NCBI GenBank assembly: GCA_011523395.1
Contig: WTGW01000084.1
Coordinates: 1-49,307, forward strand
Reading direction: 5' to 3'
DNA from: Acidimicrobiia bacterium
GTDB taxonomy: Bacteria; Actinomycetota; Acidimicrobiia; Spongiisociales; Spongiisociaceae
Length of the DNA stretch: 49,307 bases
Below are positions 1-49,307 of this stretch, one piece after another (positions within the stretch are counted from its first letter, which is position 1; each line of letters opens with the position of its first letter). Below the pieces are notes generated by a model. It was not told the origin of the DNA, ran no database searches, and worked only from the letters and a program-made list of their open reading frames with translations. The position numbers and the translations under genes are program-made.

Positions 1-283
1 GGGTCGAGGCGGCGATCGGGGCCAGGCCGTAGTCGTCAGCGGCCTCGGAGACGGCTATTCGCAGCAGCCCGATCTCTGCCCGCAGGTCCTTGAGGTTCTC
101 GCAGACCGGGGTTCCGATCTCGATCTGGCAGCTGAACAGCTCGGGGCTTACCAATCCGTGGCGTAGGGCCTTCACCTTCTCGATCAGGCCCTGGGGTTGG
201 TAGGACACGAGCGCCCCCGTATCGCGCTCGACCAGGAGGTACTCCTCCTCGATCCCCATCGTCCAGGAAGGCTCGGCAATCAT
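1..283 (-). CDS. Carboxylate-amine ligase, GCS2/YbdK type (partial, N-terminus only)
   Basis: The gene is missing from the ORF track because it runs off the left edge; about 94 residues are visible. The translated N-terminus carries MGIEEEYLLV, the opening motif of the glutamate-cysteine ligase family 2 (YbdK-like) proteins, followed by a conserved block around CQIEIGTPVCENL. Family members are ATP-dependent carboxylate-amine ligases, some with weak gamma-glutamylcysteine synthetase activity; the substrate here cannot be told. The ATG at 283 is supported by a TAAACT box exactly six bases upstream, so the mRNA is probably leaderless. It is co-directional with the RNA methyltransferase upstream, but has its own promoter-like box. 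Confidence 0.8.
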   Translation of the reverse strand, partial: MIAEPSWTMGIEEEYLLVERDTGALVSYQPQGLIEKVKALRHGLVSPELFSCQIEIGTPVCENLKDLRAEIGLLRIAVSEAADDYGLAPIAAST

Positions 284-289
284 AAGGTG

Positions 290-295
290 AGTTTA
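290..295 (-). promoter_or_regulatory. -10 box for a leaderless GCS2-family mRNA
   Basis: On the minus strand TAAACT is followed by six bases and then the ATG at 283. This is the spacing expected if transcription starts at the A of the start codon. There is no Shine-Dalgarno sequence in the six-base gap. The same geometry recurs at several other genes in this window. Confidence 0.5.
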
Positions 296-352
296 GTGTT
301 CTGCCTCTGTCGTTATTTGCACATCTGGCTACGAGGACATGAGTAGACAGAT

Positions 353-376
353 GGCGCTGAACCCGGCGCTGAACCT
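353..376. repeat. Tandem 12-bp direct repeat
   Basis: GGCGCTGAACCC is followed directly by GGCGCTGAACCT in the gap between the RNA methyltransferase and the GCS2-family gene. Only two copies exist. No function can be assigned; it could be chance or a slippage product. Confidence 0.5.
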
Positions 377-393
377 GGATCCCTCCGTATCCC

Positions 394-1209
394 TCACCAT
401 TTCGGAAGGAGCCCATCCGCTGCCGTGCGCTGGCGGAGGGCCTCGAAGAGGACCAGGGCGGCTGCGGTGGCCGCGTTGAGGGAGTCGGCCGATCCGGCCA
501 TGGGGATGCGGGCCATGGGGAAGCGTCCGTCCAGCCAGGTCTCGCTGAGCCCGTACTGCTCCGATCCCACCACGACGGCCACCGCCCCCGAGTAGTCAGC
601 GCTCCAGTAGAGGTCCCGGGTCGAAGGGGTGGTGACGAGGGCCCTGATCCCGTGTCCGGCCAACCACCGGATGACGCCGTCCGCGGTAGAGACCGCCAGC
701 GGCACCGTGAACAGGCAGCCGAGCGAGGCCCGCACCACGTTGGGGTTGAAGGGATCGGTGGTGGGGTCAGCCACGACGACCGCGCTCACCCCGGCGGCAT
801 CGGCCGCGCGCAGCATGGTGCCGAGGTTGCCCGGCTTCTCGATGCCTTCCATCACCAGCAGGAGCGGGTCGGGCCGGAGCCTGATCCGCTCCAGCCCGGT
901 GTCGAACTGGGGCGCCACGGCCAGCAGCCCCTCAGGCCGGTCCCGGTAGGCGGCCTTCCGGAACGGATCGGGCGCCAACCGGTGGCAGCGGGCGCCTGAC
1001 GCCATGATCCGTTCGACCAGTTCCGGCTCGTTGGTCCCGAGGAAGAGGGGATCGCACACGTAGATCTCGTCGATGCGAACACCGGCGGCCACCGCCCGGG
1101 TGAGCTCCCGGTAACCCTCGATCAGGAAGGCGCCCTCGCTGTCACGATGGCGCCGGCTCCGGAGCCGCACCAGGCGCTTCACCTTGGGGTTGGCCGGAGA
1201 GGTGATCAT
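394..1209 (-). CDS. TrmH/SpoU-family RNA 2'-O-methyltransferase
   Basis: About 271 residues. The ORF track extends this frame to 1590, but the true start is the ATG at 1209, which overlaps the nitroreductase stop in an ATGA junction. After an N-terminal substrate-binding region, the C-terminal half shows the three SpoU knot motifs: NLGTMLRAADAAG near residue 125, VVVGSEQYGLSE, and SLNAATAAALVLFEALRQR at the end. These bind S-adenosylmethionine in a deep trefoil knot and methylate a ribose 2'-OH, usually of 23S rRNA or tRNA. The target cannot be read from sequence. It is probably translationally coupled to the nitroreductase upstream. Confidence 0.88.
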   Translation of the reverse strand: MITSPANPKVKRLVRLRSRRHRDSEGAFLIEGYRELTRAVAAGVRIDEIYVCDPLFLGTNEPELVERIMASGARCHRLAPDPFRKAAYRDRPEGLLAVAPQFDTGLERIRLRPDPLLLVMEGIEKPGNLGTMLRAADAAGVSAVVVADPTTDPFNPNVVRASLGCLFTVPLAVSTADGVIRWLAGHGIRALVTTPSTRDLYWSADYSGAVAVVVGSEQYGLSETWLDGRFPMARIPMAGSADSLNAATAAALVLFEALRQRTAADGLLPKW

Positions 1210-1814
1210 CCTGATCCGTCGGCGGCGGACCAGCGGTCCCGGTGGATGACGTCCCGGACGGGTCGCCGGCCCCTGTCCAGCGACCCCGACCTCCGATCGG
1301 GGGCGGGATGGCCGACGGTGACCACGCCGATCGGCGAGTACTCCTCGGGGATGTCCAGCAGCGCCGCCAGCCCGGACATGGCATGGCAACCGAGGAAGCC
1401 GGCCGCCAGGCCCTCGTCCACCGCTGCCAGGAGTATGTTCTGCAGGGCAGCTCCCGCGTCTATCCACCAGTAGGGGACCGGCCACTCGACCTCTCTCCCG
1501 TCGGGCGACTTGTCGGGTTCCCGGTAGCGACGGCGGTAGGTCTCCTCCGAGGCGCAGACGACCACGTGGACCGGCGCCCGGCTGATCCACGGGTCGAACC
1601 CGGCCTCCACATAGTCGGCCTCTCCCGCCAGGGCTGCGATCTCGGCACGGTCGGCCCGGTCGGTCACCACCACGAAGGCCTGGCCCTGGGAGAAGCCGGC
1701 GCTCGGGGCTCTCCGTCCCGCGTCGACTATCCGGTCCACCGCCGCCGGATCCACCGGACTGCCGGTGTAGTTACGCACCATCCGTCGCCGGGCGATCACC
1801 TCACGGAACTCCAT
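1206..1814 (-). CDS. Nitroreductase-family FMN oxidoreductase
   Basis: 202 residues, typical for the family. The N-terminus MEFREVIARRRMVRNYTGSPV is the usual FMN-binding opening (R-RR-VR-Y), followed by RRAPSAGFSQGQAFVVV, the second conserved FMN contact. Proteins of this family reduce nitro compounds, flavins or related substrates with NAD(P)H; the physiological substrate is unknown. The gene lies 52 bases after pntB on the same strand and overlaps the RNA methyltransferase by four bases, so it may be a distal member of the branched-chain amino acid and transhydrogenase transcript. Confidence 0.85.
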   Translation of the reverse strand: MEFREVIARRRMVRNYTGSPVDPAAVDRIVDAGRRAPSAGFSQGQAFVVVTDRADRAEIAALAGEADYVEAGFDPWISRAPVHVVVCASEETYRRRYREPDKSPDGREVEWPVPYWWIDAGAALQNILLAAVDEGLAAGFLGCHAMSGLAALLDIPEEYSPIGVVTVGHPAPDRRSGSLDRGRRPVRDVIHRDRWSAADGSG

Positions 1815-1866
1815 GGCTTCGTACGGTAGTTCCGGGAAGTGCCGGGATGGCGATACGCGCCCGGGG

Positions 1867-3233
<1,367 letters not shown>

Positions 3234-3237
<4 letters not shown>

Positions 3238-3533
3238 CTCCCGCGCCTCCGGGCCAGGCGCCTGCGCGTGCCGAACATCTCCAGCATCCGGTCGGTCACC
3301 AGGAACCCGCCGACCACGTTGATCGTGGCGAAGGTCACGGCCAGGAACCCGAGGATGGCGGACAGGAGATCTCCCCGCCCGGCCACCAGGAGGGCCCCGA
3401 CCAGGGTGATCCCGGAGATGGCGTTGGATCCGGACATGAGCGGGGTGTGCAGCTGGGGAGGAACCTTCGTGATGACCTCGAAGCCGACGAAAGCGGCGAG
3501 GACGAACACGGTGATACCGACGGCGAGGGTCAT
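3234..3533 (-). CDS. pntAB: NAD(P) transhydrogenase alpha subunit 2 (membrane part)
   Basis: 99 residues with about three transmembrane segments (for example VGITVFVLAAFVGFEVI) and the conserved HTPLMSGSNAISGI motif of the transhydrogenase alpha membrane domain. In E. coli this region is fused to the NAD-binding domain; here it is a separate gene, as in Rhodospirillum rubrum. Four-base overlaps on both sides (with pntAA and pntB) show a tightly coupled operon. The C-terminus ends in an arginine-rich cytoplasmic tail. Confidence 0.93.
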
Positions 3534-4648
3534 GGCGTCGCCTCGAGCCGGGCCAGAACGTCGGGGTGGACCACGTCGCCGCCCCGGGTGATCGTCACTC
3601 CTGCCCGGATCTCGTCGTCGGCGCCGGCGGTCGCCGGGTCGTCGAGATAGCTGAAGAGCTCGTAGGCGTTGCGGGCGAAGGTCCTCGAGGCATCGGCGGC
3701 AGGTCGCGCCTCGAGGCCGGTGGGCCCCACCACCGTGACGCCTCCCACCCGCACCACTTCGTCCGGTACGGTCAGCACGCAGTTCCCTCCCCGTTCCGCG
3801 GCGCCGTCGACGATCACCGACCCGGGCTGCATGCCGGCTACGGCCTCCGCGCTGATCAGGGTGGGAGCGGGCCTACCCGGGATGGCGGCCGCCGTAATGA
3901 CCACGTCGGCGGTCGCCAGGTGAGGCTCCAGGCCCTCCAGGAGGCGGCTGCCGTCGCCTTCGGAGAGCGGGCGGGCATACCCGCCGGAAGCGGCAGAGTC
4001 CTGCTGGGTCACATCCAGGTCGATGAAGGAGGCGCCCAGGCTCCGGACCTGTTCCCCGGCGCTCGCCCGGACGTCGTATCCCCTGACCACCGCTCCGAGG
4101 CGTCGAGCGGTGGCAATGGCTTGCAGGCCGGCCACGCCGCATCCGAGCACCACCACCGTCGCGGGGCGGATCGTTCCCGCCGCGGTCACCATCATGGGGA
4201 AGATGCGGGGGAGACGGGAAGCGGCTTCCAGCACCATCTCGTACCCGGCCAGCGTGGCCTGGGACGACAGGGCATCCATCGACTGGGCCCGGGTGGTCCT
4301 GGGAAGGGTCTCGAAGGCGATGGCCGTCACCTTCGCCCCGGCGAGGGCCCGCATGGCGTGCGGCTCGTCGAGCGGGCTCAGGAGGCCCAGGAGCCACGCG
4401 CCCGGAGCCATCCGGGAGAGCTCGGCTTCACCGGGAGGTCCGACCGTCACCACCGCGTCGGCTTCCCACGCCGAGCCGACCATCTCGCATCCCGCTTCCC
4501 GGAAGGCTTCGTCGGGCAGGCCGGCGGCCTCACCGGCACCGTGCTCGACCTGGACCCGATGGCCATCGTCCAGGTATCGCTCGGCGATCTCGGGGGTGAT
4601 CCCGACGCGGGTTTCGGGGCTTGGCTGCCGCGGGGCTCCGATGTTCAT
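3530..4648 (-). CDS. pntAA: NAD(P) transhydrogenase alpha subunit 1 (NAD-binding)
   Basis: 372 residues, the soluble domain I. It starts with the alanine dehydrogenase/PNT N-terminal domain (ETRVGITPEIAERYLDDGH) and contains the Rossmann NAD motif VVLGCGVAGLQAIATARRLGA around residue 170, then PAPTLISAEAVAGMQPGSVIVD. It binds NADH and delivers hydride to domain III of PntB. It starts 48 bases after leuB with no obvious terminator between, so read-through from the leu genes is likely. The split alpha subunit is the common form outside the enterobacteria. Confidence 0.94.
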   Translation of the reverse strand: MNIGAPRQPSPETRVGITPEIAERYLDDGHRVQVEHGAGEAAGLPDEAFREAGCEMVGSAWEADAVVTVGPPGEAELSRMAPGAWLLGLLSPLDEPHAMRALAGAKVTAIAFETLPRTTRAQSMDALSSQATLAGYEMVLEAASRLPRIFPMMVTAAGTIRPATVVVLGCGVAGLQAIATARRLGAVVRGYDVRASAGEQVRSLGASFIDLDVTQQDSAASGGYARPLSEGDGSRLLEGLEPHLATADVVITAAAIPGRPAPTLISAEAVAGMQPGSVIVDGAAERGGNCVLTVPDEVVRVGGVTVVGPTGLEARPAADASRTFARNAYELFSYLDDPATAGADDEIRAGVTITRGGDVVHPDVLARLEATP

Positions 4649-4696
4649 TCGTTATCTGGGTCCGGTCGAGGCCCTTCGGGGAAGGATTTCAAGTCG

Positions 4697-5764
4697 TCAG
4701 GCTTCCGCCACTGCAGCGGCTATCCGGTCACCCAACTGGTCGGTGGAGGCGCCCATGTCGGGTCCTCCCATCGATCTCATGGTGGGTAGCACCGCTCCGA
4801 CCGCCTCCTCCACGATCGACGCCGCCCGGTGCTCGCCCAGGTGGGAGAGGCACATGGCGGCCGACAGCACCGCGGCCACCGGGTTGGCCCATCCTCGTCC
4901 CACGATGTCGGGCGCCGATCCGTGGACGGGTTCGAAGAGGGACGGGTAGTCGCCCTCGGGATTGATGTTGCCGCTCGCGGCGAGGCCCATGCCCCCCTGC
5001 AAGGCCGCGCCGAGGTCGGTGATGATGTCGCCGAACAGGTTGTCGGTGACGATCACGTCGAAACGCTCGGGCTGGGTGACCATGTGCAGGCACATGGCGT
5101 CCACATGGGCGTATTCCACCGCCACGTCGGGGTAGAGCTCGGCGATCTCGTGGAGCGTCCGGTACCAGAGGCCGCCCGCGTAGGTGAGGACGTTGGTCTT
5201 GTGTCCCAGGGTCAGGTGCTGCCGCCGTCGCACGGCCTGCTCGAACGCGTACCGGACGATCCGCTCCACGCCGAAGCGGGTGTTGAGCGACTCCTCGACG
5301 GCTACCTCGGCGGGAGTGCCCTCGCGGAGTACGCCGCCTGATCCCACATACGGCCCCTCCGTGTTCTCCCGGAGGACGAGCATGTCGCAACGGTCGGGTG
5401 TAAGGCCCGCGATCGGGGTGGCTACTCCGGGCAGCAGCTTGATGGGCCTGAGGTTCACGTAGAGCTCGAAGTTGAATCTCAACCTGAGGAGCAGCCCTCG
5501 TTCCAGGATTCCGGGCGGGACGTCAGGCGTGCCGACCGCTCCTATCAGGATGGCGTCGAACCCGGCGAGCTCCTGCTCCACCGAGTCGGGCAGGACCTCG
5601 CCGGTGGCGAGATACCGGCTCCCTCCCAGGTCGTAGCGCTCGGTCTCGACGGCGAACCCGCACCGGTCCCCGGCTGCTTCCACGGCCTTGAGGGCCTGAA
5701 CGATAACCTCGGGTCCGATTCCATCTCCGGCGATGATTGCCAGCCGGTGCCGTCGTTCGCTCAT
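4697..5764 (-). CDS. leuB: 3-isopropylmalate dehydrogenase
   Basis: 355 residues, the normal length. The N-terminus [13 protein letters not shown], the substrate motif [13 protein letters not shown] and the metal and NAD region [18 protein letters not shown] identify the decarboxylating dehydrogenase family; position next to leuA and the NAD-type C-terminal loop support LeuB rather than isocitrate dehydrogenase. It oxidises 3-isopropylmalate to 2-oxoisocaproate in leucine synthesis and yields NADH. It is 148 bases downstream of leuA. No leuCD is seen in the window, so the isomerase genes must lie elsewhere. Confidence 0.93.
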
Positions 5765-5912
5765 CAGCCGGTGATCTTAACCGTCCATCATAAGGTTTTA
5801 GTGGTCTTTTGGGAGGGTGCTGGAAACGACGGGGATTGGTTGGCCAGCGAGAGGCTTCTACCTGGGGTCTTGTTTCCGGCTATCGGCCAACGGGACATTT
5901 TTCAGTACCCTC

Positions 5913-7445
5913 CTACGCCGCCGTCCCGGCGCCTGCATTCAGCACCCGGTTCAGGGCTTCCACGAATGCATGGCCCGAACCTTCAACCACATCTGTAGAG
6001 ATGGCCCGCCCGCTCCGGGACATGCCGTCGATCTGGATCACCACGTTCACTTCGGCCATGGCGTCGGCGCCGGACGTGACCGGCACCACCCGGTAGTCGA
6101 GAAGGTGGGGGTCCAGGCCGGACGCCCTCTTGAGGGCGGCGAAGGTGGCGTCCACCATCCCACCCCCGGTGCCGGTGAACTCCTCGGTCTCGGACCCCTC
6201 GCCCCGCGTCACCACCACGGTGGCGGTGGGCTCCACGTCAGTTCCCCCTCGCACCCGCATCGACACCATGCGTATGGCGTCCGGCACGCGGCGGCTTCCG
6301 TGGCGGATGATGGCCCGCAGTTCCTGCTCGTTTATCTCCACCTTCCGGTCGGCCATCTCCTTGAAGGCGATGAAGGCCTCGTTGAACTGGTCGTCCTCCA
6401 GCACGATGCCGAGCTTGGCCAGCGCGTCGGCGAATCCGGCCCGTCCGGAGTGCTTGCCCAGCACGATCTGGCTGGTCGCTCCCACCGATTCGGGATCCAT
6501 GATCTCGTAGGTCTCCCGGTCGCGGAGCACCCCGTGCTGGTGGATGCCGGACTCGTGGGCGAAGGCATTGCGTCCCACGACCGCCTTGTTGAACTGGATG
6601 GGATACCCGGTGAGTCGGGAGACCAGCCGGCTGGTGGGCACGATCTCGGCCGTGTTGGCCCCGATCTCCACCCCGAAGTGGTCCTGGCGGGTGGTGACGG
6701 CCATGATCACCTCCTCGGTGGAGGTGTTCCCGGCCCGTTCGCCGATCCCGTTGATGGCGCCCTCGATCTGGCGGGCCCCCGCATGGATGGCGGTCAGCGA
6801 GTTGGCCACGGCCAGCCCCAGGTCGTTGTGGCAGTGGGTCGACACGATCACGTCGTCCCTGCCTCCGAGCACCTCGTCGTACACCCGGCTCAGCAACCCG
6901 ACGTAGTCCTGGGGGGTGGCGAAGCCCACCGTATCCGGGATGTTGATGGTGGTGGCGCCCTCCCGGACCGCCGCCTGGCAGGTGGCGATCATGAAGTCCG
7001 GGTCCGAGCGGGTGGCGTCCTGGGGAGAGAACTCGACATCGTCCGTGTAGCGCCGGGCGCGGCGGACCGACTCGATGATCGACTGCATCACCTCGGCCGG
7101 GGTCTTGCGGAGCATCCGCTCCATGTGGATCGGGGAGGTGCTCTGGAAGACGTGGATCCGGTGGCGCTCCGCGTGACGTACCGCGTCGTAGGCGCGGTCG
7201 ATGTCGTCCGGCGTGCACCGGGCCAGCGAGGCGATCACCGGGCCCTTGACCAGCTTCGCGATCTGGGAAACGCCGTAGAAGTCGCCGTCGGAGGCGGCCG
7301 CGAAGCCGGCCTCGATGACGTCCACCTGCAGCCTGGCCAGCTGCCGGGCGATGGTGAGCTTCTCGTCAGGGGTCAGGGCGATTCCCGGCGCCTGCTCCCC
7401 GTCTCGGAGGGTGGTGTCGAAGATGATCAGTTTGTCCTGTGGCAT
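5913..7445 (-). CDS. leuA: 2-isopropylmalate synthase
   Basis: 510 residues, typical of the bacterial type with a C-terminal leucine-binding regulatory domain. The catalytic TIM barrel carries IFDTTLRDGEQAPG at the N-terminus, the HCHNDLGLAVAN metal-binding motif near residue 205, and the GIHQHGVLRD block. The last 130 residues are the LeuA allosteric dimer domain, so feedback inhibition by leucine is expected. It condenses acetyl-CoA with 2-oxoisovalerate. A Leu-rich leader peptide and hairpin precede it (see separate entries), so it is probably also controlled by leucine at the RNA level. A GGAG site lies about ten bases before the ATG. Confidence 0.95.
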   Translation of the reverse strand: MPQDKLIIFDTTLRDGEQAPGIALTPDEKLTIARQLARLQVDVIEAGFAAASDGDFYGVSQIAKLVKGPVIASLARCTPDDIDRAYDAVRHAERHRIHVFQSTSPIHMERMLRKTPAEVMQSIIESVRRARRYTDDVEFSPQDATRSDPDFMIATCQAAVREGATTINIPDTVGFATPQDYVGLLSRVYDEVLGGRDDVIVSTHCHNDLGLAVANSLTAIHAGARQIEGAINGIGERAGNTSTEEVIMAVTTRQDHFGVEIGANTAEIVPTSRLVSRLTGYPIQFNKAVVGRNAFAHESGIHQHGVLRDRETYEIMDPESVGATSQIVLGKHSGRAGFADALAKLGIVLEDDQFNEAFIAFKEMADRKVEINEQELRAIIRHGSRRVPDAIRMVSMRVRGGTDVEPTATVVVTRGEGSETEEFTGTGGGMVDATFAALKRASGLDPHLLDYRVVPVTSGADAMAEVNVVIQIDGMSRSGRAISTDVVEGSGHAFVEALNRVLNAGAGTAA

Positions 7446-7505
7446 GGCTGTCTGCTCCGGTTGGAAGGGGTAGGTGGGTGGGTTGGCGGTGATGCGGGAG
7501 GGGGC

Positions 7506-7537
7506 GCCTCCACGACCTTACGTCGGGTCGTGGAGGC
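7506..7537 (-). promoter_or_regulatory. leuA leader hairpin (candidate attenuator)
   Basis: A perfect 12-bp inverted repeat, GCCTCCACGACC and GGTCGTGGAGGC with an 8-base loop, lies 61 bases before the leuA ATG. The stop codon of the leader peptide sits in the loop, so the translating ribosome controls whether the stem forms. There is no U-run after the stem on the leuA side, so it may act by a route other than classical intrinsic termination, for example by Rho-dependent or translational control. Confidence 0.65.
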
Positions 7538-7622
7538 CCGTTAGGAGCAGAGGCCGCCGGAGCAGGAACCGGCCGGGACCGACCGGTACGGGGACGGGCG
7601 ACGGACGCTCCATGCGGATCAT
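7518..7622 (-). CDS. Leu-rich leader peptide upstream of leuA
   Basis: A 34-codon ORF too short for the track; its C-terminal half contains FLLRRPLLLTGL, with runs of two and three consecutive Leu codons, including the rare CTA, about ten codons before the stop. Its first ATG shares the A of the ilvC stop codon (TGATG), so translation may be coupled to ilvC; a second in-frame ATG lies nine bases further on. The stop codon falls in the loop of the 12-bp hairpin. The arrangement is what a leucine-sensing attenuator needs. It also appears as the tail of a longer shadow ORF (7518-8186), which is not a gene. Confidence 0.7.
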   Translation of the reverse strand: MIRMERPSPVPVPVGPGRFLLRRPLLLTGLHDPT

Positions 7623-8629
7623 CAGTCGCTCGGGGTCTTGGGAACGAGGAATGGCATCAGCTCGCGGAGGCCGGCGCCCACCCGCTCGACCTGGTGGTTG
7701 CGCTCTGCCGCCCGTCGCCTGAGGAGCTCGGGCGCTCCGGCCCGTGCCTCGGCCATCCACTCGCGGGCGAACCTTCCCGAGCGGATATCCGCCAGGACAT
7801 CCTGCATGACCCGCCGGGTCTCGTCGGTGATGATCCGGGGGCCGGTGCTGTAGTCGCCCCACTCGGCGGTGTCGGAGACCGAGTATCTCATCCACGACAG
7901 GCCGCCCTCGTACATCAGGTCGACGATCAGCTTCAACTCGTGCAGGGTCTCGAAGTAGGCCGACTCGGGGGCGTAACCCGCCTCGACCAGCGTCTCGAAG
8001 GAGGCCTTGACCAGTGCCGACAACCCACCGCAGAGGATTACCTGTTCCCCGAACAGGTCTGTCTCCGTCTCCTCGCGGAAGGTGGTCTCCAAGACACCGG
8101 CCCGGGTGCCGCCGATACCCCATGCGTAGGCGAGGCCGAGGGCGTGGGCGCCGCCGGTGGCGTCCTGGTGGATCGCGAGCAGGCACGGCACCCCCGAACC
8201 TTCCGTGTAGGTGCGCCGCACCAGGTGTCCGGGGCCCTTCGGCGCCACCATCAACACGTCGAGGCCCGGCTCCGGGGCGATCTCGTCGAAATGGATGTTG
8301 AAGCCGTGGGCGAACATCAGGGCGTTGCCGTCCGCCAGGTTGGGGGCGACCTCGGCTGCGTAGAGGTCGGCCATGTGCTGGTCGGGCACGAGCATCATCA
8401 CCACGTCCGCCCAGTCGGAGACCTCCGCCACGGTGCCGACCGTCAGGCCCTCGTCCCGGGCCTCGGTGCGGCTCTTGGACGACTCCCTGAGGCCGACCCT
8501 CACGTCGACGCCGGACTCCCGCAGGTTCAGGGCGTGGGCGTGTCCCTGGCTCCCGTATCCGATGACCGCCACCTTGCGGCTCGATACGGCGGCGGGATCG
8601 GCATCGTCGTCATAGAAGATTGCAGCCAT
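7622..8629 (-). CDS. ilvC: Ketol-acid reductoisomerase (class I, NADPH)
   Basis: 335 residues, class I length. The N-terminal Rossmann domain has [20 protein letters not shown] and the loop [12 protein letters not shown], whose serines suit NADPH. The C-terminal knotted domain has the metal-binding E residues in [12 protein letters not shown] and [18 protein letters not shown]. It converts acetolactate or acetohydroxybutyrate to the dihydroxy acid in valine, isoleucine and leucine synthesis. It follows ilvN by 58 bases. NADPH use fits the downstream transhydrogenase genes. Confidence 0.96.
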
Positions 8630-8687
8630 TTCTACCTTCCGGGGATCGCTGACCGGTCGGGAATCGTAACGGGGCGCCGGCGGAACG

Positions 8688-9191
8688 TCATCCCACCGCC
8701 TTGAGCTTGCGGGCCTTGGGCTCGCGGTTCATGGCGATCCGCCCCGATTTCACCAGGTCCACGAGTCCGAACGGGCGGATCAGCTCCAGCAGATCGTTCA
8801 GCTTGGTGGGGGAGCCGGTGACCATGAACGTGATGGAGTCGACACCCACGTCGACCGGAGTCGCCCTGAAGATGGTGGCCAACTGGAGGACCTCGGACCG
8901 TTGCCGGGAGTTGGCCCGCACCCTGACCAGCATGATCTCGCGCTCGATCGAGGATCCGGGGTCCAGTTCGGTGATCTTCACCACGTTCACCAGCTTGTGG
9001 AGCTGCTTCTTGACCTGCTCCAGCTCCGGCGCCCGCACCACGATGGTCATCTTCGACAACCCCGGCTCGGCGGCCGGCCCCACCGCGAGGGAGTGGATGT
9101 TGAATCCCCGCCGCGCGAACAGCGAAGAGACCCTCGCCAGGACACCCGGTTTGTTCTCAACCAGGACGCTCAATACCTGCTGCTCGGTCAC
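8688..9191 (-). CDS. ilvN: Acetolactate synthase regulatory (small) subunit
   Basis: 167 residues, the length of the IlvH/IlvN form with two ACT-like domains. The start [26 protein letters not shown] is the characteristic N-terminal ACT domain, where valine binds; the second domain contains [16 protein letters not shown]. It activates IlvB and gives valine feedback inhibition. It overlaps the ilvB stop codon by four bases, so the two subunits are coupled. Confidence 0.95.
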
Positions 9192-10888
9192 AGGTCCTCC
9201 GGTCCGTTGAGAACGATGTCGTTGGACCCGCCGGCGGGCACCATCGGGAAGACCATCTCATCCCGGTCAACCACGAACTCGGCCACTACGGGCCGGTCGT
9301 CGATCTCCAGCATGGTCTCGATCACGTGGTCCACCTCGTCCACCCGGGTGGCGCGCAGCCCCGCGCAGCCCATGGACTCGGCCAGCTTCGGGTAGTCCGG
9401 CAGCTGTTGCCCGAGGTCGGAGGCGGAGAATCGCTCGTTGTAGAAGAGGCGTTGCCATTGGCGGACCATGCCGTGCGCGGCGTTGTTGAACAGGGCCACC
9501 TTGATGGGGATCCGCTCGTAGGCGGCGGTTATCAGCTCCTGGACGGTCATCTGGAAGCAGCCGTCGCCGTCCACCGCGATCACCTGCTGGTCGGGCATGC
9601 CGGCCTTGGCACCGATGGCCGCCGGCACCGCGAACCCCATGGTGCCCAGCCCGCCGGAGTTGATCCAGTGGCGGGGCTGGTCGAACCGCCAGTACTGGGA
9701 GGCCCACATCTGATGCTGTCCCACGCCCGACACCACGATGGCGTCATCGTCGGCCCGGTCCCGCAGGCGGCTGATCACGTGCTGGGGCTTCAGCGGACCG
9801 TCGGCCTGCTGGTCGAAGCGGAGCGGGTGCCGTTCCTGCCACGTCCTGATGGTGGTCCACCACTTCTCCAGTTCCGGGGTCGGTGTGTCTCCCCAGCGCT
9901 CGCACATCGCCTCCAGAATCAGGCGGGCGTCGCCGACGATCGGGACCTCCGGAGCGCGCACCTTCCCGATCTCGGCCGGATCGATGTCGGCATGTATCAC
10001 CTTGGCGAATGGAGCGAAGGCGTCGGGATCTCCCGTGACCCGGTCGTCGAAACGCACGCCGATGGCTACCAGCAGATCGGCCTTCTGCATGGCGGTGGTG
10101 GCGGCGTAGAGGCCGTGCATCCCCGGCATTCCCAGGGTGTTGGGATTGTGGTCGGAGATGGCGCCCCGGCCCATCAGGGTGGTGATGACCGGCATGTTCG
10201 TCATGCGGGCGAAGGCGGCCAGGGCCTCGCTCCCTCCCGCTTTGATGATGCCGCCCCCTACGTAGAGAACGGGGCGTTCCGCGCTCTCGATCAGCCGGAT
10301 CGCCTCACGTATCCGGCGGGGGTGCGGGGAGGTGGTGGGACGGTATCCGGGCATCGCCACCGGCTCCGGATCCCGCCACGGCACGCGGGCGTTGAGCACG
10401 TCCTTGGGGATGTCGACCAGCACCGGCCCGGGGCGACCGGTTGACGCCAGGTGGAACGCCTCGGCGACGGTCTGGGCGATCTCCTCGGCGTGGGTGACGA
10501 AGTAGTTGTGCTTGGTGGCCGGCATCGTTATGCCGGTGGTGTGGGCCTCCTGGAAGGCGTCGTTACCGACGGCGTGCGTGGGCACCTGTCCGGTGATGGC
10601 CACGATGGGAACCGAGTCCATCAGCGCGTCCGCCAGCGGAGTGACCAGATTGGTGGCGCCGGGACCCGAGGTGGCGATGGCCACGCCGACCTTCCCGGTA
10701 GCCCAGGCGTAGCCCTCGGCCATGTGGCCTGCGCCCTGCTCGTGGCGGGCGAGGACATGGCGGAATCCGGCGTCGATTAGCGGGTCGTAGGCAGGGAGGA
10801 TGGCGCCGCCGGGGATGCCGAAGGCGGTGTCGACCTCCTGGTATTCGAGTGCTTTGATCAGTATCTCTGCGCCGGTGATCATGCCCAT
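9188..10888 (-). CDS. ilvB: Acetolactate synthase catalytic (large) subunit
   Basis: 566 residues. The three ThDP-enzyme domains are present: the N-terminal domain with GIPGGAILPAYD and the catalytic Glu in RHEQGAGHMAEGYA, the central FAD-binding domain, and the C-terminal ThDP motif GDGCFQMTVQELITAAYE ending in NN. It makes acetolactate and acetohydroxybutyrate from pyruvate. The start is the ATG at 10888 or the one two codons on (MGM). It heads the operon and is preceded by a strong promoter, a BCAA-codon leader peptide and an attenuator hairpin. Confidence 0.95.
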   Translation of the reverse strand: MGMITGAEILIKALEYQEVDTAFGIPGGAILPAYDPLIDAGFRHVLARHEQGAGHMAEGYAWATGKVGVAIATSGPGATNLVTPLADALMDSVPIVAITGQVPTHAVGNDAFQEAHTTGITMPATKHNYFVTHAEEIAQTVAEAFHLASTGRPGPVLVDIPKDVLNARVPWRDPEPVAMPGYRPTTSPHPRRIREAIRLIESAERPVLYVGGGIIKAGGSEALAAFARMTNMPVITTLMGRGAISDHNPNTLGMPGMHGLYAATTAMQKADLLVAIGVRFDDRVTGDPDAFAPFAKVIHADIDPAEIGKVRAPEVPIVGDARLILEAMCERWGDTPTPELEKWWTTIRTWQERHPLRFDQQADGPLKPQHVISRLRDRADDDAIVVSGVGQHQMWASQYWRFDQPRHWINSGGLGTMGFAVPAAIGAKAGMPDQQVIAVDGDGCFQMTVQELITAAYERIPIKVALFNNAAHGMVRQWQRLFYNERFSASDLGQQLPDYPKLAESMGCAGLRATRVDEVDHVIETMLEIDDRPVVAEFVVDRDEMVFPMVPAGGSNDIVLNGPEDL

Positions 10889-10934
10889 CTGCTTCCTTGC
10901 TGGTCTCGCTGGTCCTGTGGTGCCCTCATACAGA

Positions 10935-10956
10935 AAGCCCTCCGGCAGGAGGGCTT
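10935..10956 (-). terminator. ilvB attenuator hairpin
   Basis: Read on the minus strand, AAGCCCTCC and GGAGGGCTT form a 9-bp stem with a TGCC loop, followed by TCTGT, which is a short U-rich tail. It lies between the leader peptide and ilvB, so it must be an attenuator rather than an end-of-operon terminator. An earlier stem, GCGCAC (10980-10985) with GTGCGC (10959-10964), overlaps the leader stop codon and could act as the pause or competing structure. Confidence 0.75.
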
Positions 10957-10984
10957 CAGCGCACAGCCGCGTTGCGACGGTGCG

Positions 10985-11020
10985 CTACATAAGTACTAGT
11001 ACGAGGCTGCGGCCGGTCAT
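10985..11020 (-). CDS. ilvB leader peptide (attenuation)
   Basis: An 11-residue ORF, MTGRSLVLVLM, too short for the track. Five consecutive codons are Leu-Val-Leu-Val-Leu (CTC GTA CTA GTA CTT), including codons that are rare in this GC-rich genome. It lies just after the ilvB promoter, and its stop codon is the base of a GCGCAC/GTGCGC stem, with the terminator hairpin further on. This is the classic layout of branched-chain amino acid attenuation. The predicted mRNA start is only about four bases before the ATG. Confidence 0.8.
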   Translation of the reverse strand: MTGRSLVLVLM

Positions 11021-11030
11021 GAGTAGCTGA

Positions 11031-11059
11031 AGTATGGAGCATGCGGGCCGTGATGTCAA
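11031..11059 (-). promoter_or_regulatory. ilvB operon promoter
   Basis: On the minus strand a perfect -35 TTGACA (11054-11059) is separated by 17 bases from the -10 CATACT (11031-11036, four of six consensus bases). The predicted start near 11024 puts the leader-peptide ATG four bases into the transcript. It is divergent from the promoter of the NYN gene. Confidence 0.75.
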
Positions 11060-11085
11060 CATTTATGGCGGCATCTGTCGAGGCG

Positions 11086-11116
11086 TTGACAGTTCGGCTC
11101 CTCTACTGCTTACGAT
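11086..11116 (+). promoter_or_regulatory. Promoter of the NYN-domain gene, leaderless
   Basis: A perfect -35 TTGACA (11086-11091) and -10 TACGAT (11111-11116) are separated by 19 bases. The -10 ends six bases before the ATG at 11123, so the transcript probably begins at the start codon. It lies back to back with the ilvB promoter. Confidence 0.65.
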
Positions 11117-11122
11117 TGGGGC

Positions 11123-12367
11123 ATGCGAAAGCCGGAACGCCGGCTCCTCCGCCAAGTGGTCGAGGTCGCCCGCCGGACCCTGAAGGACATGGAGTGGCGC
11201 GACGTGCCCCGGTCGATGCATCGAGTCGCGCAGAGCACGGGTAGGCGTTTGCCCGCGCCCCTGGAGAAACTCCTCCTCGATGAGATCGACGGCGACGAGT
11301 GGCTGCGCGAGCAGGTCGCCGGGGAGTTCAGCGGTTCGCCGGAGAGCGATGATCCCCACGAGCGGGCGGCCGCGCTCTTCCTGCTGCGCCCGGACGGATG
11401 GGAGGACGGCCTGGAAGGGATCCGCCGAGACCACCGCGACGCCTGGAACTCGGAACGGATCAAGCGCCACGAGCGGCGGATCAGCGAGCTGGAGTCGGAT
11501 CTGAAGAAGTTGAAGGGAGATGCCCGGCAAGCCCGCAGGGAGGCGGAGGAAGCCAGACGCGAGGCCGACCGCCGGGAGGAGCAGGCATGGGAGGAGGCTC
11601 GATCCAGGGTGGAGCCCGAGCTTGTCGAGGCCTGCGATCGGCTGAGAAGGGATAGACGCCGGCTGACCGGGGAGCTTGATGCGACCCGCGCCGAGCTGGA
11701 GGAGACCAGGCAACGCCTGGCTGCGACGCGCGGGGACCTGGAGAGGGAACGGCGGATCGAGCATGTCCCGGCCACCCGCCCGGGGGCGCTGAACGTGTGG
11801 GCGGACATGGACGCGGTGGAAGCAGCCCGGCAGTTGGACGAAGTGGCGCGGGCTTTCTTCCCGGGTCCGGCGCTGCCAGTCCCGACGGAGCCGGTTCTCG
11901 CCAGCCAGGAACCGCTCGTCCTGCCGGCGGGCATAGCGCCGGACAGCCCGCAAGCCGTCGAGTGGCTGATCGAGCTGGACCGGCCCTTCACGCTGCTGGT
12001 GGACGGCTACAACGTCACCGCCAAGATGTACCCGTCCCATCGGTTCAGCCGACCCGAGATACGGGATCGTCTACAGAACGACCTGGCCGAGCTGAAGTTA
12101 CGGGCGAAGGGGCGCCCCCGGATCACCGTGGTGTGGGACTCGGCCCGGGCGATCGAGACCAGTGCCGAGACACTCCCCAACGGGATCGAGGTCAGGTACA
12201 CGCGAGAGGGGTGGAAGGCCGACGACGAGTTGATCGACCTAGCCGGGGGCCTGGGCGCCTCGGCTGCCGTGGTCTCCAGCGATCGTGAGGTCCGGGAGGA
12301 AGCGCAGCGGGCCGGGTCGCTGGGCCTGTGGAGCGAGGCCCTCGCCAACTGGGCGCTCAACGGCTGA
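11123..12367 (+). CDS. NYN-domain (YacP-like) putative ribonuclease with coiled coil
   Basis: 414 residues. The N-terminal 90 residues are helical; residues of about 110 to 220 form a long charged coiled coil rich in Arg and Glu (heptads such as RRISELESDLKKLKGDARQA). The C-terminal domain is a PIN-like NYN fold: LLVDGYNVTAK, TVVWDSA, KADDELIDLAG and AVVSSDREV carry the acidic residues expected at a metal-dependent nuclease site. YacP/Rae1-type relatives cleave mRNA on ribosomes in Firmicutes, but the target here is unknown. Actinobacterial homologues with an N-terminal coiled-coil extension exist. The gene has its own leaderless promoter divergent from ilvB. Confidence 0.8.
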   Translation: MRKPERRLLRQVVEVARRTLKDMEWRDVPRSMHRVAQSTGRRLPAPLEKLLLDEIDGDEWLREQVAGEFSGSPESDDPHERAAALFLLRPDGWEDGLEGIRRDHRDAWNSERIKRHERRISELESDLKKLKGDARQARREAEEARREADRREEQAWEEARSRVEPELVEACDRLRRDRRRLTGELDATRAELEETRQRLAATRGDLERERRIEHVPATRPGALNVWADMDAVEAARQLDEVARAFFPGPALPVPTEPVLASQEPLVLPAGIAPDSPQAVEWLIELDRPFTLLVDGYNVTAKMYPSHRFSRPEIRDRLQNDLAELKLRAKGRPRITVVWDSARAIETSAETLPNGIEVRYTREGWKADDELIDLAGGLGASAAVVSSDREVREEAQRAGSLGLWSEALANWALNG

Positions 12368-12434
12368 CGCGCGGCCCTACACACTCCTCTCCGGGCACGC
12401 CGCACCCTCTACGCAACCGCGCGCCGGGCTGCGC

Positions 12435-12656
12435 CTAACCACGGAAGAAGCGGCCCACCAGGTTGACCACGATGGTCAGCAGCAGGCTGGCCACCAGCAT
12501 GGAGGTGAGCGGGATGAACACGACCGACCGGTCCCCGACCCGGCGGATGTCGCCCGGCAGGTTGCCGAACCAGGAGAGAAGCCCGAACCGGGCTGCGAGG
12601 CCGGCCGCGACGGCGATCAAGCCCCCGATTATCAGAAGATTGCTGACGCTTCGCAT
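12435..12656 (-). CDS. DUF2905 small membrane protein
   Basis: 73 residues with two transmembrane helices: NLLIIGGLIAVAAGLAARFG at the N-terminus and SMLVASLLLTIVVNLVG at the C-terminus. Between them is LLSWFGNLPGDIRRVGDRSVVFIPL, the signature loop of DUF2905. The function is unknown. It is convergent with the NYN gene, 67 bases away, and divergent from the RCC1-repeat gene. A TACCGT box lies ten bases before the ATG. Confidence 0.85.
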   Translation of the reverse strand: MRSVSNLLIIGGLIAVAAGLAARFGLLSWFGNLPGDIRRVGDRSVVFIPLTSMLVASLLLTIVVNLVGRFFRG

Positions 12657-12771
12657 GCCGCTACCTACGGTACCCGGGCGACCCGCCTGGCTAAGGTCCG
12701 ACTGCCTATGCAGGTTATGTGCACAAAGCGGGCGGGCGCCGTGAAGTTCCGATCGGTGCCGGGGTGATCAA

Positions 12772-15615
12772 GTGACCGCGTGCATGGCCATCCGAGGAGA
12801 CCGGCGCCGTAGGCGGGCTCCGTTGGCTGTGGTAGTTGCGTTTGTGGCGGTCGTGTCGGTGCCGGCTACGCCGGATCAGGCCACCGCGCTGCCTGCATCG
12901 GTCCCCACCATTGACGGCCCTGCTGCTTCCGGAGGGCCGGTCGAGGACCGGGATACCAGCAGCGGTTCCGGGGCGGTGGCCGGCGGCGATGTGACTGGCA
13001 AGGTCGTTATCCGTCCTACCGGCGCGTCCTCGGCAGAGAGTGCGGGAGCGGCCTTTACCGCCGTGTCCGCCGGCGGCGATCATTCCTGCGGGTTGCGGAC
13101 CGACGGCACCGTCGTGTGCTGGGGCGACAACTCGAAGGGGCAGGCCGGTGCGCCCCCGGGATCGTTCACGCAGGTCTCCGCCGGAGACACGCATTCGTGC
13201 GGGGTGCGGACCGACGGGACCGTCGCGTGCTGGGGCGATGACGACTCAGGACAAGCGACCGCACCCTCGGGATCGTTCACCCAGATCGCCGCCGGCGGCG
13301 ATCATTCCTGCGGGATACGGACCGACGGAACTGTCCGCTGCTGGGGCGACAACTTTTTCGGGCAGGCGAATGCACCTCCGGGATCGTTTACCCAGGTCGC
13401 CGCGGGCAGCAGGCGGTCGTGCGGGTTGCGGGTCGGCGGGACCATCAGTTGCTGGGGCGAGCCGAGTGAGAAGTGGCCGTCGGGGTCGTTCGCTCCTTCG
13501 GGTTCGTTCACTGCGGTGTCTGCCGGCTGCGGGGTGCGTACCGACGGGACTGTCACGTGTTGGGGCGACCACTTCGGGGCGACCGTGCCTTCGGGTTCGT
13601 TCACCCGGGTCTCCACCGGCGGTGGCTACTCGTGCGGGTTGCGTGGCGGAGGGTCCGTGGTCTGCTGGGGGAGTGACCATCTTGGACAGGCGACCGCGCC
13701 GTCGGACTCGTTCACCGCCATCTCGGCCGGCCCCCAGCACGCGTGCGGGTTGCGGACCGACGGGATGATCGACTGCTGGGGTAAGAACACCCGCGGGCAG
13801 GTGATCGCGCCTTCGGGGTCGTTCAGCCAGATCTCCTCCGGCAACGGCCAGTGGTGCGCACTACGGAGGGACGGGTCCGTGGCGTGCTGGGGCTCGAACG
13901 CGGTGCCGACCAGCGACGGCACCGCATCCGATCCGACGACCGCGCCTCCGGGATCGTTCACCCAGGTCTCGGCCGGCTCCTTCTACGGGTGCGGACTACG
14001 GACCGGCGGCACCATCGTCTGCTGGGGCGAGAACGGGTCCGGCCAGGCGACGCCGCCCTCTGGGTCGTTCGCTCAGGTCTCCGGCGGATTCGATCATGCC
14101 TGCGGAGTACGGACTGATGGTTCTGTCGTCTGCTGGGGCGACACTTTCACGTACTTTCCGGCGACTGCGCCCACGGGGTCGTTCACCCACATCTTCGCCG
14201 GCCACGGCGGCACGGCCTGCGTGCCGTGGACGGATGGTTCTATCCGCTGTTGGGACAACGAGCCGGCGACCGGGCCCTCGGGGTCGTTCACCCAGGTCTC
14301 CGGTGACTCTCAGCATGGGTGTGGGTTACGAACAGACGGAACCATCGACTGCTGGGGCCGGAACCAGTTCGGGGTTCCGGGATCGTTCACCGCCGTGTCG
14401 GCCGGCCCCGGATACACGTGTGGGCTCGAGACCGGCGGGCGGATCATGCGTTGCATCGGGGACCCGGAGGATCTGCCGCCGGCCAACGAGAGATTCCCCG
14501 CCGGCTTTGACGACACCTCCGGCTTCGATACCTGCGCGGTACGGACGGACGGTTCCATCTTCTGCCGGGAGAGAGCGCCGGCGACTGCGCCTCCGGGGTC
14601 GTTCACCCAGGTCTCCGCCGGATTCGATCACACATGCGGGGTACGGACCGATGGTTCAGTCGCCTGCTGGGGAGGAGGACCCTATTCCCGGGAGACGTTG
14701 GAGAAGCTGGAGAGGGATCCGCCTTCAGGGCCGTTCGGCCAGATCTCTGCCGGCAACTCGTCCCAGTGCGGGTTGCGGACGGATGGTTCGATCGTCTGCT
14801 GGGGCGAGGACGCCCAGGGGCTGGAAAATCCTCCTTCGGGGTCGTTCAGTGCGGTCTCGGTCGGCGGTGGGCACTCCTGCGGGCTGCGGACCGACGGGAC
14901 CATCGACTGCTGGGGCGACAACCGGTGGGGGCAAGCTGACGCGCCTCCCGGTTCGTTCACCGCGGTCTCTGCCAGCGGGGCGGATTCATGCGGAGTGCGA
15001 ACCGATGGATCGGTGGAATGCTGGGGTGGCTCTCCGGTGGTGCTACCGGCGGGTCCGGACCGCGGGGTTGGTTCCAGTCCGGGCGAGAACGCCGGGGTTC
15101 ACCAACCTGCGATAGACGCCCTCCGCCGAGCGGTACCCGGCATCTTCGACGGCACGGGCTGCGATCAGGGTCTGTGCCCTCGCGAGCCGCTGAAACGCTG
15201 GGAGATGGCGGTCTGGCTGGTACGGGTCCTCGACCGCACTAACCCCGCCACCCGGGCGTCCAACAGGTTCGCCGACGTGGACGCCGGCCAATGGTGGGCG
15301 CCCTACGCGGACCAGCTGGCCGAACTGGGAGTCACCGCCGGGTGCGCCCTCAAACCATTACGGTTCTGCCCTGACAGGACCGTTAGCCGGGCGGAGATGG
15401 CCGCCTTTCTCGTAAGGGCGTTCAACCTGGCGGCCGCACCCGCCTACGGGTTCGTCGACACCGCAGGCAACACCCTCCAGGCCCAAATCGACGCCCTCGC
15501 CGCCGCCGGTGTAACCGCCGGATGCGCCCTGGACCCGCCGAGGTATTGCCCCGGGAAACCGGTGACGCGCGCGGAGATGGCGACCTTCCTGGCAAGGGCC
15601 CTCGGACTCATATGA
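12772..15615 (+). CDS. Secreted RCC1-repeat protein with SLH-like C-terminus
   Basis: 947 residues from a GTG; an ATG four codons on is an equally good start. A basic N-region (RRRRR) and a hydrophobic stretch ending near TPDQATA make a signal peptide. From about residue 95 to 763 there are 18 repeats of about 37 residues with consensus FTxVSAGxxHSCGLRTDGTV then CWG, which is the RCC1/ATS1 beta-propeller repeat. Almost every repeat has two Cys about ten residues apart. The last 170 residues hold three SLH-like units (FADVDAGQWWAPYADQLAELGVTAGC), each with a short Cys-Cys loop. Likely surface-anchored binding protein; ligand unknown. Repeats differ in degree of decay; units 5, 11, 13 and 14 are degenerate. 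Confidence 0.85.
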   Translation: MTACMAIRGDRRRRRAPLAVVVAFVAVVSVPATPDQATALPASVPTIDGPAASGGPVEDRDTSSGSGAVAGGDVTGKVVIRPTGASSAESAGAAFTAVSAGGDHSCGLRTDGTVVCWGDNSKGQAGAPPGSFTQVSAGDTHSCGVRTDGTVACWGDDDSGQATAPSGSFTQIAAGGDHSCGIRTDGTVRCWGDNFFGQANAPPGSFTQVAAGSRRSCGLRVGGTISCWGEPSEKWPSGSFAPSGSFTAVSAGCGVRTDGTVTCWGDHFGATVPSGSFTRVSTGGGYSCGLRGGGSVVCWGSDHLGQATAPSDSFTAISAGPQHACGLRTDGMIDCWGKNTRGQVIAPSGSFSQISSGNGQWCALRRDGSVACWGSNAVPTSDGTASDPTTAPPGSFTQVSAGSFYGCGLRTGGTIVCWGENGSGQATPPSGSFAQVSGGFDHACGVRTDGSVVCWGDTFTYFPATAPTGSFTHIFAGHGGTACVPWTDGSIRCWDNEPATGPSGSFTQVSGDSQHGCGLRTDGTIDCWGRNQFGVPGSFTAVSAGPGYTCGLETGGRIMRCIGDPEDLPPANERFPAGFDDTSGFDTCAVRTDGSIFCRERAPATAPPGSFTQVSAGFDHTCGVRTDGSVACWGGGPYSRETLEKLERDPPSGPFGQISAGNSSQCGLRTDGSIVCWGEDAQGLENPPSGSFSAVSVGGGHSCGLRTDGTIDCWGDNRWGQADAPPGSFTAVSASGADSCGVRTDGSVECWGGSPVVLPAGPDRGVGSSPGENAGVHQPAIDALRRAVPGIFDGTGCDQGLCPREPLKRWEMAVWLVRVLDRTNPATRASNRFADVDAGQWWAPYADQLAELGVTAGCALKPLRFCPDRTVSRAEMAAFLVRAFNLAAAPAYGFVDTAGNTLQAQIDALAAAGVTAGCALDPPRYCPGKPVTRAEMATFLARALGLI
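13054..15060 (+). repeat. 18 in-frame RCC1-type coding repeats (about 111 bp each)
   Basis: The repeats are visible at DNA level as recurring runs such as GGGGTCGTTCACC and TGCTGGGGCGA. They also produce long spurious ORFs on the opposite strand with the pattern NDPEGAVA...SPQ, which should be ignored. 18 units would make about two and a half seven-bladed propellers. Confidence 0.85.
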
Positions 15616-15781
15616 CCACATTCCCTCACGGCGCGCCCGGACCTGTAACTTCCGGCTAGAGACATCCTGATGCAGGTTGTGGTCGGTCCCGACCTCCTGC
15701 CCGGTATCCGTCCATCCGTTGGGTAGGTTGATCCCTGCGCTACCGTGGCTCTCCGGCCGCAGCGAACCGTAGGAGGATGCC

Positions 15782-16147
15782 ATGCCCAACCCCGTGGTCC
15801 ACTTCGAGATCCAGTCCGTGGAGCCCGAGAAGAGCCGGGATTTCTTCAGGGAAGTCTTCGGATGGCAGATCGAGCTGGCGACAGAGATGGAATACGGCCT
15901 CGTGAACACCGGCGCCGAGACCGGGATCAACGGCGGTATCGAAGCCTCGCCCACCGGGGAGAACCAAGTGATGATCTACATCGAGGTCGACGACATCCAG
16001 GGCTACCTGGACCGGGCGGTGGCCGCCGGCGCCGGGGTAGTCATGCCGGTGAAGAGCATTCCCGGCGCCGTGACCTTTGCCGTGTTCTCGGACCCGGCCG
16101 GCGTGGCGGTCGGCATCGTGGACAGCGAGACACCCCCGGCCGAATAG
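15782..16147 (+). CDS. VOC-family (glyoxalase/bleomycin resistance-like) protein
   Basis: 121 residues, a single VOC module pair: VVHFEIQSVEPEKSRDFFREVFGW in the first beta-alpha-beta unit and MIYIEVDDIQGYLDRAVAAGA then FSDPAGVAVGIVDS in the second. The conserved His, Glu and terminal acidic residues could bind a metal ion. Such proteins include isomerases, dioxygenases and binding proteins; nothing here fixes the reaction. The start has a clear AGGAGG site seven bases upstream. The stop codon TAG is also the first base pairs of the heptad-repeat element that fills the gap to ilvD. Confidence 0.82.
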   Translation: MPNPVVHFEIQSVEPEKSRDFFREVFGWQIELATEMEYGLVNTGAETGINGGIEASPTGENQVMIYIEVDDIQGYLDRAVAAGAGVVMPVKSIPGAVTFAVFSDPAGVAVGIVDSETPPAE

Positions 16148-16258
16148 TGGCCAGTGGCCGACCCAGGGTCATCAAGTCCCCTACGGCCTTTAGGCCTGTT
16201 GGGTTGTCCGAGTCACTTCCGAGCTACAGCCCCCACTGACCACTGACCACTGACCACT
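16146..16258. repeat. Convergent-junction heptad element, copy 1
   Basis: The whole gap between the VOC gene and ilvD is one element. It begins with two AGTGGCC heptads that share the AG of the VOC stop codon, continues with a core starting GACCCAGGGTC and containing GGCCTTTAGGCC and TTGGGTTG, and ends with three and a half GACCACT heptads (AGTGGTC on the other strand). The last heptad shares a base with the ilvD stop codon. Left and right arms can pair at six of seven positions per unit. Related copies occur at 29545 and 31561. Confidence 0.75.
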
Positions 16259-17940
16259 CAGGCGTCGGTCACGCATCCGGTGCTTGCCGTCGACACCGTC
16301 CGGATGTACCTGGCCAGGGTGCCCCGGGTGGCCTTCAGCGGCGGGGGCGTCCAGGCCGCCTGACGGTCAGCCAGCTCGGCCTCGGAAACGTCGAGGGTGA
16401 TGGACCGGGCGACCGCGTCGATCGAGATCCGATCCCCGGGTTCCACCAGCGCGATCGGGCCGCCCTCCTGGGCTTCGGGGCAGACATGGCCCATGATGAA
16501 ACCGTGCGAGCCGCCCGAGAAGCGGCCGTCGGTTATGAGGGCTACGTCCTGTCCCAGACCGGCGCCCATGATGGCCGAGGTAGGGGTGAGCATCTCGGGC
16601 ATGCCCGGCCCGCCCTTCGGACCCTCGTAGCGGATGATGATCACCGAGCCTGGTCCGATCTCGCCCCGTTCCAGGGCGGCCAGCATGTCCTCCTCGCTGT
16701 CGTAGGGCAACGCCGTGCCCGTGAAGGAGAGGCCCTCCTTGCCGGTTATCTTGGCGACCGCTCCGTCGGGGGCCAGGTTGCCTCGGAGGATCTGGATGTG
16801 GCCGGAGTCCTTCACCGGGTTGTCCCAGGGAGCGATCACCAGCTGGCCCTCCGCCAGGCCCGGCAGGTCGGCGAGGTTCTCGGCCATGGTGCGGCCGGTC
16901 ACGGTCAGGCAGTCGCCGTCGATCACGCCCCGTTCCAGCAGCATTTTCAAGACCGCGGGCGTCCCGCCCACCTCGTGCAGGTCCTCCATCACGTACCGGC
17001 CGGAGGGCTTGAGGTCGCCCAGGAAGGGGATGCGGTCGCTGACCGGCTGGAAGTCCTCGATGTCCAGGTCGACCCCGGCCGAATGGGCGATCGCCATCAG
17101 GTGCAGCACCGCGTTGGTGGAGCCGCCCAGCACCATGGTGATGACCATGGCGTTCTCGAACGCCGCCCGGGTCATGATGTCACGGGGGCGGATGTCCTCC
17201 TCGAGGAGCCTGCGGATGGCCGTACCCGCCGCCCGGCACTCGGCCGCCTTGCCCGGGTCGGTCGCCGGAGTGGAGGAGCTGTAGGGGAGGCTCATCCCCA
17301 TCGCCTCGATCGCCACGGCCATCGTGTTGGCCGTGTACATGCCCCCGCAGGCGCCGGCGCCGGGGCAGGCATTGCGGACCACGTCGAGCCGGTCGCCCTC
17401 GCTCAGGCGGCCGGCGATGGCCTCGCCGTAGGACTGGAAGGCCGACACGATGTCGATCGGGTTGCCGTGGCGGTTCACGCCGGCCCGGATGGTGCCCCCG
17501 TAGATCATCAGCGCCGGACGGTCGAGGCGGGCCATCGCCATGACCGCCCCCGGCATGTTCTTGTCGCAGCCCGGGATCGAGATGTTGGCGTCGTACCACT
17601 GGGCGCTCATGACGGTCTCGATGGAGTCGGCGATGAGGTCCCTCGACTGGAGCGAGTAGGACATGCCGTCGGTTCCCATCGACATCCCGTCCGACACCCC
17701 GATGGTGTTGAAGCGCATCCCGACCAGGCCGGCCTCGGTGACGCCCTGTTTGGTGTGCGCAGCCAACTCGTCGAGGTGCATGTTGCAGCTGTTGCCCTCG
17801 TACCACATCGAGGCGATCCCGACCTGGGCCTTCGACATATCGCCGGGCGTGAGGCCGGTGGCGTAGAGCATGGCCTGCGAGCCGCCCTGCGAGCGTTCCT
17901 GGGTTATCCGTCTGCTGACGCAGTTTATAGCTGTTTCCAT
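16258..17940 (-). CDS. ilvD: Dihydroxy-acid dehydratase
   Basis: 560 residues from the ATG at 17940; the track uses a TTG three codons earlier. Iron-sulfur ligands are visible as [18 protein letters not shown] and the [16 protein letters not shown] block; the C-terminal region holds [19 protein letters not shown]. It dehydrates dihydroxy acids to 2-oxoacids, the step after IlvC in valine and isoleucine synthesis. It is separate from the ilvBNC-leuAB operon and has its own promoter, with a TATGAT box eight bases before the ATG and no leader peptide, so it does not appear to share their attenuation control. Confidence 0.96.
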
Positions 17941-17948
17941 GCGCGCCA

Positions 17949-17954
17949 ATCATA
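17949..17954 (-). promoter_or_regulatory. -10 box of ilvD
   Basis: On the minus strand TATGAT (five of six consensus bases) lies eight bases before the chosen ATG. The transcript should start at or one base before the start codon. This supports the ATG at 17940 over the track's TTG, which would lie inside the -10 box. Confidence 0.6.
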
Positions 17955-18063
17955 GATTGGGTGACCAGTTCGGGCAGACCACTAGCCTTGCCGACATGCT
18001 CCTCCCGCCCGATCGAAGGCCGCCGGCCGTCGGGTTACAGGATGGCGATGATCGTGGTGGCCG

Positions 18064-18825
18064 GTGCTGATCGTCAGCGACGTTCATGGAGCTTTCACCG
18101 AATTGGCCCGGGTTGCCTCACGCGGAGGGCCTCTCCTGGTGCTGGGGGATCTGCTCAACTTCGTGGATTACCGCACCGGCCGGGGCATCGCCGCCGACGT
18201 GTACGGCTCCGAGTACGCCCTCGAGTTCATCCGTAACCGAAGGACCGGCGACTGGCCGGCCAACCGCAGGCTGTGGCGCCGCGTCCAGGAGGGACGGGAG
18301 TTCGATCTGGCCGAACGCATCCGAGCCGAGGTACGCCGCCAGTACCGGGCGGCGAGCCGGGCGCTGCTTCCGGCCGAGCAGGCCTACGTGATATACGGCA
18401 ACGTGGACTGGCCGGAGGAGATGGCGGCAGCGCTGGCGGATGAGGTCATGCTGGTGGATGGCGAGGTGGTCGAGATCGAGGGCTACTCGGTCGGGTTCGC
18501 CGGCGGAGGGGTGCCGACCCCGGCCCGGGCCCGGGGTGAGGTGTCGCACGAGGCGATGGCCACCAAGCTCGATGCTCTGGGACCGGTGGACATTCTCTGC
18601 ACCCATGTCGCCCCCTCGGTGGCGCCGCTCCGCCGGGACGTGGTGACGGGCATGCTGGAGCGGTCGTCCCCGGTGGTGCTGGACTACCTAGCGACCCACC
18701 GGCCCCGTTACCACTACTTCGGTGACATCCACCAGCCCCAGGCACACGAGTGGCGGGTGGGACGTACCGTCTGCCGCAATGTCGGTTACTTCCGGGCCAC
18801 GGCCCGCGCGGTGCGCCACCGCTGA
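18064..18825 (+). CDS. Metallophosphoesterase family protein
   Basis: 253 residues from a GTG; an in-frame stop just upstream rules out a longer form. The calcineurin-like metal motifs appear in order: LIVSDVHG at residue 2, LVLGDLLNF near 26, IYGNVDWP near 103, CTHVAPS near 182 and YFGDIHQPQ near 220. The fold binds two metals and hydrolyses phosphate mono- or diesters. The last three motifs (GNxD, H, GDIH) resemble the YfcE/ICC-type enzymes, but substrate cannot be predicted. It is divergent from ilvD and 30 bases before the helicase. Confidence 0.85.
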   Translation: MLIVSDVHGAFTELARVASRGGPLLVLGDLLNFVDYRTGRGIAADVYGSEYALEFIRNRRTGDWPANRRLWRRVQEGREFDLAERIRAEVRRQYRAASRALLPAEQAYVIYGNVDWPEEMAAALADEVMLVDGEVVEIEGYSVGFAGGGVPTPARARGEVSHEAMATKLDALGPVDILCTHVAPSVAPLRRDVVTGMLERSSPVVLDYLATHRPRYHYFGDIHQPQAHEWRVGRTVCRNVGYFRATARAVRHR

Positions 18826-18843
18826 AGTGTCACCGTCCGGTGG

Positions 18844-18849
18844 TACGTT
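18844..18849 (+). promoter_or_regulatory. -10 box for leaderless helicase mRNA
   Basis: TACGTT is followed by six bases and the ATG at 18856, with no Shine-Dalgarno sequence. It is the same geometry as the NYN and histidine phosphatase genes, and suggests the helicase can be transcribed on its own. Confidence 0.5.
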
Positions 18850-18855
18850 GTCGGC

Positions 18856-21468
18856 ATGGTGTTCCCGGGGCCGGTAGAGCTGGGGCGCGGGGTGGTCGTC
18901 AACCCCGGCGACCCCGATCCGATCGAAGGGCTGCCCAGGGTGCGCGTGGACCAGGACCTGCTGGACTCGCCCGAGTTGCTGGCCGGGACGGTGGACCGGC
19001 TCCATCGGGGCTGGTCGGCCAGAGAGCCGGTAGCGGTCGAACTGGCTGTCGACCAGGAGGAACTCCGCCGCCCGGTCATGGAGGAGCGCCCGCTGTGGCA
19101 GCTCGGGACGGACTTCACCATCCTCAGGGAGCGGCTCCACTTCCTGGTCTGGGCCAACAACTGGGATTGCCGCAGGGACACCCCGGTGTGGTGGTGGGGC
19201 TCGAAGGCCGCCGGGCTGGGCGCCGCCGAGGGTGGCCCCGCCGACATTGTCCTCCGGAACGGCGAGCCGGCCTGGGTGGACGGAGGCCCGCGGGAGCCGC
19301 TCGACCTGCCTGTGGTGCATGCCGAGTCGGTCTCGATGGGCCGTCTCCGTCCGGGCGGCTCGCCGGCAAGGCTCGACCCGGAACTGGATCCCGCCCAGCG
19401 GGCGGCCGTCGAGCACGGCGCCGGCCCCGCCCGCATCATCGCCACCGCCGGATCGGGTAAGACCCGGACCCTCCTGGCCCGGCTAGCCCACCTGGTCGAC
19501 CACCGGGGGGTCGAGCCGGGCCTGGTGACCGCGGTCGCCTACAACAACCGGGCCGCGGCACAGATGAGGGAGCGTCTGGCGAGGCAGGACCTCCACATCC
19601 GGACCATCCACTCCCTCGGGTGGGCGATAGTCAGGGAAGCCCTGCCGGACGCCCGCCTCCTCGACGAAGGAGAGGTCCGGGGACGTCTTCGGGGACTCGT
19701 ACCGAGCCGGCCCGTTCTCAACAAGGACGTGATCGGCCCCTACCTGGAGGCATTGTCGGACGCCCGCCTGGGACTGGCGGATCCGGCCGAGGTGGAGGAG
19801 GGCCGCGACGACATCCCGGGCTTCGCGGAGGTCTTCAGGCGCTACCGCTACCGGCTCGAACGGCACGGCCTGGTGGACTACGACGAGCAGATCTACCGAG
19901 CCATAGAGCTGCTGCTCCGGGATCCCGACCTCCGGGCTCGTTGGCAGTCCCGATGCAGGCACCTGCTGGTCGACGAGTTCCAGGACCTCACACCCGCCTA
20001 CGTGTTGTTGCTCCGGGTGCTGTCGTCGCCGTGCCTCAACGTGTTCGGGGTCGGGGATGACGACCAGACCATCTACGGGTATGCGGGGGCGGACCCGCGC
20101 TTCCTGGTGGACTTCGACCGCCTCTTCCCGGGGGCGGCGGAGCACGCCCTGGAAGTGAACTACCGGTCGCCGGCGGCTGTGATCGGCGCCGGAAACCATC
20201 TGCTCGTCCGCAACCGGGTCCGGGTGCCGAAGGCCGTCAGGCCGGCGCCCGGCTCGCCGGACGGGACCGACCGCCTCCTGATCCTCGAGCGGCCCGATCC
20301 GGAAGTGACCGGGGAGGCGATCGACCGGGTTCGCGCCTGGCTGGCGGACGGCGTCCCTCCCGGTGAGGTGGCGGTGCTGGCCCGGATCAATTCGGCCCTC
20401 CTCCCCGTGCTGGCCGGGTTGGACCGGGCCGGGCTGCCGTTGAACTCCAGGATCGAACCCGGACTGCTCGACCGGTCGGTGATGAGGTCGGTGCTGGCCT
20501 GGATTCGCCTGGGGCTCCGCCCGGAGGAGATGGGGCGCCTGGACCTGCTACAGGCGGTCCGCCGCCCCTCCCGGGGCCTCAACCGCCTGGCGGACCGGCG
20601 CCTACAACTCGGTGCGTACTCGCTGGCGGATCTCGGGGAGCTGGCCGAGGGCTTGGAGGGACGCCAGGCGGAGGCATGGCTCACGTGGGTTCATGACATC
20701 GCCGGGCTGGCCGGCAAGGCAAGGGACGGAAAGGTCGGCCCCGTGCTCCGGCGGCTGATCGATGGCATCGGTCTGGGACGGTCGGCCCACCTGCTGGATC
20801 GCAACCGGACCCGGGTGGACAAGGCCGGTCACGCCGACGACCTGGTGGCGCTCCTTCGCACGGCCTCGGTGTACCGCGAGGTGGGGACGTTCGAGGAGGA
20901 GCTGCGGGCGGTGCTGGCGCGACACCGCGGCGGCGGAGAGGTCCGGGACGGTGTCACGCTCTCCACGGTCCACCGGGTCAAGGGCATGGAGTGGGACCGG
21001 GTGCTGGTATTCGGGGCCGATCGGGGCCTGATGCCCCATGACCTGTCGGAGAACGTTGAGGAGGAGCGCCGGATCCTCTACGTCGCCATCACCCGAGCCC
21101 GCCGGCAGGCCGTGGTGGTGGCCGACGCTCGCCGTCCCTCGCGGTTCCTTGCCGAGATGCGAGGCCGGCCGCCTCGGGAGACCCGGAGCTCCACCGCGCG
21201 GGCGCCGGCCGCGGCGAAGGCAACCGCTACACCGGTGGGGGTCGATCCCGAGTTGTTCGAGAGGCTCAAGACCTGGCGTCGCGACAGGTCCAGGGCGCTC
21301 GAGGTCCCGGCCTACCGCCTCTTCTCGAATCGAACTCTCGAGGAGATAGCGGCCCGACGGCCGCGGGACGAGCAAGAATTGCTGGCGGTGAACGGGGTCG
21401 GTCCTACTAAGTTGGCACTATTCGGGGAAGAGGTGCTGGAGATCGTGCGGGAGAGTCCCCCGTCCTGA
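18856..21468 (+). CDS. UvrD/Rep-family DNA helicase with HRDC domain (UvrD2-like)
   Basis: 870 residues. Superfamily 1A motifs are complete: Walker A ATAGSGKTRTLL near residue 195, AYNNRAAAQMRERL (Ia), LLVDEFQDLTPAY (II), GDDDQTIYGYAGADP (III), VNYRSP (IV), STVHRVKGMEWDRVLVFG (V) and RRILYVAITRAR (VI). The C-terminal 70 residues are an HRDC domain (AYRLFSNRTLEEIAARRP). This arrangement is that of actinobacterial UvrD2, a DNA repair translocase. Unusual is a 185-residue N-terminal extension before the helicase core, with a Trp-rich patch (DTPVWWWGS); I do not recognise this domain. Confidence 0.9.
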   Translation: MVFPGPVELGRGVVVNPGDPDPIEGLPRVRVDQDLLDSPELLAGTVDRLHRGWSAREPVAVELAVDQEELRRPVMEERPLWQLGTDFTILRERLHFLVWANNWDCRRDTPVWWWGSKAAGLGAAEGGPADIVLRNGEPAWVDGGPREPLDLPVVHAESVSMGRLRPGGSPARLDPELDPAQRAAVEHGAGPARIIATAGSGKTRTLLARLAHLVDHRGVEPGLVTAVAYNNRAAAQMRERLARQDLHIRTIHSLGWAIVREALPDARLLDEGEVRGRLRGLVPSRPVLNKDVIGPYLEALSDARLGLADPAEVEEGRDDIPGFAEVFRRYRYRLERHGLVDYDEQIYRAIELLLRDPDLRARWQSRCRHLLVDEFQDLTPAYVLLLRVLSSPCLNVFGVGDDDQTIYGYAGADPRFLVDFDRLFPGAAEHALEVNYRSPAAVIGAGNHLLVRNRVRVPKAVRPAPGSPDGTDRLLILERPDPEVTGEAIDRVRAWLADGVPPGEVAVLARINSALLPVLAGLDRAGLPLNSRIEPGLLDRSVMRSVLAWIRLGLRPEEMGRLDLLQAVRRPSRGLNRLADRRLQLGAYSLADLGELAEGLEGRQAEAWLTWVHDIAGLAGKARDGKVGPVLRRLIDGIGLGRSAHLLDRNRTRVDKAGHADDLVALLRTASVYREVGTFEEELRAVLARHRGGGEVRDGVTLSTVHRVKGMEWDRVLVFGADRGLMPHDLSENVEEERRILYVAITRARRQAVVVADARRPSRFLAEMRGRPPRETRSSTARAPAAAKATATPVGVDPELFERLKTWRRDRSRALEVPAYRLFSNRTLEEIAARRPRDEQELLAVNGVGPTKLALFGEEVLEIVRESPPS

Positions 21469-21550
21469 ACGGGCGACATCCCCCGAGCGCCTATCGGTAA
21501 CGAGGGGTGATCACGGTGTCCCCGCCGGTTCGGAAGGATGGGTCCAGCGA

Positions 21551-21985
21551 GTGTCCAGGTCGACTCTCCAAGCCATTGAGATAGACGCCCCACCGGCCAG
21601 GTGTTTCGAAGTGGCGGCCGATGTGGAGGCCTTTCCCGAATGGGCGGGCGGTGTGCGGCAGGTCTCGGTCCACGAGAAGGACGCCGATGGCCGGCCCGTC
21701 AGAGCCACCCTCGTGGTGGATGCCATGATCCGCCAGATCGAGGTCACCTTCCGCTACACCTACGACCCGCCCCACACGATCCGCTGGACCGCCGAGCCGG
21801 GCCGGGATGTCCTCGAGTTGGAAGGATCGTACGAGTTCCGCGAGCTCGGAGAGGGGACCACGGCCGTCTACATGCTGAGGGTGGTGCCCGGATTCGACAT
21901 CCCGGGATACCTCCTCAGCCAGGCCGAGAAGCAGATCGTGGGCACGGCCCTGCGGGGGCTGCGGAAGCGGGCCGAAGGGAGCTGA
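21551..21985 (+). CDS. SRPBCC (START-like) family protein
   Basis: 144 residues from a GTG. The pattern IEIDAPPARCFEVAADVEAFPEWAGGV at the N-terminus and a C-terminal helix (YLLSQAEKQIVGTALRGL) is that of the polyketide cyclase/COQ10 group of SRPBCC lipid-binding folds. Members bind hydrophobic ligands; the closest pattern is the actinobacterial cyclase-like proteins with unknown ligands. It follows the helicase by 82 bases with no clear terminator. Confidence 0.8.
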   Translation: MSRSTLQAIEIDAPPARCFEVAADVEAFPEWAGGVRQVSVHEKDADGRPVRATLVVDAMIRQIEVTFRYTYDPPHTIRWTAEPGRDVLELEGSYEFRELGEGTTAVYMLRVVPGFDIPGYLLSQAEKQIVGTALRGLRKRAEGS

Positions 21986-22023
21986 CCACTGCGGCTCGGT
22001 CCGGTGGCAACATGGACGGTCCG

Positions 22024-22031
22024 TATACGAT
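22024..22031 (+). promoter_or_regulatory. Candidate -10 region for the MNT/HEPN pair
   Basis: TATACGAT offers two overlapping -10 hexamers (TATACG, TACGAT). A purine-rich GGAGAAGGGA site lies between it and the ATG at 22070. No good -35 was seen. Confidence 0.4.
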
Positions 22032-22069
22032 AAGGGCCGGGGATCCGCCTGCCGGAGAAGGGATCGGGC

Positions 22070-22453
22070 ATGGATGATTCCACCGAACTCAATGTCACCG
22101 AGCTCGAAGATCCGTGGTCAACGCGGGAAGAAGCGATGGCGACCGCCCGGTCGGTGGCCGAACGGGCGCGGGAGAAATACGGCGACGTCCTGGAGAGCGT
22201 GTGGCTTTACGGCTCTCGGGCGCGCGGAGACCATTGGAATGAATCGGATCTGGACTTGCTCCTGGTCACGTCGGAGAGAACACCCAGGCGGGACGACCGG
22301 TACAGCACCTTGGTGAAGGATGTATTCATGGAATACGTCGGCACGGCGAAGGGTGGATTCATCGAGATCCATGTGTGCCACACCGAGCAGTTCGAGAAAT
22401 GGGACACCATGTTCTACCGGAACGTCCGCGCCGAGGCGTTGCGCGTGGCATGA
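22070..22453 (+). CDS. Minimal nucleotidyltransferase (MNT), antitoxin-like
   Basis: 127 residues. The polymerase-beta-type catalytic motif GSRARGDHWNESDLDLLLV is intact (GS and DxD), and a third acidic position is possible in GGFIEIHV. In MntA/HepT-type systems such a protein AMPylates and inactivates the HEPN ribonuclease encoded next door. The stop overlaps the ATG of the following HEPN frame by four bases (ATGA), the usual layout of these pairs. Confidence 0.8.
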   Translation: MDDSTELNVTELEDPWSTREEAMATARSVAERAREKYGDVLESVWLYGSRARGDHWNESDLDLLLVTSERTPRRDDRYSTLVKDVFMEYVGTAKGGFIEIHVCHTEQFEKWDTMFYRNVRAEALRVA

Positions 22454-22862
22454 CCTACGTGGAGGAAGCCTTCGCTCTGGTGGCCACGCCGACGATACCC
22501 TCCGTCACGCCCGGATCAATCACCGGGAAGGGCTTTACCGTGTCGCCGTGTCGTTGGCCTACTACGCCGCCTTTTATGCCGCCCAGGCGGTGATCGCGTA
22601 TAACAGGGAAGGACCCAAGTCCCACCAAGGCGTGAGGAACTTGTTCGGACGGATGGCGGTGCAGGGCTCCGACTTCCCTGGTGAGGTGGCGGGCTTGCTC
22701 TCGGACCTGGCCAAGAGCCGGGTTGAGGCCGACTACGACCACGCCACCATGGACAGGTGGAAGGAGCCGGACGCTTCGGAGGCAATGGAGCAGGCCCGTC
22801 TGTTCATAAGCGAGGTGCATGCCTGGTTCGAGCGCCATCACCAACCCGAGGCTTCAGGCTAG
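22450..22862 (+). pseudogene. HEPN-domain protein, toxin-like, with apparent frameshift
   Basis: The ATG overlapping the MNT stop begins MTYVEEAFALVA and then loses similarity. From about 22,490 the next frame reads DDTLRHARINHREGLYRVAVSLAYYAAFYAAQAVIAY onward to the TAG at 22862, a typical HEPN four-helix domain with SRVEADYDH, a candidate Rx6H ribonuclease motif. Joining the two needs one missing base between about 22,484 and 22,490. Either the toxin is broken, the base is an assembly error, or the frame is shifted during translation. A shorter product from an internal start would lack the first helix. Confidence 0.65.
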
Positions 22863-22876
22863 AGACCCTGGACGCG

Positions 22877-22910
22877 CCCGTTCCGGCGTCGGAGGGTACG
22901 CCGGAACGGG
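22877..22910. terminator. Hairpin between convergent HEPN and hsp20
   Basis: A perfect 13-bp inverted repeat, CCCGTTCCGGCGT and ACGCCGGAACGGG, with an 8-base loop, sits 15 bases after the HEPN stop. It is followed by a run of ten G (22908-22917). There is no U-run on either strand, so it would be a GC-only bidirectional terminator. The G-run is an assembly or polymerase slippage risk. Confidence 0.6.
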
Positions 22911-22953
22911 GGGGGGGAGGGTCTTGTCTGGTCTCAGATGACGGACGGAGCGC

Positions 22954-23397
22954 TCAAGGAGCCTCGATCCGGATGGTCCTGGGGAGGACATCGGGTTGCT
23001 TCTGGACCACCACCTCCAGGATGCCGTTGGCCAGCCGGGCGGTCACCTGGTCGCTGTCCACATTCCCGGCCAGCGTGATGGAGCGGGAGAATCCGCCATC
23101 CGCCAACTCCCGGTGCAGGTAGGCGGAGCCCTCCGGCAATTGGTGGGTACGGGAGCCCTTGACGGTCAGCACGCTGTCCTCGACCGTGACCTCGAGGTCG
23201 GCCAACTCGAATCCGGGGATCTCGAAACGGGCCGTGATGTCGGTGCTGGACTCGATGACGTCCACTCGGGGCACCAGGGTCGGCTCCTCCAGCCGATCGC
23301 GGGTGCTCAAAGGATGGGTCCCGGCGAAGGGAAAGCTCTCGAACAGAGACTCGATGTCCGGGACGAACTTGAAGGGTCGGGTGCGTACCAGCTGCAT
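22954..23397 (-). CDS. Hsp20/alpha-crystallin family small heat-shock protein
   Basis: 147 residues. A short N-terminal arm (FKFVPDIESLFESFP) precedes the alpha-crystallin domain starting at PRVDVIESSTDITARFEIPG; the typical EDSVLTVKGSR strand and GGFSRSITLAGNVDSDQVTARLANGILEV block follow. The C-terminal IRIEAP replaces the usual IxI tail. It is an ATP-independent holdase chaperone. An AGAAGGAG site is five to ten bases before the ATG. The upstream region is AT-rich, but no HspR (HAIR) palindrome was seen. Confidence 0.92.
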   Translation of the reverse strand: MQLVRTRPFKFVPDIESLFESFPFAGTHPLSTRDRLEEPTLVPRVDVIESSTDITARFEIPGFELADLEVTVEDSVLTVKGSRTHQLPEGSAYLHRELADGGFSRSITLAGNVDSDQVTARLANGILEVVVQKQPDVLPRTIRIEAP

Positions 23398-23460
23398 CTG
23401 CGTGCTCCTTCTCTCTGATTGTGGTGGGATCGGCCCGTCGGACCGCCCACCGGTGCTTGC

Positions 23461-23520
23461 TAGTCATATAATCTAACATATATCTGCTGAGATTTCTTCC
23501 CGATTAGACCTAACTTTTTC
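23461..23520. promoter_or_regulatory. AT-rich control region between hsp20 and the ROK gene
   Basis: This 60-bp stretch is much more AT-rich than its surroundings, with TATAAT on the plus strand (23467-23472) and TAGATT/TTATAT on the minus strand. It contains the palindrome TTAGACCTAA (23504-23513). Likely holds the hsp20 promoter; exact boxes cannot be fixed. Confidence 0.4.
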
Positions 23521-23642
23521 CGGACTCCTGTGAATCGGGCCGGATTTGCCGGCGTTGACGAACACCGGGATCTGAGCGACCGGGTCCGTGGGTCCGGTCA
23601 AGATCCGGAGCAGTCGTCCTCCGAGATGGGACGCCGAGCCCG

Positions 23643-23687
23643 TAATCTGTGGGAGTGGCCCGAGAACCAACCTGGCGCCGAGGCTGA
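23643..23687 (+). promoter_or_regulatory. -10 box and mini-ORF leading into the ROK gene
   Basis: TAATCT (23643-23648) is followed by six bases and a GTG at 23655 that opens a 10-codon frame ending in TGA at 23685-23687. The A of this stop is the A of the ROK ATG (TGATG). The ROK start itself has no Shine-Dalgarno, so a leaderless mini-ORF may feed ribosomes to it by re-initiation. Confidence 0.4.
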
Positions 23688-24625
23688 TGGACGACCCTGA
23701 CCTGACCCTGGGTATCGATCTGGGCGGGACCAAGATGGCGTTCGCTCATGTCGACGCGCGCGGTGAGATCGTGAAGCACCTGATGATGCCCCGGCCTGCC
23801 ACGGCCGCCGAGATGGAGACCGTGCCGGTCGAGGTGGCGCACTCCCTGCTCGGTCCCCGCGTCAAGGCGGTCGGGATCGGCGCCGCCGGCCTGGTGGACG
23901 CCGAGGCGGGGATCCTGGTCTGGGGTCCCAACGTGGAGGGCCGTGAGGTTCGTTTCCGGGAGATCTTCGAGGCCGAATTGGGCCTTCCCACCGTGGTCGA
24001 CAACGACGCCAACGTCTCCGGCCTGGCCGAGGCGCGGGTGGGTGCAGCCCGGGGTTACCGGCACGTCTGCATGATCACCCTCGGGACCGGCATCGGCGGT
24101 GCGTGGATCATCGACGGCCGCCCCTACCGCGGGCGCGGGTTCGCCGGAGAGGTGGGGCACATCCCCGTGGATGTCGGAGGGCCCCGCTGCACGTGCGGCC
24201 AGAGAGGATGCTGGGAGACATTCGCCTCGGGACGCCGGCTCGATCAGATGGCCCGGGACCTGGCTGCGGCGCGTCCGGGAGGGCTGGTCGCCAAGCTGGC
24301 CCTCGGGGAGTCGCCGGCCGGACGGCACCTGACCCGGGCCGCGACGGAAGGCGATCCCGACGCCGTCGTAGCGCTTCAGGAGGTGGCCATGTGGTTGGGG
24401 GTCGGCATCGCCGGGCTGGTGGCGGCCATGGATCCCGAGATCGTGGTCGTCGGCGGGGGCGTGTCGGAGGTCGGGGGCCTGTTCCTGGATGCCGCCCGCG
24501 ACTCGTTCCGGGATGCGCTGGAGGGATCCGACCACCGGGACCCGACGCCGATAGTATGCGCTGCCCTCAAGGAGGACGCCGGCGTCATCGGCGCCGGACT
24601 TCACGCCCGGGAGAGCCTGCTGTGA
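23687..24625 (+). CDS. ROK-family sugar kinase (glucokinase-like)
   Basis: 312 residues from the ATG at 23687; the track's longer N-terminus (23588) has no family similarity. LTLGIDLGGTKMAF is the phosphate-1 ATP motif, VVDNDANVSGLAEA and ITLGTGIGGAWI the sugar and ATP contacts, and GHIPVDVGGPRCTCGQRGCWE holds the catalytic-region His and the CxCGxxGCxE zinc motif that defines ROK kinases. It lacks an N-terminal helix-turn-helix, so it is a kinase and not a ROK repressor. Glucose is the most likely substrate in Actinobacteria, but this is inference. It overlaps the next gene by four bases (GTGA). Confidence 0.88.
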   Translation: MDDPDLTLGIDLGGTKMAFAHVDARGEIVKHLMMPRPATAAEMETVPVEVAHSLLGPRVKAVGIGAAGLVDAEAGILVWGPNVEGREVRFREIFEAELGLPTVVDNDANVSGLAEARVGAARGYRHVCMITLGTGIGGAWIIDGRPYRGRGFAGEVGHIPVDVGGPRCTCGQRGCWETFASGRRLDQMARDLAAARPGGLVAKLALGESPAGRHLTRAATEGDPDAVVALQEVAMWLGVGIAGLVAAMDPEIVVVGGGVSEVGGLFLDAARDSFRDALEGSDHRDPTPIVCAALKEDAGVIGAGLHARESLL

Positions 24626-25032
24626 TACGTGACTGGTTGGAAGCAAGGATGGCGGATGAGCGCACGCGAGCGCTCATCCGGGAGGCGGTCATGCTGGTGC
24701 CCAACGTGGGCAAGCTGGTGGCTCGCCTAGCCGGGGATCCCCGCGTGCCGGCCCGCGCCAAGATCTTTGCCGGGATAGCCGCGGCCTACGCCCTCTCGCC
24801 GATCGACGTGGTACCCGACTTCATTCCCGTGCTGGGCAAGACCGACGACATCCTGCTGATGGCCCTGGCGTTGCGCCACGTCATCGAGGAGGTGGGTGTG
24901 GCGGTGGTAAGGGAGCACTGGGACGGCCCCGACCAGGCACTCACCGTGATGATCGACCTGATCAGCGCTATCGCCGACACCGTTCCGAGGCCGATACGCA
25001 TGGCCCTCAACCGTTACCTCCGCGCCGGTTGA
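24622..25032 (+). CDS. YkvA-like DUF1232 membrane protein
   Basis: 136 residues. The track shows a much longer frame starting at 24103, but everything before VIRDWLEARM is a shadow of the ROK gene; the real start is the GTG at 24622 in a GTGA overlap. AKIFAGIAAAYALSPIDVVPDFIPVLGKTDDILLMALALRHV is the DUF1232 signature, with its SPIDxxPD motif. Function is unknown. Probably co-transcribed with the ROK kinase. Confidence 0.85.
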   Translation: MIRDWLEARMADERTRALIREAVMLVPNVGKLVARLAGDPRVPARAKIFAGIAAAYALSPIDVVPDFIPVLGKTDDILLMALALRHVIEEVGVAVVREHWDGPDQALTVMIDLISAIADTVPRPIRMALNRYLRAG

Positions 25033-25093
25033 ACCGAGCGGCCGGGCGCCGGCGCGGTAACCGTGTGGCGGGACGTCAGGTCGAAGATCAACA

Positions 25094-26026
25094 GTGAGGT
25101 ACGCGGTTCTGTTTCCGGGCCAGGGAAGCCAGCGGGTGGGCATGGGCGCCGATCTCTTCGACGCTCGTCCCGACCGGCTGGTCGACGCGTCGGACCGCGT
25201 GCTGGGATGGTCCCTCCGAGAGGTGTGCCTGGACGGGCCGGAGGAGAAGCTGACCGCCACCGAACACGCCCAACCGGCCCTCTACGCCCTGGCGTACCAG
25301 CTCTGGACGGAACTCAGCGAACGGGTGGCTCGCCCCCCGGCGGCGGCCGCGGGGCACTCGCTCGGGGAGTACACGGCGCTGGCGGCGGCCGGAGCCTTCT
25401 CGTTCGAGACCGGGCTCGGGCTGGTGGACCGGAGAGCCCGCGCCATGGCTGACGCGGTGGCTCGGGTGGGTTCCGGAATGGCCGCACTCCTAGGCGTGTC
25501 GGATGAGGTGGCCCGCCAGGTCGCCGCCGAGCGGAGGCGCGAGGGCGGCAGGCTCTGGGTGGCCAACCTCAACGCCCCGGGCCAGGTGGTGGCGGCCGGC
25601 GCGCTCGACGACATCGGCTGGCTGGTCGGCAACGCCCGTGACCTGGGCATCCGGCGGGCGATCCAACTCGACGTGGCGGGGGCCTTCCATACCCCGCTCA
25701 TGGAACCGGCGGTGTCGAGGCTGGCCGACGCGCTTGTCGGCGTGGGGATCCGCCCCCTCGCCTTCCCCGTATGGGCCAACGTGACCGCCCGACCTATGGA
25801 TGGGGAAGATGTCAAGGAGTTGCTCGGCCTCCAGATCACCGCGCCGGTGCGGTTCGGGGAGACCCTCCGGGGTATGGCGGACGCCGGGATCGAAGCCTTC
25901 GTCCACGTCGGTCCCGGGGACGTGACGGCCGGCCTGGCCAGGCGGGCCGTCCGGGGATGCCGGGTCCTGGTTGCGTCGTCCATTTCGGAGGTCGAGGAGG
26001 TCGCCAGCCGCCTCGACCGGCCATGA
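25094..26026 (+). CDS. fabD: Malonyl-CoA:ACP transacylase
   Basis: 310 residues from a GTG. The N-terminal GQGSQ oxyanion motif, the nucleophile elbow GHSLGE near residue 90, and the catalytic His region GAFHTPLM near 200 are all present. It loads malonyl groups onto acyl carrier protein and is the first gene of a fabD-fabH-fabG-acpP-fabF operon, the standard actinobacterial order for type II fatty acid synthesis. Confidence 0.95.
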   Translation: MRYAVLFPGQGSQRVGMGADLFDARPDRLVDASDRVLGWSLREVCLDGPEEKLTATEHAQPALYALAYQLWTELSERVARPPAAAAGHSLGEYTALAAAGAFSFETGLGLVDRRARAMADAVARVGSGMAALLGVSDEVARQVAAERRREGGRLWVANLNAPGQVVAAGALDDIGWLVGNARDLGIRRAIQLDVAGAFHTPLMEPAVSRLADALVGVGIRPLAFPVWANVTARPMDGEDVKELLGLQITAPVRFGETLRGMADAGIEAFVHVGPGDVTAGLARRAVRGCRVLVASSISEVEEVASRLDRP

Positions 26027-26174
26027 GCCCGCACCGCCATTCCACAGACAGACCACCTACTAGAGTTGCCTGCGCGAGGCCCTGCCGGCCTGCCCATCCA
26101 TCCGAAGAAGGGGCTTCCCTGTCGTATCGATGCCTGCCGGCGAACCAGGCCGGCCGCCATGAGAAGAGGGATGG

Positions 26175-27251
26175 ATGAGGTACGCCGAGATCACCGGTTG
26201 GGGTAAGGCCCTTCCTCCGACCGTCCTCAGCAACGCCGACCTCGAGCAGCTGGTCGACACCAGCGACGAGTGGATCACCTCTCGCAGCGGCATCAAGGAG
26301 CGGCGCATCTCCCACGTGGCCGCCAGCGACATGGCCGAGCTGGCCGCTCGCCGCGCCATCGCCGCGGCCGGCGTAGAGATGGAGAGCATCGATCTCGTCA
26401 TCAATGCGACCTGTACCCCGGAGTCGATCATTCCCGCCTCCGCTTCCTACGTTCAGGCCAAGCTGGGGGCGGTCAACGCCGGCGCCATGGACCTCAACGC
26501 CAACTGTTCGGGGTTCGTATACGCCTACGTGACCGCCGACGCCCTCGTTCGGGCCGGGGTCGCCGACACTGTGGTGCTGGTCGGCGTAGAACGGCTCAGC
26601 TGGGTGCTCGACTACACGGACCGCGCCACCTGCATCCTGTTCGGTGACGGGGCGGGAGCGGTCGTCCTCCAGCCGACCGATACCGAGGCCGGAGTGTTCG
26701 GCTCCGAGTTGGGGGTGGACGGAAACATGGCCGATCTCCTGTCCGTCAACGGGGACGGCACCGTCCAGCCCGGCTCCGCCGTCACACCTCCCCGGATCGT
26801 TATGCAGGGATCGGACGTGTTCCGGCGGGCCGTGACCGCCATGGCGGATGCCTCGGAAGCGGTGGTACGCCAGGCCGGATGGGATCTCGTCGACATCGAC
26901 CTCCTCATACCCCACCAGGCCAACCAGCGGATCATCGACGCCACATCCCGTCGGCTCAGGCTGGATCCCGCCCGGGTCTTCCTCAACATCCATGCCTACG
27001 GGAACACCAGCGCCGCCACCATCCCGATCGCGCTGACCGAGGCCATCGAGGCCAGGCGGGTTCCTCCCCGTGCCAACCTGGTGTTCGCAGCCTTCGGTGG
27101 AGGTCTCACGTGGGCGGCCGCCGCGGTGCGGTTCGGCGAGCGGGTCACGCCCGTCAGCGAGGTCGATGACGAGCTTCCCGGTACCGAGGAGTCGGTGTGG
27201 GACCTGCTGGCGGCCAATTTCGAGTCCTTCGGGAGGCTTGAGCTCGAATGA
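26175..27251 (+). CDS. fabH: Ketoacyl-ACP synthase III
   Basis: 358 residues. The Cys-His-Asn triad is visible: NANCSGFVYAY near residue 113, HQANQRI near 249 and GNTSAATIP near 279. The fold begins with the expected ITGWGKALPP. It condenses acetyl- or branched acyl-CoA with malonyl-ACP to start fatty acid synthesis. The usual C-terminus (FGGGLTWAAAAVRF) is followed by about 37 extra acidic residues that are not part of the thiolase fold. It lies 148 bases after fabD, with GAGGG upstream as ribosome site. Confidence 0.94.
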   Translation: MRYAEITGWGKALPPTVLSNADLEQLVDTSDEWITSRSGIKERRISHVAASDMAELAARRAIAAAGVEMESIDLVINATCTPESIIPASASYVQAKLGAVNAGAMDLNANCSGFVYAYVTADALVRAGVADTVVLVGVERLSWVLDYTDRATCILFGDGAGAVVLQPTDTEAGVFGSELGVDGNMADLLSVNGDGTVQPGSAVTPPRIVMQGSDVFRRAVTAMADASEAVVRQAGWDLVDIDLLIPHQANQRIIDATSRRLRLDPARVFLNIHAYGNTSAATIPIALTEAIEARRVPPRANLVFAAFGGGLTWAAAAVRFGERVTPVSEVDDELPGTEESVWDLLAANFESFGRLELE

Positions 27252-27982
27252 GCAGGTTGGCCTTGGTGACCGGTGGCTCCCGAGGGATCGGGCGGGCCAT
27301 CTCTCTATCCCTGGCCGGCCAGGGCTACACCGTGGCGGTCAATTACCGGAGCCGGCCCGGGCCGGCCGACGAGGTGGTGGAGAGCATCGGAGAGGCTGGG
27401 GGCTCGGCGGCCGCATTCCGCGCGGATGTGAGCCGGGCGGACGACGTGACCAGGCTGTTGTCGGAAGTGGAGGACAGGTTCGGCCGTCCGACCGTCCTGG
27501 TCAACAACGCCGGTACCACGGACGACAACCTGCTGCTGCGTATGGAGGAGGCCGCCTGGGACCGGCTGCTGGAGATAAACCTGAAGTCCGTCTACCTGTG
27601 CAGCAAGGCGGTGCTGCGGGGAATGCTGAGGGAGAGGTGGGGGCGGATCGTGTCGATCGCCTCCGTGTCCGGCCTGGTCGGCAATCCGGGCCAGACCAAC
27701 TACGCCGCCTCCAAGGCGGGGGTGATCGCCTTCTCCAAGTCCCTCTCCAGGGAGGTCGGTTCCAGAGGGGTTACGGTAAACGCGGTCGCGCCGGGCTTCG
27801 TGCTGACCGAACTGACGTCCGGTCTGCCGGACTCGTTCCTGGAGCAGGTACGCTCTACGACCAGCCTCCGCCGGATCGGACGGGCCGAGGAGATAGCTTC
27901 GGCCGTGGCGTTTCTGGTCTCGGACGGCGCTTCGTACATAACCGGCCAAGTTCTGGTCGTCGACGGCGGTCTCGTCCTCTGA
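27248..27982 (+). CDS. fabG: 3-oxoacyl-ACP reductase
   Basis: 244 residues, a classical short-chain dehydrogenase. It has the NADPH motif TGGSRGIGRA, the NNAG motif (VLVNNAGTT), and the Ser-Tyr-Lys catalytic set in SIASVSGLVGNPGQTNYAASKAG. It reduces 3-oxoacyl-ACP in elongation. Its ATG overlaps the fabH stop by four bases, so the two are coupled. Confidence 0.93.
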   Translation: MSRLALVTGGSRGIGRAISLSLAGQGYTVAVNYRSRPGPADEVVESIGEAGGSAAAFRADVSRADDVTRLLSEVEDRFGRPTVLVNNAGTTDDNLLLRMEEAAWDRLLEINLKSVYLCSKAVLRGMLRERWGRIVSIASVSGLVGNPGQTNYAASKAGVIAFSKSLSREVGSRGVTVNAVAPGFVLTELTSGLPDSFLEQVRSTTSLRRIGRAEEIASAVAFLVSDGASYITGQVLVVDGGLVL

Positions 27983-28024
27983 GTCGGGACCCCGCAACGC
28001 AATCACATCAAGGAGACAAGCAAC

Positions 28025-28270
28025 ATGGATCGCTCGCAAGTTCAGGCCAAGATGCGGGATCTGCTCGTTGACGAGTTGGGCCTCGATGCCGACAAGATCA
28101 CGGACGCGGCGACTTTCGAGGAGGACCTCGAGGTGGATTCGCTGGGAGTGGTCGAGCTACTGATGGCCCTCGAGGACGAGTTCGGCGTCAAGATTCCCGA
28201 CGAGGAGGCCGAGAACATAACGTCGGTGGGCGAGGCGGTCGATCTGGTGGTCGCCAAGCTCTCCTCGTAA
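28025..28270 (+). CDS. acpP: Acyl carrier protein
   Basis: 81 residues, acidic, with the phosphopantetheine attachment motif DSLGVVELLMALEDEFG at Ser near residue 40. It carries acyl intermediates for FabF, FabG and the other enzymes. AAGGAGA lies about seven bases before the ATG, a strong site that suits a highly expressed protein. Confidence 0.96.
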   Translation: MDRSQVQAKMRDLLVDELGLDADKITDAATFEEDLEVDSLGVVELLMALEDEFGVKIPDEEAENITSVGEAVDLVVAKLSS

Positions 28271-28292
28271 GAGGGTTATTCGGGGGTCGTCC

Positions 28293-29546
28293 ATGCGCGC
28301 GGAGGCCCGGAGGGTGGTGGTGACCGGTATGGGCGCCATCACGCCGCTCGGTCACACGGTCGAAGACACCTGGAAGGCGGCCCTGGCCGGTGAGTCGGGG
28401 ATCGGTCCTATCACCCAGTTCGATCCTTCCGGCGTCCAAACCAAATTCGCCGGTGAGGTCCGGGGCTGGGATCCGGAACTCGTCATCCCCCGGAGGGAGG
28501 CGCGCCGGCTCGACCGCTCGGCACAGCTCTTCGTATGCGCCGCCCAGCAGGCCATGGACGACTCAGACCTCGACTTCGTGGCCGATAGTTCGGACTCCCA
28601 CCGGGCCGGGGTGGTGGTCGGATCCGGCCTCGGGGGGATGCTGTCCTTCGACAATCACATCAAGGTGATGCTGGACCGGGGGGCTTCCCGGATCAGCCCG
28701 CTGGCGGTCACGATGATCATCCCCAACGAGGCGGCCGGGGTGGCTTCCATCCGCTTCAACATGCGCGGGCCGGTGACATGCGTGGTGACGGCGTGCGCTG
28801 CATCGGCCAACGCCATCGGCGACGCCGCCGAGATAATCCGGCGGGGCGCCGCCGATGTCATGCTGGCGGGCGGAGCCGAGGCCACCATCTGCGAATTCGG
28901 CATCGGGTCCTTCAACAGCAGCAAGGCGCTCAGCACCCGTAACGAGGATCCGACCGGCGCCTCCCGCCCGTTCGATGCGGATCGGGACGGCTTCGTCATG
29001 TCGGAGGGTGGTGTGTGCGTGATACTCGAGGATCGTGAACGCGCACTCGCCAGGGGTGCCCGGATCCATGCCGAGGTGATCGGGTACGGGATGACGTCCG
29101 ATGCCCATCACGTGACCCTGCCCCGTCCGGGCGGGGAAGGGGCGGCGCGGGCGATGGAAGCTGCCCTCGCCTCGGCCGGAATGGAGCCGGGACAGCTGGA
29201 CTACATCAACGCCCACGGCACCTCGACCAAGGCCAACGACGTCACCGAGACCCAGGCGATCAAGCTGGCTCTGGGCGAGAAGGTGGCCCGGTACGTCCCG
29301 GTCTCCTCCACCAAGTCGATGACCGGACACCTGATGGGCGGTGCCGGCGCCGTGGAGTCGATCTTCTGCATCCAGGCGATCAACCACGGGATCATCCCGC
29401 CCACCATCAACTACACCACGCCCGATCCCGACTGTGACCTCGACTACGTTCCCAACGAGCCGCGCGAGGCGGAGGTTGCGTACGCCATGACCAACTCGTT
29501 CGGGTTCGGCGGGCACAACGTGGTGCTCATCTTCGGACCGGGCTAG
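28293..29546 (+). CDS. fabF: Beta-ketoacyl-ACP synthase II
   Basis: 417 residues. The Cys-His-His triad of KAS II is visible in TACAASANAIGD, YINAHGTSTKAND and KSMTGHLMGGAGAVES, and the C-terminal NSFGFGGHN is intact. It elongates acyl-ACP chains with malonyl-ACP. It is the last gene of the fab operon; its TAG stop is embedded in the heptad element that separates it from the convergent membrane protein gene. Confidence 0.95.
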   Translation: MRAEARRVVVTGMGAITPLGHTVEDTWKAALAGESGIGPITQFDPSGVQTKFAGEVRGWDPELVIPRREARRLDRSAQLFVCAAQQAMDDSDLDFVADSSDSHRAGVVVGSGLGGMLSFDNHIKVMLDRGASRISPLAVTMIIPNEAAGVASIRFNMRGPVTCVVTACAASANAIGDAAEIIRRGAADVMLAGGAEATICEFGIGSFNSSKALSTRNEDPTGASRPFDADRDGFVMSEGGVCVILEDRERALARGARIHAEVIGYGMTSDAHHVTLPRPGGEGAARAMEAALASAGMEPGQLDYINAHGTSTKANDVTETQAIKLALGEKVARYVPVSSTKSMTGHLMGGAGAVESIFCIQAINHGIIPPTINYTTPDPDCDLDYVPNEPREAEVAYAMTNSFGFGGHNVVLIFGPG

Positions 29547-29688
29547 TGGCCGGTGGCTAGTGGCCAGTGGCCAGTAAGCGACCTTGGGGTAGTCGGGTTC
29601 CGTTAGCCCCTAAGCCTGGTGGGTGTGCTTGTCGTCCGTGGGTTCCAAGATCCACTGACCACTGACCACTGACCACTGACCACTGACT
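29545..29688. repeat. Convergent-junction heptad element, copy 2
   Basis: Five tandem heptads (AGTGGCC, GGTGGCT, AGTGGCC, AGTGGCC, AGTAAGC) start at the AG of the fabF stop codon. A core beginning GACCTTGGGG and containing CCTAAGCCTGGTGGGT follows. Four complete GACCACT heptads and a partial one close the element at the stop codon of the converging gene. The core aligns by eye with copies 1 and 3. Confidence 0.75.
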
Positions 29689-30212
29689 CAGGCTGTCGGC
29701 CTCCGGACCCGCAATACGATGAGGGTGATCGCCAGGCCCACGGTGCCCACCAGCGAGACCGCGGCCAGGGCGAGGAGCAGCCAGAGGACGAGGGGGATAC
29801 GCCCCATCAAGGCGCCCACGCCGAGGGCCACCGCGCCCAGCACGAAGGTAGCGCCGGCTCCGACCACCAGCCCCACCAGAGCCATGTCCCACAGGGATCC
29901 TCGCCGGCCGCGCTCGGCGCCGGGCCGGTCGCCGGCTTCCGTCTCCCGGGCATCCTGGGGGGCAGGGAGGTCACCGCCGGGTGTATCCCGGCTCTCCGAC
30001 CGCCATTCCCTCAGGGATCGGTCGGCCAGGACCACCACGATCCCGACCCCGGTGGCGGCGACGAGCGCTGACACCGCTGCGACCAGCAGGACGGACAGGG
30101 TGTCGCATGAGCTATCGAGGCATCCCACGCGGGCGACGGTCCCGCCGATGAAACCTCCGATCAGCGCGGCCAGCCCGACCGGCACCGCGAAGGTGTAGCG
30201 CAGGCGGACCAT
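29688..30212 (-). CDS. Hypothetical membrane protein (four helices)
   Basis: 174 residues from the ATG at 30212; the track's 370-residue frame upstream of this is a shadow of the next gene. Helices: PVGLAALIGGFIGGTVA, LSVLLVAAVSALVAATGVGIVV, then after a hydrophilic, Arg/Glu-rich linker of about 50 residues, MALVGLVVGAGATFVLGAVAL and VLWLLLALAAVSLVGTVGLAI. No family recognised. It starts two bases after the stop of the upstream membrane protein gene, so the pair is an operon. Confidence 0.65.
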   Translation of the reverse strand: MVRLRYTFAVPVGLAALIGGFIGGTVARVGCLDSSCDTLSVLLVAAVSALVAATGVGIVVVLADRSLREWRSESRDTPGGDLPAPQDARETEAGDRPGAERGRRGSLWDMALVGLVVGAGATFVLGAVALGVGALMGRIPLVLWLLLALAAVSLVGTVGLAITLIVLRVRRPTA

Positions 30213-30214
30213 CC

Positions 30215-30976
30215 TCAGTCGGGCTCGTCCAGGGGCCGGCCCGATCGGCTGTAGCCGGCCGCCTCCATGAGCCCCGGCGGGGTCACTTCGGGCAGGATCG
30301 ATACGGACTTGCCCCGTCGTGGCTGCGGAGGTTCGGTGGCCATACGGGCGTCCGGCGTCCACGCCAGGTAGGTGAGCACCGCGGAAGCCGCTACCAGCAA
30401 CGCCGCCGCCCAGGGGGCCAGCCCGAGCGAGGCGAGGACGCCCAGCGGCAGGACGCCCAGCCGGACCACCCAGAGGGATCCGCTGACGGCCCGGGCGTAG
30501 GCCCATCCCGCCACCAGCCCGAACCCCACCAGGACCCAGCCGCCGACCGTGACCTCGGGCGCTCCCAACCGGCCGGTGATACCAGGTATCCACACCAGGC
30601 CGAGCGCCAGGACCGTGGCCACCGTAGGTACTCGGTCCGGCTTCACCGGATGGAACCACTCGTCGAGCGACCGTGTCCACGCCAGCCCGGCTCCCGCCGC
30701 GCCGGTCGACAGCGCCAGACCCCAGAGGACGCCGATCGGCGTCAGGAGGGCCGTCAGCGCCCAGCCGGCTCCGACCACGGTGAGCGCGGTGCGGACCCAT
30801 CGTCCTGGCGACAGGAGCATGGCGACTACGAGCACCGCGGCCTCGATCACGAGCCCGATGGTCACCAGCGAGGCGGCGCCGGCTTCCCAGGGTGACGTTC
30901 CGAACAGGACCTGAGCGGCCCAGAGCAGCCCGCTCAGGAGGACGAGAAGCGCCGCCAGCGGCACCCTATACGGCAT
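30215..30976 (-). CDS. Hypothetical multi-pass membrane protein
   Basis: 253 residues from the ATG at 30976; the longer track frame (to 31543) is the shadow of the Nudix gene. About seven to eight hydrophobic segments, starting with PLAALLVLLSGLLWAAQVLF, are followed by a basic cytoplasmic C-terminal tail of about 45 residues (PRRGKSVSILPEV). No motif of a known family. A CACAAT sequence lies six bases before the ATG, compatible with a leaderless start. It is divergent from the Nudix gene. Confidence 0.65.
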   Translation of the reverse strand: MPYRVPLAALLVLLSGLLWAAQVLFGTSPWEAGAASLVTIGLVIEAAVLVVAMLLSPGRWVRTALTVVGAGWALTALLTPIGVLWGLALSTGAAGAGLAWTRSLDEWFHPVKPDRVPTVATVLALGLVWIPGITGRLGAPEVTVGGWVLVGFGLVAGWAYARAVSGSLWVVRLGVLPLGVLASLGLAPWAAALLVAASAVLTYLAWTPDARMATEPPQPRRGKSVSILPEVTPPGLMEAAGYSRSGRPLDEPD

Positions 30977-31020
30977 GGCCCCATTGTGGCGCACCTGTGG
31001 GCCGAACAGAAGCCGACCGG

Positions 31021-31026
31021 TACGAT
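31021..31026 (+). promoter_or_regulatory. -10 box for the Nudix gene
   Basis: TACGAT ends seven bases before the GTG at 31034. An in-frame ATG overlaps the box itself (31025), so the GTG is the better start if the transcript is leaderless. Confidence 0.45.
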
Positions 31027-31033
31027 GACCGCC

Positions 31034-31603
31034 GTGGTAGCGAGATACGAGGGTGAGTGGCCCGGAGAGGCCGTCTTCTGTCCTGCTTGCGGGGCCGAAC
31101 TCGACCGGGCCGAGATGTACGGCCGGGAGCGAGGGGTGTGCCCGGACTGTGGCCGCATCGAGTTCCGGGCCCCGCAGCTGGCGGCCGCGGTACTCCTGCG
31201 GGACCATGCCGGCCGGGTGCTTCTGGTCGAGCGCGGGCCGGGCGCCACCCGGTCCGGGCGCTGGTCGATCCCGGCCGGCTACGTGGACTACGGCGAGGAT
31301 GTGCGCGATGCCGCCGCGCGGGAGCTTCTTGAGGAGACCGGTCTGGTCGCGACGATAGGCCCCCCGGTGTTCGTGGCCACCAACTTCCACGATCCGGCCA
31401 AGGTGAGCGTGTGCATCTGGTTCGCCGGTACCGCAACGGACGGGGAGATGGTCGCGGGGTCGGACGCCTCCGACATCGGCTGGTTCGCGCTGGATGACCT
31501 TCCCGAGTTGGCGTTCGAGACGGACACCGCCCTGATCGAGCAACTCCGCACCGGAGATGTGGTCAGTGTTCAGTGGTCAGTGAATGTTGAAATACGGGAA
31601 TGA
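31034..31603 (+). CDS. Nudix hydrolase with N-terminal zinc ribbon
   Basis: 189 residues from the GTG; the track starts at 30986 and an ATG at 31025 is also possible. An N-terminal zinc ribbon (CPACGAEL and CPDCGRIEF) precedes a perfect Nudix box GYVDYGEDVRDAAARELLEE continuing TGL. Such proteins hydrolyse nucleoside diphosphates linked to another group; the zinc ribbon resembles that of NudC-type enzymes, but the substrate is unknown. The last 14 residues (VVSVQWSVNVEIRE) are encoded by the heptad element, so the natural end was probably near QLRTGD. Confidence 0.85.
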   Translation: MVARYEGEWPGEAVFCPACGAELDRAEMYGRERGVCPDCGRIEFRAPQLAAAVLLRDHAGRVLLVERGPGATRSGRWSIPAGYVDYGEDVRDAAARELLEETGLVATIGPPVFVATNFHDPAKVSVCIWFAGTATDGEMVAGSDASDIGWFALDDLPELAFETDTALIEQLRTGDVVSVQWSVNVEIRE

Positions 31604-31692
31604 TGCGGGTAACCCAAGAGGCTCAAGGGCTGCAACGAAGTTGACCACCTCGGGGTCACCCACTGGCCACTGGCAACCGGCCACTGGCCACT
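31561..31692. repeat. Convergent-junction heptad element, copy 3 (reversed)
   Basis: Heptads AGTGTTC, AGTGGTC and AGTGAAT lie inside the end of the Nudix frame. On the far side four GGCCACT-type heptads (one is GGCAACC) run to within two bases of the histidine phosphatase stop codon. The core is in the opposite orientation to copies 1 and 2: on the minus strand it reads GACCCCGAGGTGG, then CTTGAGCCTCTTGGGTT. Confidence 0.75.
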
Positions 31693-31694
31693 AT

Positions 31695-32327
31695 TCAGAA
31701 GTCGGTGGTAGTACGGGTCGTCCTACCTGCTTCGGTTGGGGCTACTCGAGAGGCTTGGCGCCATCCTTCGGATCGTGCCAGGCTGATCACCTCGCAATGG
31801 CGAGGCTTGTCCTTGTGGAGCCGGCCCAGGTGCCGCCCGGTCAGCTGCAGCCGGGCAGCCTGGATCGGATCCTGGTGGGACACCACCACGACCTCCTGTC
31901 CGGGATGGCGATCGGCCAGGTCATCGACCGCTCTCCCGACCCGGAGGGCGAGCTCCGTCACCGATTCGGGAGCGAAGTCCAGGGCAACGGGATCTCTCAG
32001 GTAGGCGCCCAACTCCCCGGGGAAGTGGATGTCCAGATCCGCCCAGGGCAGGCCGGCCCACCTGCACATCAGTGCCCACTCGGTCACCTCCGGCAGCACG
32101 AGCGGCTCGAGCCCGTGAGGTAGGGCGATGGCATGCGCTGTCTCGCGGGCCCGATCGAGCGGCGAGGCGTAGACGGCGGTGATCGGATGCGCGGCCAGAT
32201 GGGCACTCGCCCAGGTCGCCTGGCGCCGGCCCATGTCGCTCAGCCCGAAGCCGGCCAGGTCGGCGTACACCACTTGGTCAGGGTTGTCGACCTCGCCGTG
32301 CCTGACCAGATGCACAACCGATGACAT
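31695..32327 (-). CDS. Histidine phosphatase family protein
   Basis: 210 residues from the ATG at 32327; the track extends 14 codons further, but TACGCT six bases before this ATG supports the shorter form. HLVRHGEVDNP is the phosphohistidine motif (RHG), YASPLDRARETAHAI the second catalytic Arg block, and VVVVSHQDPI the distal catalytic His. The family includes phosphoglycerate mutases and many phosphatases; the substrate is unknown. Convergent with the Nudix gene. Confidence 0.88.
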   Translation of the reverse strand: MSSVVHLVRHGEVDNPDQVVYADLAGFGLSDMGRRQATWASAHLAAHPITAVYASPLDRARETAHAIALPHGLEPLVLPEVTEWALMCRWAGLPWADLDIHFPGELGAYLRDPVALDFAPESVTELALRVGRAVDDLADRHPGQEVVVVSHQDPIQAARLQLTGRHLGRLHKDKPRHCEVISLARSEGWRQASRVAPTEAGRTTRTTTDF

Positions 32328-32333
32328 CGACCC

Positions 32334-32339
32334 AGCGTA
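32334..32339 (-). promoter_or_regulatory. -10 box of the histidine phosphatase gene
   Basis: TACGCT on the minus strand, six bases before the ATG at 32327, with no ribosome binding site between. Part of the leaderless pattern in this window. Confidence 0.5.
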
Positions 32340-32509
32340 ATGCCCGATCCGCTCCGGACCTCCGCGCACCAGGAGGCGTACCCCGTGAATACGGTGTGAA
32401 CACGGGGCGTGGTTCTTTCACGCTCTCCGATGGTCTCTCGACTTCGTGGTCCCTGAGCATCGTTGTAGCACGGGTCGGACTGTCGGCGACGCAGCGAATC
32501 GGGCTTGCG

Positions 32510-32515
32510 TATACT
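32510..32515 (+). promoter_or_regulatory. -10 box of the DUF3040 gene
   Basis: TATACT (five of six consensus) with a TTGCG just upstream lies 33 bases before the DUF3040 ATG. The transcript would also start close to an ATG at 32524 that opens a 12-codon frame (MDTDRSSFDALE) ending inside the first codons of the DUF3040 gene. Confidence 0.55.
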
Positions 32516-32548
32516 GCATGGCGATGGACACGGACCGGAGCAGCTTCG

Positions 32549-32881
32549 ATGCCCTTGAATGAGCGGGAGCAGCAGATCCTCGACGAGATCGAGCGCCAGT
32601 TTCAAGCCGAAGACCCGGAGTTCACCAAACGCACTTCCTCGTTGAACCGCATTCCCCAGTGGTATCTACGCGTAGCGGTTGCCGGAGTCGTTATCGGCTC
32701 GCTGGTCCTACTCGTCACCTTTTCCTTCAACACCGTGCTTGCGGTGGGGGGGTTCTGCGTCCTGCTGCTGTCGACGGCGACTCTGATCCGCATCCTCCGG
32801 CTAACGACCCGGGTGCCGGGTCAGCCGATGCGGGATTTTCTGCCGAATGGCCGAAACTCCCGCTGGCCATTTGGGCGCTGA
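32549..32881 (+). CDS. DUF3040 membrane protein
   Basis: 110 residues from the ATG at 32549 (GGAG six bases upstream); the track's longer frame starts far upstream without support. The opening MPLNEREQQILDEIERQFQAEDPEF is the DUF3040 signature, followed by two transmembrane helices (VAVAGVVIGSLVLLVTF and VLAVGGFCVLLLSTATLI) and a short basic tail. DUF3040 proteins are restricted to Actinobacteria, often near the dcw cluster as here. Function unknown. Confidence 0.88.
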   Translation: MPLNEREQQILDEIERQFQAEDPEFTKRTSSLNRIPQWYLRVAVAGVVIGSLVLLVTFSFNTVLAVGGFCVLLLSTATLIRILRLTTRVPGQPMRDFLPNGRNSRWPFGR

Positions 32882-33011
32882 GCGCTCGTACAGGTTAGGA
32901 TTCGCGGACCCCTCGCGGCGGAGGCTTCGACCAATTGAGCTTGACATCGCAGTTGCCTCTGCCAGGTTGCGGGCACGGTACGACACGGCTTAAGAGACTC
33001 CGGTAGCACTG

Positions 33012-33530
33012 GTGCCCCGGAGATCCCAGGGAGATAAGTTGTTGCAAGAAGGCTTCAATTCCGAGGATGCCTCGAGACTGACCGGAGCCACCCCATCCCA
33101 ACTTCGATACTGGGACAAGCTGCGCCTGGTGCAGCCCTCCATCCAGGGCACGGAGGGTCGTCCGGGGAAGCGGAGGAAGTACTCGTTCCGGGACCTGGTG
33201 ATGCTGCGGGTGGTGGTCACGCTCAAGGCCAACGGTCTGTCGCTCCAGCGGATCGGGCGGGCTTGGAACTACCTGCAGCGGCAGGGGGTCGATCCGAGGG
33301 ACGTGAAGCTCGTGACCGACGGTGGAACCCTCTTCTCTGTTGAGACCGACAACTTGCTGGATCTCCTCCAGGAAGGTCAGCTTGCCTTCTTCATGGAGTT
33401 GGAGGAGTTGACCCGCAAGGTCGACGAGGACAAGACGCACTTCGAGCTGAATCGAGACCAGTTCCTGCACCACGTCGGGAAGAGCCTTCGATCCGTCCAG
33501 GACCAACTCGACGAGGCTGTCGGGACCTGA
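33012..33530 (+). CDS. MerR-family transcriptional regulator
   Basis: 172 residues from a GTG; a TTG at 33039 or 33042 with AGGGAG just before it is a plausible alternative. The helix-turn-helix SEDASRLTGATPSQLRYWDKLRLVQPS is MerR-type, followed by the winged part (RKYSFRDLVMLRVVVTLKANGLSL). The C-terminal half is helical (FFMELEELTRKVDEDKTHFEL) without metal-binding Cys, so the effector is not a metal in the usual way. Target unknown. Confidence 0.85.
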   Translation: MPRRSQGDKLLQEGFNSEDASRLTGATPSQLRYWDKLRLVQPSIQGTEGRPGKRRKYSFRDLVMLRVVVTLKANGLSLQRIGRAWNYLQRQGVDPRDVKLVTDGGTLFSVETDNLLDLLQEGQLAFFMELEELTRKVDEDKTHFELNRDQFLHHVGKSLRSVQDQLDEAVGT

Positions 33531-33535
33531 GAGCC

Positions 33536-33802
33536 GTGCCTGGCAGCTACGTGGCCGGGCGAATGGGCACCATATTCGTCAGGGTGGCGGTCCGCCATCC
33601 GTCCCTTGCCTGGGAGGCGATCCGGTTGGCTGCGGCGACGGCCGCTCCCGGCTGGTTCAGGAAGGCGCCGTTCGTGCCCCGGCCGGAGCCCGGTTACCTC
33701 GGCTGGCGCATGCTGACCGCCTACGGCCGGCCCGATGCCATCCCCACGGAGAGGGAGGTGGAGGAGTTTCTCCGGTGGCGCCGAGCCCTGCGCCGACGTT
33801 AG
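33536..33802 (+). CDS. Small conserved actinobacterial protein
   Basis: 88 residues from a GTG five bases after the MerR gene. RVAVRHPSLAWEAIRLAAATAAPGWFRKAPFVPRP and YLGWRMLTAYGRPDAIP match a pattern I know from short uncharacterised actinobacterial proteins. No catalytic motif. Its TAG stop is the first base pairs of an AT-rich heptad array. Confidence 0.65.
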   Translation: MPGSYVAGRMGTIFVRVAVRHPSLAWEAIRLAAATAAPGWFRKAPFVPRPEPGYLGWRMLTAYGRPDAIPTEREVEEFLRWRRALRRR

Positions 33803-33860
33803 TTTCTAGTCTCTAGTTTCTAGTCTCTAGTTTCATGCTATTAACTATCAACTAACAATT
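33801..33860. repeat. Convergent-junction heptad element, AT-rich variant
   Basis: Five tandem heptads AGTTTCT, AGTCTCT, AGTTTCT, AGTCTCT, AGTTTCA start at the AG of the upstream stop codon. On the other strand AATTGTT, AGTTGAT and AGTTAAT start at the stop codon of the redoxin gene. There is no core related to copies 1 to 3; the arms almost meet. The position and the AGTNNNN register match the GC-rich family. Confidence 0.7.
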
Positions 33861-34434
33861 AGTAGCTAGGACTGTTGCCCGGCTTCCATTTGATGGAGCA
33901 CCCCATGGAGGGATACTGACTCCCGGTTACGGGCCGCTCCTCTAGGACGGCGTCCAGGGCGGCTCGCAAGTCCTCCCCGGTGACCGGTACACCCGACCCC
34001 GGCCGTGATCGGTCGAACTGTCCTCGATAGACGAGGGTCCGCTCCGGGCCGAAGAGGAAGAAGTCCGGAGTGCAGGTCGCCGTGTAGCTCTTGGCCACTT
34101 CCTGGGTCTCGTCATACAGCACCGGGAACCGGTAGCCGCGCCGGCGCGCCACCCTCCCGAGCAGGTCGGGCGCGTCGTCCGGATAGTTCTCGGCGTCGTT
34201 GGCGCTGATTCCGACGATGGCCACGTCGGCTTCGGCGTAGTCCCGGCCGAACTCGGCGAGACCCTGCTGGATGTGGACCACGTACGGGCAGTGGTTACAG
34301 ATGAACATGACCACCAGCGCCTTGCTACCGGCAACGTCATGGAGGCTGAGCCGGGCGCCGCTCACCGTGTCCGGAAGGTCGAAGCCGGGCGCCGGGGTTC
34401 CCAGCGCGAGCATCGCGGATGTTGCTGCGGGCAT
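33859..34434 (-). CDS. Thioredoxin-like (redoxin/AhpC-type) protein
   Basis: 191 residues. The Cys motif FICNHCPYVVHIQQGL, then VAIVGISANDAENYPDD and GYRFPVLYDETQEVAKSYTATCTPDFFLFG, identify the thioredoxin-fold group with a CxxC site and a third Cys in the TCTPD segment; the end PSMGCSIKWKPGN is typical of this subfamily. Probably reduces peroxides or protein disulfides in the cytoplasm; no signal peptide is seen. A start at the Met eight residues in is possible. Confidence 0.87.
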   Translation of the reverse strand: MPAATSAMLALGTPAPGFDLPDTVSGARLSLHDVAGSKALVVMFICNHCPYVVHIQQGLAEFGRDYAEADVAIVGISANDAENYPDDAPDLLGRVARRRGYRFPVLYDETQEVAKSYTATCTPDFFLFGPERTLVYRGQFDRSRPGSGVPVTGEDLRAALDAVLEERPVTGSQYPSMGCSIKWKPGNSPSY

Positions 34435-34498
34435 GTCGGTTTACCTCGATCTCAAGGGGTCGGCAAGGTTATCACGGGCGCCGACCGTCCCCGGCCCG

Positions 34499-35005
34499 TC
34501 AGGCCGGCTCGGCCAGGAGGTAGGGGACCCATTGCGGGTCCCTGGACTTGCTCAGGGCGGCGTACAGCCATCCCTGGTAGCTGGGTGTGACCGGGGTCCG
34601 GGTTAGCTTGAGGCCGGCCTGCTCGGGCAGCCGGCTTCCCTTCCGGACATTGCAGCGCCGGCAGCAGGCCACCACGTTCTCCCACGTATGCTTGCCGCCC
34701 CGGGCCTTGGGCACCACGTGATCGAGGCTCTCGGCGGGCGAGCGGCAGTACTGGCACCGGTGGTGGTCACGGGCGAAGACCGCAGTCCTGGTGAGCGGGA
34801 CGCGGCGGTGGTAGGGGACCTTCACGTAGTCGCGCAGCCGGACCACGGAGGGGACCTCGAACTTGTGGTCCGCGCTCCTCCATACCAGGTTGGTGGCGGC
34901 CACGGTGTCCGCCTTGGAGCGCAGTACCAGCACTATGGCGCGCCGGGCGCTCACGATGGAAAGCGGCTCGTAAGTTGCGTTCAGAACCAGTGCTCGCTCT
35001 GCCAA
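34499..35005 (-). CDS. HNH endonuclease family protein
   Basis: 168 residues from a TTG with GAAGAGG upstream. The N-terminus RALVLNATYEPLSIVSARRAIVL is typical of a conserved actinobacterial HNH protein. The HNH site is RCQYCRSPAESLDHVVPKARGGKHTWENVVACCRRCN, with two CxxC pairs for zinc and a DHV catalytic region. It is a housekeeping-type HNH protein rather than a mobile-intron nuclease, as no intron context is present. Function in the cell is unknown. Confidence 0.87.
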   Translation of the reverse strand: MAERALVLNATYEPLSIVSARRAIVLVLRSKADTVAATNLVWRSADHKFEVPSVVRLRDYVKVPYHRRVPLTRTAVFARDHHRCQYCRSPAESLDHVVPKARGGKHTWENVVACCRRCNVRKGSRLPEQAGLKLTRTPVTPSYQGWLYAALSKSRDPQWVPYLLAEPA

Positions 35006-35118
35006 CCGGATACCTCTTCAGCTCGGGGTAACCATACCAAGCCGGCGGGGCTGCTTTCGGGCCCGTGGGACGTGTACGGGAGGGCGGCTCGGAACGCCCG
35101 CCCCGGCTATCGGCGCTG

Positions 35119-35568
35119 CTAGCCGGACCCGGCGCAGGAGGCGCAGACGCCTTCGATCTCGAAGGAATGGCCGGCGGCCGTGAACCCCTTCTCCTCGGTC
35201 GCCGCCGACACCAGCGAGTCGATTATCGACTCGGTGTGCTCGGTCAACTCGATGTCGTCGATGGTTCCACATGACCGGCATATCAGGTGGTGGTGATGCC
35301 CCATCAGCCACTCCGCCAGCTCGTAGCGGATGTTCCCGCCCCTGCCATGGTGGGGGACCAGGATGCCGAGGTCGGACATGGTCGTCAGCGTGCGGTATAT
35401 CGAGGACATGGGCACCGCTTCCTCCAGGTCCCTGTGCAGATCCCGGGCCGAGCGCGGGCCGTCGGATTGCTGCAAGGCCTGGACGAGGAGACGCCGTCCC
35501 TTGGTATAGCGGACCTCGGCCGAATTGAGACGCAACATCACCTGTTGCTCGATCTGTGAGGTCGCCAT
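35119..35568 (-). CDS. Fur-family metal-responsive regulator
   Basis: 149 residues. The winged helix-turn-helix is RYTKGRRLLVQALQQSDGPRSARDLHRDL with the DNA-contact segment SSIYRTLTTMSDLGIL. The regulatory site includes MGHHHHLICRSCGTIDDIEL, and the structural zinc is bound by CRSC and CASC. A Fur, Zur or PerR role cannot be separated by eye. TGAGGA precedes the ATG. It is divergent from the mraZ operon. Confidence 0.88.
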   Translation of the reverse strand: MATSQIEQQVMLRLNSAEVRYTKGRRLLVQALQQSDGPRSARDLHRDLEEAVPMSSIYRTLTTMSDLGILVPHHGRGGNIRYELAEWLMGHHHHLICRSCGTIDDIELTEHTESIIDSLVSAATEEKGFTAAGHSFEIEGVCASCAGSG

Positions 35569-35785
35569 GGGGTCCTCAGGGGATTAGCCGGCCGGTTCTC
35601 TCGGGTGGTGCTAGGCCGGAGCGACCGTTGCCGTTCCGCGCATCTCGACACCGGTTCTCATCCTAGCCCGCGGGGCTTCGGCCCTTCCCGGGCGCCTTCT
35701 CAACGCCGAGCGGGCGGTACGCCCGGCCGATCCGGGCGTGCATGACCCACCGATTTCCCGCTGGTGTCAATTTGTGTAAGAATGG

Positions 35786-35814
35786 TGTCGTCGAGTGGGA
35801 GGAAGTGGTAGACT
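35786..35814 (+). promoter_or_regulatory. Candidate MraZ operator in the mraZ promoter
   Basis: Three pentamers in 10-bp phase, TGTCG, TGGGA and TGGTA, separated by TCGAG and GGAAG, resemble the TGGGN repeats bound by MraZ. They run into TAGACT (35809-35814), a possible -10 box. The same stretch forms an imperfect dyad, TGGGAG...AAGT with ACTT...CTCCCA. Binding would block the promoter, consistent with autorepression known from E. coli. Confidence 0.45.
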
Positions 35815-35863
35815 TCGACTCCCAGTCCTCTGATCGACAGCGGACGGTACTACGAGCGGAGCG

Positions 35864-36313
35864 ATGAAGGAACGGCGCCAGGAGTTTCTAGGCGAGTTGT
35901 CGCGGAAAGTCGACGGCAAGGGTCGCGTGGTGCTGCCGGCCGAATACCGCGATCTGCTTGACGGCGACTTCTACGTGACCAGGGGTCGAGACCGCTGCCT
36001 GTACGTGTTTCCGTGGGAGGTGTGGCAGAAGAGAAAGAGAGCACTCGGGGAGCTCGACGAGGCCAGTGCCGCGGGTCGGGCCGAGGTCAGGGCCTTCTTC
36101 TCGGGCGCCACCCGGCCCGAGCTGGACTCGGCCGGTCGGGTACAGCTCTCGATGCGGTTGCGCGAGTATGCCGGGCTCTCACAGGACGTGATCTTCGTAG
36201 GCGCGGGCGAGTACGCAGAGATATGGGCCGCGGAGGCGTGGGCCCGCTACCAGCCATCGGCCATGGCGGCCTATTCCGGAGGACAGGAGGAATCACCCCA
36301 GATCGACGACTGA
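35864..36313 (+). CDS. mraZ: MraZ transcriptional regulator of the dcw cluster
   Basis: 149 residues. Two AbrB-like SpoVT domains: KVDGKGRVVLPAEYRDLL near residue 12 and ELDSAGRVQLSMRLREYAGL near residue 90, each with the DxxGR core. It is the first gene of the dcw cluster and probably represses it. A GGAGCG lies about five bases before the ATG. Confidence 0.94.
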   Translation: MKERRQEFLGELSRKVDGKGRVVLPAEYRDLLDGDFYVTRGRDRCLYVFPWEVWQKRKRALGELDEASAAGRAEVRAFFSGATRPELDSAGRVQLSMRLREYAGLSQDVIFVGAGEYAEIWAAEAWARYQPSAMAAYSGGQEESPQIDD

Positions 36314-36347
36314 CACGAGACAACCCCCACCGGCACGATGACCTGCT

Positions 36348-36433
36348 CATTGCCAGCCCTCCGGACACCCATTGGATTGTCCCTACTCCGCCCGCAGTCC
36401 CTTAGGTAAGAAAGCATCGGAGGGCTGGCAATG
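36348..36433 (+). promoter_or_regulatory. Long inverted repeat masking the rsmH start
   Basis: CATTGCCAGCCCTCCG (36348-36363) is the exact reverse complement of CGGAGGGCTGGCAATG (36418-36433). The 3' arm contains the GGAGGG ribosome binding site and ends on the rsmH ATG, so in mRNA the 16-bp stem (54-base loop) would hide both. The 5' arm starts 35 bases after the mraZ stop. This could be a translational switch or terminator-like element; no U-run follows. Confidence 0.6.
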
Positions 36434-37366
36434 GGTCAGGAACCAGGAAAGAAGCCGGTGAGCGGTAGGCCGTTCCATGTACCCGTAATGCTGGAGGAGG
36501 TTGTGAGCTTGTTCTCGCCCATAAAGGATGGGGTGATCGTCGATGCGACCCTCGGCGGAGGCGGTCACACGGCTGCTCTTCTCGCCAGGCTCGACGACTC
36601 GGTCAGCATCCTCGGCATCGATCGCGATCCTGCCGCCGTCGACCGCATGTTCGAGCACAGCCGGCTCAGGCTCGTAGTGGGCAACTTCGGACAACTGGAC
36701 CGGATCCTGGCGAGCCAGGGTCTGGACGAGATAGCGGGAGTCCTGCTCGATCTCGGTGTCTCGAGCCATCAACTCGACGAGGGCGGGCGTGGCTTCTCGT
36801 ACCGCCATGAGGGTCCGCTCGACATGCGAATGGGTCCGGATGCCGCTCGCACAGCCCATGAGATCGTCAATGAGGCCTCTCCGGCCGAGCTCGGGAGGAT
36901 CATCCGCTCGCTGGGAGAGGAGCGTTTCGCCAGGCGTATCGCAGCGGCAATCGTCGAGCATCGGCCCATCGAGACGACCGCCCGGCTGGCGGAGGTGGTC
37001 CGGCGAGCCATCCCCGCAGCCACCCGGCGATCGGGCGGCCATCCGGCGCGCCGGACCTTCCAGGCGGTGCGGATGGCCGTGAACGAGGAGTTGGGCGCAC
37101 TGTCAGCAGGGCTGGACTCCGGTATCGAAGCACTCCGCCCGGGGGGTCGATGCGTGGCGATTGCCTATCACTCGCTCGAGGATCGGATCGTCAAGCGCCG
37201 GTTCCGGCGGGGGGAGGGCCGGGAACCCGGCCCGGTGCTTCCTGTCGCCCCGCCGGTCGAGTTGACGGCTCTAGCGCGCCGAGCCATCAAGCCCGGTGAG
37301 GCAGAGGTGCTCCGCAATCCGAGGGCGCGGAGCGCCCGTCTCCGCGCGGTGGAGAAGGTGGCGTGA
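36431..37366 (+). CDS. rsmH: 16S rRNA (cytosine1402-N4)-methyltransferase
   Basis: 311 residues. HVPVMLEEVVSLFSP at the start, VDATLGGGGHTAALLARL for the SAM site, GVLLDLGVSSHQLDEGGRGFSYRHEGPLDMRM for the conserved active region, and AYHSLEDRIVKRRFR at the C-terminus are all RsmH hallmarks. It methylates C1402 in the ribosomal P site. Its start is inside the long inverted repeat described separately; the ATG at 36431 is fixed by GGAGGG. Confidence 0.95.
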   Translation: MGQEPGKKPVSGRPFHVPVMLEEVVSLFSPIKDGVIVDATLGGGGHTAALLARLDDSVSILGIDRDPAAVDRMFEHSRLRLVVGNFGQLDRILASQGLDEIAGVLLDLGVSSHQLDEGGRGFSYRHEGPLDMRMGPDAARTAHEIVNEASPAELGRIIRSLGEERFARRIAAAIVEHRPIETTARLAEVVRRAIPAATRRSGGHPARRTFQAVRMAVNEELGALSAGLDSGIEALRPGGRCVAIAYHSLEDRIVKRRFRRGEGREPGPVLPVAPPVELTALARRAIKPGEAEVLRNPRARSARLRAVEKVA

Positions 37367-37752
37367 CCGCGCGCCGGCATCCGGTCGCTGCACCCGCTCC
37401 GGCGGGTCTCCGGGTCCTGTCCGGGGGAGGAGCGACGTGGTGGCGCCCGCTCACCTGGGTCATCTACACGGTGGTGGCGGTGGCGGCGTTCCTGGCGTTC
37501 ATCTTCCTGCGGACCGCGGTCGACGAGGTGATGTACGACATCAGCAATACGCAGGCGCAGATACAGGTGGAGCTGGAGCGTAAGGCGCACCTGGAGGAGG
37601 AGAAGAGAGCGCTCCAGTCTCCGTGGGAGATCGTGCCGATCGCAGAGAGAATGCTCGGAATGGTGCTACCCGAAGACGTGATCCCGGTGTCCGCGGCAGA
37701 GACTGCTCCGATCGAAGACAGCGGAGCCTCGACCCGGATCGGCGAAGGCTGA
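37363..37752 (+). CDS. ftsL: FtsL-like division protein
   Basis: 129 residues from a GTG overlapping the rsmH stop (GTGA). A cytoplasmic, Pro/Ala/Arg-rich N-terminus of 45 residues, one transmembrane helix (WVIYTVVAVAAFLAFIFL), then a coiled coil (NTQAQIQVELERKAHLEEEKRALQSPWEI) give the FtsL/DivIC plan. In the divisome it forms a complex with the DivIC and FtsQ type proteins and activates FtsW-FtsI. Sequence conservation is poor in this family, so position between rsmH and ftsI is key evidence. Confidence 0.8.
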   Translation: MTARRHPVAAPAPAGLRVLSGGGATWWRPLTWVIYTVVAVAAFLAFIFLRTAVDEVMYDISNTQAQIQVELERKAHLEEEKRALQSPWEIVPIAERMLGMVLPEDVIPVSAAETAPIEDSGASTRIGEG

Positions 37753-37756
37753 GCCG

Positions 37757-39511
37757 ATGGCGACCAACAAGCCGCGGAGGCTCGTCAAGCAGTCGACCGA
37801 CGTGCGCTTGTTGTCGATAGCCCTCATCTTCGTCGGTTGCTGGGTGTTCATCGGCTACCAGCTGTACCAGGTCCAAGTCGTGGACGCGGCCGTGTACCGG
37901 GAGGCTGCCGACCGGCAACTCATCCGGGTCGAGGAGACCGCGGCGGTACGGGGAACCATCTTCGACCGGCAGAATCGGGAGCTGGCCATCACTTCCCAGT
38001 CCCGCTCCATCTATGCGGACCCGCGCCAGGTCGACGACCCGGCGGGCACCGCCTCCGTGTTGAGCAAGCTTCTCGGCATCGACATCCACACGCTCCGGGA
38101 CAAGCTGTACTCGGACACCACCTTCCAGTTCCTCGCCCGCCAGGTCGACACCGACACCGCAGCCCAGGTGGAGGATCTCGAGCTCCCGGGGATCCACCTC
38201 CTGCCCGAGCCCAAGCGGGTATACCCCTACGGACCGCTCGCTGCCCATGTGGTGGGGTTCGTCAACATAGACTCGGAGGGCATCGAGGGGGTCGAAGCCG
38301 AGTACGACGACCTGCTGACGGGCATTCCCGGACGGGTGCTGGCCGAACGGGCGGCGAGAGGGCAGCTGATCCCGCAGGGCCGTACCGAGATAGAGCCCGC
38401 CGTGGCGGGTGCCGACCTGGTTCTGGCGATCGACCGGGAGATCCAGTTCATGGCCTACCGGGAGTGCGTGGAGACGTTGGCGATTGCCCAGGCCGAGCGG
38501 TGTATCGCAGTGGCCATGGACCCCGCCACCTTCGAGGTGCTGGCCATGGCGGTGGCGCCGGCGTTCGACCCCACCACCAGGACCCAGGACGACATCGAGT
38601 CGGGCCGGCTCGTCAACATGGCCATCCGTTCCGTCTACGAGCCCGGCTCCACCCAGAAGGCGGTGACGGTGGCGGCCGCCCTCAATGAGGGAGTGGTGGC
38701 CTGGGACACCCAGTACCTGGTGCAGGACGAGTTCGAGGTCGTCGAGGGCACCTGTGACGGCGAAGGTGAGCAGGAGTTCGGCTGCTACCGGGATTTCAGC
38801 CCCCATGAGCCGATGGTGATGACGGTCAGGGACTGCGTCCGCCTGTCCTCGAACGTATGCATGGTGAAGATCGGCCGTGATCTCGGCGTGGATAACCTGC
38901 GGTCGTACCTGGAGGCGTTCGGGTACGGACAGGTCACCGGCATCGACTACCCGGGCGAAGCCGGTGGGGCGGTCAACCTCCCGCACGGCTGCCCGACCTG
39001 CCCGGCCTCCGCCTCAATCGGCTATTCGCTCTCGGTCACCGCTCTGCAGATGGCCTCGGTCTACAGCACCATCGCCAACGGGGGCGTACGCCTGGGACCC
39101 CGCCTGATGATCGGCTGGGCGGATGGAGACGGCCTGCAGGAGACCGAGCCGGCACCCGGGACCAGGGTGATATCCGAGGACACGGCCCGCACGGTGCGCC
39201 TCCTACTCAAGTCCGTGGTGGACAGCGGCACCGGTACCAATGCGGCCGTGCCCGGGTACACGGTGGCCGGCAAGACCGGTACCACCCGGAGGTTCGACTT
39301 CGACGTCGGGGCGTATACCACCGACTACGTCTCCAGCTTCGTGGGGATGGCGCCCGTCGACGACCCCCGCCTGGTGATAGTGGTCGTGGTCGACTCGCCT
39401 CAAGTGGGTTCGACCGTTGCCGAACGGACCGGCGGCGCGGTGGCCGCTCCGGCCTTCTCCAGGATCATGGAGGCGTCTCTCCACCAGATGGGAGTGCGAC
39501 CGGATGCCTGA
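37757..39511 (+). CDS. ftsI: Penicillin-binding protein 3 (FtsI), septal transpeptidase
   Basis: 584 residues. One N-terminal transmembrane segment (LLSIALIFVGCWVFIGYQLY), the dimerisation domain (VRGTIFDRQNRELAIT), and the transpeptidase with EPGSTQKAV (SxxK), LSSNVCMVKIG (SxN) and AGKTGTTRRF (KTG). It crosslinks septal peptidoglycan with FtsW as partner. No PASTA domains follow. It overlaps murE by eight bases. Confidence 0.94.
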   Translation: MATNKPRRLVKQSTDVRLLSIALIFVGCWVFIGYQLYQVQVVDAAVYREAADRQLIRVEETAAVRGTIFDRQNRELAITSQSRSIYADPRQVDDPAGTASVLSKLLGIDIHTLRDKLYSDTTFQFLARQVDTDTAAQVEDLELPGIHLLPEPKRVYPYGPLAAHVVGFVNIDSEGIEGVEAEYDDLLTGIPGRVLAERAARGQLIPQGRTEIEPAVAGADLVLAIDREIQFMAYRECVETLAIAQAERCIAVAMDPATFEVLAMAVAPAFDPTTRTQDDIESGRLVNMAIRSVYEPGSTQKAVTVAAALNEGVVAWDTQYLVQDEFEVVEGTCDGEGEQEFGCYRDFSPHEPMVMTVRDCVRLSSNVCMVKIGRDLGVDNLRSYLEAFGYGQVTGIDYPGEAGGAVNLPHGCPTCPASASIGYSLSVTALQMASVYSTIANGGVRLGPRLMIGWADGDGLQETEPAPGTRVISEDTARTVRLLLKSVVDSGTGTNAAVPGYTVAGKTGTTRRFDFDVGAYTTDYVSSFVGMAPVDDPRLVIVVVVDSPQVGSTVAERTGGAVAAPAFSRIMEASLHQMGVRPDA

Positions 39512-40964
39512 TGACCGGCTCACGCTTGCCGACCTCGCAGCCCGCATCGGCGGTGACCTGAGCGGCGACGGATCGATCCTGATCGATGACGTGACCCACG
39601 ACAGCCGCAGGGCCGGCCCGGGGTTCCTGTTCGTGGCCGTCCCCGGCCGGGTCGTGGACGGGCACCGATTCGTGGAGGATGCAACCCGGCGGGGAGCGGC
39701 CGCCGCCCTGGTGCAGGACTGGATACCGCCGGTCGCGATTCCCCAGATCCGCGTCCCCGACACCCGCCGGGTGCTCGGCGTGGCCGCCTCCATGGTGCAT
39801 GGTGAGCCCTCCCGCGGCTTGGAGATCATCGGCGTGACCGGCACCAACGGCAAGACCACGGTTACGGTGATGCTGGAGGCGATCGCCCGCGCCGCGGGTC
39901 GATCGTTCGGGAGGATAGGAACGCTGGGGGTTACGGTGGAGGGGGTCGACGAGACCCTCTCGCACACGACACCGGAGGGCGCCGACTTGCAACGTATCTT
40001 TCGAAGAATGGTGAACAGCGGGGTCTCCACGGTGGCGATGGAGGTGTCTTCGCATGCCCTGGCCCTCAGCCGGGTCGAGGGGACCACCTTCAGGGTGGCC
40101 GCGTTCACCAACCTGTCCCAGGACCATCTCGACTTCCACGGAGACATGGAGGACTACTACCGGGCCAAAGCACGCTTGTTCGACGGGCGCGCCGCGGTTC
40201 ACGTCATCGATGTGACCACCGCCGCCGGGCAGCGTCTGGCCGGCTCGGCTACCCGGCCCGTGGTCACGGTCGGCCGCGGGCCCGGCCACGATGTGTCGAT
40301 CAACTCTCCTGACCCGGACCTGTCCCGAGCCCGCTTCCGCTGCGGGATCGGAGGTCGGGACGTGGCTCTGGAGGTCCGTCCCGGAGGCCTTCACAACATC
40401 CACAACGCCGCCCTGGCGGCGGCGTGCGCCCACCAGGTGGGTATCGGCTTCGGCCCTATCAGAGCAGGTCTGGCCGCCATGGCCGGCGTCAGGGGCCGGC
40501 TCGATCCGGTGGACATGGGACAGCCCTTCCAGGTGCTGGTCGACTATGCCCACAGCCCCGAGGCGGTCGAGTCCGTGGTGCGCACCGCCCGCGCCCACAG
40601 CAGCGGTTCGGTGATCGTGGTGGTCGGGGGCGCCGGAGATCGGGACGCCACGAAGCGCCCCCTGCTGGGAGCGGCTGCGGCCCGGGCCGACCTGGCCGTG
40701 ATCACCTCCGACAATCCTCGTAGCGAGGATCCTGCCTCGCTGGTCGAGCAGGTGGTGGCGGGAACCCGGGACGGCCGGGCCCGCGTGCTGGCGGAGGTGG
40801 ACCGGCACGTGGCCATCCGGCTGGCGATCGACCATGCCTCTCCCGGCGACGTGGTGCTGATCCTCGGCAAGGGCCACGAGACGTACCAGGACTTCGGTAC
40901 GCGGGTGGTCCCGTTCGACGACCGGGAAGTGGCTGCTTCCTGGCTAGCGGTCCGGTCGGGATAG
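39504..40964 (+). CDS. murE: UDP-MurNAc-tripeptide synthetase
   Basis: 486 residues from the ATG at 39504; the track's start at 39417 is inside ftsI. The ATP motif GVTGTNGKTTVTVML is near residue 112, and the sequence TSDNPRSEDPASLV near 400 carries the DNPR motif of enzymes that add meso-diaminopimelate. It therefore predicts an A1-gamma type peptidoglycan with DAP, common in this part of the Actinobacteria. It is followed by mraY after only 37 bases, without murF. Confidence 0.94.
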   Translation: MPDDRLTLADLAARIGGDLSGDGSILIDDVTHDSRRAGPGFLFVAVPGRVVDGHRFVEDATRRGAAAALVQDWIPPVAIPQIRVPDTRRVLGVAASMVHGEPSRGLEIIGVTGTNGKTTVTVMLEAIARAAGRSFGRIGTLGVTVEGVDETLSHTTPEGADLQRIFRRMVNSGVSTVAMEVSSHALALSRVEGTTFRVAAFTNLSQDHLDFHGDMEDYYRAKARLFDGRAAVHVIDVTTAAGQRLAGSATRPVVTVGRGPGHDVSINSPDPDLSRARFRCGIGGRDVALEVRPGGLHNIHNAALAAACAHQVGIGFGPIRAGLAAMAGVRGRLDPVDMGQPFQVLVDYAHSPEAVESVVRTARAHSSGSVIVVVGGAGDRDATKRPLLGAAAARADLAVITSDNPRSEDPASLVEQVVAGTRDGRARVLAEVDRHVAIRLAIDHASPGDVVLILGKGHETYQDFGTRVVPFDDREVAASWLAVRSG

Positions 40965-41001
40965 TGGTCATGCCTGCGGGCGGTCTCACGGGCGGCTTCC
41001 G

Positions 41002-42063
41002 ATGATCGCCATGCTCACCGCTGCCACGGTGGCCTTCGGGGTGGCCATCTTCGGCACCGCCTACGCAATCCGCCTGTTCCGGGCGTTGAACATCGGCCAG
41101 TTCATCCAGCAGGAGCTGGAAGGCCACATGCACAAGTCGGGCACGCCCACGATGGGCGGCATCGTCATCATCGCCGCCATCCTGTGCGGCTATGCGGTGT
41201 CCCAATTCCGCGTCCGGTTCGACGACCGGGGAGTCGACCTGGTCAATACCGGCTTCGAAACCTCCGGGCTGCTCGTGATCGGCGCCATCGTCGGCATGGG
41301 CGTGGTCGGCTTCATCGACGACTACCAGAAGCTCTCCAGGTTCCGCAACAAGGGTCTGGGCATCACGGCCAAGCTGATCGGGCAGCTGGCGGTGGCCGGG
41401 CTCTTCACATGGGGCGCGGTGGCAAGCGGGGCCTCCACCGCCCTCGCCTTCACCCGACCCACCGCCCTCGATCTGGGAGCGGCGGCGTTTGCCATCTGGG
41501 TGCTCCTGCTGCTCACCGGCTTCGCCAACGCGGTCAACTTCACCGACGGCCTGGACGGGCTGGCATCCGGATCGGTGGCGCTGGTAGCGGCTTCGTACAT
41601 GATCATCGCCTTCTGGATCTTCCGGCACCCCGAGATCTACAACGTGGAGGGGAGCCTGGGTCTGGCGACCGTGGCGTCCGCGATCATGGGCGCCTCCCTC
41701 GGATTTCTCTGGTGGAACGCCTGTCCCGCCCGGATAATCATGGGGGATGTCGGGTCCCAGGCCCTCGGGGGCGGGATCACGGCCATAGCGTTGCTGACGA
41801 ATACCCACCTGCTCCTCGTGATCCTGGGCGGCCTGTTCGTGATCGAAGCCCTATCGGTGATAATCCAGGTGGCGGGGTTCCGGTGGTTCGGGGGACGGCG
41901 GGTGTTCCGGATGGCGCCCATCCACCATCACTTCGAGATGAAGGACTGGCCGGAGACCACCATCATCACCCGATTCTGGATCATCGCCGCCATCGGCGTG
42001 GCGCTCGGCCTGGGTATCTTCTACGGGGACTTCCTCGCCGTTGGCCAGGTGGGAGGGTCCTGA
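41002..42063 (+). CDS. mraY: Phospho-MurNAc-pentapeptide transferase
   Basis: 353 residues, about ten transmembrane helices. MraY signatures: GFIDDYQKL, NFTDGLDGLASGSVAL, IIMGDVGSQALGG (usually MGDTGSLALGG, so two changes in a conserved loop), and RMAPIHHHFEMKDWPE. It makes lipid I at the inner membrane. The stop overlaps the murD ATG (TGATG). Confidence 0.95.
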   Translation: MIAMLTAATVAFGVAIFGTAYAIRLFRALNIGQFIQQELEGHMHKSGTPTMGGIVIIAAILCGYAVSQFRVRFDDRGVDLVNTGFETSGLLVIGAIVGMGVVGFIDDYQKLSRFRNKGLGITAKLIGQLAVAGLFTWGAVASGASTALAFTRPTALDLGAAAFAIWVLLLLTGFANAVNFTDGLDGLASGSVALVAASYMIIAFWIFRHPEIYNVEGSLGLATVASAIMGASLGFLWWNACPARIIMGDVGSQALGGGITAIALLTNTHLLLVILGGLFVIEALSVIIQVAGFRWFGGRRVFRMAPIHHHFEMKDWPETTIITRFWIIAAIGVALGLGIFYGDFLAVGQVGGS

Positions 42064-43412
42064 TGAGCACGCTGGTGCTGGGTGCGGGCATCTCGGGGCA
42101 GGCCGCGTCGCGCCTCCTGACTCGGCTCGGGATGGAGCACCGCGTCTACGACCGGCGCGCCGACGCTCTCGATGACGCCCCGCCGGGCGTCGAGATTGCC
42201 ACCGGTGAGTGGGACCCCGCCATGCTGGCGGGCGTCTCGCTGGTGGTGGCCAGCCCAGGGTTCATGCCTCATCTGGCGCCGCTGACGGATGTCCGCGCGG
42301 CGGGGATACCGATCTGGAGCGAGGTCGAGCTGGCCGTGCGGCATCTCGACTGCCCGGTGATCGCCATCACCGGCACCAACGGTAAGACGACCGTGTGCCG
42401 CCAGACCACCGAGATGCTGGCCGAGTCGGGCATCCGGGCGGTGGCGGCCGGAAATATAGGAGTACCGATCAGCGATGTCCTACCTGGCACCTGCGAGGTG
42501 GCGGTCCTCGAAATATCCAGCTTCCAGCTCGAGTACACCTACTCCCTGGCGCCACGGGTCTCGGTGTTCATGAACGTCGCGGACGACCATGTGGACTGGC
42601 ACCGATCGCTGGTCGCGTACCGGCTGGCCAAGGGCCGCATCTCCCGCCATCTCACCGACGAGGACCTCCTGGTGTACGACATCGGGGATCCGGGCGCGGT
42701 GGCCCATGCGCTGGGGGCGCCCGGCCGCAAGGCGCCGGTGACCGGAGCGGAACCCGGCCCGGGTCCCGAAGGGCCGTTCGGGTTCGCCGCCGGCGGCCTG
42801 ATGCTCCCCGGCGGCCCGGCGCCGATCCGGGAGCTTCCCGACCTCGACTACTCCTTCCGGGTGAACCTGGCAGCCTCGGCCGTGGCCGCCGTCGAACTGG
42901 GCGCCGACCCGGCGGCGGTGGCCAGGGTGGCGTCCCGCTTCCGCCACCGGCACCACCGGCGGACAGTGGTGGGCTCGCTCGGCGACGTGACATGGGTGGA
43001 CGACTCCAAGGCCACCAACCCGCACGCGGCCATGGCGGCCATCCGCTCCTATCCGTCGGTGGTGCTCATCGCGGGCGGAGTGCGGAAGGGCCTGGACCTC
43101 TCCCCGCTCGTCCGGGCGCCCAACGTCCGCTACATGGTGGCGATCGGGGAGTGCGGTCCCGACCTGGTGGAGATGGCCTCCGATCTGCCCACCGCCCTGG
43201 CCGGATCCATGGAGGAGGCGGTACGGATGGCCTCCGACCAGGCCCGGGCCGGGGACACCGTCCTGCTCTCGCCGGGCACCACCGGATTCGACATGTTCAC
43301 CTGCTACGAGCACCGGGGGAACGTCTTCATCCAGCACGTCGACGAGTACCTGGGTCGGGCCCGCACCGGGCGGGACCGGCGGGCGCCGGCATCCGCGGCG
43401 GTGGCTGAATGA
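42063..43412 (+). CDS. murD: UDP-MurNAc-L-alanine:D-glutamate ligase
   Basis: 449 residues; the real start is the ATG at 42063, while the track fuses it to a shadow frame of mraY. The Rossmann-like N-terminus LVLGAGISGQAASRLL, the ATP motif AITGTNGKTTVCRQT near residue 105, WVDDSKATNPHAAMAA and LLSPGTTGFDMFTCYEHRG are Mur ligase D hallmarks. It adds D-Glu to the stem peptide. Overlaps ftsW by four bases. Confidence 0.94.
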   Translation: MSTLVLGAGISGQAASRLLTRLGMEHRVYDRRADALDDAPPGVEIATGEWDPAMLAGVSLVVASPGFMPHLAPLTDVRAAGIPIWSEVELAVRHLDCPVIAITGTNGKTTVCRQTTEMLAESGIRAVAAGNIGVPISDVLPGTCEVAVLEISSFQLEYTYSLAPRVSVFMNVADDHVDWHRSLVAYRLAKGRISRHLTDEDLLVYDIGDPGAVAHALGAPGRKAPVTGAEPGPGPEGPFGFAAGGLMLPGGPAPIRELPDLDYSFRVNLAASAVAAVELGADPAAVARVASRFRHRHHRRTVVGSLGDVTWVDDSKATNPHAAMAAIRSYPSVVLIAGGVRKGLDLSPLVRAPNVRYMVAIGECGPDLVEMASDLPTALAGSMEEAVRMASDQARAGDTVLLSPGTTGFDMFTCYEHRGNVFIQHVDEYLGRARTGRDRRAPASAAVAE

Positions 43413-44596
43413 GCAACCGGCTGTCCTCGATCGCGGACCTCCGCGCCTGGGCCCGCCGCCGGGACGAGATCGCTCTGTCCCGAACCAGGGTGGTGGTGTT
43501 CGTCCTGGTACTGGCCGCCTGCCTGCTGGTGATCGGGCTGGGAGCCACCCTGTCGGCCTCATCAGCGTCCGGGATCATCCAGGAGTCGGATCGCTTGGCG
43601 GTCTTCAAGCGGCAGGCGCAGTGGGTGGCCGTCGGCGTCTGTGCGATGGTGATCATGGCCATGGTCCCCTACAACTGGTACCGGCGGATCGCCCCGTATG
43701 CCCTGGGCCTCTCGTTCTTAGGCCTCCTGGTGACCCTGATGGTCGGGGTGAGGAGGGGCGGCGCCAACCGGTGGCTGGAGTTCGGCGACCTGACCGTCCA
43801 GGTCTCCGAGTTCTCCAAGCTGGCCGTGATCGTGTTCCTGGCCGCCGTTCTCGCCCGGCGAAGAGATCGCCTCGACGAGGCGAGCCAGTGGATGGGTCCG
43901 ATGGTGTTCGCGGTGGGCGGTACCTGTGCCCTGATCGTCTGGCAGCCCGACCTGGGGACCGCCATCATCGTGGCGGGCGCGGCCGGGGTCATGATGATCG
44001 CGGCCGGGGTGCCGTTCCGGTACATAGCCGGCATCGGAGCCACGGGACTTGCGGTGATCGGGTACGCCACGTACTCGCTCCAGTACCGCCGGCAGCGGTT
44101 CCTGTGCTTCCTGGACCCGCTGTCCGACCCGAGCGACGCCTGTTTCCAGATGATCCAGAGCCTCATCGCCCTCGGAAGCGGCCACTGGCTGGGTGTCGGG
44201 TTGGGCGCCTCCCGGTCCCGCTGGTCATACCTGCCCAATCCCTACACCGACTTCATCTTCACCATCATCGGTGAGGAGACCGGCTTCATCGGGGCGACAG
44301 CCCTGCTGGTGGCCCTGGCCGGCCTGTCACTGGTCGGCGTCTGGGTGGCCTACCGGACCAGCGACATGTTCGCCCGACTCCTCGCCAGCGGCATCACCGC
44401 CTGGCTCGGGGTGCAGTCGCTGGTCAACGTGGGGGGTGCGGTGGGCGCCATTCCCGTCACCGGCCTGGCCCTGCCCCTGGTGTCGGTCGGCGGCAGCGCG
44501 ATGCTGGTTGCCATGGCCGGGGTCGGGATCCTGGTGAACGTGGCGCGCAACGCCCCTCACGTACCCGATCCGGTGCAGGAACGGCGAAAACGGTGA
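43409..44596 (+). CDS. ftsW: FtsW septal peptidoglycan polymerase
   Basis: 395 residues with about ten helices. SEDS motifs: RRGGANRWLEFGDLTVQVSEFSK near residue 112, WQPDLGTAIIVAG, FIFTIIGEETGFIGA and LPLVSVGGSAMLVAM near the end. It polymerises lipid II with FtsI. Order murD-ftsW-murG is standard. It overlaps the next gene by four bases (GTGA). Confidence 0.94.
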   Translation: MSNRLSSIADLRAWARRRDEIALSRTRVVVFVLVLAACLLVIGLGATLSASSASGIIQESDRLAVFKRQAQWVAVGVCAMVIMAMVPYNWYRRIAPYALGLSFLGLLVTLMVGVRRGGANRWLEFGDLTVQVSEFSKLAVIVFLAAVLARRRDRLDEASQWMGPMVFAVGGTCALIVWQPDLGTAIIVAGAAGVMMIAAGVPFRYIAGIGATGLAVIGYATYSLQYRRQRFLCFLDPLSDPSDACFQMIQSLIALGSGHWLGVGLGASRSRWSYLPNPYTDFIFTIIGEETGFIGATALLVALAGLSLVGVWVAYRTSDMFARLLASGITAWLGVQSLVNVGGAVGAIPVTGLALPLVSVGGSAMLVAMAGVGILVNVARNAPHVPDPVQERRKR

Positions 44597-45678
44597 CGTT
44601 CGCCATCGCCGCGGCGGGCACCGGTGGGCACATCTTTCCGGGCCTGGCGGTGGCCGAGCAGTTGGTCGCCGCGGGAGTCGGCCGGGAGCACGTGCTGTTC
44701 ATCGGAGGGGACCGGATGGAGGTGGACCTGGTCCCGAAGGAGGGTTACCCCCTGCTGCGGATACGGATACACGGCCTGGAGAGGCGCATGTCGCTCCGCA
44801 ACCTCCGCATCCCGCGGCTCGTGTGGGAGGCAGCCCGAACCGTGGCGCGGGAGCTCCGGGACCGCAAGGTGGGGGCCGTGCTGTGCATGGGAAGCTACGT
44901 CACCGTGCCGGTCGCCATTGCGGCCCGGCGAACCGGTGTGCCGCTCTACGTCCACGAGCAGAACGCCGGGGCCGGGCTGGCGAATCGCCTCGCCGGCCGC
45001 TGGGCAGACCGATCCCTGGTCTCGTTTCCCGACACCAGGGGACTGGCCGGGGAGGTGGTCGGATACCCGCTGAGGTCAGCGCTCACCACGCTCGACAAGG
45101 CTTCCGTCCGGCCCGCGGCGCTGGCGCGCTACGGACTGGTTTCCGGCGTGGACACGGTGGGGGTGATGGGAGGGAGCCTCGGCGCCGGCTCTATCAACGA
45201 AGCGGTCACCGCCCTGTCCGCGAACTGGAAGGGGGAACCCATCCAGATCGTTCACCTCGCGGGCGCGCGGAACCAGGATCAGGTGTCCACCGCCGGGGAC
45301 TCGCCCTCGGTGACGCGGCGGGTGCTGGGCTTCGAGGACCGGATGGACCTCTTCTACGCCGTCTCGGACGTGGTGATCGCCCGGGCCGGGGGAGGCGTGA
45401 TGGAGGCGGCCGTCACCGGCACCCCCAGCGTCCTCGTACCCGGTTCGTTCGCCGGTCACCACCAGCTCGCCAACGCCCGATCCATGGTCGAGGCCGGCGC
45501 CGCGGTGCTGGTGGACGATGCCGAGTTGGGTTCGGTGGGCGGGATTCTGGAGGACTTGCTGGCCGACCCCGAGCGGCGCGACCGGATGCGCCGGGCCGCA
45601 ATTGACGCAGCCAGGCCGGGTGCTGCTGCCACCATTGCCACCATGATGATGGATGGCGCGGATGTCGCGGCTCGATGA
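44593..45678 (+). CDS. murG: Lipid II-forming GlcNAc transferase
   Basis: 361 residues from a GTG. The motifs are AAGTGGHIFPGLAVAEQL at the start, YVHEQNAGAGLANRL, GVMGGSLGAGSINEAV and ARAGGGVMEAAVTGTPSVLVP, the last being the UDP-GlcNAc binding loop. It converts lipid I to lipid II on the cytoplasmic face. Its last 26 bases overlap the murC start. Confidence 0.95.
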   Translation: MTFAIAAAGTGGHIFPGLAVAEQLVAAGVGREHVLFIGGDRMEVDLVPKEGYPLLRIRIHGLERRMSLRNLRIPRLVWEAARTVARELRDRKVGAVLCMGSYVTVPVAIAARRTGVPLYVHEQNAGAGLANRLAGRWADRSLVSFPDTRGLAGEVVGYPLRSALTTLDKASVRPAALARYGLVSGVDTVGVMGGSLGAGSINEAVTALSANWKGEPIQIVHLAGARNQDQVSTAGDSPSVTRRVLGFEDRMDLFYAVSDVVIARAGGGVMEAAVTGTPSVLVPGSFAGHHQLANARSMVEAGAAVLVDDAELGSVGGILEDLLADPERRDRMRRAAIDAARPGAAATIATMMMDGADVAAR

Positions 45679-47023
45679 GGTCATACGAATCCACCTAGTG
45701 GGGGCGGGCGGCGCCGGGATCGGCCCGCTCGCCAAGTTGCTGTCGGCCATGGGTCACGTCGTGTCGGGATCCGACCTGGTCGGGGGCGCCGGCCTCGAAG
45801 GGTTGGACGGTCACCGCGTGGAGACCTGGGTCGGGAGCCGTCCCGACCGGATGGCGGAGTGCCATCTGGTAGTGGCCTCATCGGCCGTTCCCGCTACCGA
45901 CCCGGAACTGGTGGCAGCGGGAGAGGCCGGGGTCACGGTGTGGGATCGTCCGCGCCTGCTCCAGGAGATGACCGGTCGGATACCGACCCTCGGTTTCACC
46001 GGCACGCACGGCAAGACCACCTCCACGGCCCTGGCGGTGACAGCGACGAGAGCCCTGGGGATCGACGCGTCCTTCATCGTGGGCGGTGACCTGGGGGGTT
46101 CCGGTGACAATGCCCACCTCGGCGAGGCGGACCTCCTGATTCTCGAGGCCGACGAGGCCTTCGGAACCTTCGCCCATCTGGTCCTGGCCGGGCTTGTGGT
46201 CACCAATGTCGACTCCGACCACCTGGACCACTTCGGGACACAGGAGCACCTGGAGGATGCCTTCCGGGATGTAGTCGACCGGGTCGACGGTCCCGTGGTG
46301 GTAGGGGTGGACGACCCGGGCGGACGACGCCTCGCTGAGCGGACCGGGCGGCCCGGGTACGGCACGTCCCCCGATGCGGTCTGGAGGATCTCGGATGTCG
46401 AGCCCGGTCCCGGGTCCGTGGCCTTCCGGCTCGGCGGCCGGTTCCCTCCCGGATCGGTGACGGTGGGCAGGCCCGGCCTGCACACCGCCCGCAACGCCTG
46501 TGGCGTGCTCGCTCTGCTATCCGAGCTCGACTACGACCTGGGAGCTGCCATCGAGAGCCTGCCGCGCTTCGAGGGGGTGCGCCGCCGGCTCGAACATCGT
46601 GCCACGGTGGGCGGGGTGACCATCATCGACAGCTACGCCCACCATCCCGCCGAGGTGGAGGCCGACATCCAGGCCCTTGCCCCGGTGGATCGGAACCGGC
46701 TCTGGGTGGTGTTCCAACCCCATCTCTACTCGAGGACGGCGGCGCTGGCATCCGAGTTCGGGGAAGCGCTCGCCGGGGCGGACCGCGTGGTGGTGACCGA
46801 CATCTACGGGGCCCGTGAGGCGCCCCGGCCGGGAGTCACCGGCGAGTTGGTGGCCGACTCGGTCGATGACCGGCACCGGGCCGTGAGCTACGTCCCGGGC
46901 CTGGAGGAGGCAGCGGATCTGGTCGCCGGGGAGGTCCGGCCGCATGACCTGGTCCTCACGATGGGCGCCGGTGACATCACCACGTTGCCGGACCGCCTGG
47001 TCGACCGGCTGGCGGCGCGCTGA
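45653..47023 (+). CDS. murC: UDP-MurNAc:L-alanine ligase
   Basis: 456 residues from the ATG at 45653; another in-frame ATG is three codons downstream. IRIHLVGAGGAGIGPLAKLL at the N-terminus, the ATP motif GFTGTHGKTTSTALAV near residue 117, and IIDSYAHHPAEVEADIQ near 325 identify MurC. It starts stem peptide synthesis. The stop overlaps the murB ATG (TGATG). It is late in the cluster, as in other Actinobacteria. Confidence 0.94.
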   Translation: MARMSRLDEVIRIHLVGAGGAGIGPLAKLLSAMGHVVSGSDLVGGAGLEGLDGHRVETWVGSRPDRMAECHLVVASSAVPATDPELVAAGEAGVTVWDRPRLLQEMTGRIPTLGFTGTHGKTTSTALAVTATRALGIDASFIVGGDLGGSGDNAHLGEADLLILEADEAFGTFAHLVLAGLVVTNVDSDHLDHFGTQEHLEDAFRDVVDRVDGPVVVGVDDPGGRRLAERTGRPGYGTSPDAVWRISDVEPGPGSVAFRLGGRFPPGSVTVGRPGLHTARNACGVLALLSELDYDLGAAIESLPRFEGVRRRLEHRATVGGVTIIDSYAHHPAEVEADIQALAPVDRNRLWVVFQPHLYSRTAALASEFGEALAGADRVVVTDIYGAREAPRPGVTGELVADSVDDRHRAVSYVPGLEEAADLVAGEVRPHDLVLTMGAGDITTLPDRLVDRLAAR

Positions 47024-47958
47024 TGGAGGGCTGGGATGGACTCGTCGCCGGAGGCCTTGTCCGGGCGGGGGTGGAGTTGTCCCGGCTCACCACGTACAAG
47101 CTGGGCGGGCCGGCCCGCTGGTTCTGCGAGCCCGGTTCCGTGGAGGAGTTACGGTCGGTGTCGCGTGCGGCCCGGGCGCGCGGGATCGAGATGGTCGTCA
47201 TGGGACGTGGAAGCAACCTGGTGGTGTCCGACGAGGGATTCCCCGGTCTGGTGATCCGGCTGGGCGCCGGGTTCAGGCAGGTGGCGGTGGATCGGGAGGC
47301 GCGGCTCGTCAGAGCGGGCGCGGCCGTCAGCCTTCCCGTGCTGGCTCGGCGGATGGCCGACGAGTCCCTGGCCGGGCTGGAGTTCTACGTAGGCATTCCC
47401 GGTTCGGTGGGAGGGGCGGTTCGCATGAACGCCGGATTCTTCGGCGTGGAGACCGTTGACGTGATCAGGTCGGCGTCGATCCTGGATTCCGGTTCGGGGT
47501 CGGTGATCGAACGGGAGGCCGGCCGGCTCGGGCTTGGCTACCGCACCAGCAATCTGGGCCCCGATGAAGTCGTGCTGGATGCTTCCTTCTCGGTGCGTGA
47601 CGGGGATCGGGAGCGGATCGCGGCGCTGATGCGGCAGGCGATCCGCTGGCGGCGCGATCATCAGCCCGGCGGAACCCTCAACGCCGGTAGCGTGTTCCGC
47701 AACCCACCGGGAGACAGCGCCGGCCGGATCATCGACTCGCTGGGGCTGAAGGGAATGCGCCGTGGGGGTGCACATGTCTCGCCGAAGCACGCCAACTTCT
47801 TCGTCGTGGATCCGGGTGGAACGGCGCAGGATGTGTTCGGCCTGGTCCGTGACGTGAGGCAACTGGTACTCGACAGGACAGGGATCCTGCTGGAACCGGA
47901 GGTGAGGTTCATCGGGTTTCCGCAGGGTGGGGCAAGGCCTAGAGGAAACCTGGATTGA
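47023..47958 (+). CDS. murB: UDP-N-acetylenolpyruvoylglucosamine reductase
   Basis: 311 residues. FAD-binding motifs: TYKLGGPARWFCEP near residue 24, VVMGRGSNLVVSDEGFPGLVIRLG, and IPGSVGGAVRMNAGFFG; the catalytic Ser is expected in NAGSVFRNPPGDSAG. The C-terminal EPEVRFIG is also typical. This is the shorter MurB form. It overlaps ftsQ by a TTGA junction. Confidence 0.94.
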   Translation: MEGWDGLVAGGLVRAGVELSRLTTYKLGGPARWFCEPGSVEELRSVSRAARARGIEMVVMGRGSNLVVSDEGFPGLVIRLGAGFRQVAVDREARLVRAGAAVSLPVLARRMADESLAGLEFYVGIPGSVGGAVRMNAGFFGVETVDVIRSASILDSGSGSVIEREAGRLGLGYRTSNLGPDEVVLDASFSVRDGDRERIAALMRQAIRWRRDHQPGGTLNAGSVFRNPPGDSAGRIIDSLGLKGMRRGGAHVSPKHANFFVVDPGGTAQDVFGLVRDVRQLVLDRTGILLEPEVRFIGFPQGGARPRGNLD

Positions 47959-48767
47959 CCATCGAGCCCCGCATAAAACGTCGGCGCCAGGAGGTCGCCG
48001 AACAGCAGGCTCGGGCTCGCATCCGGAGGTCCATCTGGATGCTGGTGATCATGGCCTGTGCCGGTGGTGTGGCGTGGTTCCTGGTGTCCCCGTTCATGAG
48101 TGTCGAGGAGGTGGCAGTCAGCGGTGCGGTGCGGGTGCCGGTCGAGGAGATACTCGACCGGAGCGGGGTGGTCGAAGGCAGGCCGCTGGTCACCATCCGG
48201 GCATCCACGGTGGAGTCGGACCTCATGGAGGATCCCAGGGTCGCAGCCGCCTCCGTGAAACTCGTGTTCCCCACCCGCGTAGAAGTGGTGTTGCGAGAGC
48301 GGGTGGACACCGCCTGGATCGACTTGGGGGACAGGTGGGGCGTTCTGGCCGACGATGGAGTGGTGCTCGCGTATGCATCCACGCCCACCACCCGGCTCCC
48401 GCAGATACGGGTGGTCACCGATGACCCCGGCCTGGGCGTCAGGATCGAAGCCCCGGAGGTGGGCGGCGCGCTGGACTTCATCGCAGCCCTGCCCGGTCAC
48501 CTGGCCGAGCGGAGCCTCTTCGAGGCCAGCGACGGCGAACTCTGGGTCTGGGTGGGTAATCGGATAGCCCGGCTCGGCCTGCCGAGCGACATGGCGGCGA
48601 AAGCGACCTCGCTCCTCACGATCCTCGACACCGCCCCGGTCGGCCTCATCGACGTCACGGCCCCGAGCCGTCCTGCAGTCCGGCCCTGGAAGTCGGTCGG
48701 TAACACCCTGCCCGGACTCGAATACCTTAAATCTCAACTAGAAGCAGAGATTTATCTAGAACCTTAA
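47955..48767 (+). CDS. ftsQ: FtsQ/DivIB-type division protein
   Basis: 270 residues from a TTG overlapping the murB stop. Basic cytoplasmic N-terminus, one transmembrane helix (WMLVIMACAGGVAWFLV), then a POTRA domain (FMSVEEVAVSGAVRVPVEEIL) and the FtsQ beta domain (RVEVVLRERVDTAWIDLGDRW). It bridges early and late divisome proteins. The gene's last 13 codons are AT-rich and contain a perfect 8-bp inverted repeat; ftsZ control may reach into this end. Confidence 0.85.
   Translation: MTIEPRIKRRRQEVAEQQARARIRRSIWMLVIMACAGGVAWFLVSPFMSVEEVAVSGAVRVPVEEILDRSGVVEGRPLVTIRASTVESDLMEDPRVAAASVKLVFPTRVEVVLRERVDTAWIDLGDRWGVLADDGVVLAYASTPTTRLPQIRVVTDDPGLGVRIEAPEVGGALDFIAALPGHLAERSLFEASDGELWVWVGNRIARLGLPSDMAAKATSLLTILDTAPVGLIDVTAPSRPAVRPWKSVGNTLPGLEYLKSQLEAEIYLEP
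48728..48754 (+). promoter_or_regulatory. Inverted repeat at the ftsQ end
   Basis: TAAATCTC and GAGATTTA are perfect reverse complements with an 11-base spacer, in a locally AT-rich stretch within the last codons of ftsQ. It could be an operator or part of ftsZ control. A U-run does not follow, so termination is less likely. Confidence 0.5.
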
Positions 48768-48805
48768 GGAATCGGATGGCGTATGCTTCCGAGTCTCCAC
48801 TAGAA
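48732..48805 (+). repeat. Direct repeat flanking the ftsQ-ftsZ junction
   Basis: TCTCAACTAGAA (48732-48743) and TCTCCACTAGAA (48794-48805) differ at one base and are 62 bp apart. A third ATCTAGAACC partly matches. They sit between the ftsQ end and ftsZ and may be protein binding sites. Confidence 0.45.
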
Positions 48806-48888
48806 CGCGAAACTTTGCCTGTAGGATTGGGTCCGTCCGGAGCGGACTGTCAATGCCGAAGCGGTGAATGGAAGGAACGACGCACCCA

Positions 48889-49307
48889 ATGACCGTTATC
48901 AACGAAAGCCCCCTCCGTAGCTACGTGGCTGTCATCAAGGTGGTCGGGGTAGGTGGCGGCGGTACGAACGCCGTCAACCGGATGATCGAGGCCGGAATCC
49001 GGGGAGTTGAGTTCGTAGCCGTGAACACGGACGCCCAGGCGCTGCTCATGTCGGACGCCGACGTGAAGCTCAACATCGGTGGCGAGCTCACGAAGGGACT
49101 CGGCGCCGGTGCGGACCCGTCGGTCGGGAAGACCGCCGCCGAGGACAACAGGGAACAGATCGAGGAGGCGCTGGCCGGCTCGGATCTCGTATTCGTGACC
49201 GCCGGCGAGGGCGGGGGGACCGGGACGGGCGCTGCTCCCGTGGTGGCCGACATCGCCCGCAACCTCGACGCCCTGACCGTCGCGGTCGTCACCAGGCCCT
49301 TCGGATT
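48889..49307 (+). CDS. ftsZ: Cell division protein FtsZ (partial, N-terminal part)
   Basis: About 139 residues before the window ends; absent from the ORF track. [20 protein letters not shown] opens the tubulin-like GTPase domain, [17 protein letters not shown] follows, and the tubulin signature [17 protein letters not shown] lies near residue 110. FtsZ forms the division ring. GGAAGGA is about twelve bases upstream of the ATG. The 121-bp gap to ftsQ holds the repeats above and a GTCCGTCCGGAGCGGAC dyad at 48828-48844. Confidence 0.95.

Follow-up and report, generated by a model that had tools for sequence, protein, structure and literature searches.

Introduction

Autogenous leaders that mimic rRNA precede ribosomal-protein genes, as in the S8, S15, L1 and L20 types. 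Among 16S rRNA methyltransferases, KsgA is said to regulate its own translation, reportedly described by van Gemen et al. in 1989, and we know of no conserved RNA element of the form described below for ksgA. In very many bacteria, the cluster of division and cell-wall genes is headed by the gene of another such enzyme, rsmH (mraW), and to our knowledge the presence of this ribosome-modifying gene in the division cluster has no explanation. RsmH acts on C1402 of 16S rRNA, and the E. coli enzyme takes 30S subunits as its substrate and leaves protein-free 16S rRNA unmethylated (PMC5053481). A literature search found no report of rsmH/mraW autoregulation by its leader.

The mraW RNA motif (RF01746; Weinberg et al. 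2010) was described in Actinomycetales (PMC2864571) and has been reported in Corynebacterium transcriptomes (PMC3890552, PMC5784534); no experimental account of its function was found in a literature search. Herein, we describe an RNA element of Acidimicrobiia that, like the mraW RNA, lies upstream of rsmH/mraW and after mraZ in Actinomycetota. It may also share the architecture of the mraW RNA, in which a hairpin with a C-rich, conserved loop tops a long stem. The two occur in different classes of bacteria and differ in the conserved loop, which is ACUUCCCC in the mraW RNA and ACUCCGCCC in the Acidimicrobiia element; at the mraW RNA loci compared, moreover, the rsmH start was not obviously within the stem, unlike in the element described here. 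The ribosomal-protein leaders share with this element that they precede the gene of an rRNA-binding protein, resemble its rRNA site and overlap the translation start, but the product of rsmH is an rRNA methyltransferase, and the candidate mimic is a short loop rather than a whole rRNA fold. KsgA resembles the RsmH proposed here in being a 16S rRNA methyltransferase that would repress its own translation, although another enzyme and another mRNA are concerned.

Results and discussion

The mraZ-rsmH locus and its inverted repeat

To judge from the named records with its closest RsmH relatives, the window, i.e., the whole stretch of 49,307 nucleotides that was analysed, is a contig of a metagenome-assembled genome from Acidimicrobiia. 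It contains the following features at this locus, all on the plus strand.

35864-36313, plus strand: mraZ, first gene of the dcw cluster (Pfam PF02381, 92 bits)
36342-36364, plus strand: 5' arm of the outer stem, perfect core 36348-36363 (repeat, fold, covariation)
36367-36371, plus strand: 5' side of the middle helix, ACCAA type, one mismatch in the window (pair counts in alignment A4)
36374-36380, plus strand: 5' side of the apical helix, GGAUUGU (fold, covariation)
36381-36393, plus strand: apical loop CCCUACUCCGCCC, 13 nt, core near-invariant (fold, loop comparison)
36394-36400, plus strand: 3' side of the apical helix, GCAGUCC (fold, covariation)
36403-36407, plus strand: 3' side of the middle helix, UAGGU (pair counts in alignment A4)
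36417-36439, plus strand: 3' arm of the outer stem, holding GGAGGG and the ATG, perfect core 36418-36433 (repeat, fold, covariation)
36431-37366, plus strand: rsmH (mraW), 16S rRNA m4C1402 methyltransferase, its ATG inside the stem (Pfam PF01795, 320 bits; frames)
37363-37752, plus strand: ftsL-position gene, FtsL by position only (sequence)

The product of the ftsL-position gene had no Pfam match. Since the start of this gene overlaps the rsmH stop (GTGA, 37363-37366), translational coupling of the two genes is plausible. An in-frame GTG at 36458 is a second possible start of rsmH in the window. Upstream of mraZ, at 35783-35810, lie the words TGGTG, TGGGA and TGGTA, the latter two spaced by 5 nt, which we take to resemble MraZ-binding repeats.

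A sequence-only reading of this DNA had described a perfect 16-bp inverted repeat between mraZ and rsmH, its 5' arm just after mraZ and its 3' arm enclosing GGAGGG and the ATG of rsmH. The repeat search returned exactly this arrangement: two arms of 16 nt (36348-36363 and 36418-36433), 100% complementary and separated by 54 nt, of which the first begins 34 nt past the mraZ stop and the second contains GGAGGG at 36419-36424 and the ATG at 36431-36433. No other perfect inverted repeat of at least 14 bp with a gap of up to 120 was present in the 49-kb window, for which Markov-1 simulations gave an expectation of 0.03 perfect 16-mers and 0.3 perfect 14-mers. The reading had also called such a match improbable by chance; the likelihood of the repeat alone in a window of this size is about 3%. 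With G-U and flanking pairs, the outer stem reaches a length of about 23 bp, interrupted by one bulged base (36342-36364 with 36417-36439). It was present in the minimum free energy fold of the isolated region (-52.5 kcal/mol, z = -4.5), and none of the shuffled sequences folded equally well.

The stem is under selection

Covariation between the arms in Acidimicrobiia relatives was assessed in alignment A4, which comprises 36 diverse sequences, and the control was the same structure with partners slid by 1-3 columns. Standard pairs filled 91.6% of the pair cells as compared with 31-52% in the slid controls. Changes on both sides with pairing kept were seen in 22 of the 34 pairs of the full structure (9-15 in the slid controls), and doubly changed cells numbered 117, against 23-34 in slid and 37 in shuffled alignments; these pair counts control relatedness only partly. 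Four of the five pairs of the middle helix (helix 2) had changed on both sides, and RNAalifold predicted 20 outer pairs on A4, 15 of them with double changes. Among 73 distinct sense sequences, nearly every outer pair was represented by several standard pair types, and seven consecutive core pairs were never broken. The arms, which according to the sequence-only reading should covary in relatives if the stem mattered, do so, and selection on the stem as a stem is well supported on comparative sequence grounds.

Position of the rsmH start codon

The claim that the stem hides the rsmH start was supported in most lineages, with limits in two sets of relatives. An AUG or GUG of the 3' arm was in frame with rsmH in 71 of the 77 sequences with a readable frame, and together with the selected stem this supports predicted occlusion of the start codon in most lineages. 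In five species of the window's own genus (L006-L010), however, a small length difference places the stem AUG out of the rsmH frame; there it begins a reading frame of 5-10 codons, and the UGA of this frame overlaps the rsmH start (GTGA or ATGA), whereas in the window species the stem AUG is fused in frame with rsmH. Given this overlap and the in-frame GTG of the window gene, occlusion in L006-L010 and in the window may act through coupling. The second exception is formed by distant families (L097, L099-L102), in which the stem is retained but rsmH starts downstream of it; L099 and L102 have a stem without AUG. The rsmH start lies outside the stem in members of the families f12, f10 and f9. 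The stem is thus also maintained in relatives in which it does not work by occluding the rsmH start directly. At the stem AUG of L096 begins an ORF of 45 codons, which stops a short distance upstream of the rsmH ATG.

Distribution of the element

In the space that separates mraZ from rsmH, the same element was found in the window and in each of the 29 nearest readable relatives, which belong to six families of one order, and both the stem and the position of the start codon were conserved among them. A covariance model (R1) built from these sequences matched 199 of 296 genomes of the class, including nearly all sampled genomes of the window's order, and the element was also found in many further families of the class. 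One R1-matched family has genomes of about 1 Mb, with loci of 31-35% GC. Nearly all genomes carried one sense copy, which was located at rsmH where checked; the second match per genome was generally an antisense match, in which R1 or R2 recognises this stem in mirror image. In the window's genome, a single copy of the loop 12-mer TACTCCGCCCGC is present.

R1 was run on 297 genomes sampled from the phylum and matched none outside the class, and model R2 gave weak matches outside it (E 0.006-0.9), of which the four inspected were not at rsmH; neither search found the element at rsmH outside the class. Class relatives that lack the element had, where examined, an mraZ stop that overlaps the rsmH start or lies close to it. 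These data are best explained by a cis-regulatory mRNA element that is specific to Acidimicrobiia and lies between the two genes.

The apical loop resembles the RsmH target in 16S rRNA

The most conserved part of the element is the apical hairpin (36374-36400), to which the sequence-only reading had given no attention. Its unpaired loop is (U)ACUCCGCCC. The loop core CCGCCC was invariant in all 36 sequences of A4, preceded by ACU in most, and it was retained in genomes of about 32% GC although both arms had changed to other pairs there. Variation in the loop was located at the equivalent of A1398 and next to the core (L103, L105, L106). The invariance of the apical loop points to a specific ligand. 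Among the class sequences compared, the loop CUCCACCCGC of L207, with CCACCC, was the only exception to CCGCCC.

Positions 1396-1405 of 16S rRNA, where RsmH methylates C1402, read ACACCGCCCG, the same bases as the loop core; CCGCCC at 36388-36393 corresponds to 16S 1399-1404, and C36391 takes the place of C1402. A loop profile from 21 representatives was scored against the 16S and 23S rRNAs of relatives. In the first scan, the RsmH site ranked first over columns -3 to +6, with 14.4 of 17.5 as compared with 7.8 for the next site, and it was not ranked first in the wider windows (-12 to +13, -6 to +7 and -2 to +11); the bare 6-mer is also present once in 23S. The second scan, with a flat background and the complete 16S and 23S of one relative (G011), placed the RsmH site at rank 1 of about 4,600 positions in all five windows, and the ten-base core (-3 to +6) scored 15.8 of 18.9 there versus 6.2 at the best position elsewhere. 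Permutation of columns with composition kept gave p values of 0.002-0.03 (0.01-0.03 for the longer windows). The likeness to 16S was spotted once the loop was already known, and these scores therefore count as support and not as proof. With statistics of moderate strength, they suggest that the loop imitates 16S 1396-1405, the RsmH substrate around C1402.

Local pairing of the loop was considered and rejected, as was a pseudoknot, because a conserved complement was not found nearby: GGGYGG was missing within 150 nt in 28 of 30 loci of the order, and in six AT-rich loci it was found nowhere in 1.3 kb. A partner in trans is thus likelier than a pseudoknot.

A model for autoregulation by RsmH, and its alternatives

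We propose that RsmH binds a mimic of its own rRNA target and so holds the start-codon stem closed, which would make this an autoregulatory mRNA element; we put the probability of this reading at about one half. The comparisons support well that the transcript folds into the long stem, which pairs the ribosome binding site and the start codon, the middle helix and the apical hairpin, and exposes the nearly invariant loop ACUCCGCCC, the putative mimic of 16S 1396-1405. RsmH in excess over its 30S substrate would bind the loop in its own mRNA and stabilise the closed stem, with less initiation at rsmH and less translation of the coupled genes as the outcome. When immature 30S subunits are plentiful, they would titrate RsmH away, and initiating ribosomes could open the stem. 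Such a loop would amount to autogenous feedback as known for ribosomal proteins, here with an rRNA methyltransferase. A more specific version, which we regard as tentative and slightly less probable than not, is that RsmH recognises and perhaps methylates a 16S decoy in its own mRNA, with C36391 as the counterpart of C1402; the element would then sense how much RsmH there is relative to unmodified 30S subunits and tie rsmH and the coupled division genes to ribosome maturation. METTL15, the human homologue of RsmH, binds isolated h44 RNA fragments at about 1-2 μM, and it binds polyA too (PMC10828496). Considering this polyA binding and the need of E. coli RsmH for 30S subunits, the short loop alone may not confer specificity.

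If the proposal is true, there is a direct link between ribosome maturation and the division and cell-wall cluster, made by the enzyme's own rRNA target placed before rsmH, and rRNA mimicry extends from ribosomal proteins to an rRNA methyltransferase. Work on the mraW RNA of Actinomycetales could start from the same idea.

The conservation of stem and loop requires only some ligand, and the element could also regulate rsmH translation in cis with a loop that binds RsmI, an sRNA, a ribosomal protein, an assembly factor or a small ligand instead of RsmH. The likeness to 16S would then be coincidental or belong to another binder of the decoding site, a view with which an unpaired loop without a local partner is compatible, as is the fact that other factors too contact 16S 1399-1404. 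However, the downstream gene encodes the very enzyme whose target resembles the loop, the RsmH site took first rank among the rRNA positions scanned, and known riboswitch models gave no match in the Rfam search, so that we consider a different ligand rather unlikely. We find it still less likely that the structure is static, a long stem for RNase III processing or mRNA stability that constitutively lowers rsmH initiation and uncouples rsmH from mraZ. Its length of more than 20 bp does make it a plausible RNase III substrate, and the tight packing or overlap of mraZ and rsmH in relatives without the element fits such an uncoupling role, but this reading leaves unexplained why the loop is better conserved than the stem, AT-rich genomes included.

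A transcription attenuator or intrinsic terminator, which a strong GC-rich hairpin between two genes might suggest, is very improbable: the hairpin is without a U-tract, and its 3' arm carries a conserved start codon and passes into the coding region. Neither a terminator-like site nor a sigma-70 promoter was found in 35700-36700. The chance figure for the repeat alone, low as it is, would still leave some room for a functionless chance or mobile inverted repeat, but the position is shared by almost all genomes that were sampled in the order and by many class families, and the arms show compensatory changes; this covariation refutes the notion, to which we give next to no weight.

Comparison with known RNA families

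Searches with the families of Rfam release 15 returned only sub-threshold chance matches to the window element; one of these, a minus-strand hairpin match to mir-4773 with 18 bits against a cut-off of 100, was dismissed as chance. RF01746 remained without a match in the window and in 13 relatives when the thresholds were relaxed, and no class member was among its matches in a 120-genome phylum sample. The RNA element between the two genes, for which Rfam release 15 has no model, is judged to be real and under selection.

When R2 was run unfiltered over seven mraW loci, weak right-strand matches were obtained at four of the seven mraW places, with 8.8-15.9 bits and E values of 0.005-0.009. In the best of these, ACUUCCCCC was aligned under ACUCCGCCC, with the loops superposed. 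The mraW RNA and the Acidimicrobiia element may thus be distant cousins; membership in the same family is not claimed. The mraW loop ACUUCCCC was also considered as a copy of the C1402 site, which was not supported, as the profile scan gave no match to that site.

Two further features were noted in the relatives. On the 3' side of the internal loop, GUGCCAGC is present in most families of the order and in the AT-rich family (e.g., L016, L022 and L087) and absent from the window; it duplicates part of the 5' arm and could pair with the 3' arm as a local alternative hairpin. The conserved stretch of the 16S 530 loop begins with the same word, possibly by chance. Distant families (L097-L102 and L204-L207) carry an extra hairpin on the 3' side of the element, of the GGGGAGACAUCCC type in several.
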